The notes under the pieces: model-generated
What the model saw: the letters and a program-made list of their open reading frames with translations, nothing else
What the model was told of the DNA's origin: nothing
The model's database searches: none
Shown here: positions 1 to 64,000 of the stretch, piece by piece
How the letters are laid out: every line of letters starts with the position of its first letter
Numbering within the stretch: position 1 is the first letter of the stretch
Made by a program: the position numbers and the translations under genes
Assembly (NCBI RefSeq): GCF_003430825.1
Contig: NZ_CP024047.1
Span: forward strand, 124,001 to 188,000
DNA: 64,000 bases
From: Natrarchaeobaculum sulfurireducens
Lineage (GTDB): Archaea; Halobacteriota; Halobacteria; Halobacteriales; Natrialbaceae
Reading direction: 5' to 3'

Positions 1-78
1 TATGAGGACTCGACGGCGGTGAACGGGCCGTCGCCACGCTCGTCGTACGGACGTTCACTTTCGATCCGGTGGCGGCAA

Positions 79-86
79 TTTAAATA
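79..86 (+). promoter_or_regulatory. Probable TATA box of the RPA operon
   Basis: AT-rich TTTAAATA stands out in GC-rich DNA about 65 nt before the ATG at 145. Transcription would start near 105-110 and leave a short leader that carries the GGAGG ribosome-binding site at 131-135. Inferred from position and composition only. Confidence 0.55.
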
Positions 87-144
87 GTATCGGGCGCGAA
101 CAGCGGTATGCCTCCCGTTGAAACGAAAGAGGAGGCGTGAGACA

Positions 145-1074
145 ATGAGCGACGTACGACAGCACGCGGAAGACGTATACGAGCAGTTTTCGGACCATCT
201 CGACGTTACCGTCGAAGACGTCGAGGAGCGCTTTCGGACGCTCGTCGACGAGTACAAAGTCCCCATCGACGAAGCCAGACGGAGCGTCACCAACCACTAT
301 CTCGAGGAGGCGGGTCTCGAGCGCGAGGATATCTCGCGTGGCGGCAGCGAGGCCGTCAGCATCGAAGACGTCGACGAGCCCGAAGAGTGGATCGACCTCA
401 CTGCGAAGGTCATCGAACTCTGGGAGCCCCGCAGTGACTCTATCGCACAGGTGGGACTGCTCGGGGACCCGACCGGGACGATCAAGTTCACCAAGTGGGC
501 CAAATCCGAGCTTCCGACGCTCGAGGAAGGCGGTGTCTACGAGCTCCGAAACGTCGTCACTGACGAGTATCAGGGCCGATACTCGGTCAAACTCAATTCA
601 ACGACCGTCACCGAGGAACTCGATGAGGACCTCGAAGTCGGCGACGACACGAGCGAGATCCACGGTGCCCTCATCGACATGCAGAGCGGCAGTGGACTCA
701 TCAAGCGCTGCCCCGAGGAGGACTGTACGCGCGTCCTCCAGAACGGCCGCTGTAACGAACACGGCGAGGTCGAAGGCGAGTTCGACCTCCGGATCAAGGC
801 CGTCGTCGACGACGGCATCGACGCGCACGAAGTGATCTTTGACAAGGAAGCCACCGAGGAGCTCACGGGACTCTCGCTCGAGGAGGCCAAAGAGATGGCG
901 ATGGACGCACTCGATACGACGATCGTCGCCGACGAGATCGCGGCGAAGATCCTCGGCACCTACTACCGGATCGAGGGGCCGACGTTCGGCCGGTACGTGC
1001 TGGCTGACGACGTCGAGGAACTAGACGCACCGGGCGATGCAGAGGACCTGCTGATCAAAGCGAGGTCGATGTAA
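145..1074 (+). CDS. Replication factor A-type ssDNA-binding protein (RPA3-like)
   Basis: A 309-residue haloarchaeal RPA: an acidic N-terminal helical region, one OB-fold region at about residues 60-150, and a zinc-finger-like cluster C189, C194, C203, H206. The family binds single-stranded DNA during replication and repair. The ATG at 145 is preferred to the in-frame ATG at 118 because GGAGG lies 9 nt upstream of it. The next gene starts 1 nt after the stop codon and encodes an RPA-associated protein, the partner typical of haloarchaeal rpa operons. No phosphoesterase gene follows, which fits the two-gene rpa3-rpap3 layout better than the three-gene rpa1 layout; this paralogue assignment is inference. 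Confidence 0.9.
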   Translation: MSDVRQHAEDVYEQFSDHLDVTVEDVEERFRTLVDEYKVPIDEARRSVTNHYLEEAGLEREDISRGGSEAVSIEDVDEPEEWIDLTAKVIELWEPRSDSIAQVGLLGDPTGTIKFTKWAKSELPTLEEGGVYELRNVVTDEYQGRYSVKLNSTTVTEELDEDLEVGDDTSEIHGALIDMQSGSGLIKRCPEEDCTRVLQNGRCNEHGEVEGEFDLRIKAVVDDGIDAHEVIFDKEATEELTGLSLEEAKEMAMDALDTTIVADEIAAKILGTYYRIEGPTFGRYVLADDVEELDAPGDAEDLLIKARSM

Positions 1075-1075
1075 C

Positions 1076-1708
1076 ATGAGCCAGGCAGAACTCACTCGCG
1101 AAGTCGCTCGCCGCGTCTTCGCCTCGGAATTTAACGACTCGACGTACACCTTCAAAGAATCCGACGATGAGCGCGCACCCAACTACGCGCTGCTTCCGAC
1201 GGGCGACCGCGCCAACCGCGTGTTTTTCGTTGGCACCCTCACCGAAACCGAAGACGTCGGCGAGGACAGCGAGTACTGGCGCGGCCGGGTCGTCGATCCC
1301 ACGGGGACGTTCTTCGTCTACGCCGGCCAGTACCAGCCCGAAGCCGCTTCGATTCTCCGGGACACTGAACCGCCGGCGTACGTCGCGGTCGTCGGGAAAC
1401 CCCGGACGTACGAGACCGAAGACGGCACCGTCAACGTCTCGGTCCGCCCCGAGTCGATCGCGGTCGTCGACGCCGCGACGCGCGACCGCTGGGTCGTCGA
1501 GACCGCCGAACGAACGCTCGATCGCATCGAAGCGTTCGAGGCGTGGGAAGCCGAGCAGGAGGCACCCGAGAGCGGTTCGACCGCACCGACCAACGAGTAC
1601 GCTCAGATGGTTCACGACCGCTACGATTCACCCGTCGAAAACTATCGGCGTGTCGTCATCCAGGCGCTCGAGCAACTCGAGGAGACCGACGCGGAAGCGC
1701 CGGCGTAA
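1076..1708 (+). CDS. RPA-associated protein (RPAP, COG3390 type)
   Basis: This 210-residue protein is translationally coupled to the upstream RPA gene (1-nt gap). It starts SQAELTREVARRVFASEF and contains an OB-fold-like region (about residues 45-130) with the run FFVGTLTETEDVG followed by WRGRVVDPTGTFFVYAGQYQ, as in haloarchaeal RPA-associated proteins. Known family members form a complex with their cognate RPA. The C-terminal 50 residues are acidic and probably helical. Family assignment is confident from sequence and context; which RPAP paralogue it is depends on the neighbouring RPA. Confidence 0.88.
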   Translation: MSQAELTREVARRVFASEFNDSTYTFKESDDERAPNYALLPTGDRANRVFFVGTLTETEDVGEDSEYWRGRVVDPTGTFFVYAGQYQPEAASILRDTEPPAYVAVVGKPRTYETEDGTVNVSVRPESIAVVDAATRDRWVVETAERTLDRIEAFEAWEAEQEAPESGSTAPTNEYAQMVHDRYDSPVENYRRVVIQALEQLEETDAEAPA

Positions 1709-1888
1709 CCCGCACTCGATATATCACCACACGGTCGGTTCAAATCTGCCGTTCGACACACCACCGGACCGCCGTTTTTCTCGCCGGAACTGAAACCGCC
1801 CGCCGAGTACTCATATTCGTCGCTCGGCAGGTTCTCGAGACGCCATTACTGGCCCGCTCGGCGGCGACTGCCGGTCGTCTGACCAACT

Positions 1889-1897
1889 GTTAAGTAC
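1889..1897 (+). promoter_or_regulatory. Probable TATA box, leaderless transcript
   Basis: GTTAAGTAC lies about 25-30 nt before the ATG at 1922, so the transcript probably starts at or next to the start codon. Confidence 0.45.
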
Positions 1898-1921
1898 GTT
1901 GAACGGAAACTACACCGATGA

Positions 1922-2332
1922 ATGGGCAACAAGAACAAGACGATCTCGTTTCGAGTCAACGAGGACGCGTTCGAGGCGCTCCAGGACATCGCGGCCGAAC
2001 GTGACATCTCGTTGTCGGCGGTCTTTCGTGACTACGTCGACCAGCTCGTCGAACACGACGGCCAGGTCGTCGTCGTTCCCGAAGACGACGTCTCCCGTGA
2101 GAGCTCGGGTGGCGAGGACGGTGACATCTCGTTCCCGCCGACCATCGAGGTACCGAAGAGTTTCATCCGCGAGCACGAACGGCTCGAGCTCGAGGCCGGT
2201 CACCTGCGCGAGCAACTCGACGAGTACAAGTCGTACGTCACCGAGCTCCAGGATCGACTCGAGGACGAGGAAAACGAAGTGCTCTTGCTCGACGAACTCG
2301 ACGAGAACGACGACTCCTATCAGCTGCGCTGA
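1922..2332 (+). CDS. Ribbon-helix-helix protein with C-terminal coiled coil
   Basis: A 136-residue protein whose first 50 residues read as a CopG/Arc-type ribbon-helix-helix: a short strand (KTISFRVN), then EDAFEALQDIAAERDISLSAVFRDYVDQL as two helices. After an acidic linker, residues about 75-130 form a charged heptad-like helix (HERLELEAGHLREQLDEYK), likely a coiled coil for oligomerisation. RHH proteins bind DNA as dimers; target genes are unknown. It stands alone, convergent with the next gene. Confidence 0.75.
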   Translation: MGNKNKTISFRVNEDAFEALQDIAAERDISLSAVFRDYVDQLVEHDGQVVVVPEDDVSRESSGGEDGDISFPPTIEVPKSFIREHERLELEAGHLREQLDEYKSYVTELQDRLEDEENEVLLLDELDENDDSYQLR

Positions 2333-2346
2333 GCCGCTGTCGGCGC

Positions 2347-2802
2347 TTACTTCGCGAGGTCGTGTTTCGCGTCTCGAATCTCGTTGCACTTCTCGTTCGC
2401 TCCCTCGACTCGAGCGAGCCCTTCTGCGGCCTCGAGCGTTCGGACGCCGTCGTCGAGAAACGAGAGTACGTCGCCGGAGTAGGCATACAGCATGTAGTCG
2501 TCGCTCATCACGTCGACGATCGCGTCGGGACCGAGCCCCTGGGCGCGAAGCTCGAGCAGATAACGGATGAACTTCCGCTCCGGACAGCCACAGTAGGGAT
2601 TGTCGTCGCAGGCACAGTCGAGGAAGTCCTGTGCGAAGTCGAGGACGCGGTCGCGGGTCGCGTCGTCGAGCTTCTCGAGTCCCTCGCCCTGAAAGAGGAT
2701 GTCGAGCGTCGCACCCTTGAACGCGCCTTTCGGGATGTTCGTCTCGAGCTGAGAGCTGAGTTGTCGGTGGTTCTTGACGTAGATCTTGTCGGTGATGGCC
2801 AC
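2347..2802 (-). CDS. Conserved haloarchaeal Cys-cluster protein (DUF5814-like)
   Basis: A 151-residue protein starting at a GTG (VAITDKIYVKNHRQ). The central segment CACDDNPYCGCPERKF (C-x-C-x5-C-x-C) looks like a compact metal-binding knuckle. The rest is helical, with FIRYLLELRAQGLGPDAIVDVMSDDYMLYAYSGDVLSFLDD. I recall this as the DUF5814 family, which also occurs as a domain in archaeal SF2 helicase-type proteins, but I cannot verify the number. Function unknown. It is convergent with the RHH gene 14 nt away. Confidence 0.65.
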   Translation of the reverse strand: MAITDKIYVKNHRQLSSQLETNIPKGAFKGATLDILFQGEGLEKLDDATRDRVLDFAQDFLDCACDDNPYCGCPERKFIRYLLELRAQGLGPDAIVDVMSDDYMLYAYSGDVLSFLDDGVRTLEAAEGLARVEGANEKCNEIRDAKHDLAK

Positions 2803-2972
2803 GCGTTGGCCACAGTTCGTGGGTCCAGCCGAAAAACGTCTCGGTCGGAACCAGGGCCGTAGCGCCGACCCGGTCGGTACTGACGACGGACGCTGCGGTA
2901 TGACGTCACACAGGGCGTGCTCGAGTCGTAACGTATTTGAGTCGCACCCGGCCTACTAGTGGTTGCAAGCGT

Positions 2973-3045
2973 GTCCGGGTTGGGGTAGTGGTTATCCTTC
3001 AGCCTTGTGGAGGCTGAGACGCGGGTTCGATTCTCGCACCCGGAC
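2973..3045 (+). tRNA. tRNA-His (GTG)
   Basis: The cloverleaf is clear: an encoded G-1 at 2973 pairs with C73 at 3045 (the tRNA-His identity pair). The acceptor is 2974-2980 with 3038-3044, the anticodon stem is CAGCC/GGCTG with loop TTGTGGA (anticodon GTG), and the T-arm is GCGGGTTCGATTCTCGC. A T-run at 3047-3051 follows directly. Its 3' end is repeated three more times downstream. Confidence 0.97.
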
Positions 3046-3379
3046 CTTTTTACGACAAACGACGTGAGGAGTGAAAAAGCCGGAAGACGAGGCCGAACCA
3101 GACGAGTCGCGCGGAGCGAAGCGAACGCGTCTCGGCGAGGTTCGATTCTCGCACCCGGATGTTCTGCGGCGAACAACATCGTGAGCCGCGGAAGCCCCCA
3201 GAGAATCGAATCAGAGAGTGAAGTGACCGAAACGAACGGAACGACCGTGGTTCGGTTCTCGCACCCGGATGTTCTGCGGCGAACAACATCGTGAGCCGCG
3301 GAAGCCCCCAGAGAATCGAATCAGAGAGTGAAGTGACCGAAACGAACGGAACGACCGTGGTTCGATTCTCGCACCCGGA
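3024..3379 (+). repeat. Array of four copies of the tRNA-His 3' end, partly 110-bp tandem units
   Basis: The last 21 nt of tRNA-His (GGTTCGATTC..CACCCGGA) recur at 3139-3159, 3249-3269 (one change, A to G) and 3359-3379. Copies 2, 3 and 4 are 110 bp apart, and the intervening sequence of the two units (3161-3248 and 3271-3358) is identical. Each unit also carries GAGAATCGAA (near 3311-3320 and one period earlier), the inverse of TTCGATTCTC in the T-arm. The stretch between copies 1 and 2 is different and carries the GAACCAGACGAG module shared with the tRNA-Phe and tRNA-Val loci. Confidence 0.95.
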
Positions 3380-3678
3380 CGTTCTGCAGCGACTGGCCCC
3401 TCGAATCACGGGAGCCCATGCGACAGATGCGAGACGATCGACGCGGATCTCCCAGGCTGGACTCGGTGTACTCTCACCCTGGTGGCCGTCTTCTTCCACG
3501 GCCCTCGAGCCCGACGCGGCCCGCGACCGCGTTCTCGAGTCGGTTCACTCGAGTTCTGGTGTCACGCTCTCGGTGAACGTCTGGATGAATGCTTCCACGT
3601 AGTGGCTGTGCGCGCGTGAGTCTGTGTGGTCCGCCGTCGGCCACCGACGCTTATCCTCTTCGAGCGAAATGAGGGCGT
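3380..3678. other. Spacer without a recognisable gene
   Basis: This follows the tRNA-His repeat array up to the next start codon. Open frames are present on both strands, but their composition does not look like haloarchaeal protein and no family is recognisable. The sequence GCTTATCCTC at 3650-3659, about 25 nt before the ATG at 3679, could serve as a weak promoter element. Confidence 0.5.
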
Positions 3679-4260
3679 ATGGCACGGATCGACTACGCCA
3701 ACCCCGAGGGCCTGCCCGCCGAAAAACGTGACCTGCTCGACACGCTCTCCGATGCGGACGTCGACGACGACGAACGGAGCCACTCGCTCGAGGGTGGCAC
3801 GCTCAACGTCTACCGGACGCTCGGGCGAACCGTCGCGCTGCTCGAGGGCTTTCGGGGGTACGGCTCGACCGTCTGGTTGGAAAGCGGTCTCTCACCACAC
3901 GAGCGTGAGACCGTCATCCTCGCGACCGCATACTACGCCGACACGGCTTACGAGTGGCACCAGCACGTCCGTGTCGCGCTCGATGAGGGGATGGACCCCG
4001 AGGAAATCCTCGCTATCTCTCGAGAGGAACCCGATCGACTCGAGCCGGAACGGGCGGCACTCGTTGCCTACGTCGAGCGGTTCGTCGACGACGAGGTCGA
4101 CGACGAGACCCACGAGCGACTGGCCGACCACTACGACGAGGAGACGATTCTCGGCGTCTGTGCACTTTCGGGCTGTTATCTCGGACTCGCACGGCTCCTC
4201 CAGGCGCTCGAGGTCGACCTCGAGAACGAGTTCGTCGGCTGGGATCTCGAGAACCTCTAA
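3679..4260 (+). CDS. Carboxymuconolactone decarboxylase (AhpD-fold) family protein
   Basis: A 193-residue all-helical protein. Residues about 55-110 carry the family signature: WLESGLSPHERETVILATAYYADTAYEWHQHV followed by ALDEGMDPEEI. The EWHQH motif is that of the decarboxylase-like branch; the redox CxxC of AhpD peroxidase partners is absent, so a peroxidase role is less likely. Substrate unknown. It is monocistronic, with a long gap to the next gene. Confidence 0.8.
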   Translation: MARIDYANPEGLPAEKRDLLDTLSDADVDDDERSHSLEGGTLNVYRTLGRTVALLEGFRGYGSTVWLESGLSPHERETVILATAYYADTAYEWHQHVRVALDEGMDPEEILAISREEPDRLEPERAALVAYVERFVDDEVDDETHERLADHYDEETILGVCALSGCYLGLARLLQALEVDLENEFVGWDLENL

Positions 4261-4606
4261 TCTCGATTGCTGAGTCGCTCACATCGTTGTGCTGATCATA
4301 CGGGTTACTGTGACGATTTACCGATGCAACCGCCGGACAGGTCGTGGGTGCGCCGGAAATGACTGACTGTAGTCCATCTCAGACGGTCGATCTCCGTCTG
4401 GCACGGCTGTTGTACCTGGCTCCCAGAGACTGCTTTCGGGTCGTTGCCTTCTGGGATAGTCGGACAGCGTTCCGTAGCACTCGATAGTAACTCGCCGAAC
4501 AGCGTCTATTTTTGGTTTGTTCATCGGTTTTGAGACATTCATCGAGTCCCACCTATCGTCTCTCTGTTGTTAGTTTATTTTTACGCTCAGCGCGTATCGG
4601 CAGGGT
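4261..4606. other. Intergenic region with the usp promoter
   Basis: No gene was recognised. The only clear signal is a TATA-like TTTATTTTTA at 4574-4583, about 25-30 nt before the universal stress protein ATG, suggesting a leaderless or nearly leaderless transcript. Confidence 0.5.
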
Positions 4607-5518
4607 ATGGGCGACGTCCAGACGGTTATCGAGGATGAGACGGCGACCGACCGCCCGTACACGCTCGTCGTCGCCGTCTCGAATCCCAACCACGTCGAAC
4701 AACTCATGCGGACAGCCGTCGACGTTGCGACCGATCGAGGTGGGGAAATTCGTGTCGTTAGCGTCGTCCACAAACACGCGAGTTCGCCGTTTTTACTCTT
4801 CTCGGACGATCGGATCAAACGGGAGTTCGCCGACGGACGGGCGTCGGTCCTCGAAGAAGCGGTCGCCGTCGCCGAGCGTGCGTCAGTCCCAGTCCAGCGC
4901 AGTCTTCTGGTCGGCAGCGACGTCTCCGATGCACTCCTCACCGCGGTCGAAGATGCCGACGCCGATGCACTCTTGCTCGGGTGGCAAGAGCGCGCTCGCC
5001 CCTCCGACATCGTCCTCGGAACGACCGTCGATCCTGTTCTTCGGCGGGCACCGTGTGACGTCTTCGTCGAACGGATCGGTACGACCACCGACACGGTTGA
5101 CGACGTTTTGCTCCCAACCGACGGCGGCCCCCACGCCGAGGCCGCGGCCGACCTCGCGGCTGCTATCGCTCGGGCCAACGATGCGACCGTGACCGTCGCC
5201 TCTTATGTGCCACAGGACGCCACGGACCCAGATCGTGAAACCGCCCTTCGTCACGTCCACGAGGCCAGTGGCCTGCTCTCCGACGTGTCCACGAAGACCG
5301 ACGTCCACGAAACGGACGCCGTCGCCGACGCTATCGTGGCGGCTGCTGCCGATCGGGATGTCGTCGTTCTGGGCGCGACCCGGGAGCGTCGCTTCCAGAA
5401 CCGTGTGGTGGGCTCCGTCGCCGAAGCCGTCGGTCAGCGGGTCCCCGTCCCGGTCATCATCGCCAGGCGACGGACGGCGGGATCGCTTCTCGAGCGTGCC
5501 CTCGAGTGGTGGGGTTAG
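4607..5518 (+). CDS. Tandem-domain universal stress protein (UspA family)
   Basis: A 303-residue protein with two Usp domains: residues about 17-150 (YTLVVAVSNPNHVEQLMRTAVDVA ... DADALLLGWQER) and about 160-285 (VDDVLLPTDGGPHAEAAADLAAAIARA ... DVVVLGATRERRFQNRVVGSVAEAV). The second domain keeps the G-x2-x-x9-G-S nucleotide-binding pattern (GATRE...VVGS). Tandem Usp proteins are cytosolic and linked to stress or energy sensing, often binding ATP or AMP. The C-terminal tail ends ALEWWG. It has its own promoter and appears monocistronic. Confidence 0.88.
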   Translation: MGDVQTVIEDETATDRPYTLVVAVSNPNHVEQLMRTAVDVATDRGGEIRVVSVVHKHASSPFLLFSDDRIKREFADGRASVLEEAVAVAERASVPVQRSLLVGSDVSDALLTAVEDADADALLLGWQERARPSDIVLGTTVDPVLRRAPCDVFVERIGTTTDTVDDVLLPTDGGPHAEAAADLAAAIARANDATVTVASYVPQDATDPDRETALRHVHEASGLLSDVSTKTDVHETDAVADAIVAAAADRDVVVLGATRERRFQNRVVGSVAEAVGQRVPVPVIIARRRTAGSLLERALEWWG

Positions 5519-6065
5519 TCCGCAGTGTTCGGTGGGCCGATAGGGGCTGTCGCAATTCGGTATCGGTGATCGGGCCCTCGTTGGAGCGTCTACCGGTACC
5601 GGTGTAACGATTCGTCTGACGCAGTGGCTAGTTGCAATCGACCCGGAAGTAATCAGCGAGCTACCCTTGCGAAGCAACAACTAGACCGTTTGAAGGTTTT
5701 TCCGTCCGCAAGAGGCATCGACCAATCGTGATCCTAACAAGCCTGACAGGAAACAACCATTTCTATGAGTCTCCCGCATAAACTCGCTGCTTCTATGGCT
5801 CTGTCTTGAATTATGAATTACTAGAGGTCTGTTATTCAGACTCTTAATCGCCCATCCGGACGCTACTAAACGCTGTACACACGTGTATCGAGTTTATCAG
5901 CTCGGATACTATAAACATGCATATTTATCATGGGGTACGAATTACTCACATGATACCCCTTCCCGGGGCCGTCGGTGCTGACGATCCGTCGGTGAGGTGC
6001 TGACCGGTGTTTCCGCGTACCGCTCGCGAACTACCCTCTCCCAACAGACAATCCCCAAGACAACA
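5519..6065. other. Long upstream region and leader of the surface glycoprotein gene
   Basis: About 545 nt without a gene, and AT-richer than its surroundings from about 5690. ACTATAAAC (5908-5916) and GCATATTTATC (5919-5929) are TATA candidates, which would give a leader of roughly 110-125 nt, unusually long for this organism but known for S-layer genes. A short inverted pair GGGGTA (5932-5937) / TACCCC (5954-5959) lies over the predicted start of transcription. Confidence 0.5.
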
Positions 6066-9000
6066 ATGAACGATACGAGGTCATATCACGACATGAGACG
6101 CGCGGTGGTTCTAGCTGCGATGATGACACTCTCGCTGGTGGCAATGTCCACCACGCTTGCCGGCGCTGCGGCGGCTTCGACTAGCAGTGAAGTCGAGTAC
6201 GTTGACGCCTACAACTCGAGTGCAAGCGTCATCTTCCAGGGCCAAGACGTATATATCGTCGGTGAGGCGGTCGACGAGGACCCAGATGCAACCTTCCAGC
6301 TCCGTTCTGTCGACTCGTTCGATGGCGGGGACGTCGACAGCAGTAGCTTCGAAGAAGAACTGCAAGCCGAGTGGGTCGGCTACGACGAACTCGCTCTCGA
6401 GGTCGATCCGAGCGATACTGGGCTGCCAACATCGGAAAACCCCGACGACGACGATGACGTTTGGGCTATCGAAGTCGATACCAGCGGCCTCGACGCTGGT
6501 GATTACTTCGTCCGCGGTGGTGAACTCGAGTCCAGTCCAGCCCAGGAGGATACCTTCGAAGTGACCGAACAGGGCTTTAGTGCCACATTCGACGACGACG
6601 AAGTGACCGACGACGGTGCTGAGTCCACGACGGAACTCGATATCGACTCCGACCGCGGCACTTACTCGGTCACCGTGAGTGCCGACGGCGATCTCGACGA
6701 CGACGAACTCCTTCGGACCGTCTTCGAAGAGTCCGATAGCGATGCCGGTGTCTTCTTCGCGGAGGTCTCGTACTTCCTCGACAACGCCTCCGACTCGGAG
6801 GTCGGCTACGATGGCCCGACCGACCTCGAGTGGGGTGACGACGACTACGGTGACGTCGTCGACGCGCTCCGTGCGGCTGGCGGTGTCTTCGAAACCGACG
6901 CCAACGATAACCCCGTTCTCGACGAGGACTTCGTCGACGACGTAACCGACAATAGCGACTATAGCGACGAAGCCGACGTCGTCGAAGCCGTCACCTTCGG
7001 TGACTTCGACGTCGGGCTCTGGGCGGCCGACGAGGACGACGCCGACGAGTCGATCGTCTTCGTCGAGCTATCCGACACCGACGCGGACGTCGACTTCGAC
7101 GGCATCGACGACAGTGACTACACGTTCGAGTTCAGCGTGACCGATACCGCCGCGTCGGACGAGCAGGATATTTCCGTCCTAGACTCCGATGTCGAGGCGA
7201 ACTTCGACGATAGCGTCTACACACAGACGGCTGGCGATCCGGTTCATCTTACGGTAGAGTTCGACGATACCGACGACGCCTATCTCGTCTTCGGTGACGA
7301 GGACGTTGGTTTCGTCGACATCGTCTACGTCGAAGACGACACCGGTAGCGGGATGGCCAACGTGACGCTCAACCCCCGACTGATGGGCATGGGTAACGGC
7401 TACGCGAGCGTCGACTCCGAGGACGAGGTGGTGAGCCTACTCGACGAAATCGACCTCGATAACCCCATCGAGTGGGTCGACAACCACCACCACACTGACG
7501 ACGATCTTCCCGAGCCGTTCGATGACCTCGAGTTCTACGACGACGGCGACATGGACGCGACCGACCGGGTAAGCTTCGTCGAATTCCTCGAAGAGCTCGA
7601 GCTCATCGACGATCCGGTCGACCAGCCTCACGACCTCTTCGAGTGGGAAACCATTGATCCTGATACGGGCAATCCAGCCCCAGACGGTGTAGACGTGATC
7701 ACTGGCGTCAACGAGGACACTGGCGACATCGCGTACAACCAGCTCGTGCGGCCGCTGCAGCCGACCGATTACCCGCTCGCGAGCACCGATGACGGTGTGC
7801 TCGTCGCCGACAGCGGTGAACTCGATGTCGACGACGAACTCGACGCGGCGAGAGTCGACCTGACTCAGCCCGGACTCGGCGAGGTCGAAACGATGGTCGC
7901 ACCAGAAGACGATGCCGACGCACACGAACTCGAGGAGTTCCTCGATCCCGAGATCGAAGAGGCGACGCCGACGCCACGAACCGGCATCGCCGAAGATGAC
8001 CGGCTGATCGTCCGGGCGGAAATGTCCGGTGTCTACGGCCTCATGGTTGGAATCGCTGACGAGGGCGATTACGATCCGTTGATCGAAGACGGGTTTAAGC
8101 CCCATGTGATCCACGAACTCAACGAGTACGACGGCGAAGGGGTCACGCTTGAGATCGAAGAAACCGAGACGACGGGCAACCAGGACCCGAACCGCGTTGA
8201 CTTCGAGAACGCCGACAAGGACGAGGTCGTCGCCTTCGGCAACCATCTCGACGGTGAACTGTACATCGTCGTCGATACGAGCGCGTCTGATGCGTTCACC
8301 CGCGACTACGAGGACGGCGATACCTTCGAGGCAACGATCGAGTACGAAGCAGACACCGATGACAGCTTCTACTTCTACGGTCCGGACAGCCTCATCGAGC
8401 TCATTGCGGACAGGTATCCTGGCGGATACGATGTGACGCCTGATGGAATGCCGTGGCGAGGCGATGCGGGTGAGCACACGACCCGTGATCCAGCCTATCC
8501 GTACTTCGAACCTGGAGAGTCCCAGACTATCACTACCGAGTTCGATATGGTCGACCGAGACGTCGGGTTCCACGCACTCGACGCGGACGACGCCGTCCAG
8601 CTCGAGACCGACGACGAGGCCGTCGTCTCGGGCGAGACGAACGTTGCACCTGGTTCGTCCGTCGACCTTCGGATCAGCAACGCCGGAGAGACCGAGAGCT
8701 TCCTGTCAACCGAAGATGCGGCGATCGATACTGACGGGTCGTGGGCGTCCGAACCGTTCGATTTCGACGACCGTGAGGACGGCGACGAAGCGACGCTCGA
8801 GTATCGCGTGGGTGGCAGTGCAATTGCCGACACTGACGGAATTTTCGTCGAAGAACTCGAGTCCGTCGACCCGGCCGACGACACCGCCGACGAACCGACG
8901 GATGACGGCGCTGACGATACTGACGATTCCGAGGCTGCCGACGCTGACGATGCCGGTGATTCCGACGCCGACGCTGCTGACGACACGACGGATGACACCG

Positions 9001-9149
9001 TTGATGAGGTGACTGACGAGGCTGATGCCGATGAATCCGATGATACGGCCACAGAGACCGAGGGTGACGGAATCCCTGGATTCGGTCTTACGGTTGCGAT
9101 CGTTGCGCTACTGGCTGTTGCCATGCTGACACGCCGTCGACAGCAGTAA
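6066..9149 (+). CDS. S-layer-type surface glycoprotein with PGF-CTERM anchor
   Basis: About 1027 residues. The ATG at 6066 gives a proper signal peptide (MNDTRSYHDMRRAVVLAAMM.. ending near AGAAAAS, residue 36), so it is preferred to the upstream frame opening. The mature start SEVEYVDAYNSSASVIFQGQ matches haloarchaeal surface glycoproteins. The body is very Asp/Glu-rich with several N-x-S/T sites. A Thr/Asp/Glu/Ala-rich stalk (about residues 935-1000) precedes GIPGFGLTVAIVALLAVAML-TRRRQQ, a PGF-CTERM sorting signal: archaeosortase A would cleave it and attach lipid. It is probably the S-layer protein or a close relative. Monocistronic. Confidence 0.9.
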   Translation: MNDTRSYHDMRRAVVLAAMMTLSLVAMSTTLAGAAAASTSSEVEYVDAYNSSASVIFQGQDVYIVGEAVDEDPDATFQLRSVDSFDGGDVDSSSFEEELQAEWVGYDELALEVDPSDTGLPTSENPDDDDDVWAIEVDTSGLDAGDYFVRGGELESSPAQEDTFEVTEQGFSATFDDDEVTDDGAESTTELDIDSDRGTYSVTVSADGDLDDDELLRTVFEESDSDAGVFFAEVSYFLDNASDSEVGYDGPTDLEWGDDDYGDVVDALRAAGGVFETDANDNPVLDEDFVDDVTDNSDYSDEADVVEAVTFGDFDVGLWAADEDDADESIVFVELSDTDADVDFDGIDDSDYTFEFSVTDTAASDEQDISVLDSDVEANFDDSVYTQTAGDPVHLTVEFDDTDDAYLVFGDEDVGFVDIVYVEDDTGSGMANVTLNPRLMGMGNGYASVDSEDEVVSLLDEIDLDNPIEWVDNHHHTDDDLPEPFDDLEFYDDGDMDATDRVSFVEFLEELELIDDPVDQPHDLFEWETIDPDTGNPAPDGVDVITGVNEDTGDIAYNQLVRPLQPTDYPLASTDDGVLVADSGELDVDDELDAARVDLTQPGLGEVETMVAPEDDADAHELEEFLDPEIEEATPTPRTGIAEDDRLIVRAEMSGVYGLMVGIADEGDYDPLIEDGFKPHVIHELNEYDGEGVTLEIEETETTGNQDPNRVDFENADKDEVVAFGNHLDGELYIVVDTSASDAFTRDYEDGDTFEATIEYEADTDDSFYFYGPDSLIELIADRYPGGYDVTPDGMPWRGDAGEHTTRDPAYPYFEPGESQTITTEFDMVDRDVGFHALDADDAVQLETDDEAVVSGETNVAPGSSVDLRISNAGETESFLSTEDAAIDTDGSWASEPFDFDDREDGDEATLEYRVGGSAIADTDGIFVEELESVDPADDTADEPTDDGADDTDDSEAADADDAGDSDADAADDTTDDTVDEVTDEADADESDDTATETEGDGIPGFGLTVAIVALLAVAMLTRRRQQ

Positions 9150-9625
9150 CCCACCACTCTGCTGGCACCTTTCTAATATTTTCGGTCCTACAGCCGTCGA
9201 AGCCGCTGTTTCCATTTCGTTAGACGGTACTTCGAACCCCGTCTTGGTCGGCGGCTGTGTGGCCCATGCCGATACGTTCCACGAACGCTTATCAGAATCG
9301 AGGAGAATACCTGGCCCCGTAGGATCAGGATGAATCGAGACGTTCGAGTCTCTAGTAACAACTGCAACGATTCACATACTGATCGTCGACCCGTCTGCCG
9401 ATCAGGTTACACTGACGTGCAGTGGCTACTATACTTGCTCTCGCACCAGTTCGAGGGGGACTCGTCGTACCTACGCTGTCACGGAGAACCGAGGTGACAT
9501 CGGCATTCGAACCGCGAGAGACGCTCGCATTTGTCTGACTTCGAGGAGACCAACGGGAGAAACGCGGATGTCGCCGTAGACCTGCCCATTCAAGTGAATA
9601 GAATCGGAAGACGAATAGACGACTG
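9150..9625. other. Intergenic region after the surface glycoprotein gene
   Basis: A CACCTTTCTAATATTTTCGG stretch just after the stop codon (9166-9185) is the likely terminator. Nothing else is recognisable. A weak AT-rich promoter (CAAGTGAATAGAATCG, 9592-9607) precedes the next gene. Confidence 0.45.
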
Positions 9626-10654
9626 ATGAAGAAACAAGCCGCCGTTGCGTTGGTAATTTCCCTGCTGTTGCTCGTTCTGTTCGTCGCCGTGGTCGGGTGG
9701 GAGGCCGTGTTTGCGGCACTCGGGCGTGCCACCGTTCGAATCTATGCCCTGGCGTTCGTTGCGACGCTCGCTTGTCTTCTCTGTCGCACCCTAGTGTGGC
9801 ACCGAATGCTGTCAGTCGTCGACCGACCGCGACCGTACTGGCTCGTCGGCGGCCTGTTTCTCACCGCGATGTTCGCAAAGTACGTGGCGCCGTATGGCCA
9901 GGTAACCTCCGGCGTCGGCGTCGCTGCAGTCGTTAGCCGATACTACGATTCGGCATACGAGGAAGCGCTCGCTGCGGTCGCGAGTGCAGATTTCCTCAAC
10001 TACGTCCCGTACTACACGTTCGGTTCGATCGCGCTGGGGTACGTCTTCTTCGTGGATGCCCCTCCGATTCCCCTCGAGCAACACGCCCCGGTCGTCGCTG
10101 CGCTCGTCGTTGCCGTCGTCGCGTTCGTCGCCGTCGTCCTGTTCCGTCGGGAACTGCTGCTCGAAGCGATCGTGTATCTCGCGTCCGCGATTCGACCCGT
10201 CCTCGAGCGTATTGCGCCACAAAAAGCCAGCCAGTTCCGTCGTGAAAACGTCATCAGTCGATTCGAGGGATTCTACGGGACTCTCGATGTCGTCTCTCAC
10301 GATCGTCGGGCGATGGTCATCGCGCTCGGCTATGCACACGCAGGTTGGCTCGCGTTCGCGGGTGCGCTCTACGCGTCGGCCGCAGCAGTCGGATCGCCGG
10401 TCACGTTCGCCGTTGCGATGGCGGCCGTCGCACTCAGCAAGGTCGGATTTCTGGTTCCCACTCCCGGTGGCCTGGGCGGAGTCGAGGCTGCCTTGGCCGG
10501 CGTCCTGATCGTTCTTTCCCCGATGAGTAGTGCCGTTGCACTCGCCGTTGCGATCCTCTATCGGTTTGCGACGTACTGGTTCACGATCCTCGTCGGCGGC
10601 GTCGCCACCATTGCGTTGACACTGGCTGATCCGCTCCCCCCTGAAGCGGGTTGA
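9626..10654 (+). CDS. Flippase-like integral membrane protein (LPG synthase TM region / UPF0104 family)
   Basis: A 342-residue polytopic protein with about eight hydrophobic segments. The first is residues 5-27 and the last ends with FTILVGGVATIALTLADPL. Family hallmarks are the conserved GGLFLTAMFAKYVAPYGQVTSG region and, near the C-terminus, VPTPGGLGGVEAALAGVLI. This is the lysylphosphatidylglycerol synthase transmembrane family (also AglD and lipid flippase-like proteins in archaea); members transport or modify lipids. The exact substrate cannot be read from the sequence. Convergent with the PAP2 gene. Confidence 0.82.
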   Translation: MKKQAAVALVISLLLLVLFVAVVGWEAVFAALGRATVRIYALAFVATLACLLCRTLVWHRMLSVVDRPRPYWLVGGLFLTAMFAKYVAPYGQVTSGVGVAAVVSRYYDSAYEEALAAVASADFLNYVPYYTFGSIALGYVFFVDAPPIPLEQHAPVVAALVVAVVAFVAVVLFRRELLLEAIVYLASAIRPVLERIAPQKASQFRRENVISRFEGFYGTLDVVSHDRRAMVIALGYAHAGWLAFAGALYASAAAVGSPVTFAVAMAAVALSKVGFLVPTPGGLGGVEAALAGVLIVLSPMSSAVALAVAILYRFATYWFTILVGGVATIALTLADPLPPEAG

Positions 10655-10707
10655 TCGATCCTCGGTGACGGGCACAACCCGTGGTTGCAGCCGTTCATGT
10701 CCGATAC

Positions 10708-11652
10708 TCAGTCGTCGTCCGGAGCTCCGTCGATCGTTCGATTGGCGAACGGGAGCCGAGACTGGAGCTGTCTGACGACCGGGCTATCTTCGACGGCGAT
10801 TGCAAGCCACGGGAGGACCAATACCGCGACGGTCAGCACGGCGTATCCGACGACCTCGGCGAGAAATACGACGGGACTGATCGTCCCACCGGGTGCTGTC
10901 AGGCCGAGCTGGAAAGAGACGACGCGAAGCGACGCGATACCGACGACGGCGACGACCCCGAGTACGAGGACTGCGGCACCGCTCTGTGTGGCCGGTCGGT
11001 CTTTGACGTAGTGCCAGCCGATCAGCCCGCCGATCGAGGCCCCGAGTGTTAGGCTCACGAAGACGCGAGAACCGAGTACCACCGCCAGGCCGGCGATGAC
11101 GACGGCGAGTGCGAACATCGGGCCGGGCTCGAACAGCCCTTCCTTGCGGGTCCACACGCCGATCCAGACCAGTCCGAGGCCGAAGAGCACTCCGACCACG
11201 ACGTCTCCGGGGTAGTGGACGCCGATCACTACCCGCGAGAGCGCGACGATCGTGATTACGCTCCCGGCCAGCAAATAACGGCGCCGACGCGTTCCCCACT
11301 CCATGGTCACTGCTAGAGCGCCGTAAAACGCTGCACTCCCCATCGCGTGGGCGCTCGGAAACGAGTAACCCGGATATCCCGCCGGCGCGAACGCTACCTC
11401 CGGTCGGGGGAGCTGTACGACGCCTTTCATTCCGGCCGAGAGCGCCAGCGCCGCGACCCCGACAGCGATCACGAACGCTCGGTCTCGCCGGCTCTCTAAG
11501 GCACCGAACCAGTAGATGAGCACGCCCAGAACGAGCAACACTGCTCCGTCTCCGAGGTGAGTGAGAAGTGCAAGCGCGGTGATGAACGGCTCGAGTAACT
11601 CGCGAACCGATTCGTTGACCGACGAATCCCAGAGCAGCTCGAACCTCTTCAC
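10708..11652 (-). CDS. PAP2-superfamily membrane phosphatase
   Basis: A 314-residue membrane protein. The three PAP2 catalytic motifs are intact: K76-x6-RP (KGVVQLPRP, ending at residue 84), PSAH at 99-102, and SR-x5-H-x3-D (SRVVIGVHYPGD, 139-150). The family removes phosphate from lipid phosphates such as phosphatidate or polyprenyl pyrophosphate. About nine hydrophobic segments are visible, more than the six of the core fold, with extra helices after residue 160. Its neighbour, a lipid flippase-like gene, is convergent rather than co-transcribed. Confidence 0.88.
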   Translation of the reverse strand: MKRFELLWDSSVNESVRELLEPFITALALLTHLGDGAVLLVLGVLIYWFGALESRRDRAFVIAVGVAALALSAGMKGVVQLPRPEVAFAPAGYPGYSFPSAHAMGSAAFYGALAVTMEWGTRRRRYLLAGSVITIVALSRVVIGVHYPGDVVVGVLFGLGLVWIGVWTRKEGLFEPGPMFALAVVIAGLAVVLGSRVFVSLTLGASIGGLIGWHYVKDRPATQSGAAVLVLGVVAVVGIASLRVVSFQLGLTAPGGTISPVVFLAEVVGYAVLTVAVLVLPWLAIAVEDSPVVRQLQSRLPFANRTIDGAPDDD

Positions 11653-11714
11653 AGTGACTTCACCGACGAATGCACGACGAAAAAGAATACCGTCTTGGAT
11701 CGTTCGGGAGAGTT
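11653..11714. other. Short promoter region of the PAP2 gene
   Basis: It contains GACGAAAAAGAATACCG (11679-11695), an AT-richer patch 30-40 nt upstream of the PAP2 start on the minus strand, a plausible promoter. The MITE-like repeat starts immediately afterwards. Confidence 0.3.
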
Positions 11715-11794
11715 ATACTGTCGGACAGAAGTCACTGAAGCGCATTCGCCGGACGGACGCGGCGAACGCTCACCGTAGTTCTGCCCGACAGTGT
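11715..11794. mobile_element. 80-bp MITE-like element, copy A
   Basis: Terminal inverted repeats of about 18 bp: ATACTGTCGGACAGAAGT at the left and AGTTCTGCCCGACAGTGT at the right (three mismatches when inverted). There is no coding capacity. A possible 4-bp target duplication GTTA flanks the ACTG...CAGT core. A second element of 81 bp with related ends and interior lies at 43127-43207. The parent transposase is not in the window. Confidence 0.65.
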
Positions 11795-11973
11795 TAGGAG
11801 CGTTCGCTCACAGACCGTCCCTCGATCCGATCGCCATCCTGCTGGAGTGGTCGCTTCTCGGCAGCTTCGTGTCCACAGTACCCGACTTCTCGAGAGCGTA
11901 GCGAGCGGGACCGGGGACAGCTTGACCGTCGGTCGAGCGCTCCCGTTGGAATAGAGATCGTGTGGAAACCCCA
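11795..11973. other. Spacer between MITE-like repeat and tRNA-Phe tail copy
   Basis: No gene was recognised; the open frames here lack any family resemblance. The tRNA-Phe tail copy begins at its right edge. Confidence 0.4.
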
Positions 11974-12056
11974 TGCCACCTCCCGAATTTGAACCTCGCC
12001 GAGACAGTTGTGCTCGCTCATCTCCTTCGTTGTACGCACTGTAACTCGTCTGGTTC
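11974..12056 (-). repeat. tRNA-Phe 3'-end copy plus shared hairpin module
   Basis: TGCCACCTCCCGAATTTGAA at 11974-11993 (plus strand) is a diverged copy (two mismatches) of the tRNA-Phe 3' end at 12128-12147, displaced about 154 bp downstream of the gene. Reading the tRNA sense strand, the stretch before it begins TTGAACCAGACGAGT (inverse of 12044-12058) and ends GTCTCGGCGAGGTTC (inverse of 11991-12005). This is the same module as at tRNA-His and close to that at tRNA-Val. GAACC/GGTTC, AGAC/GTCT and AGTT/AACT can pair. Confidence 0.8.
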
Positions 12057-12127
12057 AACTCCGCTCGAGAGCAGGTCTGTGACTCACGAACGACTCGCTT
12101 CGCTCGTCGTCTTGTTCGTCACAAAAG

Positions 12128-12201
12128 TGCCGCCTCCCGGATTTGAACCGGGGACAGCTCGATCTTCAGTCGAGTGCTCTCCCAGTCTGAGCTAAGGCGG
12201 C
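12128..12201 (-). tRNA. tRNA-Phe (GAA)
   Basis: On the minus strand, acceptor GCCGCCT pairs with AGGCGGC, followed by discriminator A. The anticodon stem-loop is CTCGA-CTGAAGA-TCGAG (anticodon GAA), and the T-arm CCCCGGTTCAAATCCGGGA is intact. It is followed on its own strand by a TTTTGTGACGAAC trailer. Confidence 0.97.
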
Positions 12202-12410
12202 TCACCTACATCTCCGTCCATGGTATAAAAAAGGATTTCGAATCGGAACGCATCGCTCAGACGTCACGACCCGTCAGTTGTGGGGCATACGAAGACTCAA
12301 CAGCCGAGTAACGGATGGATACAGTTCGCGTAGCGTTCGGTGGCCTGTGCTCTGTTGGATTTACGGATATTCAAGACACCCTTTTCCGCGCTGGCGAGTA
12401 ACATCGTGTT
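12202..12410. other. Short intergenic region
   Basis: The promoter of tRNA-Phe should lie at its left end (GGTATAAAAAAGG, 12221-12233, a good TATA box on the minus strand). A plus-strand promoter for the DUF7344 gene should lie near TTACGGATATTC (12360-12371). Nothing else was seen. Confidence 0.5.
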
Positions 12411-12857
12411 ATGGGGGCACTTACCTCGAGCCAAGGTGAGCAAGAACTCTCGGCCGACACCATCCTCGAGTTACTTGCGAACCGCCGCCGCCGATACCTG
12501 TTGTACGCACTGCGTGGCCGTGAAGAGCCGATCGAACTGTCGAAACTCGCCGAGCGCGTCGCCGGCTGGGAACACGACGTCCCGCCCGACGAGGTGGCCC
12601 AAAACGAGTACAAGAGCGTCTACGTCTCGTCGGTCCAGTGTCACGTCCCGAAATTGGCCGATGCAGGCGTCGTCGACCACGACGAGGACAACCACACTGT
12701 CATCCTCGGCGATAACTTCGGCCAACTCGAGCCCTATCTCCGCGTCGTCGTCCGCGACGAACCCGAAAACTCGACGCTACACGCGGCCCTCGAAGCTGAA
12801 TCCGGCGACGGATTTTTCAGCCAGATCAGGGAGAACGTCGCCCGACTCAAGCACTGA
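12411..12857 (+). CDS. DUF7344 winged-helix regulator
   Basis: A 148-residue protein. The core LELLANRRRRYLLYAL ... ELSKLAERVAGWEHD ... YKSVYVSSVQCHVPKLADAG-VVDHDEDNHTVILG is the DUF7344 winged-helix pattern found in many copies in haloarchaea, probably DNA-binding. The C-terminal 45 residues (YLRVVVRDEPENS...) are not part of the core. It sits between two tRNA genes, with no operon partner. Confidence 0.8.
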   Translation: MGALTSSQGEQELSADTILELLANRRRRYLLYALRGREEPIELSKLAERVAGWEHDVPPDEVAQNEYKSVYVSSVQCHVPKLADAGVVDHDEDNHTVILGDNFGQLEPYLRVVVRDEPENSTLHAALEAESGDGFFSQIRENVARLKH

Positions 12858-12992
12858 CTACTCCGTGCAGTGGCAAGCGTCGGCGTGATAGTGACCGATT
12901 GGGGCCGACGAATCGTCTCGACGATTCGGTCATCACGCCCCTCGCTCGAGTCATTGCTCGAGACGGGTCTTGGGGCTCGACTCAGTGACGGT

Positions 12993-13067
12993 GTGGGCTC
13001 GGGCGGATTCGAACCTCGTCCAGACGGTCGGCCTCACTCCGTTCGGCCGCTGCGACTGGTCTGGTTC
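12993..13067 (-). repeat. tRNA-Val 3'-end copy plus shared hairpin module
   Basis: The plus-strand sequence GTGGGCTCGG-GCGGATTCGAACC at 12993-13015 exactly repeats the 3' end of tRNA-Val at 13121-13143, 128 bp away on the downstream side of the gene. On the tRNA sense strand the stretch between them contains GAACCAGACCAGT (inverse of 13055-13067) and ends GTCTGGACGAGGTTC (inverse of 13011-13025), matching the modules at tRNA-His and tRNA-Phe. A GGCC-11 nt-GGCC hairpin lies inside. Confidence 0.9.
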
Positions 13068-13121
13068 GAACCGTCTTCGGTCCACGTACCTGCTGCTCGC
13101 GGGGTTGCTCACAGCAGGAAG

Positions 13122-13195
13122 TGGGCTCGGGCGGATTCGAACCACCGACCTCGGCCTTGTAAAGGCCGCGTCATAACCAACTAGACCACGAGCCC
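13122..13195 (-). tRNA. tRNA-Val (TAC)
   Basis: On the minus strand, acceptor GGGCTCG pairs with CGAGCCC, followed by discriminator A. The anticodon stem-loop is CGGCC-TTTACAA-GGCCG (anticodon TAC), with T-arm GGTGGTTCGAATCCGCC. The trailer on its own strand is CTTCCTGCTG, without a long T-run. Confidence 0.97.
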
Positions 13196-13255
13196 GTACG
13201 TCGACTGAGTGGCCCCGTCCGAATAACCTTTACTTTCTCACATCGCAGTCTGCGT

Positions 13256-13747
13256 ATGGTTCTCGAGCGGGTCTGGAAGGGGCTTCTCCTCCTCGTCGTG
13301 ATCTCGATCGTCGGCCTTCTCTTCGTCCAGGCAGGGTTCGTCTCAGCGCCGTGGGGCGAGGATCGGGCCGAGGTGTGGGTACTCGACGACGCGGGCGAGC
13401 GGAAGGCCGTCGTCGATGCCGAGGTCGCCGACACCTGGGGCGAGCGTTACACCGGCCTGAGCGAACACGAGTCGCTCGCCGAGGGCGAGGGGATGCTGTT
13501 CGTTCACTCGAGCGAGGCCGAACGGACGTACGTGATGCGCGAGATGGCCTTCGACATCGACATCATTTTCATCGATGCGGAGCGGGAAATCACGGCGATC
13601 GAGCACGCTCGCGCACCCGAACCCGGCGAGGACGGCGATGATCTCGAGTACACCGGACAGGCACAGTACGTCCTCGAGGTGCCACGCGGTTACGCGAACG
13701 AGACGGGGATTGCCGCTGGGGACGCCGTCGAGATCGAGTACCAGTGA
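13256..13747 (+). CDS. Membrane-anchored DUF192 protein
   Basis: A 163-residue protein with one N-terminal hydrophobic segment (residues about 8-27, LLLLVVISIVGLLFVQAGFV) that is an anchor or uncleaved signal, so the rest faces outside. The DUF192 core follows: VADTWGERYTGLSEHESLAEGEGMLFVH, then YVMREMAFDIDIIFIDAEREITAIEHA and a C-terminal YVLEVPRGYANETGIAAGDAVEI. DUF192 is widespread and its function is unsettled. 70 nt separate it from the ABC exporter gene, which has its own TATA box. Confidence 0.85.
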   Translation: MVLERVWKGLLLLVVISIVGLLFVQAGFVSAPWGEDRAEVWVLDDAGERKAVVDAEVADTWGERYTGLSEHESLAEGEGMLFVHSSEAERTYVMREMAFDIDIIFIDAEREITAIEHARAPEPGEDGDDLEYTGQAQYVLEVPRGYANETGIAAGDAVEIEYQ

Positions 13748-13817
13748 CCCGTCCCGATCTGTGGCCGTGTTGCTTCGTCACGAACACTTATTTACGACGC
13801 TCCCGGAGGCGAACTTG

Positions 13818-15773
13818 ATGGACGGCGTCGACTGGGAGAAAGACGATCCGTTCGAAGAGCAACGCGAGCGCGTCGAGAGTCCAATGCGCCGACTCATCTT
13901 CGAGTACGGCCGTCCCTACTGGTTTTCGGTGTCGGTCGGACTCATCTCGAGCGTGCTCGCGCGGGCGCTGGATCTGTTGCCGGCGCTGTTGCTCGCGGTG
14001 GCGATCGACGCGATCTTCGGCGACGCCGTGTTCGCCGAGCAGGTGCCATTGTCGGTGCTTCCGGAGGCGTGGTTGCCGGCGACCCAGGATGGCCAGTTCT
14101 GGTTCGTCGTCGCGGCGATTGCGGCCTCGTTCGTTTTCGGGGCGATCTTTCACTGGATACGCAACTGGGGATTCAACGCCTTCTCACAGAGCGTCCAGCA
14201 CGACGTCCGGACGGCCACCTACGACAAGATGCAGCGTCTCGACATGGAGTTTTTCGCGAACAAACAGACCGGCGAGATGATGTCGGTGCTCTCGAACGAC
14301 GTCAACCAGCTCGAGCGGTTCCTGAACGAGGGGATGAACTCCGCGACCCGGCTGGTCGTGATGGTCGTCGGAATTACGTTCTTGTTGTTCTGGCTCGAGC
14401 CCCAGCTCGCGATCGTCTCGCTCGCGCCCGTGCCGCTGATCGCGGCGTTTACCTATCTCTTCGTGAAGAAGATCCAGCCGAAGTACGCGGCCGTTCGCTC
14501 GTCGGTCGGGAAAGTCAACTCCCGACTCGAGAACAACCTCGGCGGGATCAACGTCATCAAGTCCTCGAACACCGAGTCGTTCGAGTCCGGCCGCGTCGAG
14601 GACGTCTCGCGGAAATATTACGACACGAACTGGGAGGCCATCTGGCTGCGAATCAAGTTCTTCCCCGGACTGCAACTGATCTCCGGGATCGGCTTCGTCC
14701 TCACGTTCGTCGTTGGCGGCTACTGGGTGTTTACGGAGACGGCCCCCGGACCGCTCACCGGTACCCTCCAGACCGGCACGTTCGTCGCGTTTATCCTCTA
14801 TACGCAGCAACTCGTCTGGCCGATGGCTCAGTTCGGCCAGGTGATCAACATGTACCAGCGTGCCGAAGCCTCGAGCGAGCGTATCTTCGGCCTGATGGAC
14901 GAGGAGGGGCGGATCGAACGCGACGCCGAGGCCGACGCGCTCGAAGTCAGCGCGGGACGCGTCGAGTACGACCAGGTGTGTTTCAGTTATGATATCGACG
15001 CCGGAAATCTGGTCATCGACGACATTTCCTTCGAGGTGGAGGGTGGCGAGACGGTTGCGCTCGTCGGGCCGACGGGCGCTGGCAAATCCACCGTTCTCAA
15101 GCTCCTCTTACGACTCTACGACGTCGACGAGGGAGCGATCTGCATCGACGGCCGGGACGTCCGAGACGTCTCGCTCTCGAGTCTGCGTCGCTCGATGGGC
15201 TACGTCGGCCAGGAGTCGTTTCTCTTCTACGGCACCGTCGAAGAGAACATCGCCTACGGCTCGTTCGACGCCTCCCGCGAGGAAATCGTCGCCGCGGCAA
15301 AAGCTGCAGAGGCCCACGACTTCGTCCAGAATCTGCCCGAGGGGTACGACACGATGGTTGGCGAACGCGGCGTCAAACTCTCGGGTGGCCAGCGCCAGCG
15401 CGTCGCCATCGCCCGTGCGGTGCTCAAAGACCCCGACATCCTCGTGTTAGACGAGGCCACGAGCGACGTCGACACCGAGACCGAGATGCTCATCCAGCGC
15501 TCGATCGACGAACTGACCGAGAACCGGACCACGTTCGCCATCGCCCACCGGCTCTCGACGATCAAGGACGCAGACCAGATCCTCGTCCTCGAGGGCGGCC
15601 GGATCGTCGAGCGTGGGACTCACGCGGAACTGCTCGAGGAAGACGGCCTCTACGCCCACCTCTGGGGGGTGCAGGCCGGCGAGATCGACGACCTCCCACA
15701 GGAGTTCATCGAGCGTGCCCAGCGGCGGCAGGCGCGGACGGAAGTCGATATCGACGCGACCGACGACGACTGA
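13818..15773 (+). CDS. ABC exporter (fused permease-ATPase, MsbA/multidrug type)
   Basis: A 651-residue half-transporter. Six membrane helices span about residues 30-330. The nucleotide-binding domain has Walker A GPTGAGKST at 417-425, signature LSGGQ at 521-525, Walker B with D545-E546 and the switch AIAHRLS. It should act as a homodimer in the cytoplasmic membrane; the exported substrate is unknown. The ATG at 13818 is chosen because CTTATTTAC (13787-13795) is a TATA box at the right distance, and the upstream frame overlaps the DUF192 gene. The N-terminus is acidic (MDGVDWEKDDPFEEQ). Confidence 0.9.
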   Translation: MDGVDWEKDDPFEEQRERVESPMRRLIFEYGRPYWFSVSVGLISSVLARALDLLPALLLAVAIDAIFGDAVFAEQVPLSVLPEAWLPATQDGQFWFVVAAIAASFVFGAIFHWIRNWGFNAFSQSVQHDVRTATYDKMQRLDMEFFANKQTGEMMSVLSNDVNQLERFLNEGMNSATRLVVMVVGITFLLFWLEPQLAIVSLAPVPLIAAFTYLFVKKIQPKYAAVRSSVGKVNSRLENNLGGINVIKSSNTESFESGRVEDVSRKYYDTNWEAIWLRIKFFPGLQLISGIGFVLTFVVGGYWVFTETAPGPLTGTLQTGTFVAFILYTQQLVWPMAQFGQVINMYQRAEASSERIFGLMDEEGRIERDAEADALEVSAGRVEYDQVCFSYDIDAGNLVIDDISFEVEGGETVALVGPTGAGKSTVLKLLLRLYDVDEGAICIDGRDVRDVSLSSLRRSMGYVGQESFLFYGTVEENIAYGSFDASREEIVAAAKAAEAHDFVQNLPEGYDTMVGERGVKLSGGQRQRVAIARAVLKDPDILVLDEATSDVDTETEMLIQRSIDELTENRTTFAIAHRLSTIKDADQILVLEGGRIVERGTHAELLEEDGLYAHLWGVQAGEIDDLPQEFIERAQRRQARTEVDIDATDDD

Positions 15774-15867
15774 TTCGCTACGGTAGAACGATATAGGGGT
15801 ACAACCACGACCCGGCCGGTATTTCGACGGCAGTGAGGTATCGCAGCTCGGCTGCCCGGACTCGAGC

Positions 15868-16212
15868 CTAGAACGACTCCCGTTCTTCCTGTCCTTCCTG
15901 GTCGGGCGCACCCTCATCCTGACGCTGTTCGCCCACCGCGGGCGGTGTCCGATCGCTGTAGTTCTTCCGTCCGATCGCCTCGTCGCCGACCATGTTCATG
16001 ATCGCCCCTTCGACTTCGCCGTAATCTCGGTACTCGTCCTCGCCCAGCGGCCCGATGAGTTCCTCGAGCGTCATCTCGGTTCCCTCCATCTCGATCTCCT
16101 CGTCGCCGTACTCCTCGAGGAGTTCGTCGTGGCCGAGCGGATAGTCCGCTGACTCGAGTCGGCTACCGAGGCCTCCCAGTTCGACGCCGCGTTCGCGATT
16201 GTCGTCGGTCAT
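15868..16212 (-). CDS. DUF5789 family protein
   Basis: A 114-residue acidic protein typical of haloarchaea: RERGVELGGLGSRLESADYPLGHDELLEEYGDEEIEMEG, then TLEELIGPLGEDEYRDYGEV and NMVGDEAIGRKNYSDRTPP. I recognise it as the DUF5789 pattern; function unknown. A disordered Gln/Glu-rich tail ends it. Confidence 0.75.
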   Translation of the reverse strand: MTDDNRERGVELGGLGSRLESADYPLGHDELLEEYGDEEIEMEGTEMTLEELIGPLGEDEYRDYGEVEGAIMNMVGDEAIGRKNYSDRTPPAVGEQRQDEGAPDQEGQEERESF

Positions 16213-16312
16213 ACGCGCCGTTGCCGGGCGCGGCCGGAACCGCTTCGGCCTGCCCTCGCGGGGTCGGCTCCCCCTCGAACCGAAAGAGTCAATCTGGTGG
16301 CCAAACGGGTCG

Positions 16313-16324
16313 GTGACATGTCAC
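16313..16324. promoter_or_regulatory. Perfect 12-bp palindrome GTGACATGTCAC
   Basis: It lies between the divergently transcribed DUF5789 and MFS genes, about 100 nt and 62 nt from their respective starts. Size and symmetry suit a dimeric regulator, but there is no other support. Confidence 0.3.
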
Positions 16325-16385
16325 ACAACCGGTCGCCGCTCGGGGACTACCCCTGCTGGCGACGGGCGGATCGGACGCGCTCGAG

Positions 16386-17651
16386 GTGGTCGCGCTGAAC
16401 GCGAACGATCGGTCGATCACCGGATTCGTGATGGTCGCTCACGGGCTCGTCCACACCTACGAGCTCTCGATCCCGATCCTGATGACGATCTGGCTGCTCG
16501 AGTTCTCGGTCACCGCGGCGGTGCTCGGTGCTGTCGTCACCGTCGGCTACGGGCTGTTCGGCGTCGGCGCGCTGCCCGGTGGCTTGCTGGTCGACCGGTA
16601 CGGGTCGCGGCCGCTGATCGTCTGGTGTCTCCTCGGCATGGCCGTCTCGTTCGTCTTGCTCGGGCTGTCGCCGAACGTGGTGACGATTGCACTCGCACTC
16701 GGCGTCTGGGGCATCGCTGCGAGCGTCTATCACCCGGCGGGACTCGCCCTGATCAGCAACGGCGTCAGGGACGACGTCCGCGGGACGGCGTTCGCCTATC
16801 ACGGGATGGCCGGCAACGCCGGTATCGCGTTCGGCCCGCTCGTGACCGCGGTGTTGCTGCTCGCGTTCGACTGGCGGCTCGTCGTCACTGCACTCGCAAT
16901 CCCCGCGTTCGTCGCCGCCGCTGCTGGCCTCCTCGTCGACTTCGATGAGTCCGCGGCGATCGACTCGAGCCAGGTGGACGACGAGTCGTCGATCGACTCG
17001 CTCGCGGCATTTCTCGGCGGCACCCGTCACGTGTTCACCGCCGGTTTCGCGCTCGTCTTCGTGATCGTCATGTTCAACGGCCTCTACTACCGGGGCGTAC
17101 TCACGTTCCTCCCGGAGCTACTCGACGACTTCCTCACGGCGTTGCTCGGCGACGTCGGCCTCGAGTTCTTCGGCCCCGACAGCCCGTTCGCTGAGGAGTT
17201 CGACCTCGCACAGTACGTCTACGTCGGCCTGTTGACCGTCGGGATCGGCGGTCAGTATCTCGGCGGAAAGCTCACCGATCGAATGCCACCCGAACGTGGC
17301 GTCGCCATCGCCCTCTTCATCCTCGTCGCGATCGCGCTCGTCTACGTGCCGGCAGCCGAGGCAAGCCTGCTCACACTCGCTGCTGCGAGCCTTGCGCTTG
17401 GTTTCGTCCTCTTCGCTCTCCAGCCACTCACCCAGGCGACGATCGCGAAGTACTCCCCACCCGACTCCCGGGGGCTCTCTTTTGGCTACACCTACCTCGG
17501 CATCTTCGGCGTCGGTGCGCTGGGGGCTACCGTCGTCGGGGCGGTCCTCACCTACGCTTCGCCGCTCGCCGTCTTCGTCGTCCTCGCCGGGTTCGCCGTC
17601 GTTGGCTGTTCGCTTGCCACCGTCCTGGTTGCTCGAGGCGGCTTTCACTGA
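16386..17651 (+). CDS. Major facilitator superfamily transporter
   Basis: A 421-residue protein with 12 predicted membrane helices in two halves. The MFS motif A appears as GGLLVDRYGSRPLI between helices 2 and 3 (about residues 64-77), with an equivalent GGKLTDRMPPERG in the second half. The central linker (about residues 185-205) is Asp/Ser-rich. Substrate unknown. The start used is GTG (VVALNANDRSITGF..); the upstream in-frame region contains no better start. 45 nt separate it from the creatininase-family gene, so co-transcription is possible. Confidence 0.85.
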   Translation: MVALNANDRSITGFVMVAHGLVHTYELSIPILMTIWLLEFSVTAAVLGAVVTVGYGLFGVGALPGGLLVDRYGSRPLIVWCLLGMAVSFVLLGLSPNVVTIALALGVWGIAASVYHPAGLALISNGVRDDVRGTAFAYHGMAGNAGIAFGPLVTAVLLLAFDWRLVVTALAIPAFVAAAAGLLVDFDESAAIDSSQVDDESSIDSLAAFLGGTRHVFTAGFALVFVIVMFNGLYYRGVLTFLPELLDDFLTALLGDVGLEFFGPDSPFAEEFDLAQYVYVGLLTVGIGGQYLGGKLTDRMPPERGVAIALFILVAIALVYVPAAEASLLTLAAASLALGFVLFALQPLTQATIAKYSPPDSRGLSFGYTYLGIFGVGALGATVVGAVLTYASPLAVFVVLAGFAVVGCSLATVLVARGGFH

Positions 17652-17696
17652 TCGCCTGGCGATGCTTACAAGGACTGACCGACCGTCGAGGTGCCT

Positions 17697-18437
17697 ATGA
17701 AGCTCAGGTCGGCCACCTGGACGGACGTCGCCGACTGCGAGACCGACCTCGCACTGGTACCGGTCGGCAGCACCGAACAGCACGGCCCGCACGCCCCGCT
17801 CGGCACGGACGTGATCACGGCCGAAACGATCGCCGACGCGGCGACGGAGCGAAGCGACCGAGAGATCGTCCGCGCGCCGACGATCCCGATCGGTGTCGCC
17901 GAGGAACACCGCCAGTTTCCGGGCACGATGTGGGTCTCAGCCGAGACGTTCCGCAACTACGTCCACGAATCGATCGCGAGCCTCGCGTCTCACGGCCTCG
18001 ACCGCGTCGTCATCGTCAACGGCCACGGCGGCAACGTCGCCGCGCTCAGAGAAGTCGGCGCTCGCCTGACCCGCGACGGCACCGCCTACGCCGTCCCATT
18101 CACCTGGTTCGACGCCGTCGGCGACCACTCGAGCGACATGGGCCACGGCGGGCCGCTCGAGACGGCGCTCTTGGCTCATCTCGAGCCCGACCTCGTCCGC
18201 GAGGACCGACTCGAGGAGGCTCGCGCTGGCGCTGCCGACGGCTGGGGCGAGTGGGTAAGTCACGCGAACCTCGCCTACGATTCGGCCGAGTTCACGGAAA
18301 ACGGAGTGGTCGGCGACCCAGGAGAGGGATCGGCCGACCGGGGCGCAGAGCTGTACGACCTGGCGACAGACGCGCTTGTACGTCTCGTCGATGCGGTCGC
18401 CGAACGCGACGTCTCGCGACCCGACCAGCGAGGGTAG
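17697..18437 (+). CDS. Creatininase-family amidohydrolase (possibly ArfB-like)
   Basis: A 246-residue protein. Family motifs: LVPVGSTEQHGPHAPLGTD near residues 19-37 (E, H and D metal ligands), and IVNGHGGN near residue 105, followed later by the conserved DMGHGGPLETALLAHLEPDLV. In archaea one member, ArfB, hydrolyses the formamide in the first steps of riboflavin and F420 synthesis; no such neighbours are here, so this remains a possibility only. The ATG at 17697 is preferred to the GTG two codons earlier. Confidence 0.85.
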   Translation: MKLRSATWTDVADCETDLALVPVGSTEQHGPHAPLGTDVITAETIADAATERSDREIVRAPTIPIGVAEEHRQFPGTMWVSAETFRNYVHESIASLASHGLDRVVIVNGHGGNVAALREVGARLTRDGTAYAVPFTWFDAVGDHSSDMGHGGPLETALLAHLEPDLVREDRLEEARAGAADGWGEWVSHANLAYDSAEFTENGVVGDPGEGSADRGAELYDLATDALVRLVDAVAERDVSRPDQRG

Positions 18438-18497
18438 CGACGGGCGGCCGTGGGCTGTGGCTGGCCGATCGGCTGACGGTCGCAACGCGGCGGTCGA

Positions 18498-18920
18498 TCA
18501 GTCGTCCTCGCCGTCCGCGTCGTCCGCGTCGTCGCCCACGTCCTGGAGCGTTCCACGAAGTTCCGGGATCGTCGTGGTGAGTTCGCTCACCTGCTCGCTC
18601 GCCTCTGCGACGGTCGTAATCGTTTCCTCGAGATCGGCGATCTCTTCTTCTAGATCTTCGGCGTCATCGAAGGCCTCGGCGCGCTGTCCCATCGTGAACC
18701 ACTTCTTGGCGTCACGGAGGTGGGCCTCGGCGTCGCCAGCGTCGAGCGCCGAGTTGAGGCCGTTGAGAACGCCCAGTACGTTCCCGGCGTCGCTCTCCCA
18801 GACGTCGTCTGCGCCCGGCAATGCGTCCCAGGCATCGGCGAGTGAGGACTCGACGTCGGCTCGCATCTCGCTGGCCGCTTCGCCGAACAGTTCGTCGTCG
18901 CTGAACGTCGCTTGACTCAT
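18498..18920 (-). CDS. DUF5790 family protein
   Basis: A 140-residue acidic protein: MSQATFSDDELFGEAASEMRADVESSLADAWDALP, then LNGLNSALDAGDAEAHLRDAKKWFTMGQRAEAFDDA and a C-terminal coiled-coil-like helix. The pattern fits the haloarchaeal DUF5790 family; function unknown. The ATG at 18920 is chosen because CCTTTTAAC (minus strand, about 18946-18954) is a TATA box 25-30 nt upstream; a longer in-frame opening to 19130 looks non-coding. Confidence 0.75.
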   Translation of the reverse strand: MSQATFSDDELFGEAASEMRADVESSLADAWDALPGADDVWESDAGNVLGVLNGLNSALDAGDAEAHLRDAKKWFTMGQRAEAFDDAEDLEEEIADLEETITTVAEASEQVSELTTTIPELRGTLQDVGDDADDADGEDD

Positions 18921-19169
18921 AGGTATCACTTCACGATCGGCGAGGTTAAAAGGTAGCCCGAAAGTGAAAGTGAAATTCCACTCGAGAGCAGTGAGAATGG
19001 GCAAAAGGCAGGCTGATTTCGAAAGGGTTAGCAGACAGTTCCCGTGTGACCACCGGGACCGAACCGTGGCTCTCTCCGCGACCTCGAGTCGGGCCAGGGT
19101 GTCGGCCGTGACGAGTACGTCCGGAGCCACAGGGTAACGCTTTAGCGATGCTCGCCACTAGTTCCTGTT

Positions 19170-19439
19170 ATGAGCAAAACGCTCGTCTATTTCGCGTCGC
19201 TCGCCGTTATTGGCGCCGTCTTCGTCGTCCTAGGGACCGCAAGTCTCGTGGCTGGAGCCGTCGGTCCTGGTTCCGTCCTGATGGCACTCGGTGGCCTCTC
19301 CTTGATCGGCTACGGCGGATACACCCTCATTTTCGCGTCCGAGCCGTCCGAGCCCGTCCCCCAAGACGGCATCGTGTGGACACTGGCTGTCGCCGCCGTA
19401 CTGTTCGTCCTGTGGGCCGTCGTCTTCCCGCCAGTGTGA
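19170..19439 (+). CDS. Small three-helix membrane protein
   Basis: An 89-residue protein that is almost entirely hydrophobic: helices at about residues 5-28, 33-52 and 67-87, with a short polar loop FASEPSEPVPQDG. I do not recognise a named family. It ends 1 nt before the stop of the convergent MptD-like gene. A probable TATA is ACGCTTTAGC at 19136-19145. Confidence 0.65.
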   Translation: MSKTLVYFASLAVIGAVFVVLGTASLVAGAVGPGSVLMALGGLSLIGYGGYTLIFASEPSEPVPQDGIVWTLAVAAVLFVLWAVVFPPV

Positions 19440-19440
19440 G

Positions 19441-19815
19441 TTACGCGCCCTCTCGACCACCACGAACCGTCTCGATTTGCATCAACGGGTAGCCTTCGTC
19501 CATCTCCATCCGAGCGACGACCTCGAGATCGCCGTCCTCGACGACGATCTCCACCTCGAGGAACCGACCCGTCAGTTCCACGTAATCGGCCGCACCGTCC
19601 GCGATGGCGCGCTCGAGTTCATCCTCGCGGATCTCGACGGTCACCGCCTGGCAGTGAGGCTGGTTTTCGATCGACTCTTCCATCGCAGTTGCGAGACTCG
19701 TTGCGCTCTCGCTGGCGATCGGTGTCCCCGCAAACTGGTGGTACAGCGTCCCGAACTTGATTCCGGCCTCGAAACAGAGTGACTCGGCCGCGTTCGGTGT
19801 CCTCTGGTCGCTCAT
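19441..19815 (-). CDS. mptD: Archaeal dihydroneopterin aldolase (MptD-like)
   Basis: A 124-residue protein. The segment FEAGIKFGTLYHQFAGTPIASESATSLATAMEESIENQPH is the hallmark of the archaeal MptD family (MJ1585 type), unrelated to bacterial FolB, which releases 6-hydroxymethyl-dihydropterin for tetrahydrofolate or methanopterin-type cofactors. The C-terminal half (VEIREDELERAI..., LEVEIVVEDGDLEV) also fits. The role is assigned by family. Divergent from the Azf-like gene, 105 nt apart. Confidence 0.8.
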   Translation of the reverse strand: MSDQRTPNAAESLCFEAGIKFGTLYHQFAGTPIASESATSLATAMEESIENQPHCQAVTVEIREDELERAIADGAADYVELTGRFLEVEIVVEDGDLEVVARMEMDEGYPLMQIETVRGGREGA

Positions 19816-19920
19816 GTCCTTTTCTCCGTGTCCGTCTCCATGGACGTTGCGATCCAGCCTGGGCAGTTACAGGGGCCGAATCGCATAGTTCTTATCGCCC
19901 CTGTTCCTGACTCCAAACGA

Positions 19921-20664
19921 ATGGCACAGTCGGTCCTGCTTACGGGGGCTGCGGGGCGCGTTGGCGATGCGATCCTCGGTGGCCTCGCGCACGAACACGA
20001 GTGGCGCTTTCTCGATCGCGATCCGCCGACGGAGGAGTATCCTGGGGAGTTCGTCGTCGCGGACGTCACCGACGAGACGTCCGTTCGCGACGCGATGGAC
20101 GGTATCGACGTCGTGATCCATCTCGCCGGCGATCCGCGTCCGGAAGCGCCCTGGGACAGCGTCCTCACGAACAACATCGACGGCACACGGACGATCTACG
20201 AGGCCGCAGTCGATGCAGACGTCGAAAAGGTCGCGTTCGCCTCCTCGAATCACGCCGTCGGCGCATTCGAGACCGACGAGCGCACTCCCGGGCTGTACCG
20301 CGTCCACGACGAGTTCCGCCTCGATGGCACGGAACTCCCCCGTCCGGGCAACCTCTACGGCGTCTCGAAGGCCGCCGGCGAAACCCTCGGCCGATACTAC
20401 CACGACGAGTACGGCATCTCCGTCGTCAACGTCCGCATCGGGAACCTCACGAAGGGGCACCCGCCGATCGACTACGAGCGCGGGCAAGCGATGTGGCTCT
20501 CTTATCGTGACTGTGCACACCTCTTCGATCGCTGTATCGAGGCGGACTACGAGTACGAAATCGTCTACGGCATCTCCGACAACGACCGAAAATACTACTC
20601 GATCGACCGCGCTCGAGAAGCACTGGGCTATGAACCGCAGGATAACTCGGCCGAGCACGACTGA
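19921..20664 (+). CDS. NAD-dependent extended SDR, Azf/uronate dehydrogenase-like
   Basis: A 247-residue protein. N-terminal Rossmann motif TGAAGRVG (residues 8-15), D-rich cofactor loop (LDRDPP), the DVVIHLAGD strand, and catalytic Y-x3-K in NLYGVSKAAGE. Its length and C-terminus (NDRKYYSIDRAREALGYEPQD) resemble the haloarchaeal glucose-6-phosphate dehydrogenase Azf, which belongs to this SDR branch; uronate dehydrogenases look much alike, so I leave the symbol blank. The ATG at 19921 is chosen over the upstream opening at 19828 because the Rossmann motif then starts at the expected distance from the N-terminus. Confidence 0.8.
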   Translation: MAQSVLLTGAAGRVGDAILGGLAHEHEWRFLDRDPPTEEYPGEFVVADVTDETSVRDAMDGIDVVIHLAGDPRPEAPWDSVLTNNIDGTRTIYEAAVDADVEKVAFASSNHAVGAFETDERTPGLYRVHDEFRLDGTELPRPGNLYGVSKAAGETLGRYYHDEYGISVVNVRIGNLTKGHPPIDYERGQAMWLSYRDCAHLFDRCIEADYEYEIVYGISDNDRKYYSIDRAREALGYEPQDNSAEHD

Positions 20665-20691
20665 TCGTTGCCTCCTCGAGTCTGCGGCCGC

Positions 20692-21306
20692 TCAGAACAG
20701 TCCCTCGACGTCTTCTTCACGCGCGTTTCGTCGCTCGACGTGGCCGGTTAGTCGCTGGTAGACGATCCCTCGGTGGTCGTCTTCGCGGACGAAGTCGAAC
20801 AGCAGCGTGATGAACCGGCTGCCGTCGTCACCTGCCTCGAGGTCGTCTCGCGCGTACCCCCGTGCCTGCTCGATCGGCTTTTCGTCGTATCCCAGCTCCT
20901 CGGCGAGCACGACGGCTGCGATCGCCGTCGGCCCGAACTCGAGGTCCGCGACGGTCGGACCGTCGCCATGGTGGACGAGCGCGATCGGTCGACGCCGTTC
21001 GATCAGCTCCGGATCGGACTCGAGCGCCTCGAGGTACGCCCGTACCGGCGGCAGGTCGACCTCCCGGTACTCGGCGGGGAGGTCTTCGAGGTACTCGCTG
21101 GCGCTCTCGGCGAGCCCGACGGCACCGTCCCAGTTGCGCTCGCGAGCGTGGTAGACGGCGGCGGTGAACTGGATCAGCCCGTGGAGCAGCCGCTCGTCGT
21201 CGGTGTCCTCCTCGAGTTCGAGCCAGCGGTCCTCCCAGGCGTCGTGGGCCGCGTGGTAGTACCCGTCGTTGTAGATGGCGACGCCTGCCCGGAGCGCATC
21301 GTCCAT
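20692..21306 (-). CDS. DUF309 family protein
   Basis: A 204-residue protein. The N-terminal DUF309 signature is clear: LRAGVAIYNDGYYHAAHDAWEDRWLELE, then LLHGLIQFTAAVYHARERNWDGAVGLAESASEYL. The C-terminal half includes GPTVADLEFGPTAIAAVVLAEELGYDEK. Function of the family is unknown. The ATG at 21306 is chosen because the family starts there; the in-frame extension to 21573 is Arg-rich and non-conserved. Confidence 0.85.
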   Translation of the reverse strand: MDDALRAGVAIYNDGYYHAAHDAWEDRWLELEEDTDDERLLHGLIQFTAAVYHARERNWDGAVGLAESASEYLEDLPAEYREVDLPPVRAYLEALESDPELIERRRPIALVHHGDGPTVADLEFGPTAIAAVVLAEELGYDEKPIEQARGYARDDLEAGDDGSRFITLLFDFVREDDHRGIVYQRLTGHVERRNAREEDVEGLF

Positions 21307-21656
21307 ACGTAGAGGTCGTGCTCGAGCCTCGAGAGCGTGTCGGCGTTCGGTGGCGGTGTCCCAACAGAGGAGACGTGTCTCGTGGCCGTCCTCGAGCCTC
21401 GAGTATCGTCCGGTTCGGTCGACGGATCGAAAGTGCCGGATACGTACCGCCTCCGGCGGGGCGGGCAGACAACTGTGAAAACGGGGGAACGGAGGCGCCG
21501 AGCGAGCGCCCCAACCGGTTACTGGCCGCCACCGGTCACGGGCGGTACTCGAGGTGACGCCGGACGGATACATTATTATGTGTCGGTTTCCCGTGGTGGG
21601 CGGCGATTACACTACCGATAGGAACGACTTACCGGCCGGATGGTCGAACCAGGGGC

Positions 21657-22751
21657 TTACCCCTCGAAGCCGTCTTCCCACCGAAATCGACCGTCTCGCT
21701 GGACGGTCTCGCCGTCGACCTCGAGCCGGGAGTCCTCGCTGACGTCGGTGATCAAATCGACGTGAACGGCCGACTCGTTGCCCGACTCTCCCGTGGGTAG
21801 ACAGGCGTCGTACGCCCGTCCGAGCGCCAAATGGACGGTATCTCCCATTTTCTCGTCGAAGAGGATGGTGTCGGTATAGCGGTCGATGCCGCGGTTCATC
21901 CCGATACCGAGTTCACCCAGTCGTCGTGCGCCGTCGTCAGTCTCGAGGACGGCTTCGATCACCTCACCGCCCTGCTCGGCATCGTAGTCAACGACCTCGC
22001 CGTCAGCGAACTCGAGGCGGACGTCCCGGACGGGCTCGCCGCGGATCGTCATCGGAACGTCGAACGTGACCTCGCCCTCGGTCGCGTATGGGGCGGTGAA
22101 CACCTCGCCACTGGGGAGGTTGTGTGAGTCGTAGGCGACCGATGCGGCGCTGTTGACTGCCGTCCGGTCGTCGATCTGCATGGAGAGGTCAGTTCCACCT
22201 GAGACGAGCCGTACCTCGGAGCCGCCGTCGAGTACGTCTTTCATCCGACCCATCTCCTCGGCTAGCGATTCCCAGTCCCGAAGGATTGCGTCGTATGCGA
22301 AGTCGCGATACTCCTCGTAGGCCATGTTGGCTTGCTGGGCCAACGCGCGCGTCGGATGGATCGTCGACACCCACCGCGTGTCGAAGCGCGCCTCGCGGAC
22401 GCCGGCGCGTGCGGTGTCGTAAGTCTGGCGAGTGTCGCCCGAGACGTCGGCCATCGCGCTCGTGTTCCGGCCGCCCCCCAGCGAGAGAACGACGTCCGCG
22501 TGTTCGTAGAGGGCGCGTTCGTGTGCCGGTTCGTCGAACTCGCCGTCGTATTCCCGAAGGTACGCTCGTGTTACCTCACCGGAGCTATAGGTCGCCAGCA
22601 GGTTCGCTCCGCGTTCGCCGAGTTTCTCGGCGACGGCGACCGCGAGGTCGTGTGCGTCCGGTCCGACCGAGAGTACGACGTCGTCGCCTTCCTCGACACG
22701 GGCGCTCCAGCCGATCAGTACTTCCGCATGTTCGCGGACGCGTTCGTCCAT
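21657..22751 (-). CDS. M29-family metal-dependent aminopeptidase
   Basis: A 364-residue protein. M29 features: N-terminal EHAEVLIGWSARVEEGDDVVLSVGPDAHDL, metal-binding NLPSGEVFTAPY, then GELGIGMNRGIDRYTDTILFDEKMGDTVHLALG and a C-terminal HVDLITD. Such enzymes remove N-terminal residues from peptides using two metal ions. The size is slightly below the usual 400-410 residues. The ATG at 22751 is preferred to the GTG eight codons earlier. Probably monocistronic. Confidence 0.87.
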   Translation of the reverse strand: MDERVREHAEVLIGWSARVEEGDDVVLSVGPDAHDLAVAVAEKLGERGANLLATYSSGEVTRAYLREYDGEFDEPAHERALYEHADVVLSLGGGRNTSAMADVSGDTRQTYDTARAGVREARFDTRWVSTIHPTRALAQQANMAYEEYRDFAYDAILRDWESLAEEMGRMKDVLDGGSEVRLVSGGTDLSMQIDDRTAVNSAASVAYDSHNLPSGEVFTAPYATEGEVTFDVPMTIRGEPVRDVRLEFADGEVVDYDAEQGGEVIEAVLETDDGARRLGELGIGMNRGIDRYTDTILFDEKMGDTVHLALGRAYDACLPTGESGNESAVHVDLITDVSEDSRLEVDGETVQRDGRFRWEDGFEG

Positions 22752-22829
22752 AGTCGGTGATACGAAGGCACGCACAAAATGACCCGCCCTTTCGCAGGCG
22801 GCGATGCGACGAACGCTCGACGGTGAGCG

Positions 22830-23555
22830 CTACGAGGGGACTTCGGCCGACTCGAGGCCGTCGCGCGACCGCACGAGGTGGACGACGGCATAGACGATCG
22901 GCGTATCAAGGAGGGCGATAAGCAGTTTCAGCAGGTACTGACCGATCATCAGCGCGAGCAACTCGCCGAGCGGGAGGACGACACCGACGTCGAGGACGGC
23001 CGGTGCGATTGCGAACGCGATCGCAACGAAGATGACGGTGTCGATGGCCTGGCTGCTCCCCGTCGAAACGACGTTGCGCAGCCAGAGCTTCTCGCGGCCA
23101 GTGTACGCACGGATTCGGTGGAACACGATCACGTCCCAGTTCTGGCTGACGACGTACGCCAGCAGGCTCCCGAGGACGATGTTCGTCGAGGCGCCGAGAA
23201 CCTCTGCGAACATTTCGGGGTCGATGCTCGCCTCCGCGGCCGGCGCGATGATCGTCGACCAGACGAGCGCCAGTACGATGAAGTTCATCACGAACGCCAC
23301 GTTGACGACGATCTGGGCGGCCCGACGACCGTACAGCTCGGCGTAACAGTCGCTGGCCACGAACGTCAGCGCGTACGCTAGCGCCGCCCCCGGCAAAACG
23401 AGCTCGGCTCCCGTCACCGGCAACGAGAACGGTAACTCGAACGCGAGCACTTTCGACGCGGTCAACTGTGCCGTCACCAGGGCCGTCACGAACACCCCGA
23501 TCAACGCCACCTGTGCGATGGTGGCCGTCTCACGGGCCTCGGATCCGCTCGTCAT
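22830..23555 (-). CDS. Queuosine/archaeosine precursor transporter (YhhQ family)
   Basis: A 241-residue membrane protein with about seven helices. Signature stretches include AQLTASKVLAFELPF, YALTFVASDCYAELYGRRAAQ and ENWDVIVFHRI-like QNWDVIVFHRIRAYTGREKLWLRNVVST, then GQYLLKLLIALLDTPIVYAVV. YhhQ proteins import 7-deazaguanine precursors; in archaea these feed archaeosine synthesis in tRNA. Family assignment is strong; the exact substrate is inferred. Confidence 0.88.
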   Translation of the reverse strand: MTSGSEARETATIAQVALIGVFVTALVTAQLTASKVLAFELPFSLPVTGAELVLPGAALAYALTFVASDCYAELYGRRAAQIVVNVAFVMNFIVLALVWSTIIAPAAEASIDPEMFAEVLGASTNIVLGSLLAYVVSQNWDVIVFHRIRAYTGREKLWLRNVVSTGSSQAIDTVIFVAIAFAIAPAVLDVGVVLPLGELLALMIGQYLLKLLIALLDTPIVYAVVHLVRSRDGLESAEVPS

Positions 23556-24308
23556 ACCGTTCGCCTATCCAACGAAGTCACGTAAACGGTTCGAGACGAC
23601 CCCACGGCGGTCGCCACGATGGCACCCCTTCTTCGACCGGCCGTCCGACGTTCCAACCGACGCGTTCGACGGTATCCGCCGACTCCTCGAGCGCGGCATC
23701 AGGTCCATTCGGCTGGCCCACGAGGTCCTGCGGAAGTATCTTCCTCTTATTTCGACCACACTTGACGAGAATCGTGGACTCTCGTCGACGGGTACGCCGT
23801 TTTAGAGGTTGCATTCCCCTCCGTCGAACACCTGTTGAGACTCGATACCTGCTCGAGCAGGATCGTACGGTTTCAGTGCTGAAACTGCTTGTTGAAGTAT
23901 TTGATCGAACGGCAGTTATGGGGTTGCTTCAGTGCTTGCCTTGATCAACTCAGCCCCATCCTCTGTCCGTTGACGGGTGCACCGCTCTCTGTGCCCGAAT
24001 AGAAAGCCGTCACTACACTCCCGTCGTCCCCGTCAGCACTGGCCACCCCTGTCATTCAGATCGCGCTACGGCGGCCAATCCTCCTTTGTGGTCCGCCGAT
24101 AGACTTCACTTCGGCATGACGGACGTCTCCGTCGATCGCTCGGGACTTTATTCACATCCTCATCATTTCTCACTTGATTACACGTCATCCCCGGAAACGA
24201 GTAGCCAAACCCACAACACCGTATTGGCCCAGCGAAACGCTCTTTGCGGGCCTGATACGCGATAGATAACAAATAGTCGACCGATTGGTGTGATCACATG
24301 GGTGAAAC
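23556..24308. other. 750-bp region without a recognisable gene
   Basis: Frames are open on both strands but do not resemble haloarchaeal proteins. The stretch 23870-23945 is AT-richer, with a palindromic GTTTCAGTGCTGAAAC (23870-23885) and a repeat of TTCAGTGC(T) at 23928-23936. It could be the remains of a mobile element, but no transposase motif is visible. The right end (ATAGATAACAAATAG, 24262-24276) is a plausible promoter of the PadR gene. Confidence 0.45.
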
Positions 24309-24584
24309 ATGGACGATCTGACTGGGTTCCAGCGAGATCTACTGTACGTGATCTCCGGGGCCGATCAACCATCGGGACAGGACGTCAAAGAGGAGATCGA
24401 GGGTTACTACAGCGCCGAGATCAATCACGGCCGGCTGTATCCGAATCTCGATACGCTCGTCAACAAGGAACTCGTCGAGAAAGGACAACTCGATCGACGA
24501 ACTAACTACTACGAAATTAGCGACGACGGTCTTCGCGAGATCGAGGATCGTCGGGAGTGGGAACGCCAGTACGTCGACGTATAG
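24309..24584 (+). CDS. PadR-family transcriptional regulator
   Basis: A 91-residue single winged-helix protein: LTGFQRDLLYVISGADQPSGQDVKEEIEGYYSAEINHGRLYPNLDTLVNKELVEKGQLDRRTNYYEISDDGLREI. The LYPNLDTLVNKELVEKG recognition helix and the RTNYYEISDDG wing are typical of PadR. Length matches the short haloarchaeal PadR members. It lies directly upstream of the rRNA operon, with about 235 nt to the presumed rRNA promoter; the regulated gene is unknown. Confidence 0.85.
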   Translation: MDDLTGFQRDLLYVISGADQPSGQDVKEEIEGYYSAEINHGRLYPNLDTLVNKELVEKGQLDRRTNYYEISDDGLREIEDRREWERQYVDV

Positions 24585-25028
24585 CACCGATCTGTCCCTA
24601 TCGTCTCTACGAATAGCCCCAGACCAGCCGCGGCTGTGCGCTGATCACCCGTCTCGTATGCGGACCTGCCAACCCACCTGCGATCTGATGGACGTCGACT
24701 GGACCACTGACCCACCTCGAACGGCTGCAGTCGTCGCGGTGGTCGTCTCTACTGAGTCGCAATCTGACCGTCCGGGCTGAATGTCTGGTACTCCCTACCG
24801 TTACGACCTCGATTCAGAGGCCTTAAGTAGTGGTCGGCGACTACAATTTAATCGGAAGAAGATGAGGACCCCACCCCTGCGGTCCGCCGTACAGATGGGA
24901 TCTGATGTTAGCCTTGGTAGTTCGGTGACGCCAGATCGGTCGTCGATCGCGGTCACCGAACGTGGACCCATTTAGTGTGAGTGCATTAGCATTCACCGCC
25001 AAACCCTCCCTTCACAGGGAGTTATAGC
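24585..25028 (+). promoter_or_regulatory. rRNA operon promoter and 16S leader
   Basis: CCTTAAGTAGTG at 24820-24831 is the best TATA-like element. The leader contains TGTTAGCCTTGGTAGTTC (24906-24923), exactly complementary to GAACTACCAAGGCTAACA downstream of 16S (26626-26643). Together they form the 16S processing stem cut at the bulge-helix-bulge. Within the leader GTTCGGTGAC (24920-24929) also pairs with GTCACCGAAC (24952-24961), an alternative local hairpin. No protein gene is present. Confidence 0.75.
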
Positions 25029-26500
<1,472 letters not shown>

Positions 26501-26625
26501 CAGATCGGGATCAGGCCGATGGCCTGACCCACCTTATGTAGCGTTTTACGCTACGGCGAACCGTGGCGCTTTGCGCCACACGGTCTACGTTCGATCGACC
26601 CATCGTCGGCCGATCGGGCACCTTT

Positions 26626-26643
26626 GAACTACCAAGGCTAACA
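26626..26643 (+). other. 3' half of 16S processing stem
   Basis: GAACTACCAAGGCTAACA is the exact reverse complement of 24906-24923. The complementary region continues less perfectly further in (CGATCGGGCACC against GGTGACGCCAGATCG). Confidence 0.85.
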
Positions 26644-26683
26644 CAACACCCTGTCTCGCTGTCGTGAGACGTGAGACAGGGGT

Positions 26684-26755
26684 GGGCCCATAGCTCAGTG
26701 GGAGAGTGCCTCCTTTGCAAGGAGGATGCCCTGGGTTCGAATCCCAGTGGGTCCA
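26684..26755 (+). tRNA. tRNA-Ala (TGC) in the rRNA spacer
   Basis: Acceptor GGGCCCA with TGGGTCC plus discriminator A, anticodon stem-loop CTCCT-TTGCAAG-GAGG (anticodon TGC), T-arm CTGGGTTCGAATCCCAG. Position between 16S and 23S is the usual archaeal arrangement. Confidence 0.97.
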
Positions 26756-26899
26756 TACCTCGGATGGGATCGAGATCCGTGCCCTTAAGTGTGGCAAGGA
26801 ACTTTGATCTGATCCGAACGAAACCGATGCACCACTCCGCGCAAGCGTGAGTGGGAAGGGTTGATGCAGGCCCGTTAGTCAGCGGGCGTGCGGATGAGA

Positions 26900-26919
26900 C
26901 CGTGTGTACGTGTAGTCCA
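26900..26919 (+). other. 5' half of 23S processing stem
   Basis: CCGTGTGTACGTGTAGTCCA is fully complementary to TGGACTACACGTACACACGG at 29979-29998, flanking the 23S gene. This is the bulge-helix-bulge processing stem of the 23S precursor. Confidence 0.85.
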
Positions 26920-27012
26920 GGCGTCCACTGGACCCGTTCCCGGGTCACAATCGTCACACTTCGGTGTGACGACATTCCGTTGCGATTCTATCGCAACGTC
27001 GATCCGATGAAC

Positions 27013-29925
<2,913 letters not shown>

Positions 29926-29978
29926 CTCATAACTACAACGCATTTGGATCGGACCCGAGAACGGGTCCAGACGCAAAC

Positions 29979-29998
29979 TGGACTACACGTACACACGG
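29979..29998 (+). other. 3' half of 23S processing stem
   Basis: TGGACTACACGTACACACGG is the exact reverse complement of 26900-26919. Confidence 0.85.
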
Positions 29999-30058
29999 TA
30001 TTAGACATGACATACGACCGATGATGGTCTTGTGACGGTTCGACTCCGTCGATCGGCG

Positions 30059-30180
30059 TTACGGCGGCCAGAGCGGCGAGGGACCTCCCGTACCCATCCC
30101 GAACACGGAAGATAAGCTCGCCCGCGTATCGGCAAGTACTGGAGTGGGAGACCCTCTGGGAACGTGGATTCGCCGCCGAC
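30059..30180 (+). rRNA. rrf: 5S ribosomal RNA
   Basis: TTACGGCGGCCAGAGCGG ... CCCGTACCCATCCCGAACAC ... GATAAGC ... TACTGGAGTG ... CGCCGCCGAC closes a complete 5S stem (GGCGGC/GCCGCC). Length about 122 nt as in haloarchaea. Confidence 0.97.
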
Positions 30181-30196
30181 TACTCATATAGGATTA

Positions 30197-30224
30197 AGCC
30201 TCCAGAGCAGCAGCTCTGGGGGCT
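30197..30224 (+). terminator. Hairpin after the 5S gene
   Basis: AGCCTCCAGAGC (30197-30208), loop AGCA, GCTCTGGGGGCT (30213-30224): a 12-bp stem with one T-G pair, 17 nt after 5S. It may end the rRNA transcript or be a processing signal. It is not followed by a strong T-run, so intrinsic termination is uncertain. Confidence 0.55.
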
Positions 30225-30326
30225 ATCCGTATTTACAGACTGTACCCATAGCGCTCAGCTCGGCATGTCGGTGCGTTCGTGGCGTACCGCTATGCTTAAA
30301 CGAACGGACCACCTAGTATTATATGC

Positions 30327-30402
30327 GCCAAGGTGGCAGAGTCCGGCCGAACGCAGCGGCCTGCAGAGCCGCCTACCGCCGGTTCAAATCCGGCCCTTGG
30401 CT
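30327..30402 (+). tRNA. tRNA-Cys (GCA)
   Basis: Acceptor GCCAAGG with CCTTGGC and discriminator T (tRNA-Cys identity U73); anticodon stem-loop GCGGC-CTGCAGA-GCCGC (anticodon GCA); T-arm GCCGGTTCAAATCCGGC. A TTTTT run follows as terminator. Upstream TAGTATTATATGC (30315-30327) supplies an AT-rich element. No copy of its 3' end was found downstream, in contrast to the other four tRNA genes outside the rRNA operon. Confidence 0.97.
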
Positions 30403-31156
30403 TTTTCAGCAACACTTCGGGATGAGCGTCTGCAACTGAGTCGTGTATAGAGAGGAAACCCCTTCTGGATCGAATCTATTGTTGGCTGTCGAGCGACCCA
30501 ACCGCTTGCTACCCTGGTCACCGATTTATCACCCGCAGTTTGACCCGGCCACTCGGTCGGTGCCTGTACCGAGCCTAGAGCGGCGGCGTTCGCTCGAGCT
30601 CATCGTGTGCCTGGCGCGCGCAATGAATTCTGCAATGTAAATCGTCGTTACCTGTTGCTTCGGCGTCCGTCGAGAAGCCGGCCGATAAGTCCAAGGTGTT
30701 CACCCCCTACGGTGAATACGCGCGGTACGGTGGGGCCGGCTTCGCACTATGGCGAGGCCGTTTCTGTGAGTGAGGGACCGATGACGTGGCAACGACAGCG
30801 CGTCCCTTCCTCGCCAGTTTGCGAGGTATGAGTCCCAAATATAAATATTTTGGCCGTGGCCAAACATCGTTCCCTGGTCTGCCGTGAGGTGGGTGTAAAC
30901 GCCCCAGTCATCAAATCGCTTCCAGTGAGACCGACGAACTCGATCTCGAGAGGGGGCACGGGTCACGGCTGTGCGCTATACTCCGACGGGTTTTAGCCGC
31001 CTGATCTATGTCGGGTCCCGATACAATCTACTCTGGGTATAGTTTGTGGACCCGGTCAACTCCTTCCTTGCTCACCACGCTCGTGGGGGCACGTCTTTCC
31101 CATGTCGTAATCGCTCTGGGCGGGCTGCTCTTCACGGTATTGCTCGTCGTAAAAGT
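30403..31156. other. 750-bp region without a recognisable protein gene
   Basis: Apart from shadow-like open frames, the visible structure is a hairpin TTCACC-CCCTAC-GGTGAA (30699-30716), a hairpin CCTCGC-CAGTTT-GCGAGG (30809-30826), an AT-rich AAATATAAATATTTT (30837-30851) and next to it a palindrome TTGGCCGTGGCCAA (30850-30863). The last two resemble a promoter with an operator, but no gene starts at a suitable place. Confidence 0.45.
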
Positions 31157-31257
31157 GGGCCGGGCGCGATTTGAACACGCGGTCGGATGTGCTCGTTCAC
31201 GGCGTCGCCGTTTGCGACCGCGCTCTCGCTGCGCGAACCCTCCCTGCGTTCAAATCC
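31157..31257 (-). repeat. tRNA-Lys 3'-end copy with inverted T-arm motif
   Basis: The 25 nt at 31157-31181 (GGGCCGGGCGCG-ATTTGAACACGCG) are identical to 31307-31331 in the tRNA-Lys gene, 150 bp further along the gene's downstream side. GCGTTCAAATCC at 31246-31257 is an inverted near-copy of the T-arm GATTTGAAC. On the tRNA sense strand the inverted motif comes first and the direct copy ends the unit, as at the other loci. The distal copy, not the gene, is followed by CACTTTTACGACGAGC, a trailer resembling those right after tRNA-His and tRNA-Phe. Confidence 0.92.
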
Positions 31258-31305
31258 GTCCGGTTCCGAGACTCACCGCTCGCGGATCTGCTCGCGGCGA
31301 GAATA

Positions 31306-31379
<74 letters not shown>

Positions 31380-31463
31380 TCTGATTTGTACTATCGGCGA
31401 GTAGTGGTTAAACGTTTTCTTTCTTCGGCCGTCGAACGCCAGTCTCGGCTGGTGGTGTAACCG

Positions 31464-32159
31464 TCAGCCGAGATGCGCCTCGAGCGCGCGGCTGATGAGT
31501 GTCCCGGGGTCGACATCGTCGAGGGATGCGTGCTGGCGGAGGGTGCGGTAGGTTGCCGGTGAGAGGGTGACCTCGATTTGTCCGAGAACGATGCCGTGGT
31601 CTGCGAGAGCGTCCTCGAGCGGTGTTCCGTCGTTGATGGTGCTGGCGACGCTGCGGACCTCTCGGACGGTGAGGTCGCCGTCGAGGGTCGCCCACGCCAG
31701 TAGGAGGCGGGATTCGCCGCTAACCCGTGCGATGTGTTTGGCGGCCGTGGGTGCGATCGTGCCGAGGGCAACCTGTTTGCGAACCGATCGAGGGAGGTCG
31801 TGGACGCGGGCCCACTTACGGATGAACGAGACGGTGACGTCGTTGCCTGCCCGTTTGGCTGCGGTCTTGTACGACCCTTCCCCTCGGACGAGGGCTGCAC
31901 AGGCGGCAGCGCCACGGAGCATGTAGAGGTGGTCTTCGTCGGTCGCGCCGGTGGCGAACTGGCGGACGGTCTCGGCGGCGTCGGCGAGACTGTCGGGATC
32001 GGTGGGGTCGAACTGGACTGCGTCACGGGCCCGCTGGCCGGTGACCGATTCGTCACCACGGATGACGGGTGCGCCCACGGGTGATTCGCGGTCGGTCGGG
32101 ATCGATCGCTCGCGGTTCCGTGAACCGCGGGAACGACCGTTGTTCCGGTCGTCGGTCAT
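31464..32159 (-). CDS. DUF7119 family protein with ParB-like HTH
   Basis: A 231-residue protein with a basic/polar disordered N-terminus (TDDRNNGRSRGSRNRERS). The middle region DHLYMLRGAAACAALVRGEGSYKTAAKRAG-NDVTVSFIRKWARVHDLPRSVRKQVALGTIAPTAAKHIARVSGESRLLLAWATLDGDLTVREVRSVA resembles a KorB/ParB-type helix-turn-helix. The C-terminus includes VTLSPATYRTLRQHASLDDVDPGTLISRAL, a ribbon-helix-helix-like segment. I recall it as haloarchaeal DUF7119; probably DNA-binding. It is divergent from rimI. Confidence 0.75.
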   Translation of the reverse strand: MTDDRNNGRSRGSRNRERSIPTDRESPVGAPVIRGDESVTGQRARDAVQFDPTDPDSLADAAETVRQFATGATDEDHLYMLRGAAACAALVRGEGSYKTAAKRAGNDVTVSFIRKWARVHDLPRSVRKQVALGTIAPTAAKHIARVSGESRLLLAWATLDGDLTVREVRSVASTINDGTPLEDALADHGIVLGQIEVTLSPATYRTLRQHASLDDVDPGTLISRALEAHLG

Positions 32160-32305
32160 GGAGAACCGTTGGGTGTACGCCGGTAAAAAGGTCTGTACCT
32201 GTTCGGTTCGTCTCGAGACGGAATACTCGGTCTCACGTCGGACGTTCGCCACGCTCGCCCTGTGTAGCGAGTAGTTCTTTTACCTTTGACGCGCTATGTC
32301 ACTCT

Positions 32306-32782
32306 GTGACTGTTCGGCTTCCCGGGGAAACCGACGGTGAGTTCACAATCCGGCGTGCTGAGCGGGTAGACCTGTTCGCGGTCGTCAGCATCGAGAACAC
32401 GTCGTTCACACAGCCATGGCCGTACGATGCGTTCGAAAGATTCCTCGGTGAACCCGGTTTTCTCGTCGCCGAATCCGACGGGCGAATCGCCGGCTACGTC
32501 GTCGCTGACGTGACGTCGTCGTTCGGCCAGCAACTCGGCCACGTCAAAGACATCGCTGTCCATCCTGGCTTACGTGGAAAGGGTGTCGGCTCTGCACTCC
32601 TCTCTCGTGCGCTAGCCATCCTCACGGCACACGGTGCCGATAGCGTTAAACTCGAGGTTCGGCGTTCGAACGAGGACGCGAAGCGTCTCTATCGGCAGTT
32701 CGGCTTCGAGCCGCTCCGACTGGTCCCAGGCTACTACCAGGACGACGAGGACGCCATCGTGATGATTCGTAAACTCGAGTAG
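32306..32782 (+). CDS. rimI: Ribosomal-protein-alanine N-acetyltransferase (RimI family)
   Basis: A 158-residue GNAT protein: FTIRRAERVDLFAVVSIENTSFTQPWPYDAFERFL, acetyl-CoA loop VHPGLRGKGVGSALLSRAL (R/Q-x2-G-x-G/A pattern), and KLEVRRSNEDAKRLYRQFGFEPLRLVPGYYQDDEDAIVMIRKLE. These match archaeal RimI, which acetylates protein N-termini. The GTG at 32306 is chosen because the TATA-like CTTTTACC (about 32276-32283) lies 25 nt upstream and the N-terminus then matches the family. The frame extends further upstream without protein-like character. Confidence 0.88.
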   Translation: MTVRLPGETDGEFTIRRAERVDLFAVVSIENTSFTQPWPYDAFERFLGEPGFLVAESDGRIAGYVVADVTSSFGQQLGHVKDIAVHPGLRGKGVGSALLSRALAILTAHGADSVKLEVRRSNEDAKRLYRQFGFEPLRLVPGYYQDDEDAIVMIRKLE

Positions 32783-32896
32783 CGGCTCATCTGACCGTTC
32801 TGTCCGTCGCTCGATGGATCGCTACGCGTCTCCGTACAGCCGGGTTCGGCGTCGAGTAGCGTGGACGTTTTACCGACGGCATCCGTGGGTTCGTGT

Positions 32897-33310
32897 ATGG
32901 GATACGCCTGCCCGGTTTGTGCCGCCGAACAGGCCGATGCGGTCCACCTCGCGAACCACCTCGCTGTTACCGCCTCGCTCGGTCGTCGGGACCACGAGGA
33001 CTGGCTCACAGCGCACGCTCCCGACTGGGCTGAGTACAGCCCCGCAGAGCTCGCCGAACTCGTCGTCGAGTACGCTGAGGAAATCGACACACCGGACTTC
33101 GAGGACGGTCACGGACACGAACACGGCCGGCCGGGCGGACTCGAGGGTGAACTTGCCCGACAGACCCGTCACCCCGGTCGAGGAACGCTGACAGCCGAAG
33201 CTGCGGACGTCCTCGAGGAGGCCCGCGAGCTCACGCGCCGGATGCACGACGCCGACGAGGCGGACGACGATGACGCCGACACGACGGGCGACGAAAACGA
33301 AAACGCGTAA
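32897..33310 (+). CDS. DUF5810 zinc-binding protein
   Basis: A 137-residue protein. The N-terminus MGYACPVCAAEQADAVHLANHLAVTASLGRRDHEDWL has a C-x2-C followed by H-x3-H, a C2H2-type zinc site. The remainder is acidic with a His-rich GHGHEHGRPGG stretch (about residues 75-85) and an Asp/Glu tail. It is the DUF5810 family as I recall it, normally followed by DUF5809 as here (25-nt gap). Function unknown. Confidence 0.8.
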   Translation: MGYACPVCAAEQADAVHLANHLAVTASLGRRDHEDWLTAHAPDWAEYSPAELAELVVEYAEEIDTPDFEDGHGHEHGRPGGLEGELARQTRHPGRGTLTAEAADVLEEARELTRRMHDADEADDDDADTTGDENENA

Positions 33311-33335
33311 CTACGGGCCCCTCGAGCCCACACGT

Positions 33336-33746
33336 ATGAAGACGGTCGGAACGTTCTCTTTCGAGTCGACTACCGAGGCACGCGAAGCGTACGAGTCGAT
33401 CGGACCAGCGGCACAGACGGTCGTCCGCGAGGTCGCCAGAGCCATGGCGTTCGACCGCGAGGAGTACGGCGAACGTGTCACTGGCGATGTCGTCGAGACG
33501 GCTCGTGACGCCCTGTTTGCCAGCCTGCTCGAGGTCTCCGTCGGCTCTCGTGAGGCGTTCGAGGAGTGGCGTGAGTCCTACGACGGCGAAGTGACGGTGG
33601 CCGGCCACGAACGAGTCGACAACGTCGTCTGGCACGTTGGCCCGGCCGGGCAAGCCGTCGCTGCTACGTTCCAGAACGAGGATGACGCGGCGATTGCGAC
33701 GCTCCGACGGCAGGCGTTCGGTCGGCTCTATCGCGATCTCGTCTAA
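33336..33746 (+). CDS. DUF5809 family protein
   Basis: A 136-residue protein (MKTVGTFSFESTTEAREAYESIGPAAQTVVREVARAMAFD...), with a C-terminal VDNVVWHVGPAGQAVAATFQNEDDAAIATLRRQAFGRLYRDLV. It follows the DUF5810 gene by 25 nt and is probably co-transcribed; the pair recurs in haloarchaea. No catalytic motif visible; function unknown. Confidence 0.78.
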   Translation: MKTVGTFSFESTTEAREAYESIGPAAQTVVREVARAMAFDREEYGERVTGDVVETARDALFASLLEVSVGSREAFEEWRESYDGEVTVAGHERVDNVVWHVGPAGQAVAATFQNEDDAAIATLRRQAFGRLYRDLV

Positions 33747-33791
33747 CGGTCTCCGATACGCTATTACGCCCTCGAGCCCACGCCTCGGACG

Positions 33792-34376
33792 ATGACCGAC
33801 GTCGACGACTGGACGCTTCAGGAGACAGTCACTGAGTACGAAACGCCCTGGTACGACGGGGGCTACGACGTGCTCGAACAGCCCGATGGCACCGAGAAGC
33901 GCTACTACTGGGCCGAGTTGCCACCCGCGGTCGTCGTCGTTGCTCGAATCGACGCCACGGCTGCTGCGTCACTCGCGGGCAATTCCGACGCTGTCGGGGG
34001 CGACCACCTCCTGTTCGTCGAGCAGTACCGGCCGACGGTCCGCGAGACCCACCTCGAGTTGCCGGCTGGAATCGTCGAAGACGGCGAGTCTTACACCGAA
34101 GCGGCCGCCCGCGAACTCGAGGAAGAGACCGGCTTTCGGCCCTCGAGTACGGCTCTGATCCAGGAGTACGCCGTCGCGACCGGGCTACTTCGTCACGACC
34201 GGGGAATCGTTTACGCCGAGGGGCTCGAGCCGGGCCAACGCGAGCTCGACAGCAACGAGTTTCTCGAAGTGACGACCGTTCCGGTCGACGAGGCGCTCGA
34301 GCGCGCTCGCGAGTTGCCGGCGAACGACGCGACGATGTCGGCGCTGTTGCTGGCGAAAGAAGACGGGCTCCTGTAG
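33792..34376 (+). CDS. NUDIX hydrolase (ADP-ribose pyrophosphatase-like)
   Basis: A 194-residue protein with a complete Nudix box GIVEDGESYTEAAARELEEETGF at about residues 96-118 (G-x5-E-x7-REL-x-EE-x-G), so metal-dependent cleavage of a nucleoside diphosphate derivative is expected. Flanking ELPAGIVEDGE and the length suggest the ADP-ribose pyrophosphatase branch. It lies 45 nt after the DUF5809 gene and could belong to the same operon. Confidence 0.87.
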   Translation: MTDVDDWTLQETVTEYETPWYDGGYDVLEQPDGTEKRYYWAELPPAVVVVARIDATAAASLAGNSDAVGGDHLLFVEQYRPTVRETHLELPAGIVEDGESYTEAAARELEEETGFRPSSTALIQEYAVATGLLRHDRGIVYAEGLEPGQRELDSNEFLEVTTVPVDEALERARELPANDATMSALLLAKEDGLL

Positions 34377-34454
34377 CTCGAGGTCGGCGCGAACTCGTCG
34401 GCCATCGACGAATCAGTTGTTGCGATCGCTAGCGGGCTCAGTTTCTCCACTCGA

Positions 34455-35657
34455 TTATCGTTCGGGAAGCCAGAGCAACAGCACCAGCGCGAGGCTGGAG
34501 ATGGCGGCGAGCAGGAAGAACGCCTCATCGAAGAAGCCTTGGTCGGCGACCGCACCGAAGACGACCGGGCTGGCCGCGCCGATGGTCATGTACACCGTCC
34601 GAAGCGTGCCGAGACCCGTGTTCTGGATCTGGTTCGGGACGGCGGTCGTCATGTACGCGAGGACGACGGCCCCTCCGCCGAGCATGACGCTCACGAGCGC
34701 TGTCACCCCGACGACGGGCCAGAACCCGTCGATGAACGGTAAGATGACGAGCGCGACGCCGGAACCGCCCAGAATGACGAACAGTGCCCTGCGTGCGCCG
34801 ATGCGATCGTAGGCAGTCCCTCCGAGTGGTTTCATCACGATTCCAAACGCGAAAAACAGCGCAAACAGGCCGCTCGCGAGCGTTGGCGAGAATCCTTTGA
34901 CCTCCATCAGATACGTCGGATAGAACCCCGTAAACGCCTGATAGACGGCGTTCGCGACGATCTGAATCGCGGTGATGAGCACGATCGACCGTGTCCAGAG
35001 CAACGACCGCGTCTCGAGTGCGCCCGAAAGCGAGATGGCGGTTCCACCCGTCCCGTCGGACGTTCGTCTGGGCACGGCGAGCCAGATACCGAGTGCGACC
35101 AGCGCAAACAGGGCGATGGTGAACCCGAAGCCGAACTGCCAGGCAAGGCCGACGGCGAGGACGGTTGCGACGGGTGGCAACACGGTGTTGCCGAGGTCGC
35201 CGGCCGCAGACATCACGCCGATCGCGGTACCGACGCTGTCGGGGTAGACGTCCGAGAGGGCGCTGAGCCGAACGACGCCGAAGAGGGCGGTGGAAAATCC
35301 GAACAGTCCGGTGGCGACGAACAGCAGGACCGTCGGCCCGCCGAGGACGATCAACGTGACCGATCCCGCGGCCGCGGCCATACTCACGACCATGGTCGTC
35401 CCCTCACCAATCCGATCAGCGAGGACGCCACCGGGTAGCTGACCGATCGCGTAGGCGAGCCAGAGGACGGTCAACAGCAAGCCGGCCGTCGTCAGGGTCA
35501 GTCCGTAGGCCGTCTGGAGGTGGGGCAACAACACCGGAAACGCCTGTCTAACGCCGATCGAGAGGAACCACCCTGCAGAGATCGCCAGCAGGACCTTTCC
35601 CCTCCCATCGCGCCAGTGGCGGCGTGCGACCGACGTCACGTCTGCGAAACTCGTCAC
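34455..35657 (-). CDS. Major facilitator superfamily transporter
   Basis: A 400-residue protein with 12 hydrophobic helices. Motif A is GGVLADRIGEGTTMV, and the second half has GGTAYDRIGARRAL. The GTG at 35657 (VTSFADVTSVARRHWRDGRGKVLLAISAGWFL) is chosen because the family begins shortly before helix 1; the longer in-frame opening to 36023 overlaps hisG and is not protein-like. Substrate unknown. Divergent from hisG, about 165 nt apart. Confidence 0.85.
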   Translation of the reverse strand: MTSFADVTSVARRHWRDGRGKVLLAISAGWFLSIGVRQAFPVLLPHLQTAYGLTLTTAGLLLTVLWLAYAIGQLPGGVLADRIGEGTTMVVSMAAAAGSVTLIVLGGPTVLLFVATGLFGFSTALFGVVRLSALSDVYPDSVGTAIGVMSAAGDLGNTVLPPVATVLAVGLAWQFGFGFTIALFALVALGIWLAVPRRTSDGTGGTAISLSGALETRSLLWTRSIVLITAIQIVANAVYQAFTGFYPTYLMEVKGFSPTLASGLFALFFAFGIVMKPLGGTAYDRIGARRALFVILGGSGVALVILPFIDGFWPVVGVTALVSVMLGGGAVVLAYMTTAVPNQIQNTGLGTLRTVYMTIGAASPVVFGAVADQGFFDEAFFLLAAISSLALVLLLWLPER

Positions 35658-35823
35658 GGGGCTTCGGGTAGGCCTCTCTAACGGACGTACATCAATATTC
35701 CAGAGTCGTACGGCCTTGCCTCGACTCCGCCGACGGCGTCGTCGTGCGGAGGCCTCGAGCGTGTTGCCCACCGCTCGAGAGAAGTAGAAAGACAGTTCCG
35801 ACCCCGACTCGAACCCCCGACAA

Positions 35824-36678
35824 ATGCGAATCGCCGTTCCCAACAAGGGCCGCCTGCACGAGCCGACGATCGACCTCCTAGAGCGGGCGGGACTGCACCT
35901 CGAGAACGGGGCCGACCGGAAACTGTACGCCGACACCGTCGACCCCGACGTCTCGGTGCTGTTTGCCCGGGCGGCGGACATCCCGGAGTACGTCGCCGAC
36001 GGTGCCGCTGACCTCGGCATCACCGGCTACGACCAGGTCTGTGAGGCGGGCGTCGAGACCGTCGAGGAACTGCTCGACCTCGAGTTCGGCCGCTGTCGAC
36101 TCGTCCTCGCGGCTCCCGAAGACGGCGACATCGACGGCGTCGAGGACCTGGCTGGAAAGACGATCGCGACCGAGTTCCCGAACATCACTCGCGACTTCTT
36201 CGCCGATACCGGCGTCGAACCGGCCATCGTCGAGGTGTCGGGTGCGACCGAACTGACACCGCACGTCGAGATGGCCGATGCCATCGTCGACATCACCTCG
36301 ACCGGCACCACGCTGAAGATGAACCGGTTGGCCGTCGTCGACGACGTCCTCTCGAGTTCCGTCCGACTGTTCGGCCGCGAGGACGTCCTCGAGGATCCCA
36401 AAGTCGACGAGGTCCGGACCGCGCTCGCATCGGTCAAACAGGCCGAAGGCAAACGCTACCTCATGATGAACGTCCCGCAGGACCGACTCGAGGCTGTCCG
36501 TGACGTGATCCCTGGTCTCGGCGGGCCGACGGTGATGGACGTCGCGAACGGTGAGGGTGAGAAAGTCGCCGTCCACGCCGTCGTCGACGAGCGCGACGTC
36601 TTCGAGACGATCACCGACGTCAAAAATGCCGGCGCGAGCGGAATTCTGGTGACCGAGATCGAACGGCTGGTCGAATAG
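35824..36678 (+). CDS. hisG: ATP phosphoribosyltransferase, long form
   Basis: A 284-residue protein catalysing the first step of histidine synthesis (ATP + PRPP). Family motifs: N-terminal [35 protein letters not shown], and the PRPP loop [25 protein letters not shown]. The C-terminal 70 residues ([27 protein letters not shown] ... [20 protein letters not shown]) are the ACT-like regulatory domain of the long form, so feedback inhibition by histidine is expected. No other his genes are adjacent. Confidence 0.95.
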
Positions 36679-36787
36679 CGGCCCAACGTGGGCCTCGAAG
36701 GGCTCACCGGACACGCTCTTCGAGCGGCTGGTCGGCGCATCGAACTCTACCGGCTGCCCGCGGGCCGTTTCGCGGTTCGCCCCATCC

Positions 36788-37180
36788 CTATGACTTCTCG
36801 AGGAGGTCTTCGACCGCCAGCAGTTCTCTGCCGGGCGAGACGAGCCCCCGTTCTCGGTCGTACGAGATGAATCCGCGCGACTCCAGCAGCGGGAGGTGTG
36901 TCCTGGACAGGGAGACGTGAACGCGCTGGCGACGTTCCAAGAGCGTCGTGACGGCTATTGTGTCGTGCTCGGCGTCAGCGACGTCCGCCACCAGCGTACG
37001 TACCGCGATCTGCTCGCCGTCTGGTTCGGTGAGTAACCGCCGCAACACCGCTCGTCGCCGGGAGTTCTCGAGGACGTTCTCGAGTTGCTTGCGGGAAAAT
37101 GGGTCGTCGGTTGCAGGAGTGACCCCGCGGCCGACCGATCTATCCTTGCCGGCGGACGATCGGTTCACGTAGAGCGTCAT
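36788..37180 (-). CDS. DUF7344-type winged-helix protein
   Basis: A 130-residue protein. LENVLENSRRRAVLRRLLTEPDGEQIAVRTLVADVADAEHD ... RQRVHVSLSRTHLPLLESRGFISYDRERGLVSPGREL follows the DUF7344 winged-helix pattern, a second copy in this window. N-terminal 30 residues are basic and variable. Probably a DNA-binding regulator; target unknown. Confidence 0.75.
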   Translation of the reverse strand: MTLYVNRSSAGKDRSVGRGVTPATDDPFSRKQLENVLENSRRRAVLRRLLTEPDGEQIAVRTLVADVADAEHDTIAVTTLLERRQRVHVSLSRTHLPLLESRGFISYDRERGLVSPGRELLAVEDLLEKS

Positions 37181-37427
37181 GGACGGAGAAGACTCACTCT
37201 CGCAGACCGGATAAACGCGACCGCTCGTTTCATCAGTCGCGAACGATTTCGATCACTCTCGTTGGATTCAGTCGCGTGAACGATCGAAACTCGAGACGAA
37301 TCGGGACGTTGAAACCGTTCGTTGAGGCGCCACGCCCTCTATTTCGGCGATCGTGTGACTACCCCGATCGTCTCGGCCCGTCACAGCTCGTCCCGGGACC
37401 GGATGGTACTACACTTGCTACGTCACA

Positions 37428-37697
37428 ATGGGTGACATGGAGGTCGCTGGCAGACTGGTGGTGTTGCTCGCGCTGTTGTTCGCGGGCACCGGACTCCGCA
37501 TCGGTGGCGTTCTCGACGCGGGTCGAACCGCCCGTCTGAAGGCGCTGGCCTACTACGTCGCGCTCCCGGCACTCGTCTTCGTCTCGACGTACGACCAGTC
37601 GATCGGCGGGGACACCCCCTTCGCCTCGATGAACGTCTTCGTCACGACGCTCGTCTCGATCGCGACGCTCTCGATGCTCGTCGTTCTCGTCGGATAA
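37428..37697 (+). pseudogene. Truncated AEC-family (auxin efflux carrier-like) transporter
   Basis: The 89-residue frame reads like the N-terminus of an AEC permease: VAGRLVVLLALLFAGTGLRIGGVLDAGRTARLKALAYYVALPALVFVSTYDQSI, then a second helix region FVTTLVSIATLSMLVVLVG, and stops. AEC proteins normally have about 300 residues and ten helices. The following 70 nt show no continuation in any frame before the next gene (convergent, ending at 37770). It is therefore probably a decayed 5' fragment rather than a small gene. Confidence 0.7.
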
Positions 37698-37769
37698 CAG
37701 CGCCGGAACGTCGGGTCCTCGTCCTCGAGCACGATCCCGTCACGCACTACTCGGCCGGGCCACCTCACG

Positions 37770-38321
37770 TCACCGTTCGCCACCGCTGTCGAAGGCCTCG
37801 TCGTCGGCGTCGTCTTCGAACGCGTCGGTACGCGACACCCTCTCGTCGACGTCGATCGTCGTTCCCTCGTCGGTCCGGCCCTGGGACTCGAGGTCGAACT
37901 CGTCGGTCTCGAGTTCCGCGCCGTCGACGCTGACGGTGCCGTCCGTGATCTCGATCCTGACGCCCTCGGTGTCGCGTGGCCGACCGAGGAACTGGTTGGT
38001 CGTCGACTCGACGGTCTGGTTGACCGAGAGGACGAACCGGAGGACGGACTCGAGTTCGGTGCCGACCTCGCGGACGGGCCGTCCGGCGGCGACCTCGCCG
38101 AGGCTCTGGGCCCCTTCCGGGTGGAGGTACTGGATCGGGTGGTCGGTCGGCACGTCGCGCAGGTCGACCTCGAACGACCAGAGATACGGCAGGAGTTGGA
38201 TCGCGTAGCCTTTCGGTTTCGGGGCTTTACGGCCCGCTGCCGTCAGGGCGACGCCGATGGCCGTCGAGCCCGAGTCGGTATCGTAATAGACGCCGGGGAC
38301 GCCTGGAATGGAAAGTCGCAT
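37770..38321 (-). CDS. Conserved haloarchaeal protein of unknown function
   Basis: A 183-residue protein. The N-terminal two-thirds looks well ordered (MRLSIPGVPGVYYDTDSGSTAIGVALTAAGRKAPKPKGYAIQLLPYLWSFEVDLRDVPTDHPIQYLHPEGAQSLGEVAAG), then FVLSVNQTVESTTNQFLGRPRDTEGVRIEI. The last 50 residues are an acidic tail. No named family is recognised and there is no signal peptide or membrane helix. A TATA box (GGCTTAAAAGC, minus strand, about 38374-38384) lies upstream. Confidence 0.65.
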   Translation of the reverse strand: MRLSIPGVPGVYYDTDSGSTAIGVALTAAGRKAPKPKGYAIQLLPYLWSFEVDLRDVPTDHPIQYLHPEGAQSLGEVAAGRPVREVGTELESVLRFVLSVNQTVESTTNQFLGRPRDTEGVRIEITDGTVSVDGAELETDEFDLESQGRTDEGTTIDVDERVSRTDAFEDDADDEAFDSGGER

Positions 38322-38530
38322 AGTCGACTCGAGTCACCCGCGACGGGTCAGTACACACCTGGCACTGCCACGGCGCTTTTAAGCCGTCGCTGGGGGACGT
38401 GGTCTTACACAGGCTGGTGTGGAGTACGTTCCGCTGGTGTTCGAGACCGCATCGCTGTTCGAACCCGTGTCGAGACGCTCGAAACCGGATTGATCCGACG
38501 GACCAGAACGCGACATCGACGAGAAGTCGA

Positions 38531-39277
38531 TTAGAAGCCGTCCGCGAATTTGTCGCGGCAGTTGACGTCAATTTCGCTGACGCTCGAGTGGCCTCGCGTA
38601 GCTGCAAAGCGGATGGCATCGGCGACCTCGTCGGGTTCGCTGGCCTCGCCTGGCTCGAAGTGCTCGCGGAAGGTCGTGCCGTCGGTCGTCTCGAACTCAG
38701 AGCGGACTTCGGCAGGGTTGACGATCGTGACGCCGACGCCCTCGTCGCCGACCTGTGCGGCGACGCTCTTGGCGAAGCCGCGGGTCCACCACTTCGTCGC
38801 GGCGTAGACGGGGTTGAACGAGCGGGGGTACTGGCCGGCGAAGCTCCCGACGAAGATCAGGTGGCCCTCCCGTTCGCGGACGTGTGGGATCGCGGCCCGC
38901 GTCGCGTAGAAGAGCCCGTCGACGTTGGTCTCCTGCATCGTCTCGTACTCGTCGGTCGACATCGAGGCCACGTCGCTGCCGCGCGAGAGGCCGGCGTTGT
39001 TGACGAGGACGTCGATGCCGCCGAAAGCCTCGACCGTCTCGTCGATCAGGGTATCGACGTCGGCTTCCTCGCGGACGTTCGTCGGGACGACCAGCGTCTC
39101 GACGTCGTGGTCGGCCTCAAGGTCGGCCGCGAGTTCCCGCAGTCGGTCTTCGCTTCTGGCCGCAAGCACGACGGTCGCTCCCTCGGCGGCAAGCGCGTCA
39201 CAGGTGGCCGCACCGATACCCGCACTCGCGCCCGTGACGATCGCGACCTGTCCCTCGAGTTGCTGGCTGGCTGTCAT
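38531..39277 (-). CDS. Short-chain dehydrogenase/reductase
   Basis: A 248-residue classical SDR: cofactor motif TGASAGIG (residues 15-22), NNAG (about 92-95), catalytic S in FVGSFAGQ and Y-x3-K in VYAATKWW. The residue after the second strand (AARSEDRL) suggests NADP(H). Substrate cannot be inferred. It ends FADGF, with a C-terminal Cys (VNCRDKFADGF). Monocistronic; 82 nt separate it from the carboxypeptidase gene on the same strand. Confidence 0.9.
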   Translation of the reverse strand: MTASQQLEGQVAIVTGASAGIGAATCDALAAEGATVVLAARSEDRLRELAADLEADHDVETLVVPTNVREEADVDTLIDETVEAFGGIDVLVNNAGLSRGSDVASMSTDEYETMQETNVDGLFYATRAAIPHVREREGHLIFVGSFAGQYPRSFNPVYAATKWWTRGFAKSVAAQVGDEGVGVTIVNPAEVRSEFETTDGTTFREHFEPGEASEPDEVADAIRFAATRGHSSVSEIDVNCRDKFADGF

Positions 39278-39359
39278 GGCTACCCCACCCTGTGTGTCCC
39301 AGAACCGTCGGTGTTTCGTCGAGCAACGGCCGCGGAAAAGTCGACGTCGGCGTTCTGTC

Positions 39360-40883
39360 CTATTCGAGGGCGTACAACTCGCCGTATTTCTCCTCGACGT
39401 ACTCGAGGAAGTAGTCGGCGGTGAACGCCTCGCCGGTGGCCGTCTCGATCAGGTCCGGCGTGGTGTACCGTTTGCCGTGTTGGTGGACGCGCTCGCGGAG
39501 CCAGCCGTTGAGGTCGTCGAACTCGCCGTCCCGGACGTCCTCGGAGAGGTCGCCTAGCTCGGTTTCGGCGGTGGCGTACAACTGGGCTGCGAGCACCGAG
39601 CCAAGCGAGTACGTCGGGAAGTAACCGAAGCTTCCGTGTGACCAGTGGATGTCCTGCAGACAGCCTTCCGCGTCGGTTTCGGGGCGGACGCCGAGGTAGG
39701 CCTCGTACTTGTCGTTCCACGCTTCGGGTACGTCTTCGACCTCGAGGTCGCCCGAGATGAGTTCGCGTTCGATCTCGAAGCGGATCACGATGTGGAGGTG
39801 GTAGGTGAGTTCGTCCGCCTCGACGCGAATCAGGTTGTCGTCGTAGACCTGGTTTGCGGCCTCGTAGGCCTCTTCGGGGGTGACCTCGTCGAGTTCGGGG
39901 AACCGTTCGCGGGCGATCGGCAGGAAGTGTTCCCAGAACGCACGCGAGCGACCGACGTGGTTCTCCCAGAGTCGCGACTGCGATTCGTGGACTGAGAGGT
40001 CCCGCGACTGACCCAGTGGCGTCCCGTAGTGGTCGTCGGGCAGTCCGAGCGTGTAGTTGGCGTGGCCGAACTCGTGGATCGTCGAGGTGATCGAGCCGAG
40101 CAGGTCCTCGGGTTCGAAGCGGGTGGTCACGCGGGCGTCGAACTGCGTCCCCGTCGAGAACGGGTGCGGAGCGGTGTCGAGTCGGCCACGGTTCCAGTCG
40201 TAGCCGAGCGAGTCGAGGACGTCGCGGGCGAGTGCCTCCTGGTCGTCGTCTTCGAAGGTGCCAGCGAAGGCGTCCGTTTCGAGGTCGGCGTCGCTCTCGT
40301 CGATCGCCTCGATCAGCGGGACGAGTTCGTCACGAAGCCGCTCGAGGACGCGCTCTGCGGTCTCGAGGTCCAGGTAGGGTTCGTAGTCCGCAAAGAGCAC
40401 CTCGTAGGGGTCGGCGTCGGGGTCGATGTGGGCGGCATACTCGCGTTTGAGGTCGACCAGTTTCTCGAGCGTCGGCGCGAACGCCTCGAAGTCGTCGTTT
40501 TCTTTGGCCTGCTTCCACTTGGGGTGGGCGGTGGCGGTCGTTTCGGAGAGCTCGACGACGAGTTCTTCGGGGACGCTCGTCGCGCGATCGTACTTCCGGC
40601 GAATCTCGCGAACGACGGCAGCCTGCTCGTCGTCGAGGTCCGCCGCCTCGAGTTCCTCGAGGAATTCGCGAGTTTCGTCGTCGGTCAGCAGTTCGTGGCT
40701 GATCGACGAGAGCGTCGAAAGCTGCTTGGCGCGGGCCGGGGTGCCTTCCTCGGGCATCACGACTTCCTGGTCCCACCGCAGGACGCCGCCAGCGTCTTCG
40801 ACGCTGGAGATGCGTTCGACGCGCTGACAGAACGCCTCGTACGTTTCGGATACCGAGCCGCCTTGGGCCTGATCGGTCGCCAT
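39360..40883 (-). CDS. M32 family thermostable-type carboxypeptidase
   Basis: A 507-residue protein. The zinc-binding HEFGH motif is in SITSTIHEFGHANYTLGLP. Other family stretches: VLRWDQEVVMPEEGTPARAKQL near the N-terminus, HPFSTGTQFDARVTTRF, HESQSRLWENHVGRS (metal-ligand E), and IHWSHGSFGYFPTYSLGSVLAAQLY. It removes C-terminal residues from peptides. The ATG at 40883 is chosen because the family begins shortly after it; the longer in-frame opening to 41225 overlaps a divergent gene and is Arg/Ser-rich. Confidence 0.92.
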   Translation of the reverse strand: MATDQAQGGSVSETYEAFCQRVERISSVEDAGGVLRWDQEVVMPEEGTPARAKQLSTLSSISHELLTDDETREFLEELEAADLDDEQAAVVREIRRKYDRATSVPEELVVELSETTATAHPKWKQAKENDDFEAFAPTLEKLVDLKREYAAHIDPDADPYEVLFADYEPYLDLETAERVLERLRDELVPLIEAIDESDADLETDAFAGTFEDDDQEALARDVLDSLGYDWNRGRLDTAPHPFSTGTQFDARVTTRFEPEDLLGSITSTIHEFGHANYTLGLPDDHYGTPLGQSRDLSVHESQSRLWENHVGRSRAFWEHFLPIARERFPELDEVTPEEAYEAANQVYDDNLIRVEADELTYHLHIVIRFEIERELISGDLEVEDVPEAWNDKYEAYLGVRPETDAEGCLQDIHWSHGSFGYFPTYSLGSVLAAQLYATAETELGDLSEDVRDGEFDDLNGWLRERVHQHGKRYTTPDLIETATGEAFTADYFLEYVEEKYGELYALE

Positions 40884-41166
40884 ATGCACGAGTGCTCCCG
40901 CCCTGGCCCTATCAACGTCGTGGTTCCAGCACGCTCGGCCGCCTCTTCTCACCGTCTGCACCCATCGGCGGCTCACCGTCCGCGCTCGTCGACGGCCCTG
41001 GTCGCCACGACGTTCGGCGGACGAACGGACGTCCCGGCGAACGAACGCTGGCTGGTCACTGACGAACGAACAGACGCTGACTGGTGCTCGAGGGCGCTGC
41101 GATGAACCCGGTGTGGAACGTGCAAGCCACGAACTGTTCGGGCGCACTGATCTCTCTTCGAGTGCT

Positions 41167-41523
41167 ATGGTCCTCGCAAGCGCAATCGTGTTCGTCGTCA
41201 GCCTGTTGATCGGTGCACTCGGCATCTACCTCGGCGCGAGAGTCATCGTTGGTGCCGGCGACTACGATCACGCCATCGTCACCGCGTTGGTCGGGGCGAT
41301 CGTCTGGGCGATCGTCGGCTTTTTCGTCGGGTGGATCCCCCTCCTGGGTCCGCTACTCGCGTTGCTCGCGTACATCGCGGTGATCAACGTCCGGTATCCC
41401 GGCGACTGGACTGCTGCAGCGATGATCGGGCTCGTCGCCTGGCTCACCGTCCTGATCGTACTCTACGTCCTCGCCGCCGTCGGGATCACCGGCTTCGACG
41501 CGGTCGGCGTTCCGGGGGTCTGA
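41167..41523 (+). CDS. Small polytopic membrane protein
   Basis: A 118-residue protein with four hydrophobic helices (about residues 3-25, 35-57, 60-75, 85-110). Gly-rich GALGIYLGARVIVGAG and LVGAIVWAIVGFFVGWIPLLGPLLALLAYIAVINVRYPG. No named family recognised; the general look is of haloarchaeal DUF membrane proteins. It precedes the zinc-ribbon gene by 95 nt. Confidence 0.7.
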   Translation: MVLASAIVFVVSLLIGALGIYLGARVIVGAGDYDHAIVTALVGAIVWAIVGFFVGWIPLLGPLLALLAYIAVINVRYPGDWTAAAMIGLVAWLTVLIVLYVLAAVGITGFDAVGVPGV

Positions 41524-41618
41524 CACCCTACGACCCTGCAGGACGTCAGGGCACTCGACGCGCCCTCGAGTACGAGCGGGTGGTGAACTGTTAACACGCT
41601 CGACCGGTTACAGAACGT

Positions 41619-41882
41619 ATGGGCTTTTTCGAATCCCTCGGACGGAAGGTCGGCGAGTTCACCCACGAGGCCAAGCAAGCGGCCGACGAGGGGGCGAGCT
41701 ACGTCTGTACGGACTGTGGCGAGCGATTCTACACGGACCAGGGGGACTGTCCGGCGTGTGGCAGCGACGCCGTCGTCGAGCGCGAGCCACCTGACACTGC
41801 CTCCGAAGCGGTCGACACGGACGGCTCGACGGAGTCGGATACACACCTCGAAGACGAAGCCGCGCTCGATGACGAGACGTAG
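41619..41882 (+). CDS. Small zinc-ribbon protein
   Basis: An 87-residue protein with an amphipathic N-terminal helix (MGFFESLGRKVGEFTHEAKQAAD), then a four-cysteine ribbon YVCTDCGERFYTDQGDCPACGSD (C-x2-C-x10-C-x2-C) and an acidic disordered tail. It probably binds one zinc; partner unknown. The combination of a membrane-surface-type helix and a ribbon is common among small haloarchaeal proteins. Confidence 0.78.
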   Translation: MGFFESLGRKVGEFTHEAKQAADEGASYVCTDCGERFYTDQGDCPACGSDAVVEREPPDTASEAVDTDGSTESDTHLEDEAALDDET

Positions 41883-41909
41883 ACAGCACGACTGACCGCG
41901 AGTGACCGC

Positions 41910-43049
41910 TCACCCCAGCCAGTTTTCGGCGGCTCCCCGATAGATCCGGTAACATCGCTCGAGCACCGCCACCGACACGCTCTCGTCTGCGGTGTGAGCC
42001 TCACCCGGCTCTGCGGGACCGCAGATGACACACTCGGTTCCCGCCGCCGCGAGCCAGCCCGCATCGGTCGCGTGGGGTTTGGTCACAAACTCCGGTGATC
42101 CTGACTGCACGCTGTCGGCGGTCTGGAGGACGCCACCGGCGAACGCCTCGTCGCCACACCGCATCGGCGGGAGGTCCTGGTCGACGGTCCACTCGACGCC
42201 CTCGAGATCCTCGAGGCGCTCTATGGCGGCACGCTCGCCGGGAACCGTCCGCTCGTCGACCGTCACGTCACAGCGGTCGGGGACGACGTTCATCGCCGTT
42301 CCGCCGTCGATTTCCGTGACGACGACGCTCCCTTCGAGGGACTCGCCTGCGACCTCGACGGTAGGGGCCTCGAGCGTTCGTATCAGGGAGACGGCGTCGG
42401 TGGCCCGGTAGATGGCGTTCTCGCCAGCATCGGGTTCGCTCGCGTGGGCGGCGCTTCCGTGGGCAGTGATCGTACTCCCGCGGCGGCCCTTGTGGGCGAC
42501 GGCAACGTCGGTGACGCCGGGGCTCGAGTAGCCCGTCGAGCCCTCGCCGACGATGGCGTAGTCGGGGGAAAAGCCCTCGTCGATCGCGTGGCGAGCGCCC
42601 ACGCCGCCGACCTCTTCGCCGACGAAACTCGCGAAGACGAGTTCGCCGGGTAAGCTGGCGTCGTCCGACGACGTCCGCTCGCTCGAGGTACCTGCCACGT
42701 CGATATCACGGAACGCGAGCATCGCGGCTGCGACTGCCCCCTTCATGTCCGCCGTGCCGCGTCCGTAGAGACGGCCGTCGCACGCTTCGACGATGTAGTT
42801 GCCGTCGTCTGTCACCTGTTCGTCAGCGGGCGCGACGACGTCATGGTGGCCGACCAGCGCCAGTGAGCGCTCGCCTGCTCCGTTCCGCGCGATGACGTTC
42901 CCGACCTCGTCGCGCCGAACGTCGGCGTCCGTCTCCGCGCACAACCACGCCTCGATCTCGTCGCCGGCGGCCGTTTCGTCCTCGTGGCTCGAGACGGCAG
43001 CCAACCTCGTTGCCAGTTCGATGAGTGTCTCTGTCACGGTCGTGTCCAA
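41910..43049 (-). CDS. M20-family metallopeptidase (ArgE/DapE type)
   Basis: A 379-residue protein. Catalytic blocks: LALVGHHDVVAP (metal ligand H and catalytic D), YGRGTADMKGAVAAAM (bridging D), and SFVGEEVGGVGARHAID (general-base E and ligand E). The dimerisation domain is in the middle (KGRRGSTITAHGSAAHASEPD). It probably hydrolyses an N-acyl or peptide bond as in ArgE, DapE or LysK; which one is not determinable. The frame starts at TTG (43049); no ATG or GTG gives a sensible N-terminus, and a 9-bp hairpin lies just upstream. Confidence 0.87.
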   Translation of the reverse strand: MDTTVTETLIELATRLAAVSSHEDETAAGDEIEAWLCAETDADVRRDEVGNVIARNGAGERSLALVGHHDVVAPADEQVTDDGNYIVEACDGRLYGRGTADMKGAVAAAMLAFRDIDVAGTSSERTSSDDASLPGELVFASFVGEEVGGVGARHAIDEGFSPDYAIVGEGSTGYSSPGVTDVAVAHKGRRGSTITAHGSAAHASEPDAGENAIYRATDAVSLIRTLEAPTVEVAGESLEGSVVVTEIDGGTAMNVVPDRCDVTVDERTVPGERAAIERLEDLEGVEWTVDQDLPPMRCGDEAFAGGVLQTADSVQSGSPEFVTKPHATDAGWLAAAGTECVICGPAEPGEAHTADESVSVAVLERCYRIYRGAAENWLG

Positions 43050-43054
43050 CAGGT

Positions 43055-43078
43055 GGTGCGTACAAGAACGTACGCACC
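43055..43078 (-). promoter_or_regulatory. Perfect 9-bp inverted repeat upstream of the M20 peptidase start
   Basis: GGTGCGTAC-AAGAAC-GTACGCACC ends 6 nt before the TTG start. As DNA it could be an operator, as RNA a hairpin close to the start codon. Nothing else indicates regulation. Confidence 0.4.
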
Positions 43079-43126
43079 GCGCTCGTCGAACGAACGGCCC
43101 TCCGAGCGAAGAACAGTGTCTTGCTC

Positions 43127-43207
43127 ATACTATCAGACAGAAGTCAACGAAGAGACTTCGCCGCTCCTGTCAGGCGAATTCTCAGGCTCGTTCTGTCCGG
43201 CAGTCTT
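43127..43207. mobile_element. 81-bp MITE-like element, copy B
   Basis: The left end ATACTATCAGACAGAAGT and right end CGTTCTGTCCGGCAGTCTT are inverted relative to each other with a few mismatches, and both match the ends of the 80-bp element at 11715-11794. Interiors are also alignable near the left end (CACTGAAG / CAACGAAG). It lies between the M20 peptidase and HemAT genes and has no coding capacity. Confidence 0.65.
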
Positions 43208-43225
43208 CCCCCACGGGATCGTCCA

Positions 43226-44845
43226 TCACTGGCTCGTTTCGGTCGCCCCGTTCTCCTCGTCGGTGAGTCTCGAGACCGTCTCGACGACGTCCTGAAGGCT
43301 TGCGGTCTGTTCTTCGCTTGCAGCGGCGACTGACTCCGCGGCGGCCGCGACCTGGTCTGCTGTCTGGGCGACGTCGTCGACGGTGGTCGCCGCGCGCTCG
43401 ACGTTGCGCGCCTGTTGATCGGTTGCCACTGCGACGTCTTCCATGCTCGAGGCCGTCGCCTGTGCGGACTCGTGGATCTCCTCGAGCGACGCGATGGTCT
43501 CGTGGACGTGCTCGGTCCCGTCGTCGACCCGTTCGACCGTTTGTTCGGTAGCGCTGGCGGTCTCGGCGGCTTCCTCGCGCACGGCGAGGACGGCGTCTTC
43601 GATCGCCTCAAGATCACTCCTCGTCTGACTTGCGAACGAGTCGACTTCCTCTGCGATGACTCGCATCGGACCGGCGTCTTCGCTGTCGGATCGGCTGGCC
43701 TCGATCTTCGCGTTTTTCGCCAGGATCGCGGTTCGCTCGGCGACTCCCTCGAGTCGATCGAGCACCGCGTCGATCTCGTCGGTCTTCGCCTCGAGAGTGT
43801 CGGCTGCCGTCGCGGCGCGGTCGGTCACGGCCTCGAGTTCCTCGAGGTCCGCGATAGCCTCGTCGGCCGCCCCAACGCCTTCAGCGGCGAGGCGCTCGGT
43901 TCGCTCGCTGTCGGCGTGAACTTCCCCGGCGGCAGCTGCGATCTCTTCGACGGCGGCGCTCACCTCGCTCAAGTCACCCGCGACGGCGTCGACGGCCGAC
44001 GCCTGGCTCGCGGTGTGGCCGCTGATCGTCTCGGCTCGACCCGCGACGACTTCGCTCGCCTCGTGGAGTTCTTCGATCGGTCGCCTGACGTCGTGTTCGA
44101 CCTCACGCGCCAATCGTTTTCGTCGTTCGATCGACCGCTCGAGGCGCTGTGCGTAGGAATCGACGTACGTGTCGGCGGCGACCTGCATGTCGAGGTTGAT
44201 GATCCGGAGCAGCGAAAGGACGTCCATCATCCCGTCGTCGATGGCGTCTCTGACAGTCGTCTCGAAGCTCTCCTCGAGCGTCGGGTCGTCGCTACCACCC
44301 AGTCCGAGTGCGCTGGCCAGTCCTCCGAGCCCGCCGCCGGTGTCGTCGCGTTCGTTGGCCCACTCTTCGACGGCGTCGACGACCCGATTCTGAACCCGGT
44401 CGTTCAGCCGCTCGAGCAACAGGTCGTAGTAGACGCCGTACTGACCGACGTAGAAGTGCAACGGCATGTCGATCATCTCGTGGAGCTTGCCGATCCGAGC
44501 GCGATTGTGGAAGTAGTCCAGATCGTACGACCCGGTCGCGAGTGAGACGAGATAGGCCCGCTGGGTCTGCTTGAGCGATCCGACGCCTTTCGGCGAGCGC
44601 CCGATAACCGATTGCGTGCGCTCGTACTCGAGGATCGCCTCGTAGAAGTCGTCGGCGATTCGCTCTTGATTCTCTCGTAAGACGGGTTCGAGGTCGGAGA
44701 GTCGCCGTTCGTCTTCCTCGTCGAACCCGATGAACGTCTTTCGCCACGAAACTTCGGCTTCGTCGAGGCCGATGCGGTCGACGAGCCGCTCGGGATCGAT
44801 GCGCTCGTTCAGTTTCCCACGGCCGAACGTCTCCTCCGGATCCAT
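43226..44845 (-). CDS. hemAT: Globin-coupled aerotaxis transducer (HemAT)
   Basis: A 539-residue soluble transducer. The N-terminal globin sensor (residues about 20-170) has the haem-proximal H122 in RARIGKLHEMIDMPLHFYVGQYGVYY, so it should bind O2. Then comes a linker with a Gly-rich patch (DDTGGGLGGLASALGLGGSDD), and a long coiled-coil signalling domain (about 250-530). No membrane segment. The hairpin tip VAERTAILAKNAKIEASRS departs from the canonical TNLLALNAAIEAARAGE, so coupling to the usual CheA/CheW array is uncertain. A TATA-like CTTATACA (minus strand, near 44866-44873) suggests a leaderless transcript. No che genes nearby. Confidence 0.92.
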   Translation of the reverse strand: MDPEETFGRGKLNERIDPERLVDRIGLDEAEVSWRKTFIGFDEEDERRLSDLEPVLRENQERIADDFYEAILEYERTQSVIGRSPKGVGSLKQTQRAYLVSLATGSYDLDYFHNRARIGKLHEMIDMPLHFYVGQYGVYYDLLLERLNDRVQNRVVDAVEEWANERDDTGGGLGGLASALGLGGSDDPTLEESFETTVRDAIDDGMMDVLSLLRIINLDMQVAADTYVDSYAQRLERSIERRKRLAREVEHDVRRPIEELHEASEVVAGRAETISGHTASQASAVDAVAGDLSEVSAAVEEIAAAAGEVHADSERTERLAAEGVGAADEAIADLEELEAVTDRAATAADTLEAKTDEIDAVLDRLEGVAERTAILAKNAKIEASRSDSEDAGPMRVIAEEVDSFASQTRSDLEAIEDAVLAVREEAAETASATEQTVERVDDGTEHVHETIASLEEIHESAQATASSMEDVAVATDQQARNVERAATTVDDVAQTADQVAAAAESVAAASEEQTASLQDVVETVSRLTDEENGATETSQ

Positions 44846-45041
44846 ACAGATACCTGTTCAGTTGATTGTATAAGGTAGCTTGGATACTCTCGCCACGACG
44901 ACAGTGGATAAAACGGTCAGTCGGCAGTCGGTTTCTCGTCGCTTTCGCAGGTGGTGTTTTGGGCTCGACACGTTGCCATCTTCGAGCGCCGAATCGATCG
45001 TCTCCCGCATCCTTTTACGCGCTCGAACCGAATCGTCCGAC

Positions 45042-46916
45042 ATGAACGTCGTGCCGGACACGAGCGTGGTCATCGATGGCCGCGTCTCGACGGCGATTGC
45101 AGACGGGCAGTTCGAGGGAGCGACGATTTCGGTGCCGGAAGCCGTCGTCGCGGAACTCGAGGCGCAGGCAAACGACGGTATCGAGACCGGCTGGGACGGC
45201 CTGGAGGAGCTCAAACGGCTCGCCGATCTCGCCGACGACGGTACCATCGAACTCGAGTACGTCGGCGAGCGGCCGAACGCGATCGAGCGCGGCCATGCCT
45301 CCGAGGGCGAGATCGACGCGCTGATCCGCGACCTCGCCGAGGAACTCGGGGGGACCTTTCTCACGAGTGACGTCGTTCAGGCCGAGGTGGCTGAAGCGAA
45401 GGGCCTCGAGGTCGAACGCGTCTCGCCCGAAGTACGGAAAGTCGAGACGCTTGCCGTCGAGAACTACTTCGACGAGGCGACGATGAGCGTTCACCTCAAG
45501 ACGGGGATGGTCCCGATGGCCAAACGGGGCGACCTCGGCGAGATGCACTACGAGCCGATCGCCGATGAGCCACTCGAGGAGGGGACGATGGACGAGTACG
45601 CCCGCGAGATCGTCGACGCTGCCAAAGAGTCCCCGGACGGCTTTCTCGAACTCTCGGAGCCGGGCATGAAGATCGTCCAGTTTCGTGACTACCGGATCGC
45701 GATCGGCCGACCGCCCTTTGCCGATGGTATCGAGATCACCGCGGTTCGGCCGATCGCACAGACCGACATCGAAGACTACGAGAACGCCGCGGAGCTGAAA
45801 GAGCGACTGCTCGAGCGCCAGCGCGGTGTCCTGATCTCGGGTGCGCCGGGTGCCGGCAAGTCGACGTTCGCACAGGCGGTCGCTCGGTTCATCTCGACCA
45901 ACGACTACGCGGTCAAGACGATGGAGAAACCGCGTGACCTGCAGGTCGGCCCGGAGATCACGCAGTACACCGAACTGGCCGGCGAGATGGCCAAGACTGC
46001 GGATGCTCTGTTGATGGTCCGTCCGGATTACACCATCTACGACGAAGTCCGCAAGACGGACGACTTCGAGGTTTTCGCGGACATGCGTCTGGCCGGCGTC
46101 GGCATGATCGGCGTCGTCCACGCGACCCGGCCGATCGACGCCCTCCAGCGACTCGTCGGCCGCGTCGAACTCGGGATGATCCCCCAGGTCGTCGACACCG
46201 TCGTTTACATCGACGCTGGCGAGGTCAACACCGTCTACGACGTCCGGACGGAGGTGAAAGTCCCCGCGGGCCTCACCGAGGAGGACCTGGCCCGGCCAGT
46301 TATCCAGGTCACCAACTTCCAGACCGGCGAGCCGGAGTACGAAATCTATACGTTCAACCGCCAGGTCGTCACCGTGCCGCTCGTAGACGAAGAGGGTGGC
46401 CCCGGCCACGAATCCGGCGTCGACCGCATCGCCAAACAGGAGATCGAACGCGAGATTCGCTCGATCGCCCGTGGCTACGTCGACGTCGAACTCAAAACCC
46501 AGGACCGTGCCGTCGTCTACGTCGAACAGGACGACATTTCGACCGTTATTGGCAAAGGCGGCGGCCGCATCACGGACGTCGAGAACCGCCTGGGCATCGA
46601 TATCGACGTCCGAACCCACGACGAGAACCCCCACCACGGCGGCGGAGGCGCCGCTGGCGGCACGACTGCAAACGGCCGCGGCGGCCAGGCAGCCGGGCAA
46701 CTCGTCACTCCCGAGATCACCTCGAGACACATCGTTGTCCCCGTCGACGGTAACCACGGCGAGACCGTCGAGGTCCAGGCCGGCGGTGACTACCTCTTCA
46801 CCGCCACCGTCAGTCGCGGCGGCGAGATCCAGGTCTCGAGGGGGAGTGCAATCGCCGACGAGTTAGAACAGGCGATCGACCGGACGGAGCCGGTTACGGT
46901 CGTTCCGTCGTCGTAA
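45042..46916 (+). CDS. PIN domain - PilT/VirB11-like ATPase - KH protein
   Basis: A 624-residue archaeal protein of the COG1855 type. The N-terminal PIN nuclease-like domain starts MNVVPDTSVVIDG with D6; Walker A GAPGAGKST at 267-275 belongs to a VirB11/PilT-like ATPase; a KH-type RNA-binding motif IGKGGGRITDVENRLGIDIDV lies near residue 503. A Gly/His-rich linker (NPHHGGGGAAGG) precedes the C-terminal strand-rich region. It suggests an RNA-linked ATPase, perhaps in RNA processing or motility control; role unproven. The ATG at 45042 is chosen because the PIN strand starts there and a TATA-like CTTTTACGC sits about 31 nt upstream. Confidence 0.9.
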   Translation: MNVVPDTSVVIDGRVSTAIADGQFEGATISVPEAVVAELEAQANDGIETGWDGLEELKRLADLADDGTIELEYVGERPNAIERGHASEGEIDALIRDLAEELGGTFLTSDVVQAEVAEAKGLEVERVSPEVRKVETLAVENYFDEATMSVHLKTGMVPMAKRGDLGEMHYEPIADEPLEEGTMDEYAREIVDAAKESPDGFLELSEPGMKIVQFRDYRIAIGRPPFADGIEITAVRPIAQTDIEDYENAAELKERLLERQRGVLISGAPGAGKSTFAQAVARFISTNDYAVKTMEKPRDLQVGPEITQYTELAGEMAKTADALLMVRPDYTIYDEVRKTDDFEVFADMRLAGVGMIGVVHATRPIDALQRLVGRVELGMIPQVVDTVVYIDAGEVNTVYDVRTEVKVPAGLTEEDLARPVIQVTNFQTGEPEYEIYTFNRQVVTVPLVDEEGGPGHESGVDRIAKQEIEREIRSIARGYVDVELKTQDRAVVYVEQDDISTVIGKGGGRITDVENRLGIDIDVRTHDENPHHGGGGAAGGTTANGRGGQAAGQLVTPEITSRHIVVPVDGNHGETVEVQAGGDYLFTATVSRGGEIQVSRGSAIADELEQAIDRTEPVTVVPSS

Positions 46917-47116
46917 AGTTCCGAACGGCAAGCGAGTCCACGGTAGTTTTTGTTGCGAAGCGGCGAACGGGTCCGCTCGCGGGCGAAGCGAGCGGCTTTT
47001 TGCTGAAGAAGTTTTCGCGAGCGAGCGCCGTCGGCGACCCGAGTAAAAACGGTCCGCGTGCGAGATCCAGGGCTCGAGAGCGGCTCGGTCGTGGACGGAT
47101 TCGGTTCGAAACTCGT

Positions 47117-48709
47117 CTACGGGTCGATCTCCTCCCACCCACGGCCCGCTGTTTCGGACGTATTTTCCGATGATCCGGTCCCCCCTGAAGTGCCGATACC
47201 GTCGTCTTCTGTCACCTCGAGTGAGTCGCCGTCCGTAGATTGGTCCACCGCTGATTCAGGTTCCGACTCCGACTCCGACTCCGACTCTGACTCTGACTCC
47301 GAACCTGAACGCTCGTCCGTCTCCGAATCCTCGTCGACACCCTCGAATTCGTTCTGCTCGACTTCTTCGATCACTTCCTCGTCGGGATCGACGGCCTCCG
47401 CTGTCTCTTCGTCCTCGAGTGCCTGCTCGTCGGGATCGTCGACCACGTCGTCGCTGTCCTCGTCACCGCTGCCGATCGCCTCGAGTTCGTTCGCGGCGTC
47501 GAGCAGGTCCTCGGGCGTTCCCACGCGGAGCAGGTCAGCGGCCGCCAGTTCCTCGAGCCGAGACACCAGTTCCTCGAGCGTCTCGCGATCCTCGTCGCTG
47601 TCGAGCGTGGTGAACGCGATCGAGGTGAAGCCGCCACGGGCGGCCGTCCACTCGAGCAGTTCGACCGCCTGCTCCCGATCCGGATCGACGATTACCGCAC
47701 AGCGATGTGGGTCGGAGGGATACCCCTGTGAGAGTCCCCAGCCCGAAAACGCCAGGTCGTAGTGAGTTTGAACCGCCTCGTAGGACGCTTCTGAATACTG
47801 CGACCCGGGAACGGCGAGGAACCGAGCCCCGTCGTCGAAGCCGTGTCCGGTGAGCCAGTCGACCGGGCTGGCGACGTTCGACTCCATCACCTCGCCGGAG
47901 CCGTTGATCGGCGTTCCGCGGGCACCGTAACTGCCGACCGTCCACCCTGCTGAGGAGAGCGTCTCGAGCTGGTCGATCGTCAGCCGATCCTCGCTGGCGA
48001 TTCGATCCGTTGGAACGAACGCTGTCGCTGGAACGTCGGTGTCAGCGTCCTCGAGGATCTCGAGAGCGTCGGAGTAGTGGGACTCGTACCCGCCGTGAAA
48101 CTGGAGACAGACGGTTCCGGTTCCGACGGTCGGCACGAAGTAGAGGTCGTCGATCACGAGTCGCCCGTCGGCGTTCTCGCCGAACCAGCTGACGATCTGG
48201 ACAGTGACCACATCGGTGAGGTCGGGCTCGCCGCTGACACGCGACAGTCCGAAGTTGTCGCTCACGAACGGCATCTCGCTTCGGACCTGTCGACTGAACT
48301 CGACGTAGTGGCCCGAACTGTCCTGTAACTGGAGTCGAACCCTCGCGTCCCGGTCGGCAGCGACCGTAATGCCGGGGGCGACGGCCCTGACGTCGATCGG
48401 TTCGTCCAGCTCTCGACGCACGCGCACCTGTCCGTCGTCTTCTCTCGGCTCGAGGAGCGCTGCCTGTCCGCCATCGGGCGCGTACTCCGTCGTCGACGAA
48501 ATCGACCCGATATCCTGGTAGGCGCGCCACGGTTCGAGTGATTCGAAGTCGTCGAACGTGCCGATGAGTTCGCTGGGTGGACGAGGATCGCCCTCGATCT
48601 CGTCGTCGGTTTCGCTCCCGTCAGACTCGTCGTCGCCGGTTCCCAACCGGTTCGAAACCGGCACACCTGCAATCGCTGCCATCGTCGTCAAATACGATCG
48701 CCGTTCCAT
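47117..48709 (-). CDS. Secreted polysaccharide-deacetylase-like protein
   Basis: A 530-residue protein. The N-terminus MERRSYLTTMAAIAGVPVSN looks like a secretion signal, though the twin-arginine stretch (RR) is followed by a weak hydrophobic part. A carbohydrate-binding-like beta region (about 40-190) precedes a NodB-like barrel: TVCLQFHGGYESHYSDALEIL, DVPATAFVPTDRI, TIDQLETLSSAGWTVGSYG, FLAVPGSQYSE. The usual catalytic motifs are weak (HGG rather than a clear DDG and H-x4-H), so activity is doubtful. The C-terminal 150 residues are acidic, with a Ser-Glu repeat (47259-47305). Confidence 0.7.
   Translation of the reverse strand: MERRSYLTTMAAIAGVPVSNRLGTGDDESDGSETDDEIEGDPRPPSELIGTFDDFESLEPWRAYQDIGSISSTTEYAPDGGQAALLEPREDDGQVRVRRELDEPIDVRAVAPGITVAADRDARVRLQLQDSSGHYVEFSRQVRSEMPFVSDNFGLSRVSGEPDLTDVVTVQIVSWFGENADGRLVIDDLYFVPTVGTGTVCLQFHGGYESHYSDALEILEDADTDVPATAFVPTDRIASEDRLTIDQLETLSSAGWTVGSYGARGTPINGSGEVMESNVASPVDWLTGHGFDDGARFLAVPGSQYSEASYEAVQTHYDLAFSGWGLSQGYPSDPHRCAVIVDPDREQAVELLEWTAARGGFTSIAFTTLDSDEDRETLEELVSRLEELAAADLLRVGTPEDLLDAANELEAIGSGDEDSDDVVDDPDEQALEDEETAEAVDPDEEVIEEVEQNEFEGVDEDSETDERSGSESESESESESESEPESAVDQSTDGDSLEVTEDDGIGTSGGTGSSENTSETAGRGWEEIDP
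47259..47305 (-). repeat. TCCGAC/TCTGAC microsatellite (Ser-Glu repeat)
   Basis: Six to eight near-identical 6-bp units (plus strand TCCGAC or TCTGAC) encode a SESESESE stretch in the C-terminal acidic tail of the deacetylase-like protein. Copy number is likely to vary by slippage, in frame. Confidence 0.85.
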
Positions 48710-49168
48710 GCTCGAGGAGGGGTCGATACCCGACTGAATGGCTGGGCTGCCGGAACAGGCAGGGCACTTTTTACCGTCCTGTCGCCGTCTTCGTGTCCTT
48801 TTGTTGATTCATCCACCGATCGGTACGCCCGATTCGTTCCCTCACTCATCACTGTCGGCTGTTCGTACCACTCGGCCTGTAGCGTCCGACAACTACTCGT
48901 ACGAGCCGGCTACCAGTTTCGACGGTTCGGTAACGTCCCCAAACGTGACCGCTCACCGCGTCACTCGGCGATAGACTCGGACTCGCTCGGGAGGTACCGA
49001 GACGAGACGTCGACTCGAGCGTCGCGAACTGGTTCGCCGGCCGGCAGTGTTCGGTGAGTGATTCGGGAATCTACGATGTGCGTACGGCGGGTATCGTTCA
49101 CCTACACGGTACTGTCGACCGGTTCAGGAGCGCTGACGGGGCCGTCGTCACATCGGGCATCTGCTCAG
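48710..49168. other. Intergenic region
   Basis: No gene was recognised. It should hold the minus-strand promoter of the deacetylase-like gene at its left end and the terminator of the downstream hydrolase pair at its right end; no strong signals stand out. Confidence 0.45.
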
Positions 49169-49834
49169 TCACTCGTCCCGGCGGTCCTGAAATCGTCGAG
49201 CTACCAGCACGAACACGCCAGTGAGCGCGAGATAGAGCTGCCAGCCGCTCTCGGCGATCGGCAGCAGGATCGGATCGTCCGGTTCCGGCTCGGCAGACAG
49301 CTCGACTGGATTCGCAACGTGGGTGTCAGCAGTCGTCCCCACCGACCCGGCGTCCGCCGTTCGATCGCCAGTCTCGGGATCGGTGTGGATCTCGACGAAC
49401 GTCTGAACGAGTCCTTCGCTCGAGGAGAGCACCAGTTCGCCCTCGAGGCGGAAAAACCGGTCGTAGACGGGGTAAAAGAGGTTGATTCCCTCGAGGTGCG
49501 CCCAGTCGAGCAGCACGTGGGCGAACAGATGGACGAAGAGTGCGACCCAGGCGACGCGGACGCCCCAGTCACCCCAGCGAGTGCGCAGCCACGATTGCTC
49601 CGGCTCCCGGAGGCGAGTGTCCCAGGTGAGCCAGGCCCCAGCGACGATGGGGATGGTCAGGGTGTGTAACAGCGCCCGGTGGGCACCGTCCATCCAGGGA
49701 CCAGCCAGGGTGTCGGCTTCGGGGAGCACCACGATGACGAGGATGATCGCGAGCGCCCGTCGGTCGAACGCACCTTTCAACAGCCCCGCTGCGAGCAGGA
49801 TGGCGAATCCGACGTGGACGACCGTCGACGGCAT
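49169..49834 (-). CDS. Membrane-bound metal-dependent hydrolase-like protein, copy 2
   Basis: A 221-residue protein: MPSTVVHVGFAILLAAGLLKGAFDRRALAIILVIVVLPEADTL... with conserved H in VH and the ALLHTLTIP and HLFAHVLLDWAHLEGINLFYPVYDRF motifs, the YdjM/DUF457-like pattern of integral membrane metal-dependent hydrolases. A helix near the C-terminus (WQLYLALTGVFVLVARRFQ) closes it. The start overlaps the stop of the upstream paralogue (ATGA), so the two are translated together. Confidence 0.75.
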   Translation of the reverse strand: MPSTVVHVGFAILLAAGLLKGAFDRRALAIILVIVVLPEADTLAGPWMDGAHRALLHTLTIPIVAGAWLTWDTRLREPEQSWLRTRWGDWGVRVAWVALFVHLFAHVLLDWAHLEGINLFYPVYDRFFRLEGELVLSSSEGLVQTFVEIHTDPETGDRTADAGSVGTTADTHVANPVELSAEPEPDDPILLPIAESGWQLYLALTGVFVLVARRFQDRRDE

Positions 49835-50472
49835 CAGCGTGCCTCCCAGAGCCGGATCGTGAGCGCGACCGTGGCTGCACTCACGACGATCAGTTGCCAG
49901 CCCGTTCTCACCAGATGCAGTTCGCGTTCGACGCCCGTCTCAAGGCCGGTTCCCGGCGTCGGATTCACCCAGGAGGCGACGTGGTGATCAGCCGTCGTCC
50001 CCGGCGAGGTGAGCCAGAACAGGCCCTCGCCACGCTCGACGAAGGTGAGGTGGACCCCGTCCTGACTCGAGAGGAGGAACGTACCAACGACGGCGTAAAA
50101 CCGGTCGTGGAGCGGGTAGAGGAGATTGACGCCGTCAGGGCGGAAGAGGTCGACGCCGATCCCAGCGACGACGTAGGCCGCGAGGGCGACCCAGGCGACG
50201 CGGATGCCGTACCAGCCGTAGCGCTCGCCGAGCCAGGAGCGCTCGCGGTAACAGGTGTCCCAGTAGAGACCGACGAACGCGACGCCGGGGAGCAACAGCG
50301 TATGAAAGAGGGCGTTCGTCGCGCCGTCGATCACAAGGCTCGCGACTGCATCGAGATCCGGTGTCGCAGCCGCGAGGGCAACGACGACGATCGATCGCCG
50401 GTCGAACGCCGCTCCCAGCAACGCCAGCCCGAGGAGGACGCCGACGGCCACGTTCACGAGAGTCGGTGCCAT
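49834..50472 (-). CDS. Membrane-bound metal-dependent hydrolase-like protein, copy 1
   Basis: A 212-residue protein similar to the next gene along its full length: MAPTLVNVAVGVLLGLALLGAAFDRRSIVVVALAAATPDLDAV, NALFHTLLLPGVAF, and GVNLLYPLHDRFYAVVG. The H in VH of copy 2 is N in VNVAVG here, so one candidate metal ligand is lost. A tandem duplication with divergence is the simplest reading. The ATG at 50472 is preferred to the frame opening at 50490. Confidence 0.72.
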   Translation of the reverse strand: MAPTLVNVAVGVLLGLALLGAAFDRRSIVVVALAAATPDLDAVASLVIDGATNALFHTLLLPGVAFVGLYWDTCYRERSWLGERYGWYGIRVAWVALAAYVVAGIGVDLFRPDGVNLLYPLHDRFYAVVGTFLLSSQDGVHLTFVERGEGLFWLTSPGTTADHHVASWVNPTPGTGLETGVERELHLVRTGWQLIVVSAATVALTIRLWEAR

Positions 50473-50755
50473 GGATTGGAGTTCCCTCACGCGAGATTAA
50501 ACGTATCGGCGACCGAAGCGCTTCGAGTCGACGACTGGATGGGTTCGGGATTCGACGTCTCTGGTGCGCCCAGACGCCGACCGGTCCCGATACGCCCTCC
50601 TACAGCGCCCAATCACGACAATCATCCACTACAGCGGCCGATTTCGACCGACCAGTCACCGTGCAACTCTCTCCCCTACTAGCTGTTTAAGCATAACTTC
50701 TTTATACCGGACGAATGTCTGGTTTTCTCACGAAGGCACTCGGGACCTGATATCA

Positions 50756-51667
50756 ATGAGTACAGATGATGCGACGTTCGTCTATTCCAGCACCGATATC
50801 GAGACTGATCCGTTGATAATGGACCTCACACGACTCGAGGCCGTTCGTTCGCGCCTCGTCGAGTCGATCCGGAGAGCCGTCGACGATGCAAGCGCCGAGG
50901 GCGTCGTCGTCGCGATGAGCGGCGGACTCGACTCGACGGTAACGGCCGTCCTCGCCGTCGAAGCGCTCGGCCGCGAACGCGTGCTCGGGCTCGGTCTTCC
51001 GTGTCACAAGACCGATCGCGAACACGCTATCGAGGCTCGCACCATCGCAGACGGGCTGGGAATCGAGTATCACGAGATTCAGCTCCGACCGCTCCTCGAG
51101 GCGTTCGAGCGGACTGCCAGCTCCGAACTCGAGCCCGCCGGTGACGACGCGGATCGACCGAACGAACGAACCCATGAACTCGGAAACGCCGTCGCTCGAT
51201 TCCGGATGACGTGTGCGTACTACGCCGCGAACCGCCGATCACGACTCGTCCTCGGGACCGCGAACCGCTCTGAGCTGTTGCTTGGCTACTTCACGAAGTA
51301 CGGCGACGGTGCGGCCGACGCCTTCCCGATCGGTGACCTCTACAAGACGGAGGTCCGTGCGCTCGCCGAGCGCCTCGGCGTTCCTCGTCGAATCGTCACC
51401 AAGGAACCGTCTGCCGGATTCTTCGCGGGGCAGACCGACCTCGAGGAACTCGGTGCCCCATACAGCGTGATCGATCCGCTGCTGTGTCGACTCGTCGACG
51501 ACGGCCAGCCCATCGCCGACGCCGCCAAAGCGCTCGAGATCGATCGACAGACGGCGCGCTCGATCGCCTGGATGGCAGCCGAGACGGCGCACAAACGAAC
51601 CGTTCCACCGACGCCGGGCCTCGACGGCCGCGACGATCAGGGTCGCCAGTTCAGACGTCGCTCGTGA
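50756..51667 (+). CDS. nadE: NAD+ synthase (NadE)
   Basis: A 303-residue protein catalysing the last step of NAD synthesis (deamido-NAD amidation). The ATP-pyrophosphatase P-loop is SGGLDS at 55-60, followed by GLGLPCHKTDREHAIEARTIADGLGIEY. The active-site segments LVLGTANRSELLLGYFTKYGDGAADAFPIGDLYKTEVRALAERLGVP and KEPSAGFFAGQTDLEELG are complete. No glutaminase domain, so ammonia-dependent. The C-terminal 35 residues (KRTVPPTPGL..RRS) resemble the haloarchaeal extension. A TATA box (CTTTATACC, 50701-50709) lies about 47 nt upstream. Confidence 0.92.
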   Translation: MSTDDATFVYSSTDIETDPLIMDLTRLEAVRSRLVESIRRAVDDASAEGVVVAMSGGLDSTVTAVLAVEALGRERVLGLGLPCHKTDREHAIEARTIADGLGIEYHEIQLRPLLEAFERTASSELEPAGDDADRPNERTHELGNAVARFRMTCAYYAANRRSRLVLGTANRSELLLGYFTKYGDGAADAFPIGDLYKTEVRALAERLGVPRRIVTKEPSAGFFAGQTDLEELGAPYSVIDPLLCRLVDDGQPIADAAKALEIDRQTARSIAWMAAETAHKRTVPPTPGLDGRDDQGRQFRRRS

Positions 51668-51728
51668 CTGTCAACCTCGTGCTCGAACCGGCTGCCAAGA
51701 CGGGACACGGCGCGGGTCCGGAGTCGCC

Positions 51729-52142
51729 TCAGGTGGCAGTCTCTCGCTGGTAGATTTCGGGGTTTCGCCACCAGAACAGCCCCCAGCCCAGCATGAACCC
51801 GCCTGCCATCGCTGCAATGTCGATGACTAGTCGGGGAAGGCCGGTCTCGGTGATTCCCACGAAGACGATCGACGAGCCGATCAGCGCCCCGAGGAAGACG
51901 AACACCAAATCTCCGAGAATCCGTGTTCGGGGGTGTTCCCAGTAGTGTTGGCGCTCTTCGTCGTACCAGACGCCGATGTAGATCAACACCGGTGCCATGC
52001 CGGTGATAACCGTAATCACGTAGTACGCTTCCGGGAGTCCAGCCGGGCCGAGCACTGTCACATTGAGCACGTTTGCGAGCATCGCCATCGCGAACAGCCC
52101 GAGTAGCAGCCACCCCCACCGCGGCAGCGTCTCTTTGTCCAT
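51729..52142 (-). CDS. Four-helix membrane protein of unknown function
   Basis: A 137-residue protein: hydrophobic helices at about residues 9-27, 40-58, 77-97 and 104-124, with conserved-looking GVWYDEERQHYWEHPRTRILGD between helices 2 and 3. No named family recognised. It precedes the HTH regulator gene's terminus on the same strand with a 59-nt gap. Confidence 0.65.
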   Translation of the reverse strand: MDKETLPRWGWLLLGLFAMAMLANVLNVTVLGPAGLPEAYYVITVITGMAPVLIYIGVWYDEERQHYWEHPRTRILGDLVFVFLGALIGSSIVFVGITETGLPRLVIDIAAMAGGFMLGWGLFWWRNPEIYQRETAT

Positions 52143-52201
52143 AGCACAGGTGGGTTACCCAGCCAAAATAACTGTGGCGTTCGCAAGCGTCGCCGACGCC
52201 G

Positions 52202-52495
52202 TCACTCCGCGCAGCAGGCGTCTTTCTTCGGGGTCTCGTCGACGCCGCTTCCGTCTGCCGCGACCGGCTCTTCGAGTCGGTAGAGACTCTGTCTCGCGTC
52301 CGCAAAGTAGATGTCCTCGTCAACGATGCCGATATCCTCCAGTCGCTCGAGTGCGTACCGGACGGTCCGCGCTGACAGCATCGACTCCTTGACGATCTGT
52401 TTTTGTGTCAGCGGCCCGTCGTACTCGAGTACCTTGAAGACGAGTTTGGCGCTCGGAGGCAGGTCTTCGATGTCCTCCCCGTCGGTGTCTACCAT
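52202..52495 (-). CDS. Winged-helix transcriptional regulator (MarR/TrmB-like)
   Basis: A 97-residue protein: DLPPSAKLVFKVLEYDGPLTQKQIVKESMLSARTVRYALERLEDIGIVDEDIYFADARQSLYRL is a winged helix-turn-helix with recognition helix SARTVRYALERLEDIG. The tail KKDACCAE has two adjacent cysteines, a possible metal or redox handle. The ATG at 52495 is chosen; the opening at 52567 is not protein-like. It is convergent with nothing close by and precedes the 4-helix membrane gene on the minus strand. Confidence 0.78.
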   Translation of the reverse strand: MVDTDGEDIEDLPPSAKLVFKVLEYDGPLTQKQIVKESMLSARTVRYALERLEDIGIVDEDIYFADARQSLYRLEEPVAADGSGVDETPKKDACCAE

Positions 52496-52567
52496 GTTAC
52501 GAATCGAACTCCCCCAGCAGTATAAAAGTTGAGCCTTACAGAACGTCGGTGGCTGGTTTATTTCCAT

Positions 52568-53076
52568 TAATCTTCAAAGCGTAATATGTGCCGTTGGGCC
52601 CCTATGGGCCAAGATAAACTTGATTAACTGGTTAGTCAGAAATTGAGTGTGCCGCCTCGAGGCCCCCCTTCGCCGTCGGTTGCTGGGCTGGATCCGACCG
52701 ATGCCCAGACTGCCGTGGTGACGTCGCTCGAGTGGTATTCGAAAGGTATAGCGGACACTGCACGTCAGTGCGCACCTGCTCGCCAGACTGATCGGCGATC
52801 AGTGTACAACTCGTTGCACTGTAGTATCCGAGCGAGTATGCGCTCGTTCGTCCCGCGGGCCGATCACTGATGGATTGTGAACGAGTGTCTCTGCCCCGAT
52901 TCGGAGTTGGTCATGCCATGGCTTCCAGCCTACTATGCGTAAAACTCGCTGGAGGCTACATCCTGATCGTGGCCGTTAATTCGGATATACAATGTGCCTA
53001 TTTGAACCAGTGTTCCTCTTAGTCCGAAACATACTGTCATACAAATTTTTATACCATTGGTAACTTTGTATGGGAA
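52568..53076. other. AT-richer 500-bp region before the large pilin-like gene
   Basis: No gene was recognised. A hairpin TTGGGCCC-CTA-TGGGCCAA (about 52594-52612) and an imperfect palindrome GATTAAC-TG-GTTAGTC (52622-52637) are present. TTTTTATACC (53046-53055) is a good TATA box for the pilin-like gene, about 22-25 nt before its ATG. Confidence 0.5.
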
Positions 53077-55413
53077 ATGACGGGGCAGGATACTGTTCAC
53101 ACTTCGAATGAGGCCGGACGGGGTCTCAGTCCGGTCGTCGGGATCGTCCTGCTGTTCGCGATGGTGGTTCTCGGTGCCGCACTCGTGTTCATCGCCGGTA
53201 CGTCGATGATAGACGCATTCGAGGCGCAGGCCGATCAGGAACGAGTCGATCTATTCGTCGACGAGACAGACCACCAGCTCATGACGGTCGCCGCGAGCGG
53301 ACAGGACCAGGAGCTGCCGATCGACGAGGTAGATGGCGATGTTCGAGTCGTCGACGACGGACACGTCAACGTGACGTGGCACGGGGGGAATATCGACGTC
53401 ACCGCCGACGATGACCTCGGTGCTCTCGAGTTCGAACTCGAGGACCGAACGATCGCTCATCAAGGCGGTGGTATCTGGGAGGATACAGGCGACACCGTCC
53501 GCGCCGATTCCGAGCCCCAGATCGGCTACGACGGCGAGAGCGGAACGCTCGAGTTACGGATCTTACAGCTCGACGAGGACGTGACCGATGGCGGAACCAC
53601 GATGGCTCGAGCCGACCACACCGTCGACGGCTCGTTGAGCGATGCGATCAATGACGCAGCCGAACGATCTGACGGTGAAAACGTCACGCTATCGCTCACT
53701 AGCTCGTATCACGAAGGCTGGTACCAGTTCTTGACCGATGCGCTCGGTGAGGACGACCACGACGAGGTCACGGTCGAACACGAACCGAGTGACGAACGCG
53801 TCGTCGCGACGATCACGGAGATCAGAGACACGACCACGCAGCCGAAACTGTACGTCGAAGAGGATCTCGGTCCAGATGGTGGTGAAGATATCGGTGACTA
53901 CCAACTCGAGTACGGTGAACCGATGCAGTTCGAGGCGGCGCTGACGAACGCGGCCGGTGATACCTTCGAATCACCAGTAATGAACGTGTCTATCGAAGAC
54001 GGTCCCGCCGGAGAGGGCGGTGACCCTCTGTCTGCAGAGGGGACGAAAAACAGGACTGTAAGCGTCACCGACGCCAAAGACGAACTTGACCCTGGGTATA
54101 CGTACGAGTACACGATCAGCACGCTTGACGATGCTGGCCACAAACTCGATACGCTCGACGAGCCAGGTTCGTTCTACCTCGGGAAGCCGGACACGAACTT
54201 CAACCTGTCAAACACGGACTCGACGGTCGACGATGACTACGTGACGATCACTGCCGACCTCCACAACATCGGCCTCGAAGACGGCTCACAGGAACTCGAC
54301 CTCGACCTCGAGTACGAAGAAGAACTCGAGGACGATCCGTACGACGATATCGAACTCGAGGAGATCACTCGATCGTACGGAGAGAATGGCACTATCGAGG
54401 TTCCAATTAACCAGAGCGTCCTCCTCGATGGGGAGTACGAGGCAACGATCGACACTGAGGACGACGAGGCGACGACGTCGTTCGAGGTCAGTGCTGGCGT
54501 CGACCCTGGCCGCGTCGGACTCGGTGAGATCGAGGACGCGAACGTGAGTGTACAGGTCCTCGGCTCACAGGTTTCCGGCGATGGTACCATAGGTGGCTTC
54601 CCCAACCCGACGCCAGTTCATAACCTCGCTCCGATGTCGCTCGACGTCGTTGCAAACGACGAGACCGAATACTCGTTTACCAATCCCGACGGTGGCAGTA
54701 ATCTAAACACTGGTCCGACGTGGCAGGACAAAAGCGACGACAGTTTCACCTACAATTTCACCATCGAAGACGAAACCGAACTCACGCTGCGGAATACTCG
54801 GTATAGCACGTGTCAGAGTCGGACGACCGATCCGGCTGAACTCTCACACTACTCGGGACCGACCGATCGAGATTTCACCTGGTGTACCGATACGCCATGG
54901 AACAGCGTCTTCGGGCCGATCGACGCCTCTCAGGATCAGAACCTCCAGAACGTCAGGGTCCGAAGCGCAGAGGACAATACGATCCCAGCGCTTCCGTCCG
55001 GGACCGACCAGCAACTCAGTGCGACTGAAGTCCTCGAGGAAGCAGGGCTGGTCGAACCCGGCGAGGATGAACTCGACCTCGGTTCCGGTGAGTTCGTATT
55101 CCTCTTCGAGAATACGATCGACTGTAGCCAGGTGGGATGCGATCAAAACGACATCGACGCGTTGTGGAACGACGCCATCGATGCGTACGAGCAAAACCCC
55201 ACCGACACCTACGACCCGAACTTCAACGATCTGATCGTGTACGTCGACGTCGAACGGGCTGGCGTCGACCCCGACACACCGAGCATCACGATCGACCCCG
55301 GTGCAGGTGATTCGGTCAGTGAAGGACCCGGCGAGTCCGACGCATCTGACCTGGACGGAAGCACCGGTCACTCCGGTGTCGACGCCGATACCGATCAGAT
55401 CGTGATCGGGTAG
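53077..55413 (+). CDS. Very large type IV pilin-like surface protein
   Basis: A 778-residue protein. EAGRGLSPVVGIVLLFAMVVLGAALVFIAG (about residues 10-40) is a haloarchaeal prepilin signal: cleavage by PibD after RG, then the SPVVG hydrophobic helix. The remainder is an extracellular, Asp/Glu-rich beta region with repeated (N)-x-S/T sites, e.g. HNIGLEDGSQELDLDLEYEEELEDD, and a Cys-containing segment (about residues 575-700). Typical pilins have 120-250 residues, so this is a long adhesin-like version; it resembles DUF7289-type proteins. Monocistronic with its own promoter. Confidence 0.8.
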   Translation: MTGQDTVHTSNEAGRGLSPVVGIVLLFAMVVLGAALVFIAGTSMIDAFEAQADQERVDLFVDETDHQLMTVAASGQDQELPIDEVDGDVRVVDDGHVNVTWHGGNIDVTADDDLGALEFELEDRTIAHQGGGIWEDTGDTVRADSEPQIGYDGESGTLELRILQLDEDVTDGGTTMARADHTVDGSLSDAINDAAERSDGENVTLSLTSSYHEGWYQFLTDALGEDDHDEVTVEHEPSDERVVATITEIRDTTTQPKLYVEEDLGPDGGEDIGDYQLEYGEPMQFEAALTNAAGDTFESPVMNVSIEDGPAGEGGDPLSAEGTKNRTVSVTDAKDELDPGYTYEYTISTLDDAGHKLDTLDEPGSFYLGKPDTNFNLSNTDSTVDDDYVTITADLHNIGLEDGSQELDLDLEYEEELEDDPYDDIELEEITRSYGENGTIEVPINQSVLLDGEYEATIDTEDDEATTSFEVSAGVDPGRVGLGEIEDANVSVQVLGSQVSGDGTIGGFPNPTPVHNLAPMSLDVVANDETEYSFTNPDGGSNLNTGPTWQDKSDDSFTYNFTIEDETELTLRNTRYSTCQSRTTDPAELSHYSGPTDRDFTWCTDTPWNSVFGPIDASQDQNLQNVRVRSAEDNTIPALPSGTDQQLSATEVLEEAGLVEPGEDELDLGSGEFVFLFENTIDCSQVGCDQNDIDALWNDAIDAYEQNPTDTYDPNFNDLIVYVDVERAGVDPDTPSITIDPGAGDSVSEGPGESDASDLDGSTGHSGVDADTDQIVIG

Positions 55414-55579
55414 TCTCGGCTCCTCCTCCCGCCTCGCTCTCTGATACGGACTGTTAGACAGGCCCTCGATCACCCGTCGCCTGAATCGCAATTGGGTTGA
55501 TACTGACGTCCAGTAGGCCCTCCGGTTCGCTCATCACGAACCCGAACTCCTTTTCACCACCGACCACAGAGTCACGCCC

Positions 55580-55903
55580 ATGTCGACCGAATCGATCAGC
55601 GACCGACGCGAGCATATTCGCTCGATCAGCGTGACGGCGCTGTCCGCGTTGCTCGGCGTCGGCGTGGCGTTCGCGTCCGTGTCCATTACAGGTGATATGG
55701 CCCCGGCGGACGCAGCGACCGACACTCGAGCGCTCGTGCTCGTGTTGGGGGCGATCCTGTTTCAGTACGTCCTCTATGACTTTACGAGCATCTATAGCGA
55801 CGACGAGTTCGGCGTGAAACACTACCTGTTTATCGTGTTCATGACGTTCTCGTTCTGGTTCGTGACGTGGGGAATCTTGCTGACCGCCGAGTTCCACGCC
55901 TGA
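55580..55903 (+). CDS. EMC6-like membrane protein
   Basis: A 107-residue protein with an N-terminal polar helix (STESISDRREHIRSIS) and three hydrophobic segments (VTALSALLGVGVAFASVSI, ALVLVLGAILFQYVLYDF, HYLFIVFMTFSFWFVTWGILL). Size and the FGVKHYLFIVFMTFSFWFVTWGIL end resemble archaeal EMC6-like proteins. The next gene, encoding RLI, starts 2 nt after this stop, so the two form an operon. A link between membrane insertion and translation is plausible but unproven. Confidence 0.62.
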   Translation: MSTESISDRREHIRSISVTALSALLGVGVAFASVSITGDMAPADAATDTRALVLVLGAILFQYVLYDFTSIYSDDEFGVKHYLFIVFMTFSFWFVTWGILLTAEFHA

Positions 55904-55905
55904 CC

Positions 55906-57720
55906 ATGGCAGACGATAGTATTGCCGTCGTCGACCTCGACCGGTGCCAGCCCGACCGGTGTAGCTACGAGTGTAAGAACTACTGCCCGCCGAACCGGAC
56001 TGGCAAGGAGTGTATCACGCTTCGGGGCGAAGAAACTGATCAGGGTCAGCCCGAACAGGTCCACATCTCCGAGGAGATCTGTCTGGGCGAGACCTGTGGG
56101 ATCTGCGTCGAGAAGTGTCCGTTCGACGCCATCGAGATCATCAACCTGCCACAGGAACTTCAGGATGACCCGGCCCACCGCTACGGCGAGAATGCCTTCT
56201 CGCTGTACGGCCTCCCGGCACCGCAGGATGGGCAGGTGACCGGTATCCTCGGCCCGAACGGGATCGGGAAGACGACCGCCGTCAGGATTCTCGCGGGCGA
56301 ACTCGAGCCAAACCTCGGCCGTCACGGCGAGCCGGTCGACTGGGACGACGTCCTCGAGGCCTATCGCGGCACTGAACTGCAAGAATACATTGCGGACGTC
56401 CGCGACGGCGAAGTGACCGTCGCCCGGAAACCACAGTACGTCGACCAGATCCCGAACTCCTTCGACGGGAACACGCGCGAGTTGCTCGAGCGGACGGACG
56501 AACGCGACGCCTTGGACCACCTGGTTGAACGGCTCTCGATCGGCCCCGTCATGGACCAGTCGATCGACGACCTCTCCGGCGGCGAACTCCAGCGAGTCGC
56601 GCTCGCGGCGACGCTGGCTCGCGATACGGACTTTTACTTCTTGGACGAGATCACGCCGTATCTCGATATCGGCCAGCGTGTCACCGCCGCACGTCTGATC
56701 CGCGAACTCGCCGAGGAAGAGGACCGATCGATGCTGGTCGTCGAACACGACCTGGCGATCCTCGACCTGCTCGCGGACACGCTCCACGTCGCCTACGGTG
56801 AGCCCGGAGCGTACGGTGTGGTCACCTCGCCGAAGTCGGTCCGCAACGGGATCAACGAGTATCTCGCGGGCTATCTCGACAACGAGAACATGCGGATCCG
56901 GCCGAATCCGATCGAGTTCGAAGAACACGCCCCCCGGACCGAGAGCCGCGGCGAGACGCTCGTCGAGTATCCCGACCTCACCAAGCGCTACGGCGACGGC
57001 GAGTTCTCCCTCGAGGTCGACGGCGGCGAGATCCGCCGGAACGAAGTGCTGGGGATCGTCGGGCCGAACGGGATCGGGAAGTCGACGTTTGCGAAGCTAT
57101 TGACGGGCAACCTCGAGTCCGACGAGGGCGACGCCGACCTCGACCTCGACATCTCGTATAAACCCCAGTACGTCACCATCGACCAGCACATGCGCGTCGA
57201 TGCGTTCCTCTCGTCGATCACGAATCAGTTCGGTTCCTCGTACTGGAACACCGAGATCGCCCAGCCACTGCAACTCGAGCGGATCATGGAACAGAACCTC
57301 TCGGATCTGTCGGGCGGTGAGCGCCAGCGCGTCGCCATTGCCGCCTGCCTGTCGGACTCCGCCGATCTTTACCTGCTCGACGAGCCCTCCGCCCACCTCG
57401 ACGTCGAACAGCGGGTCCAGGCGACGAGCGCGATCCGTCGCTACGCCGAACAGCAGGACGCGACGGTCATGGTCATCGACCACGACATCTACATGATCGA
57501 CCTGCTCGCGGATCGACTGATGGTCTTCGACGGCGAGCCGGCCGTCCACGGTCGTGCGGGCACGCCACAGTCCATGCGTGGCGGCATGAACGAGTTCCTC
57601 GCGAACCTCGAGGTCACCTTCCGCCGCGACGAGCGGACCTCCCGGCCGCGGATCAACAAGCCCGACTCGCAACTCGACAAGCAACAGAAAGCCGACGGCG
57701 AGTACTACTACGCGCCCTGA
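55906..57720 (+). CDS. rli: Ribosome recycling ATPase RLI/ABCE1
   Basis: A 604-residue ABC-type ATPase without membrane domains. N-terminal iron-sulfur region: CQPDRCSYECKNYCPPNRTGKECI and ISEEICLGETCGICVEKCPFDAIEI, giving the two 4Fe-4S clusters of ABCE1. Two NBDs follow: Walker A GPNGIGKTT and DDLSGGELQRV with LDEITPYLD (first), then GPNGIGKST and LSGGERQRV with LDEPSAHLD (second). It splits ribosomes after termination. The ATG at 55906 is 2 nt after the upstream stop. Essential in archaea. Confidence 0.95.
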   Translation: MADDSIAVVDLDRCQPDRCSYECKNYCPPNRTGKECITLRGEETDQGQPEQVHISEEICLGETCGICVEKCPFDAIEIINLPQELQDDPAHRYGENAFSLYGLPAPQDGQVTGILGPNGIGKTTAVRILAGELEPNLGRHGEPVDWDDVLEAYRGTELQEYIADVRDGEVTVARKPQYVDQIPNSFDGNTRELLERTDERDALDHLVERLSIGPVMDQSIDDLSGGELQRVALAATLARDTDFYFLDEITPYLDIGQRVTAARLIRELAEEEDRSMLVVEHDLAILDLLADTLHVAYGEPGAYGVVTSPKSVRNGINEYLAGYLDNENMRIRPNPIEFEEHAPRTESRGETLVEYPDLTKRYGDGEFSLEVDGGEIRRNEVLGIVGPNGIGKSTFAKLLTGNLESDEGDADLDLDISYKPQYVTIDQHMRVDAFLSSITNQFGSSYWNTEIAQPLQLERIMEQNLSDLSGGERQRVAIAACLSDSADLYLLDEPSAHLDVEQRVQATSAIRRYAEQQDATVMVIDHDIYMIDLLADRLMVFDGEPAVHGRAGTPQSMRGGMNEFLANLEVTFRRDERTSRPRINKPDSQLDKQQKADGEYYYAP

Positions 57721-57752
57721 CGCGGCGGATCGAACCGCCAGCTTCGGACCCG

Positions 57753-58562
57753 TCAGTTTGCTTCTCGAACGAGTACTCCGAGACCGAACAGGACGAGTAA
57801 TAGCCCGACGAGAGCGTAGCCGACGACCGCAGCCGAGAGGACGAGTCCGCCGGTCGCACCGACCACTGCACCGGCGGCGGCAACGATCGTCCCGACGAGC
57901 ACTAGCCCCGCCCCCACGAGGTCGGCAGTCATCTCCTCGCCTGCCTCCGACGTCGCATCCGGTCGCTCGAGCGGGTCGACCAGCCGCCACTCGGGGCTGG
58001 TGTCGCGCTCGAGTCGGTAGCGCCCGGCCGAGAGCGACGACAGGAGCGCGTCGCTCGCGGTCTGTACCGACGAATCCCACCAGGGGTCGTCGTCGGCCTC
58101 GCGGTCCGTCCGCTGTACGTAGACGGCGTCACCAACCACGTGGTCGATCGAGGCGGCGTCGTAGCCGACGTCCTCGACGATCCGTGCGAGGAGGAACTCG
58201 CGGGACCACGGAATCGGCTTCTCGAGGGTAAACGCGGTCGATTCGCCGTGAGGGAGTGCGACTGTGAGCCGAACGGTCGTCTCGTCGACGGCACAGACGT
58301 CGATCACGCGGCCCTCGACGTACCCTTCAGGCGTGGTCATCACGTCGATTCGACCGAGTTCGTCCGCGAGGTCGCGGCTGGCAGCCTCGGTCGCTGCCTC
58401 CTGATCGTGTCGCTCGCCGCTGTCTCGAGCACTGCTATGGTGGTTGTCGGTCGGGACGCGGCGGTCGTCGACCCTGCCACGGGTGATCTCGATCTCGACC
58501 TCGCCGTCGTCGTCACTCGTTGCGTGTTCGTCTTCGGTCGGTGTGTCGGCGTCGTCGGTCAC
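57753..58562 (-). CDS. Haloarchaeal protein with C-terminal membrane hairpin
   Basis: A 269-residue protein: an acidic, disordered N-terminus (about 65 residues), then a folded region (LADELGRIDVMTTPEGYVEGRVIDVCAVDETTVRLTVALPHGESTAFTLEKPIPWSREFLLARIVEDVGYDAAS), and two closely spaced hydrophobic helices at the end (about 215-262, GAGLVLVGTIVAAAGAVVGA and AAVVGYALVGLLLVLFGLGVLV). No named family recognised. Probably membrane-anchored with the folded part in the cytoplasm. Confidence 0.65.
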   Translation of the reverse strand: MTDDADTPTEDEHATSDDDGEVEIEITRGRVDDRRVPTDNHHSSARDSGERHDQEAATEAASRDLADELGRIDVMTTPEGYVEGRVIDVCAVDETTVRLTVALPHGESTAFTLEKPIPWSREFLLARIVEDVGYDAASIDHVVGDAVYVQRTDREADDDPWWDSSVQTASDALLSSLSAGRYRLERDTSPEWRLVDPLERPDATSEAGEEMTADLVGAGLVLVGTIVAAAGAVVGATGGLVLSAAVVGYALVGLLLVLFGLGVLVREAN

Positions 58563-58613
58563 TGGTTCGTGTCGACTCGAGCCTACGGGGTCAAGCGGGG
58601 TAAGTCGTTCCCG

Positions 58614-59267
58614 TCACGTTCCGGTGGGGGTCGCCCGGACGACGGCGAACAGGCCGTCGCCGTGGCCCTCGCGGACGTCCACGTCGGCTCCCTCGGCCCC
58701 AGGTTCTGCAGGGTCGTCGAACACCGTCTGAAGCCGCCGCTCGACTTCGAAGCCGGCCGATTCGAGGGCCGAACACGCCTCGGCAGCGGTGAGAAACGTC
58801 GCCTCCGCGTAGAACGGATTCTCGTCTTTGTGGTCCTGGTAGACGGCACCCATCGGACTCGAGCGATCGAGTACGGCCAGGACGAGCGTGCCGTCGGGCT
58901 CGAGGACGCGTTCGAGTTCGGCCAGGGTCGTCTCGCGGTCGTCGACGAACGAGAGCACGGTGACGACGGTGACCACCTCGAGTACGTCGTCAGCGACCGG
59001 GAGGGCTTCCGCAACGCCGCGGACGGGGTCGATCCCGCGCTCCCGCGCTCGTTCGAGCGGGCTGTGAGCCGGATCGAGGCCGACCGAAACGCCGAGTGGG
59101 GCGGCGAATCGGCCGGTGCCGACGCCGACCTCGAGTGCACGACCACCGTCGAACGACTCGGGAAGAGCGCACTCGAGGGCGGCCCGCTCGGCGCGGTAAG
59201 CACCGCGATTGGCGTCGAACCATTCGTCGTACTCCGCGACCAGGTGTTCGAAGGGTGATCTGTTCAT
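58614..59267 (-). CDS. Class I SAM-dependent methyltransferase
   Basis: A 217-residue protein. SAM-binding motif I is ALEVGVGTGRFAAPL, followed by VGLDPAHSPLERARERG (acidic residue after strand 2), GVAEALPVADDVLEVVTVVTVLSFVDD and the post-motif LVLAVLDRSSPMGAVYQDHK. This is a UbiE/Methyltransf_11-type enzyme; substrate unknown. The ATG at 59267 matches the family's N-terminus (MNRSPFEHLVAEYDEWFDANRGAY). Divergent from nothing; the archaemetzincin gene follows further upstream on the same strand. Confidence 0.88.
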   Translation of the reverse strand: MNRSPFEHLVAEYDEWFDANRGAYRAERAALECALPESFDGGRALEVGVGTGRFAAPLGVSVGLDPAHSPLERARERGIDPVRGVAEALPVADDVLEVVTVVTVLSFVDDRETTLAELERVLEPDGTLVLAVLDRSSPMGAVYQDHKDENPFYAEATFLTAAEACSALESAGFEVERRLQTVFDDPAEPGAEGADVDVREGHGDGLFAVVRATPTGT

Positions 59268-59408
59268 CGTCCACTGGTCACACTCCTGGAATAAAAACAC
59301 TGGTACCGGTTCGGTCGGCGAACGCGAGTCGAGGCCGTCGACGATCGAGTTTCCCACAGCCGCGACGTCGAAGGAGGATCTCTCGGCTGCGTCGACGAGT
59401 TGTTGCGA

Positions 59409-59930
59409 TTAGCTGATCAACCGTTGACAGCTGCCACAGAGGTTCTCCTCTTTGATATCGACTTCGCGGACGGTCGGCGAGAAGTTCATGACACAGCGGT
59501 TGTTGTCACAGTGTTCTAAGCCGTAGGTGTGGCCGATCTCGTGGACGATCTCTTTGCGAACGCGGTTCTCGAAGATTTCCGCGGCGCTTTTGTTCGAGAA
59601 GCCGCCGTCGCTCGAGGTCTGGAGCCGGTACGTCGAGACGACGCTGCCGGAGCCATCGAGATAGGCGAGGCCGAAGACGTAGTTACGCCGACGGTAGAAG
59701 AGGTCGTGTGGGGTGATCGCGATGTTCTTGTCGCCCCGACCGACGCGTTCGGCCAACTGGATGAACGGCTCGGCGGAGTACTGGTTCCGTCCGGAGTCGT
59801 ACGCGCCGTTCGGGACCGACTGCGAGTCGTTGATCGAGACGTCGCAGTCGTAGACCGATCGCAGCGCTCCGGAGGCCGCCCGCTTGACCTCCGCGGGGAC
59901 GCTTCCGACCGGCACGATGTCGACGAGCAT
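59409..59930 (-). CDS. amzA: Archaemetzincin zinc protease
   Basis: A 173-residue protein. The metzincin-like catalytic site is HEIGHTYGLEHCDNNRCVMNF (H-E-x2-H-x5-H), followed by the archaemetzincin Cys residues (C, C, then CGSCQ), which hold a second, structural zinc. The fold starts MLVDIVPVGSVPAEVKRAASGALRSVYDCDVSI. Physiological substrates are unknown. It is divergent from the UPF0146 gene, with only 39 nt between the start codons, so promoters must overlap. Confidence 0.9.
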   Translation of the reverse strand: MLVDIVPVGSVPAEVKRAASGALRSVYDCDVSINDSQSVPNGAYDSGRNQYSAEPFIQLAERVGRGDKNIAITPHDLFYRRRNYVFGLAYLDGSGSVVSTYRLQTSSDGGFSNKSAAEIFENRVRKEIVHEIGHTYGLEHCDNNRCVMNFSPTVREVDIKEENLCGSCQRLIS

Positions 59931-59969
59931 GAAAAGGGCTTAGTCGCCAGGCGGCATAAACGTCCCGCC

Positions 59970-60374
59970 GTGTCCGACTCTCGCCGGAACCTGAAGGCAA
60001 TAGTCGATTACCTCCTCGAGTACGACCACGTCGTCGAGGTGGGTATCGGTCGTCGGACCGATGTGGCGGCCCAACTCGTCCAAGCGGGGGTTGCCGTCAC
60101 GGCAACGGACGTCTACCTCCGCGACGTCCCCGACGGCGTCCGGTCCGTCCGTGACGACGTCGTCGACCCCGACCTCGAGGTGTACGCCGACGCCGACGCC
60201 ATCTACGCTCGACACCTCCCACCGGAGCTTCATCGGCCAACGCTCGAGGTCGCCAGGAAGGCCGACACCGACTTCCTGTTTACGACGCTCGGCGGCGACC
60301 AGCCTGCGATACCGGTCGAACGACGGACGATCCGGGAGGGGACGCTGTACGTGGCACGGTCCCAGCCAGGGTGA
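59970..60374 (+). CDS. UPF0146 family protein
   Basis: A 134-residue protein with a Rossmann-like start: LLEYDHVVEVGIGRRTDVAAQLVQAGVAVTATDVYLRDVPDGVRSVRDDVVDPDLEVYADADAIYARHLPPELHRPTLEVARKADTDFLFTTLGGDQPAIP. UPF0146 resembles a reduced methyltransferase fold; function is not known. The GTG at 59970 (VSDSRRNLKAI) is chosen because the family starts there. It precedes the HAD gene by 69 nt. Confidence 0.85.
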   Translation: MSDSRRNLKAIVDYLLEYDHVVEVGIGRRTDVAAQLVQAGVAVTATDVYLRDVPDGVRSVRDDVVDPDLEVYADADAIYARHLPPELHRPTLEVARKADTDFLFTTLGGDQPAIPVERRTIREGTLYVARSQPG

Positions 60375-60443
60375 GGGGCTTCCGAGGTTCGATGGCGTCT
60401 GGAATCCGACCGCCTTTATCATTTCCGGACCGTTAAGCCAGGT

Positions 60444-61319
60444 ATGAACGCAGACGCTGTCGTGCTGGACGTCGATGGGGTGCTCGTCGACGTCGCCGAC
60501 TCCTACCGGCGCGCGATCGTCGACTCCGTCGAGTACGTCTACGACCGGACCATCCGCAAAGCCGACATCCAGCAGTTCAAGGACGCAGGTGGGTTCAACA
60601 ACGACTGGGAACTCACCGACGCCGCCGCGCTGTACGTCCTCGCGACAGGCGAGGGGTACGACGCCTCGATCGACGGGTACACCGACGCCATCGCCGAGTC
60701 GGGCGGTGGACTCGAGGCAGCCGAATCCGTCGTTCGCGAGTCGATCGGCGCGCGGGCGTTCCAGCGCGTCGACGGGAACTGGGACCGTGACCGACTGCGC
60801 GACGTCTTCCAGCAACTCTACCTCGGCACAGCGCTCTATCGCGGTCTCGAGGGCGGCAACCCCGAACTCGAGACGCGCGGATTCATCCACGACGAGCCCG
60901 TTTTGCTCGAGGACGACGCTCGCGATGCGTTGCTCGGCGACTACGATGTGGGTATCCTGACTGGCCGTCCAGCGCCGGAGGCCGAAATCGCCTTAGAGCG
61001 TGTGGGCCTCGAGAGCGAGGTTCCGCTCGAGCACCGCTTTACGATGGACGACTGGGAGGAGGGAAAACCCCACCCGCGGGCGCTGGTGACGCTCGCAGAG
61101 CGTTTCGACGCCGAGACGGTCGTCTTCGTCGGAGACACCTTAGACGACGTTCGGACGGCCGTCAACGCGGCCGACGCCGATCCCGACCGGGAGTACCACG
61201 GCGTCGGCGTTCTCACTGGCGGACTGACTGGTGAAGAGGGACGGCAAAAGTACGAGACAGCGGGTGCAACGGCGGTGCTCGAGTCGATCAACGACCTGCC
61301 GGACTGGCTCGCCGACTGA
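60444..61319 (+). CDS. HAD-superfamily phosphatase (TIGR01548-like)
   Basis: A 291-residue protein. Motif [21 protein letters not shown] has the nucleophile D and acid D; motif III lysine lies in [18 protein letters not shown] and motif IV in [18 protein letters not shown]. The long alpha-helical cap (residues about 30-150, [28 protein letters not shown]) fits the archaeal/bacterial TIGR01548 branch; some relatives act in histidine or phosphoglycolate metabolism, but the substrate here is unknown. A TATA-like CTTTATCATTTCC (about 60413-60425) lies upstream. Confidence 0.88.
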
Positions 61320-61704
61320 GACGGGTTGTCGTTCCGTGTTCCTGTCAAACCTGCAACCGTCCGTCGGGTGTGGCGGGACTGACGGACAGTGATCCGTCTT
61401 TCGCTCGTTCGCTGTCGCTTTCTATCACCCGTCGTCGTCGCTATCGACATCCTCTCCCGGTGGTTCAGAACGTAGTCTACCGAGGTACAGCGAGAGTGCC
61501 TCGGGGCTTGACCCGAGGTACTTCACATTCGTGTCACACCGTTTCGACTGCGTTCATCCATATTGTCTCGTAGGGTCTGTTACAATTCTTTACCGGTGAT
61601 CGCCGTCCCGTCAGAGCGGTCACCGGTAAAACGTTGTCCCGATCCGTGTCAATATCCTGAATTTAAACAAAAGCGAATTATCCCTGGGCTCTGATGAGCG
61701 AGGT
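61320..61704. other. Intergenic region before the CetZ genes
   Basis: No gene was recognised. It contains a hairpin GTGCCTCGGG-GCTTGA-CCCGAGGTAC (61496-61521), with a further CGAGGTAC copy at 61481-61488, and the strong hairpin at 61589-61630. GAATTTAAAC (61659-61668) is a likely TATA box for cetZ about 37-45 nt upstream of its ATG. Confidence 0.55.
61589..61630. promoter_or_regulatory. 15-bp stem-loop upstream of cetZ
   Basis: TTTACCGGTGATCGC (61589-61603) pairs with GCGGTCACCGGTAAA (61616-61630) with one T-G pair and a 12-nt loop. It lies about 30-70 nt upstream of the cetZ TATA box. Either a large operator or the terminator of a transcript from the left. Confidence 0.5.
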
Positions 61705-62877
61705 ATGAAGCTCGCGACAATTGGCGTCGGAAATGCCGGCAGCAAGATCATCGACCGAATGCTCGAGTTCGAGGAGGAGACCGGTCGGAATCTCTGCCGG
61801 CACGTTCTCGTCATCAACTCGGCGCGGACCGACCTGGCCAAACCCGACTACGTCCCCGAGGATCGGCGGGTCCTGATCGGTGATACCCACCAGAAGGCGA
61901 AAGGCCACGGCGTCGGCGGCGACGTCGAGGTCGGCGCGGAAGTCGCCAAACACGACATCGACGAGATCCGTCGAGCGTTCGACGACGTCGAGATCCACGA
62001 GGTCGACGCGATTCTCGTCGCAGCGGGGCTGGGCGGCGGCACTGGCAGCGGTGCTGGCCCGGTTGTCATCGACGAACTACAGAAGATGTACGACGAGCCG
62101 GTTTACGGACTCGGCATCCTCCCTGGCGAGTACGAGGGCGGCCGTCCGGCACTGAACGCTGCCCGCTCGCTGCAGTCGTTCGTCCGCAAGGTGGACAACT
62201 TCATCGCCTTCGACAACGACGCCTGGCGCGCCCGCGGCCAGACGATCGAGGAGGGCTACGAGCAAATGAACCGCGAACTCGCGATCCGGATCGTCACGCT
62301 ACTCGCTGCGGGCGAGATCGACGAGTCCGAGGTCGCCGAGAACGCGATGGACTCGAGCGACATCATGCGCACCCTCGACACCGACGGCGTCTCCTCGATC
62401 GGCTACGCGTCGACGGCCATCCGCGAGGAGGGCGAGGGCCTGCTCGACCGGTTCCGCAACGGCGAGGAACTCGAGGCCGGCGCGACCGACGCTGCGAAAA
62501 TCAAGGGGCTGGTTCGCCGGGCGGTCAACTCTCGGCTGACGCTTCCCTGTGAAGTCTCGAGCGCCGACCGTGCACTGGTCGTCCTCTCCGGGCCGCCGGA
62601 GCTGATCTCCCGGAAGGGGATCGAGAGCGCCCGACAGTGGATCGAGCAGGAAGCGGACACCGTCGAGGTGATGGCTGGCGACGATCCGCGACCGAACTCG
62701 CCGGAGCTTGCGGCAGTCGTCCTCCTCTCGAACGTGACCGAGACGCCGCGGATCAAAGACATTCAGAGCCAGGCCGTCGACGCCCAGGACAAGATCGAAG
62801 AGCTCGAGGCCGTCCGCGAAGAGGAGATCAACGACCTGATCACCGACGACGACGACAAACTGGACCCGGTCGTGTGA
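61705..62877 (+). CDS. CetZ-family tubulin-like GTPase
   Basis: A 390-residue protein of the archaeal tubulin/FtsZ superfamily. N-terminal MKLATIGVGNAGSKIIDRMLEFEEETGRN and the GTP-binding signature GLGGGTGSGAGP (near residue 110), then GLGILPGEYEGGRPALNAARSLQSFVRKVDNFIAFDNDAWR. CetZ proteins control cell shape and motility in haloarchaea; this one is closer to the CetZ group than to FtsZ. The C-terminus is acidic (DLITDDDDKLDPVV). 34 nt separate it from the second cetZ gene. Which CetZ subgroup it belongs to needs a tree, so no number is given. Confidence 0.9.
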   Translation: MKLATIGVGNAGSKIIDRMLEFEEETGRNLCRHVLVINSARTDLAKPDYVPEDRRVLIGDTHQKAKGHGVGGDVEVGAEVAKHDIDEIRRAFDDVEIHEVDAILVAAGLGGGTGSGAGPVVIDELQKMYDEPVYGLGILPGEYEGGRPALNAARSLQSFVRKVDNFIAFDNDAWRARGQTIEEGYEQMNRELAIRIVTLLAAGEIDESEVAENAMDSSDIMRTLDTDGVSSIGYASTAIREEGEGLLDRFRNGEELEAGATDAAKIKGLVRRAVNSRLTLPCEVSSADRALVVLSGPPELISRKGIESARQWIEQEADTVEVMAGDDPRPNSPELAAVVLLSNVTETPRIKDIQSQAVDAQDKIEELEAVREEEINDLITDDDDKLDPVV

Positions 62878-62911
62878 TCCGGCCGATGACAATCTCCGGA
62901 GGACGATACCC

Positions 62912-64000
62912 ATGAAACTCGCCCTCGTCGGCGTCGGAAGCGCCGGTGGTCGGATCGTCGACCGACTGGTCACTCTCGAGGAGTCGACCGGCCGGAATCT
63001 CTCGAACGGGAACGTATTAGTCTTCGATACGGCCGAGGACGGCTTCGCTGACCTCGAGTTCGTCCCCGAATCTCGCCGTGCCGTCTTCGGCGACACCCAC
63101 CCCGAAATCGGCCCGGACGGGACCGACGGTGACCCAGACCTCGGCGTCGAGGTCGCCAGAGAGGACATCCACGAACTGCGTCGGGCCTTCGACGACCTCG
63201 AGTTCACCGAGGTCGACGGCGCGTTACTGGTCGCGGGACTGGCAGGCGGCACTGGCGGCGGTGCCGGTGCGGTGTTGCTCGAGGAACTCCAGACGGTCTG
63301 TGACGAGCCCGTCTACGCCCTCGGGGTGTTGCCCGCCGCGGACGAGCCGGATCGTAGTGCGTTGAACGCCGCTCGTGCGTTCCCGTCGTTCGTCGATATC
63401 GCCGACAACGTGGTGCTTTTCGACAACGAAAACTGGCGATCGACGCTCGAGTACGTCGAACCCAGTGTGGCTGCAGACGTCGACGCCGCCCGGACTGAGA
63501 GCGAGACCGACACGACAGTCGACGAGAACACAGCCGACGAGGATACCGATAGCGAAGAGACATCCGACGCCGAAGACGGCGAGGAGGCTGCAAGCGTGGT
63601 AAACTACGTCGAACTCAACCGCGCCGTCGCCACGCGGATTCTTTCGCTGTTCGGTGCCGGAGAACTCGAGTCGACGTCGATCGCCGAGAACCGGGCCGAC
63701 GCGAGCGATCTGGCCCGCACGCTCGAGACTGGCGGTGTCTCTACGATCGGCCGGGCGGAACTCGAACTCGATTCGCCCGGAACTCGAGTTCCCTGGTTGC
63801 CGATCCCGTCGTGGCTTCCAGAGCGCCTGCGCTCGTGGCTCGAGGGTGACGCCGCCGAGGGGGGACCGACCGACGCGGCGAAGGTCAAACGCCTCGTCCG
63901 CCGGGCAGCCGACGGCAAACTCACGCTGCCCTGTGAGATCGACAGCGCGGATCGCGCGCTCGTCGTCCTCTCGGGGCCGCCGGATGCCGTCTCGCGCAAG
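62912..64000 (+). CDS. Second, divergent CetZ-family protein (partial, runs off the window)
   Basis: At least 363 residues, cut by the window end. MKLALVGVGSAGGRIVDRLVTLEESTGRN matches CetZ, but the GTPase loop reads GLAGGTGGGAGA instead of GGGTGSG. It contains an acidic insert (about residues 190-230, ESETDTTVDENTADEDTDSEET) and another Pro/Trp-rich insert (about 290-320, TRVPWLPIPSWLPERLRSWL), both absent from the upstream gene. The C-terminal CetZ region (TLPCEIDSADRALVVLSGPPDAVSRK) is conserved. The two tandem genes, 34 nt apart, are probably co-transcribed. Confidence 0.85.
   Translation, partial: MKLALVGVGSAGGRIVDRLVTLEESTGRNLSNGNVLVFDTAEDGFADLEFVPESRRAVFGDTHPEIGPDGTDGDPDLGVEVAREDIHELRRAFDDLEFTEVDGALLVAGLAGGTGGGAGAVLLEELQTVCDEPVYALGVLPAADEPDRSALNAARAFPSFVDIADNVVLFDNENWRSTLEYVEPSVAADVDAARTESETDTTVDENTADEDTDSEETSDAEDGEEAASVVNYVELNRAVATRILSLFGAGELESTSIAENRADASDLARTLETGGVSTIGRAELELDSPGTRVPWLPIPSWLPERLRSWLEGDAAEGGPTDAAKVKRLVRRAADGKLTLPCEIDSADRALVVLSGPPDAVSRK

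What the first reader, a model, noticed from the sequence alone, without database searches (positions are those of the whole stretch)
2973..3390. tRNA-His followed by a tandem array of its own 3' end
The last 21 nt of tRNA-His recur three times downstream. The last two units (110 bp) are identical in sequence between the tails. Each unit also contains an inverted copy of the T-arm (GAGAATCGAA), so every repeat can form a hairpin with its neighbour. Identity between the units means recent amplification or active homogenisation, which is unusual for a stable tRNA locus. It may be an integration hot spot that has collected nested attachment scars, or a repeated structured RNA.
Basis: seen in the sequence. 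Interest (0 to 1): 0.75.

Follow-up and report, generated by a model that had tools for sequence, protein, structure and literature searches.

The report
Self-copying hairpin cassettes behind haloarchaeal tRNAs
In salt-loving archaea, about half of all tRNA genes are followed by short non-coding cassettes that carry hairpins, a mirrored piece of that same tRNA and an exact copy of its 3' end; this class-wide pattern appears to be undescribed, and its mechanism (DNA recombination cassette or trailer RNA) can now be tested.

Summary
tRNA-His (2974-3046) is followed by three copies of its 3' end at 3139, 3249 and 3359, and none is expected by chance. The same layout follows tRNA-Phe, -Val and -Lys in this window and 47 of 90 tRNA genes sampled in three families. 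Each unit is: hairpin A, inverted T-arm, hairpin B, then a copy of that tRNA's own 3' end (bases 52-73, sharp edges at both sides). A covariance model of one subtype hits 363/391 Halobacteria genomes (81/84 genera) and 0/118 other Halobacteriota. All 70 hit loci examined sit behind a tRNA with a matching tail (one tRNA lay just outside the fetched piece). Hairpins covary, fold better on the tRNA-sense strand, and carry GNA loops. Two B modules are inverted between their flanking repeats; module types differ between orthologous loci; echoes follow changes in their tRNA (32/38).

Real proviruses at tRNA-His leave 43-nt scars from the anticodon loop, not the 22-nt echo.

Best reading: att-like, hairpin-bearing recombination cassettes using the T-loop as core (0.45). 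The main rival is a co-transcribed trailer RNA (0.33). No recombinase or transcript was shown here.

The parts
2974..3046 (+). tRNA-His (GTG); its bases 52-73 are the sequence that is echoed downstream
   Evidence: ARAGORN; Rfam RF00005
3046..3080 (+). unit 1, hairpin A (T-run type)
   Evidence: fold; type shared with other genomes
3089..3099 (+). unit 1, diverged inverted T-arm GAGGCCGAACC
   Evidence: sequence; pairs with echo in fold
3100..3138 (+). unit 1, hairpin B (type B5)
3139..3160 (+). echo 1 of the tRNA-His 3' end
3162..3193 (+). unit 2, hairpin A (GAAC..GTGA loop type)
   Evidence: fold; covariation
3201..3212 (+). unit 2, inverted T-arm GAGAATCGAATC
3213..3248 (+). unit 2, hairpin B (type B1, conserved across the class)
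   Evidence: alignment A1; CM hit 127199-127270 of G000:C3
3249..3270 (+). echo 2 (1 mismatch in T-loop)
3272..3303 (+). unit 3, hairpin A
   Evidence: fold (z -3.3)
3311..3322 (+). unit 3, inverted T-arm
3323..3358 (+). unit 3, hairpin B (type B1)
   Evidence: CM hit E 1.8e-17
3359..3380 (+). echo 3, perfect including base 73
12994..13195 (-). tRNA-Val (13121-13195) with one unit: inverted T-arm 13065-13074, GNA hairpin at 13033-13044, perfect echo 12994-13013
11974..12201 (-). tRNA-Phe (12127-12201) with one unit: GNA hairpin 12094-12105, inverted T-arm 12054-12063, echo 11974-11993 (2 mismatches)
31156..31379 (-). tRNA-Lys (31306-31379) with one unit: inverted T-arm 31249-31258, echo 31156-31175

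Best explanation
Shown: a class-wide family of 80-150-nt non-coding cassettes behind haloarchaeal tRNA genes, each built as hairpin A, inverted T-arm, hairpin B, then a copy of the host tRNA's own 3' end (bases 52-73). Inferred mechanism: these are recombination cassettes whose attachment core is the 7-nt T-loop with its T-stem arms. A cassette joining at the T-loop brings its own copy of bases 52-73 and so restores the tRNA, leaving the old end as the echo. Direct tails allow gain, loss and tandem duplication of units. The inverted T-arm gives a second, inverted core, so B can be swapped or flipped and the region can fold as a single strand of tRNA sense. A recombinase would act in trans; which one is unknown. 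Hairpins and the match to the tRNA would then be kept by repeated recombination and selection on the tRNA. Confidence applies to the mechanism; the anatomy itself I hold at about 0.95.
For: Echo edges follow attachment-site logic: identity to the tRNA is 89-97% at bases 52-53, 84-100% from there through base 73, and 30-50% just outside. The acceptor part, which pairs with nothing in the unit, stays 84-95% identical. Own-tail copies occur at 131/182 tRNA loci, against 8/5060 for tails of other isotypes. Arrays of 1-7 units, with the last echo decaying (13/30 perfect) more than the first (24/30). Near-identical tandem units here and at other loci. Two B modules are inverted exactly between inverted T-arm and echo: B4 in L013 and B1 in L166. 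B types differ at the orthologous tRNA-His locus within one genus, while B1 is near-identical across families on different tRNAs. Echoes follow tRNA changes in 32/38 cells. A provirus at tRNA-Ala of Haloquadratum leaves a 22-nt tRNA repeat (PMC3119063), so T-loop-type ends exist in this class. B loops are GNA in 155/216 cases on the tRNA-sense strand, against 8 motifs in all on the other strand; GNA loops make very stable DNA mini-hairpins (PMC4686876).
Against: No recombinase lies beside the window array and none was linked to the family. No viral contig or phage record carries a unit. No full-size element with unit-type ends was seen. Known elements at tRNA-His recombine at the anticodon loop instead. 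Covariation and strand bias fit an RNA as well as single-stranded DNA. No tRNA-proximal polarity of insertion was found (46 of 96 comparisons). Site-specific exchange alone does not carry B modules between tRNAs with different tails; gene conversion between loci is also needed.
Confidence: 0.45

Rival explanations
1. Trailer RNA element. The unit is transcribed with the tRNA, cut off by tRNase Z, and works as a structured RNA (in processing, refolding, termination or as a small RNA). The inverted T-arm can pair with the tRNA's T-arm or with the echo, so the echo would act as a decoy that frees the tRNA.
For: Hairpin A covaries at nearly every pair. The inverted arm-B-tail alignment has 8 of 21 pairs with double changes and a covariation score of 0.229, against 0.126 shuffled and at most 0.07 when slid. 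In good A stems G-T mismatches outnumber A-C 16 to 4; tRNA-sense folding is better in 217 units against 42. B1 is conserved across the class. Per PMC3544259, all but one of the 11 tRNA fragments of Heyer et al. 2012 in Haloferax volcanii come from pre-tRNA 3' trailers; PMC3432209 reports northern support for these fragments.
Against: Does not explain why the echo ends exactly at base 73 or why the unpaired acceptor part is kept. A T-run, a terminator signal in Haloferax (PMC7237163), often lies between tRNA and unit (78 of 187). About half of tRNA genes lack a unit and presence is patchy by isotype. Not in Rfam. No transcript data were available here.
Confidence: 0.33
2. No dedicated system: tail copies arose by replication slippage or template switching in hairpins and are kept alike by ordinary gene conversion in polyploid cells.
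For: Tandem duplicates, inversions between inverted repeats and concerted evolution can all come from general recombination.
Against: Sharp edges at bases 52 and 73, constant anatomy on many isotypes, class-wide conservation of B1, and absence from 118 related non-haloarchaeal genomes are hard to get by error alone. Homology of 22 bp is short for conversion.
Confidence: 0.17
3. Nested attachment scars of ordinary proviruses.
For: 22-nt echo length equals the repeat left by one Haloquadratum provirus (PMC3119063).
Against: Elements really present at tRNA-His leave 43-nt scars from the anticodon loop and displace the array. Scars would not share covarying hairpins across many isotypes and a whole class.
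Confidence: 0.04
4. Assembly artefact.
For: Near-identical tandem units can be mis-assembled (one search shows two such units).
Against: Independent assemblies of many species show it.
Confidence: 0.01

Closest known systems
Integron cassette arrays (attI / attC)
   Same: Tandem units behind a fixed site; each ends in an imperfect inverted repeat enclosing a variable hairpin; the core read GTTC in the echo resembles GTT of attC (from memory, not tested).
   Different: No integrase gene in cis, no open reading frames, the fixed site is a tRNA T-arm, and the stable folded strand is the tRNA-sense strand.
tRNA attachment sites of archaeal integrative elements (tyrosine recombinases)
   Same: Direct copy of the tRNA 3' end ending at the mature end; a 22-nt tRNA repeat is known for one haloarchaeal provirus (PMC3119063).
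   Different: The unit is about 110 nt without genes, carries an inverted T-arm and conserved hairpins, occurs on about half of the tRNA genes, and does not match the 43-nt scars at this tRNA.
pre-tRNA 3' trailers / trailer-derived tRFs of Haloferax volcanii
   Same: Position directly behind the tRNA; trailers give stable small RNAs (PMC3544259, PMC3432209).
   Different: The published summaries read here describe no echo of the tRNA's own end, no inverted T-arm, and no array.
REP/BIME and MITE-like palindromic repeats
   Same: Short, non-coding, hairpin-forming, multi-copy.
   Different: Strictly bound to tRNA genes, in tRNA orientation, with ends that match the local tRNA.

Membership tests
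Integron | integrase gene (intI) adjacent to the array | tested here: not met
   Pfam scan of the 9 ORFs tested around the window array finds no recombinase
Integron | cassettes carry open reading frames | tested here: not met
   Units are 54-239 nt between tails, mostly 80-150, with nested hairpin insertions in the longer ones
Integron | recombination at a folded single-strand site | not testable with these tools
   Only structure prediction and covariation are available
Integrative element attachment scar | direct repeat of tRNA 3' end reaching the mature end | tested here: met
   Identity runs from base 52 to base 73 with sharp edges
Integrative element attachment scar | element genes (integrase) or their remains between the repeats | tested here: not met
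   About 110 nt of hairpins only
Integrative element attachment scar | same crossover as elements known at this tRNA | tested here: not met
   Elements at tRNA-His use the anticodon loop, about 43 nt
Known Rfam RNA family | match to one of 4227 covariance models | tested here: not met
   Only the tRNA itself matches in 2900-3500
Structured RNA element | covarying base pairs across the class | tested here: met
Structured RNA element | transcribed | not testable with these tools
   No expression data; Haloferax trailer fragments are known only from literature summaries
REP/MITE repeat | dispersed over intergenic sites | tested here: not met
   All 70 covariance-model hit loci examined lie behind a tRNA with matching tail, one tRNA-Leu just outside the fetched piece

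The most novel reading that the evidence does not exclude
A class-wide recombination system of archaea in which tRNA T-loops are the attachment sites and about 110-nt non-coding cassettes, folding as tRNA-sense single strands, are gained, shuffled and flipped behind about half of all tRNA genes while replacing the tRNA's own 3' end at each insertion.
Probability: 0.3. Interest if true: 0.92.

Novelty: categorically new. Interest (0 to 1): 0.8.

Why it matters
If right, a basic feature of the tRNA genes of a well-studied class of archaea has been overlooked: many of them carry a copy and a mirror image of their own 3' end. It bears on how tRNA ends evolve (a source of concerted change), on why tRNA genes are hot spots for mobile DNA, and on what pre-tRNA trailers do. 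The covariance model and the anatomy make it directly testable in Haloferax volcanii, which has genetics and RNA-seq. Not finding it described is limited to the open-access library searched.

Tried and rejected
(1) tRNA-His special: rejected, many isotypes have it. (2) Inverted copy extends over the acceptor half: no excess over other-isotype or shuffled controls. (3) New units enter at the tRNA-proximal end: inconclusive, 46/96; distal echoes are more decayed. (4) Units carried by viruses: none in viral contigs for patterns of B1, B2, B4 or in phage records. (5) Units away from tRNA genes: apparent orphans turned out to be intron-containing tRNA-Trp, or a tRNA-Leu just outside the fetched piece. 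(6) Known RNA family: none. (7) Plasmid search: one weak partial hit. (9) Papers: no description found; Heyer et al. 2012 itself was not held.

Full report
WHAT WAS CHECKED. The window holds a tRNA-His gene at 2974-3046. Its 3' end GGTTCGATTCTCGCACCCGGA recurs at 3139, 3249 and 3359, with an expectation of zero. Units 2 and 3 are identical between their tails. The inverted T-arm is clean in units 2 and 3 and diverged in unit 1. The genome is a 3-contig assembly and the unit matches only this locus there.

IT IS A FAMILY-WIDE ARRAY. In 125 genomes of the same family the unit finds matches in 116, and tRNA-His itself is found in 122. I fetched the tRNA-His loci. Most carry one to four tail copies at about 100-125 nt spacing. 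The units are modular: a first hairpin A in two main types, an inverted T-arm, a second hairpin B in several unrelated types (B1-B7), then the tail.

IT IS NOT ABOUT tRNA-His. Non-His matches of the unit all proved to lie behind other tRNA genes, and there both the inverted piece and the echo match the local tRNA, for example GGGATTTGAA...TTCAAATCCC behind tRNA-Gly. Over 182 distinct tRNA loci, 131 have a copy of their own tail within 260 nt, whereas tails of other isotypes occur in 8 of 5060 tests (this set is enriched for His). In 30 tRNA genes each from three families, 17, 14 and 16 carry an echo, with isotypes differing between genomes. In this window tRNA-Phe, -Val and -Lys have units too; two of the only three GARCGNAGYGAG motifs in 64 kb fall in them.

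CLASS-WIDE AND CLASS-SPECIFIC. I aligned 32 inverted-arm/B1/tail pieces from about nine isotypes and built a covariance model. It hits 363 of 391 Halobacteria genomes, 81 of 84 genera. In a phylum-wide sample it hits 23 of 28 Halobacteria and none of 118 others. All 70 hit loci I inspected sit directly behind a tRNA with that tail, including tRNA-Trp with its intron; one tRNA-Leu was cut off at the edge of the fetched piece.

STRUCTURE. Hairpin A varies in sequence from tRNA to tRNA but stays complementary at nearly every pair, well above shuffled pairings. For inverted arm-B1-tail, 93.7% of cells pair, 8 of 21 pairs show changes on both sides, and the covariation score is 0.229 against 0.126 (shuffled) and at most 0.07 (slid). 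Part of the outer stem is expected from the copying itself, but the inner pairs of B also covary. B ends in GA-RC-GNA-GY-GA: 155 of 216 loops are GNA with any middle base, the closing pair is G-C 85 times and A-T 83 times, and the other strand has only 8 such motifs in all. The tRNA-sense strand folds better in 217 units against 42. G-T exceeds A-C 16 to 4 in good A stems. So the folded strand is the tRNA-sense strand, as RNA or as single-stranded DNA. GNA loops with any middle base are the rule for very stable DNA mini-hairpins (PMC4686876).

EDGES OF THE ECHO. Echoes found by their first 12 nt only are identical to their tRNA from base 52 to base 73 (84-100%) and fall to 50% at the next base and 30% before base 52. 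The acceptor half is not paired with the inverted piece and yet is kept. This is what an attachment core predicts: everything 3' of the crossover that the tRNA needs must be supplied. A hairpin function alone would not need it.

DYNAMICS. Echoes follow base changes of their tRNA-His in 32 of 38 cells. In one genome (L134) inverted arm and echo agree with each other but not with the changed tRNA. B types differ at the orthologous tRNA-His locus within one genus, while B1 is near-identical in three families on different tRNAs. Two B modules are flipped exactly between inverted arm and echo: B4 in L013, B1 in L166. The last echo of an array is more decayed than the first. A test for insertion next to the tRNA was inconclusive.

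NOT ORDINARY SCARS. Elements inserted at tRNA-His in G030 and G008 carry a repeat that starts in the anticodon loop and push the old array away. Island 3 of Haloquadratum has the same 43-nt repeat, and another provirus there, at tRNA-Ala, has a 22-nt one (PMC3119063). So T-loop-type ends exist in the class, but the arrays are not leftovers of the elements seen at this tRNA. Genes tested around the window array are housekeeping-type (CopG, DUF5814, CMD, Usp). No viral carrier was found.

READING. The anatomy is shown. The mechanism is inferred. I favour recombination cassettes with the T-loop as core (0.45) because of the echo edges, the conserved unpaired acceptor part, the tandem copies, the flips and the module turnover. 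The main rival is a trailer RNA (0.33), supported by covariation, by strand, and by published summaries that Haloferax tRNA fragments come mostly from 3' trailers (PMC3544259, PMC3432209). The two can both be true. No recombinase, circle or transcript has been shown.

NOVELTY. I found no description of tRNA genes followed by a copy plus mirror image of their own end, in Rfam or in the open-access papers searched. Subscription papers could not be read, so prior notice in single genomes cannot be excluded. Parts resemble attachment sites and integron sites, but defining features of both families were tested and not met.

Noticed in passing
L088, L098, L128, L049, L063 (hairpin A of tRNA-His units): A nested 49-nt double-hairpin insert (GTCATCGCGAACGGAGTGAGCGATGGCTCGGAGCAGC TTT GCTGCTCCG) sits inside the loop of hairpin A in several genomes, itself with the GNA loop; looks like a tiny mobile hairpin.
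   Followed up: no
L146 (G008:C3:56632-60985) and L074 (G008:C22): An element appears to have split tRNA-His at the anticodon loop; a 43-nt 3' part with a four-unit array lies on another contig.
   Followed up: partly
L044, L129 (behind tRNA-His): Genes resembling tyrosine integrases start directly after tRNA-His where the array is missing nearby.
   Followed up: partly
L142-L149 and one search matches of 88-93% identity: Several genomes, mostly one genus (g15), match tRNA-His at 88-93% elsewhere in the genome; ARAGORN labels some of these as tRNA-??? with a four-base anticodon.
   Followed up: no
window 11894-11905 (+): A GNA hairpin motif on the strand opposite to tRNA-Phe, beyond its echo; possibly a second, inverted or decayed unit.
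   Followed up: no
G000 tRNA-Ala(TGC) x3, L174-L176: Three copies of tRNA-Ala(TGC) share the same downstream sequence and never carry an echo; probably inside rRNA operons.
   Followed up: no
window 5997-9149 (+): A 1050-aa protein with a PGF-CTERM motif, rich in acidic residues, likely a surface glycoprotein.
   Followed up: no

Follow-up and report, generated by a model that had tools for sequence, protein, structure and literature searches.

Gene-less hairpin cassettes behind haloarchaeal tRNA genes: a candidate family of site-specific mobile elements

Hairpin modules that lie directly behind tRNA genes in the window (the whole 64-kb stretch of DNA analyzed here) belong to a family of short units, each of which ends in a copy of its host gene's own 3' tail. 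The same kind of unit was found behind a protein gene, where in one case it brought a new 3' end with it. These units are probably gene-less cassettes of a new family that integrate at specific sites, exchange tails with their targets, depend on a recombinase acting in trans, and use a hairpin as attachment site. That the units are mobile is held with more confidence than this integration model as a whole.

Units in the window and in the source genome

An initial annotation of the window placed modules of a common frame behind the tRNA-His (3095-3143, + strand), tRNA-Phe (12056-11991, − strand), and tRNA-Val (13067-13011, − strand) genes. These coordinates were correct, and a pattern search of the 3.79-Mb genome for the start said to be shared by the modules, GAACCAGACNAGT, returned three occurrences, exactly at the His, Phe, and Val sites; the reversed control pattern returned none. 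The shared frame with its tRNA-specific tail was likewise real, but three loci proved to be a large underestimate. Forty-five tRNA genes were located in the source genome, and their surroundings were searched for copies of the last 22 nt of each gene. The automatic search gave a tail copy 65 to 180 nt downstream for about 20 of these genes, and two further degenerate copies (Arg and Glu tRNA genes) were found by eye, for a total of ~22 of ~45 genes. The same search found no upstream tail copies except where a duplicate tRNA gene is the neighbor, and many tRNA genes of this genome had no unit. The features of the window are listed in Table 1.

Table 1. Host genes, units, and tail copies in the 64-kb window
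Feature	Positions	Strand	Remark
tRNA-His host gene	2974..3046	+	Tail T54-N73 at 3026-3045
His unit 1, HP1	3047..3078	+	Loop ..GACAAACGACGTGAG..
His unit 1, type A module	3095..3143	+	His unit of the initial annotation
His tail copy 1	3141..3159	+	
His unit 2, HP1	3162..3193	+	
His unit 2, type B-like module	3202..3253	+	Inverted T-arm, hairpin, CGACCGTGG
His tail copy 2	3251..3269	+	One mismatch
His unit 3, HP1	3272..3303	+	Identical to that of unit 2
His unit 3, type B-like module	3312..3363	+	Identical to that of unit 2
His tail copy 3	3361..3379	+	End of array
tRNA-Phe host gene	12127..12201	-	Tail 12147-12128
Phe unit, HP1	12079..12122	-	
Phe unit, type A module	11989..12058	-	With inverted and direct T-arm
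Phe tail copy	11974..11993	-	18/20 identical
tRNA-Val host gene	13121..13195	-	Tail 13141-13122
Val unit, HP1	13090..13117	-	
Val unit, type A module	13005..13072	-	88.4 bits, top model score in source genome; one of the seven sequences from which the model was built
Val tail copy	12994..13013	-	Exact
tRNA-Lys(TTT) host gene	31306..31379	-	Host of a fourth unit, missing from the initial annotation
Lys unit	31168..31302	-	HP1 31302-31272; type B-like module 31257-31168; missing at this tRNA in a congener
Lys tail copy	31157..31175	-	Followed by older HP1 relic, 31155-31125

Read outward from the tRNA gene, a unit begins with a short T-rich stretch and a first hairpin (HP1) whose loop resembles GCGAACAAnnnCGTGAGC; after a spacer come an inverted host T-arm such as GGATTTGAACC, then a hairpin core, and finally a direct copy of the host tail. 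Two types of core were distinguished. In type A, a helix formed by the inverted T-arm and the T-arm portion of the tail copy encloses the stem NNAG-T-CG / CG-T-CTNN, which contains a conserved T.T mismatch, and inside this stem a variable apical hairpin; type B has the form TCAGGGAG-hairpin-CGACCGTGG. The stem pairing proposed initially was thus roughly right but not in its exact register. The GAACC/GGTTC pairing joins the end of the inverted T-arm to the T-arm within the tail copy, and the inner stem is better drawn as NNAG-T-CG...CG-T-CTNN, which pairs CCAG with CTGG at Val and CGAG with CTCG at His and Phe. In many units, HP1 and the core often have apices of one form, C-GA-NN-GNA-NN-GA-G; GNA triloops above tandem G.A pairs are unusually stable in single-stranded DNA. 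Downstream of the Phe unit, at positions 11910-11944 (− strand), lies a degenerate tRNA-Phe anticodon arm with the variable region, a partial tRNA that is longer than the tail copies. An Rfam scan of the window at curated score returned tRNA and rRNA matches alone, with no rtT match.

Covariation of the stem, which the initial annotation had put forward as a check, was present in 117 distinct type A sequences from many genera, well above the controls: 97.4% of cells were paired, two-sided changes occurred in 14 of 20 pairs, and the covariation score was 0.433, compared with 0.150 for shuffled and ≤0.057 for slid sequences. The 117-sequence alignment was fitted to the model, and a plain alignment of seven sequences gave the same result. 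Unpaired core residues were conserved as well (alignment columns T76, 99%; C24, 97%; A25, 92%). Taken singly, the His and Phe modules folded no better than shuffled sequence (z of about −1), and their significance therefore comes from the family rather than from single folds. In the two inner module stems, G.T and A.C pairs were about equally frequent (15 versus 16), whereas the tRNA acceptor stems at the same loci had 25 and 0; this suggests selection on no particular RNA strand. The comparison is no more than suggestive, because decaying copies were counted too and because the outer T-arm helix had 44 G.T and 4 A.C pairs, mostly through one inherited variant. At tRNA-Ser loci of two genera (L505 and L506), the type A core was inverted relative to the tRNA and the tail copy, as would result if the hairpin were able to turn around between its two T-arm arms.

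Distribution and target specificity

A covariance model built from seven modules of the source genome detected type A units in 282 of 292 sampled Halobacteria genomes, representing 72 of 77 genera, and in none of ~204 other Halobacteriota genomes. The type B pattern occurred in 166 of the 292 (reversed control, 0), and conservation of the cores spans 59 to 72 genera. When the genomes of 84,980 species were scanned, the named matches were to Halobacteria, bar two in metagenome-assembled genomes, which have no tRNA nearby and appear to be chance matches. The proposed association with tRNA genes was borne out: matches sit behind tRNA genes of nearly all isotypes, in sense orientation at nearly all loci.

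Some matches of the model were orphans. Several adjoin a tRNA whose sequence contains masked bases or are placed at the end of a contig, others are arrays displaced by islands, and L149, L150, and L287 are relics without an assigned tRNA; L150 (source genome 269630-269702) is an intergenic type A core of 55 bits without tRNA or T-arm arms. Two arrays have been carried about 38 to 40 kb from their tRNA genes by integrated islands. One island of ~40 kb (source genome 3311024-3351312; L049, L157) lies between an intron-containing tRNA-Met gene and its displaced tail array, carries at its far end a gene for a tyrosine integrase, and is bounded by a repeat of ~13 nt (CCGTCAGGGCCCA), unlike the cassette boundary. 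The other, of ~38 kb (source genome 1121190-1159881; L159), lies between tRNA-Glu(CTC) and an old tail-HP1-module-tail array. At a locus in another genome (L504), an insert of ~5.5 kb separates tRNA-Glu(TTC) from a longer tail fragment and an old array.

Viral contigs and phage records held no genuine copies. The one type A pattern match in viral contigs was a chance match in a coding-like region, and among 92 matches to the HP1 pattern, those near a stem or GTTC were chance matches in coding-like sequence. Cores were not found at the ends of plasmid or island elements. Plasmid records yielded one real case, a cassette behind a tRNA-Gly gene (L525, NZ_CP031306.1 821671-824719) on an 828-kb secondary replicon of Natronorubrum bangense; this tRNA-Gly is absent from the listed annotation.

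The tails are specific to their hosts. In 138 of 154 modules with a host, the tail copy lay within 3 mismatches of nt 54-73 of its own host tRNA, and hosts of other isotypes did so in 1% of comparisons. From nt 53 to nt 73, host and distal copy were 93 to 100% identical at each position, and at nt 51 and 74 identity was at background level; the repeat spans exactly tRNA nt 53-73. The inverted arm of type B also matched its own host better than other hosts (10.7 versus 8.9 of 13 positions). Similarity between cores was 0.85 for the same target and 0.73 for the same genome, with a baseline of 0.65. The target was a better predictor of core similarity than the genome, in keeping with target-specialized lineages. 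At tRNA-Leu(CAA), the duplicated stretch is 55 nt long and runs past the tRNA end, so tandem duplication fits this locus better than simple integration.

Units at tRNA-Leu(CAA) (+96 nt), tRNA-Lys(TTT), and tRNA-Ser(CGA) were present in one and absent from the other of the source genome and its congener, with syntenic flanks. At tRNA-Lys(TTT), an extra 151-nt unit stands between the tRNA and the sequence that directly follows the tRNA in the congener, a position that indicates insertion adjoining the gene. Repeat-mediated deletion has been reported in haloarchaea (PMC3119063), and precise loss between direct repeats could be the source of empty sites; because such exact loss is possible, the direction of change cannot always be told. 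Anatomy, distribution, tail boundaries, target-specific arms, and presence/absence differences between congeners are directly observed properties of the units.

A protein-gene target and the proposed mechanism

In Natronorubrum texcoconense, three type B units stand behind a protein gene (CGGTTCGARCCGGTCTGA) that ends CGG TTC GAA CCG GTC TGA. The gene, which was found in 118 of 121 genomes of the family, encodes a small protein with an OB fold, for which the Pfam match fell slightly short of the cut-off. Units occur at its 3' end in four Natrialbaceae genomes, with more than 20 orthologues empty. Besides N. texcoconense, a Natronorubrum congener and the congener of the source genome (with three units) carry them, and two genomes have units at paralogues. 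At one of these loci (L511), the repeat is exactly 15 nt long and ends at the stop codon, which parallels the end at N73 in tRNAs. At another (L520), the distal copy keeps the native end CCG GTA TAG, and the gene now ends CCG GTC TGA and is followed by the element. Since the native GTA-TAG has been replaced by GTC-TGA, the 3' end came with the element, leaving the protein sequence unchanged; gene conversion between paralogues could explain part of this case. Between the L511 and L520 elements, which belong to different genera, identity is 97.5%, with host genes at 82.9%. An orthologous pair within one genus shows the opposite, with 85.1% identity for the element and 94.1% for the gene. Both the non-tRNA target with its element-borne 3' end and the near-identity across genera were observed directly, and these findings argue more for a mobile element than for an RNA involved in the processing of tRNA. 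A reading of HP1 as simply the native tRNA trailer was rejected because HP1 occurs behind the protein gene, and a target duplication of fixed length was weakened both by the end of the repeat at N73 or the stop codon and by the L520 case.

In the proposed mechanism, the modules would be the right-hand ends of gene-less mobile cassettes of about 80 to 150 bp, laid out as 3' gene tail, HP1, spacer, inverted T-arm, and type A or type B hairpin core. A cassette would insert at the T-loop sequence GGTTCRA (target form GGTTCGAA), nearly always in a tRNA gene, with exchange inside the shared T-loop box at the G53/T54 boundary. Its tail would replace nt 54-73 and so rebuild a working gene, and the original tail, shifted downstream, would become the distal copy. 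Units may then accumulate beside the gene through further insertion or tandem duplication, with older ones decaying downstream. The exchange would be performed by a trans-acting enzyme, probably a tyrosine recombinase, for which the inverted-T-arm hairpin, as folded DNA or as a cruciform, may serve as attachment site. Neither a recombinase nor an excised form nor a relative with genes was found. An XerA-like recombinase was not supported as a discriminating partner, since XerA-like genes were present in 20 of 20 genomes tested, with and without units alike. A circle of ~100 bp is stiff, which would make ordinary circular excision awkward. As a tentative extension, haloarchaea may possess a cassette-recombination system of their own in which tRNA T-loops are the insertion sites, folded, target-matched DNA hairpins are the attachment sites, a host or widespread recombinase acts in trans, and the 3' ends of tRNA genes and some protein genes are repeatedly swapped.

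The initial annotation had pointed to an unrecognized element family or an RNA structure. The element family was upheld, and an RNA made as part of the tRNA precursor is the less likely alternative given the units behind a protein gene, the lack of RNA-strand bias, and the gain or loss among congeners. A functional RNA, in which the tRNA transcript runs into the unit and the hairpins act in termination, in 3' processing, or as a T-arm decoy, would account for the deep conservation of unpaired core residues, the strong covariation, and the sense orientation at nearly all loci. We nevertheless consider it unlikely, since an identical kind of unit follows a protein gene, the module stems have G.T and A.C at equal frequency, unlike tRNA stems, numerous tRNA genes lack a unit, congeners differ, and the core is invertible between its arms at tRNA-Ser.

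An origin by mutation without any recombinase is also improbable. Here, template switching (snap-back copying on a hairpin) would duplicate the tail and write the inverted T-arm, and quasi-palindrome correction would keep the arms matched. The fit of the inverted arm to the local target, protein gene included, the 55-nt duplication at tRNA-Leu(CAA), the identical tandem units, and the stems without strand bias are all in keeping with this. Snap-back copying explains target-matched arms, but it explains neither the non-native proximal end at L520 nor the near-identity of one element across genera, and core conservation over 59 to 72 genera also argues against it. Scars of proviruses or integrative elements, in which internal deletion would have spared the left and right attachment ends, are a very unlikely source. 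The same tRNA genes do receive large islands, which displace arrays (L157 and L159), and repeat-mediated deletion has been described in haloarchaea (PMC3119063). Against this stand the uniform size of the units, the failure to find cores on viruses or at plasmid and island ends, and the island seen here, whose core is another one, 13 nt long and located at the acceptor end.

Significance and comparison with known systems

A prior description of these units was not found in the openly licensed literature; subscription journals may hold one. If the integrating-cassette interpretation is right, nearly all haloarchaeal genomes carry several to a dozen or more unannotated mobile copies directly behind essential genes, and many tRNA 3' ends are element supplied. 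The units would offer a very compact natural site-specific insertion system for study and would explain partial tRNA duplications that are open to misreading as provirus scars. They would thereby bear on the annotation of archaeal tRNA-flanking regions and genomic islands.

Integron attC sites, which IntI recombines on their folded bottom strand, are non-coding hairpins with a variable apex and complementary arms that occur in arrays and have their boundary at a G|TT step. The units resemble them in the folded hairpin, the complementary arms, the variable apex, and the conserved asymmetric internal positions, as well as in insertion beside a fixed gene-proximal site, the formation of arrays, and the G|TT boundary. 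They do not have the attC box GTTRRRY: their right end is GTTCRAA, in which C56 is no purine and T, T, and C are present in 100% of the 117 sequences. Also unlike integrons, the units have neither IntI nor cassette genes, their target is the tRNA T-loop, and every unit has a 20-nt target-specific tail.

In Escherichia coli, tyrT/rtT repeats stand in tandem behind a tRNA gene, each with the 3' tail of the tRNA. The units share this arrangement, but rtT is confined to one bacterial locus, has longer repeats, and has no known core hairpin family. With MITEs and REP elements, the units have in common that they are short, palindromic, and without genes. They differ in having a target-specific, gene-restoring tail and in lacking both fixed terminal inverted repeats and a short fixed target duplication.

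The units also resemble tRNA-integrating elements and proviruses, of which SNJ2 is an example (PMC8371274), in that an element-borne 3' end restores the gene and the far boundary is a direct repeat of that 3' end. A repeat of this kind was found here as nt 53-73, with an element-supplied proximal copy in one protein-gene case (L520). In single units, just ~65 to 160 nt separate the gene from the copy, a stretch too short to encode an integrase. The units are 80 to 150 bp long, compared with kilobases for tRNA-integrating elements; they occupy about half of the tRNA genes, and their ends are hairpins that include an inverted T-arm.

Follow-up and report, generated by a model that had tools for sequence, protein, structure and literature searches.

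Gene-less hairpin cassettes behind haloarchaeal tRNA genes: candidate insertions that duplicate the tRNA tail

Large mobile DNA classically integrates at tRNA genes, and a tRNA-Val(UAC) gene of Natrarchaeobaculum sulfurireducens poses the question of what placed a second copy of its 3' end close behind it. The gene lies at 13121-13195 (minus strand) of the window, by which we mean the whole 64,000-nucleotide stretch analyzed here, and an exact copy of its last 23 nt (13121-13143) is found at 12993-13015 (minus strand), 128 bp downstream in the tRNA sense. The positions of this copy, of the GAACCAGAC...GTCTGGACGAGGTTC module, and of the GGCC hairpin all agreed with the original prediction, which had also proposed an insertion at this locus. 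The comparisons presented below support an insertion, as one case of a haloarchaea-wide family found at many tRNAs and not as a single recent event.

Results

Structure of the unit behind tRNA-Val

The 23-mer of the tRNA-Val tail had two exact matches genome-wide and two more with 3 mismatches; in 200 shuffles of the downstream region no match had fewer than 5 mismatches over 20 nt, compared to the 0 observed. Gene and copy are separated by 105 bp that contain no integrase gene. An open reading frame (12870-13184) merely reads through the unit and the tRNA, the unit itself has no coding capacity, the flanking genes encode DUF7344 and DUF192 proteins, and no integron integrase gene is adjacent. 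On the minus strand, hairpin A (13089-13118), with GA/GA mismatches flanking its loop, directly follows the tRNA. Next come a left arm, GGTTCGAACC (13063-13072, minus strand), that is the reverse complement of the T-loop, and a self-pairing type I core (13014-13064, minus strand) that overlaps the arm by 2 nt and bears the apical hairpin GGCC-GA-AC-GGA-GT-GA-GGCC (13030-13048, minus strand), the stem of which covaries among relatives. The tail copy closes the unit, the duplicated target being the stretch from the T-loop to the 3' end of the gene (13122-13141). The predicted folding energy of the unit was -59.7 kcal/mol versus -43.3 kcal/mol for shuffled sequences (z = -4.4), and the fold comprised hairpin A and a long second hairpin in which GGTTCGAACC is paired with the T-loop of the copy; as judged by eye, the stems of hairpin A are compensated in relatives. 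When 12100-13400 was scanned with Rfam 15, the tRNA alone reached the gathering score, and no family was found in L261 either. The GA...TGA loops had prompted consideration of an H/ACA or K-turn guide RNA, which was rejected on the basis of the near-continuous predicted stem and the lack of a matching family. Many hairpins, including those at 13089-13118 and 13030-13048 and others in further units, combine a stem, tandem G-A mismatches, two pairs, and a tip of the C-GNA-G type, for example GCGAAGC. Tips of this type are very stable in single-stranded DNA.

Further units are present within the window. tRNA-Phe (12127-12201; 11974-12201 with its unit, minus strand) is followed by a hairpin (12077-12124), an arm and core (11994-12061), and a tail copy with 2 mismatches (11974-11993), and tRNA-Lys(UUU) (31306-31379; 31156-31379 with its unit, minus strand) by one unit with a tail copy at 31156-31175 (1 mismatch). 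Three units follow tRNA-His (2974-3046; 2974-3380 in all, plus strand), with tail copies at 3141-3160, 3251-3270, and 3361-3380 (plus strand); units 2 and 3 (3141-3380) are almost identical and look like a recent tandem duplication. Neither tRNA-Ala(UGC) (26683-26756) nor tRNA-Cys (30327-30402) had a unit in any of three surveyed genomes; the same was true of the tRNA-Thr genes, and core II (described below) was seen behind tRNA-Thr(CGU) in two other genomes.

Own-tail copies among haloarchaeal tRNA genes

All RF00005 matches of the window's genome (G000, 45), a genome of the same genus (G003, 46), and one of another family (G040, 46) were surveyed for genes whose last 20 nt occur again, allowing up to 4 mismatches, in the region 20-320 nt downstream. 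Such own-tail copies follow 20/45, 24/46, and 13/46 tRNA genes, respectively, where the denominators include tRNA fragments matched by RF00005 and where one of the 13 positives of G040 (the first tRNA-Asp) is merely the next tRNA-Asp gene. Mismatched pairs of tail and region provided the background: 44/1964, 30/2056, and 29/2062 (1.4-2.2%). The positives at tRNA-Gly(CCC), one in G000 and two in G003, are longer tRNA fragments and were excluded from the arm and mismatch comparisons. At L209 (G003) and L054/L077 (G000), copies comprising most of tRNA-Gly(CCC) but not its 5' part lie behind the gene; these partial copies are fused to a hairpin and are scored by RF00005 as tRNA genes. Occupancy differs between related genomes, and outside the order none of 33 tRNA genes (27 loci, a small and score-selected sample) had an own-tail copy.

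The duplicated 20 nt span the T-loop to the discriminator base. In most copies the left edge falls 1-4 nt ahead of the T-loop TTC, and in most the right edge is 0-2 nt past the gene, giving a duplicated piece of about 19-24 bp that runs from the T-loop motif rightwards. Differences in the tail between genomes (GAATCC or GAACCC) are tracked by exact copies, as in both copies of L015. Exceptions are found in Natrialba taiwanensis, where the copy has T and the tRNA C, and at tRNA-Ile of G003, where the copy is a mosaic with a G-type T-loop and an Ile-type stem. An RT-stop origin was considered and rejected: the mismatches between tail and copy occur throughout positions 54-73, most often at 73, and thus carry no modification-stop signature.

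Cassette anatomy and core families

The order within a unit is hairpin A, arm (T-loop reverse complement), core, and tail copy. These non-coding cassettes measure about 80-110 bp, with unit periods of 67-153 bp, which is too short for a transposase, and they stand in arrays of one to three or more; many units begin T-rich, and a folded hairpin with a covarying tip is seen in them. Cores fall into several families that are shared among different tRNAs. Core II, TCAGGGAG-hairpin-CGACCGTGG, is present in 35 of 61 genomes and core I, AGTCGCAGC-hairpin-CCGTCT, in 27 of 61, and both patterns read backwards gave 0 matches in the 61 genomes. A same-strand tRNA was found upstream of 27 of the 32 core II matches examined; the other five have no tRNA within 700 nt upstream, three of them being followed by a tRNA-tail-like copy and two not. 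For core I the tRNA was found upstream of 28 of 31 matches examined, and one of the three exceptions is an array in genome G021 that has been displaced by about 24 kb. In the apical stem, 131/133 cells were paired across 19 distinct sequences of core I and 90/95 across 19 of core II, values reached by 0/1000 shuffles in each case, with counts made on cores of one length each (47 nt for core I, 28 nt for core II) and with shuffles that ignore relatedness. A strict correspondence between the arm and the local tRNA was rejected; the own tail beat all others in only 6/57, and target specificity is therefore claimed only for the tail copy.

Cores do not follow tRNA identity. For only 5 of 70 cores (three genomes) was the nearest relative located behind the same tRNA in another genome. 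Unit order and core also differ between related Natrialba: the same unit of hairpin A plus core II occupies the second position in N. aegyptia and the first in N. taiwanensis, and in N. asiatica a related hairpin A is joined to core III.

Filled, empty, and displaced tRNA loci

To compare the tRNA-Val locus we used the window's own locus and 29 relatives, the best 30 of 57 genomes with matches. The search for an empty site that accompanied the original prediction had a mixed outcome here, as 27 of these best 30 of 57 keep at least one tail copy (one copy in 17, two in 7, and three in 3). The three loci with no copy are two decayed ones plus that of G021, where an element of ~23.7 kb, bounded by tRNA-Val tail copies, lies between tRNA-Val and its array (L351-L352; G021:C2:1164800-1189500) and accounts for the zero by having moved the array away; a Phage_integrase-family gene is situated near its far end (L352 2714-3994, minus strand). 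The same-genus genome G002 has both tail copy and hairpin A but no core. An array survey of 92 rows combined the 30 tRNA-Val loci with 62 named loci chosen for two tails, and its rows are not independent because some named loci come from the same genomes as the tRNA-Val loci.

The insertion boundaries sought in the original prediction were mixed at tRNA-Val itself and clean at tRNA-Leu(CAA) and at the 3' end of a protein gene. At tRNA-Leu(CAA), tail and flank occur once in G000 (empty) and twice in G003 (filled), with an arm and core between. The two flanks of G003 are nearer to each other than to that of G000, and the "empty" site in G000 could instead be a deletion. At the Leu-CAA, Leu-UAA, and Arg-GCG loci, at least 35 bases of flank are duplicated besides the tail, exceeding the ~20-bp target duplication, and these filled loci can be read as tandem duplications.

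A cassette array behind a protein gene

The most telling locus is not a tRNA gene: in G003, an array with core II occupies a T-loop-like GGTTCGAGCC located at the 3' terminus of a protein gene. The host gene is small and OB-fold-like, with a PF01796 match below the Pfam cut-off, and ends in ...CGGTTCGAGCCGGTCTGA, a T-loop look-alike. Three tandem 102-bp units, each closing with a copy of GGTTCGAGCCGGTCTGAGC, give four copies of the 19-nt target at +0, +102, +204, and +306. A second target copy (0 mismatches, +102 to +110) was found at 3 of 30 orthologous sites (G003, G007, and G042), and the remaining 27 lack one (at least 5 mismatches). The same-genus genomes G000 and G002 are empty at this site and collinear with G003 after removal of the units, and in G007 an insertion is found also at a second, related gene. 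Filled and empty sites with a duplicated target establish an insertion family with target duplication. At the corresponding 3' end in L293 (G022), a hairpin-A-like sequence stands directly behind the motif with neither core nor second target copy; it is possibly a remnant.

Discussion

Target duplication with its boundaries, filled and empty sites, arrays, a non-tRNA site, conserved structure, and shuffling were observed directly. We consider the unit, with a probability of roughly 0.55, to be a non-autonomous insertion cassette that enters at the T-loop motif GGTTCRAAYC with target duplication. tRNA genes share this motif, which also arises elsewhere by chance. The cassette (hairpin A, T-loop-complementary arm, and structured core) would insert at GGTTCRAAYC after a trans-acting enzyme had cut the motif in a staggered fashion, and about 19-24 bp of target would be copied from the T-loop edge rightwards, a length that happens to reach the tRNA 3' end. 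With the duplication ending there, the tRNA would remain whole and an own-tail copy would come to lie on the far side of the cassette. Arrays may later grow or shrink via recombination between target copies. Involvement of a folded single strand is suggested by the inverted arm together with the conserved hairpin. The cassettes could not be linked to any transposase, integrase, or circular form, the core patterns had 0 matches in 2.9 million viral contigs, and the tRNA-Val unit had no copy in the plasmids or phages searched.

Staggered insertion in trans is ranked first, above an integron-like recombinase, template switching, and host-selected trailers, and plain target duplication leaves the presence of the inverted T-loop arm unexplained. 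In an integron-like recombination, the end of each cassette would form an attC-like hairpin (arm-core-T-loop) and the T-loop of the tRNA would act as platform site, with a tyrosine recombinase responsible for both insertion and excision. Inverted T-loop arms, apical hairpins that vary, shuffled order, and arrays that follow one fixed platform are in line with this reading. The ~23.7-kb element of G021 with its Phage_integrase gene uses the same tRNA-Val tail, and T-stem-loop sites serve archaeal integrases as attachment sites according to the excerpted text of PMC8371274. Conservative recombination would, however, import the donor tail, whereas the loci, including the protein gene, carry their own sequence, and with neither cassette genes nor a linked recombinase seen we regard this explanation as unlikely. 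Own tail, own flank (at least 35 bases at some loci), and inverted arm are covered together by replication template switching, whereby replication stalls behind the tRNA and the strand, folding back or switching at the short conserved T-loop sequence with no dedicated enzyme, would copy tail and flank a second time and acquire a core from a different locus. The mosaic copy at tRNA-Ile of G003 is consistent with such an event, but the conserved core ends, fixed orientation, and compensated stems are left unexplained by switching alone, and it too seems improbable.

The high occupancy of tRNA-Val (27 of the best 30 of 57) could reflect host function and is a point against a view based on insertion only. 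Structured 3' trailers or small RNAs under selection (terminator, processing, or guide RNA) would agree with the strong folding and covariation and with the T-rich start of many units. Against such a role, occupancy varies among related genomes, cores are not inherited per tRNA, the same core stands behind a protein gene, and no Rfam family except tRNA reached the gathering score, and we hold it to be quite unlikely. The units might also be attachment-site remnants of ordinary integrases, that is, shrunken prophages or integrative plasmids; an integrative element uses tRNA-Val in G021, and Haloquadratum elements leave tRNA tail copies of 22-43 nt according to the excerpted text of PMC3119063. 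This already disfavored reading has very little likelihood given that one core family stands behind many tRNAs and a protein gene and that the units are tiny and uniform in size, form tandem arrays, and have conserved structure.

Integron attC sites are folded recombination sites with a variable apical part. Set beside them by description, the cassettes similarly form arrays behind one site, and their hairpins with variable tips may resemble such sites, but they differ in being gene-less, in having no linked integrase, and in carrying own-target tails. The SMRs of Haloquadratum walsbyi are, in the portion of PMC3119063 available, short transposase-free mobile repeats with strong targeting and enigmatic mobilization; neither they nor PATEs are described there as duplicating their target, and the main targets of SMR-A are PATEs and IS605-type elements rather than tRNA genes. 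The cassettes resemble SMRs and PATEs in being haloarchaeal, short, transposase-free, and mobile and are set apart, by description only, in duplicating ~19-24 bp of target. They share with mini-elements of the MITE or SMR type several insertion sites and empty orthologous sites (protein gene, Leu-CAA); MITEs have terminal repeats related to known transposons (PMC3119063, same portion). Casposons of Methanosarcina mazei insert at tRNA 3' ends with a 14 bp target duplication, and CRISPR adaptation duplicates repeats of 25-50 bp (PMC6977970, in excerpt). Integration at tRNA 3' ends with target duplication is thus a shared feature, but here about 20 bp from the T-loop are duplicated, no Cas1 gene is in the unit, and hairpin families are present; casposons, moreover, are large and bring their own enzyme. 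In the excerpt of PMC8371274, tRNA-targeting integrative elements leave a partial tRNA copy at the far end and use archaeal tyrosine recombinases; these span kilobases and carry an integrase, in contrast to the tandem, gene-less cassettes of about 80-110 bp. Among the open-licence PMC papers returned by literature searches, titles and abstract openings gave no recognizable description of these cassettes.

In three genomes, between one quarter and one half of the tRNA genes are followed by an element of ~100 bp with conserved structure, whose copying of the tail leaves the tRNAs intact. It is conceivable, though we propose it tentatively, that haloarchaea carry a dedicated system, acting in trans, by which gene-less hairpin cassettes are written into arrays behind tRNA genes and reshuffled, an architecture like that of CRISPR or integrons but with no coding cargo, with the T-loop motif as landing site and the tRNA tail as repeat. 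If a dedicated enzyme is responsible, its activity, in recombination or transposition, would be new and would be directed at a conserved motif that is nearly universal. Given these cassettes, a short tRNA tail copy is easily misread as a prophage scar. The cassettes also supply many tRNA genes with ready-made duplicated attachment sites, which bears on why tRNA genes draw integrative elements.
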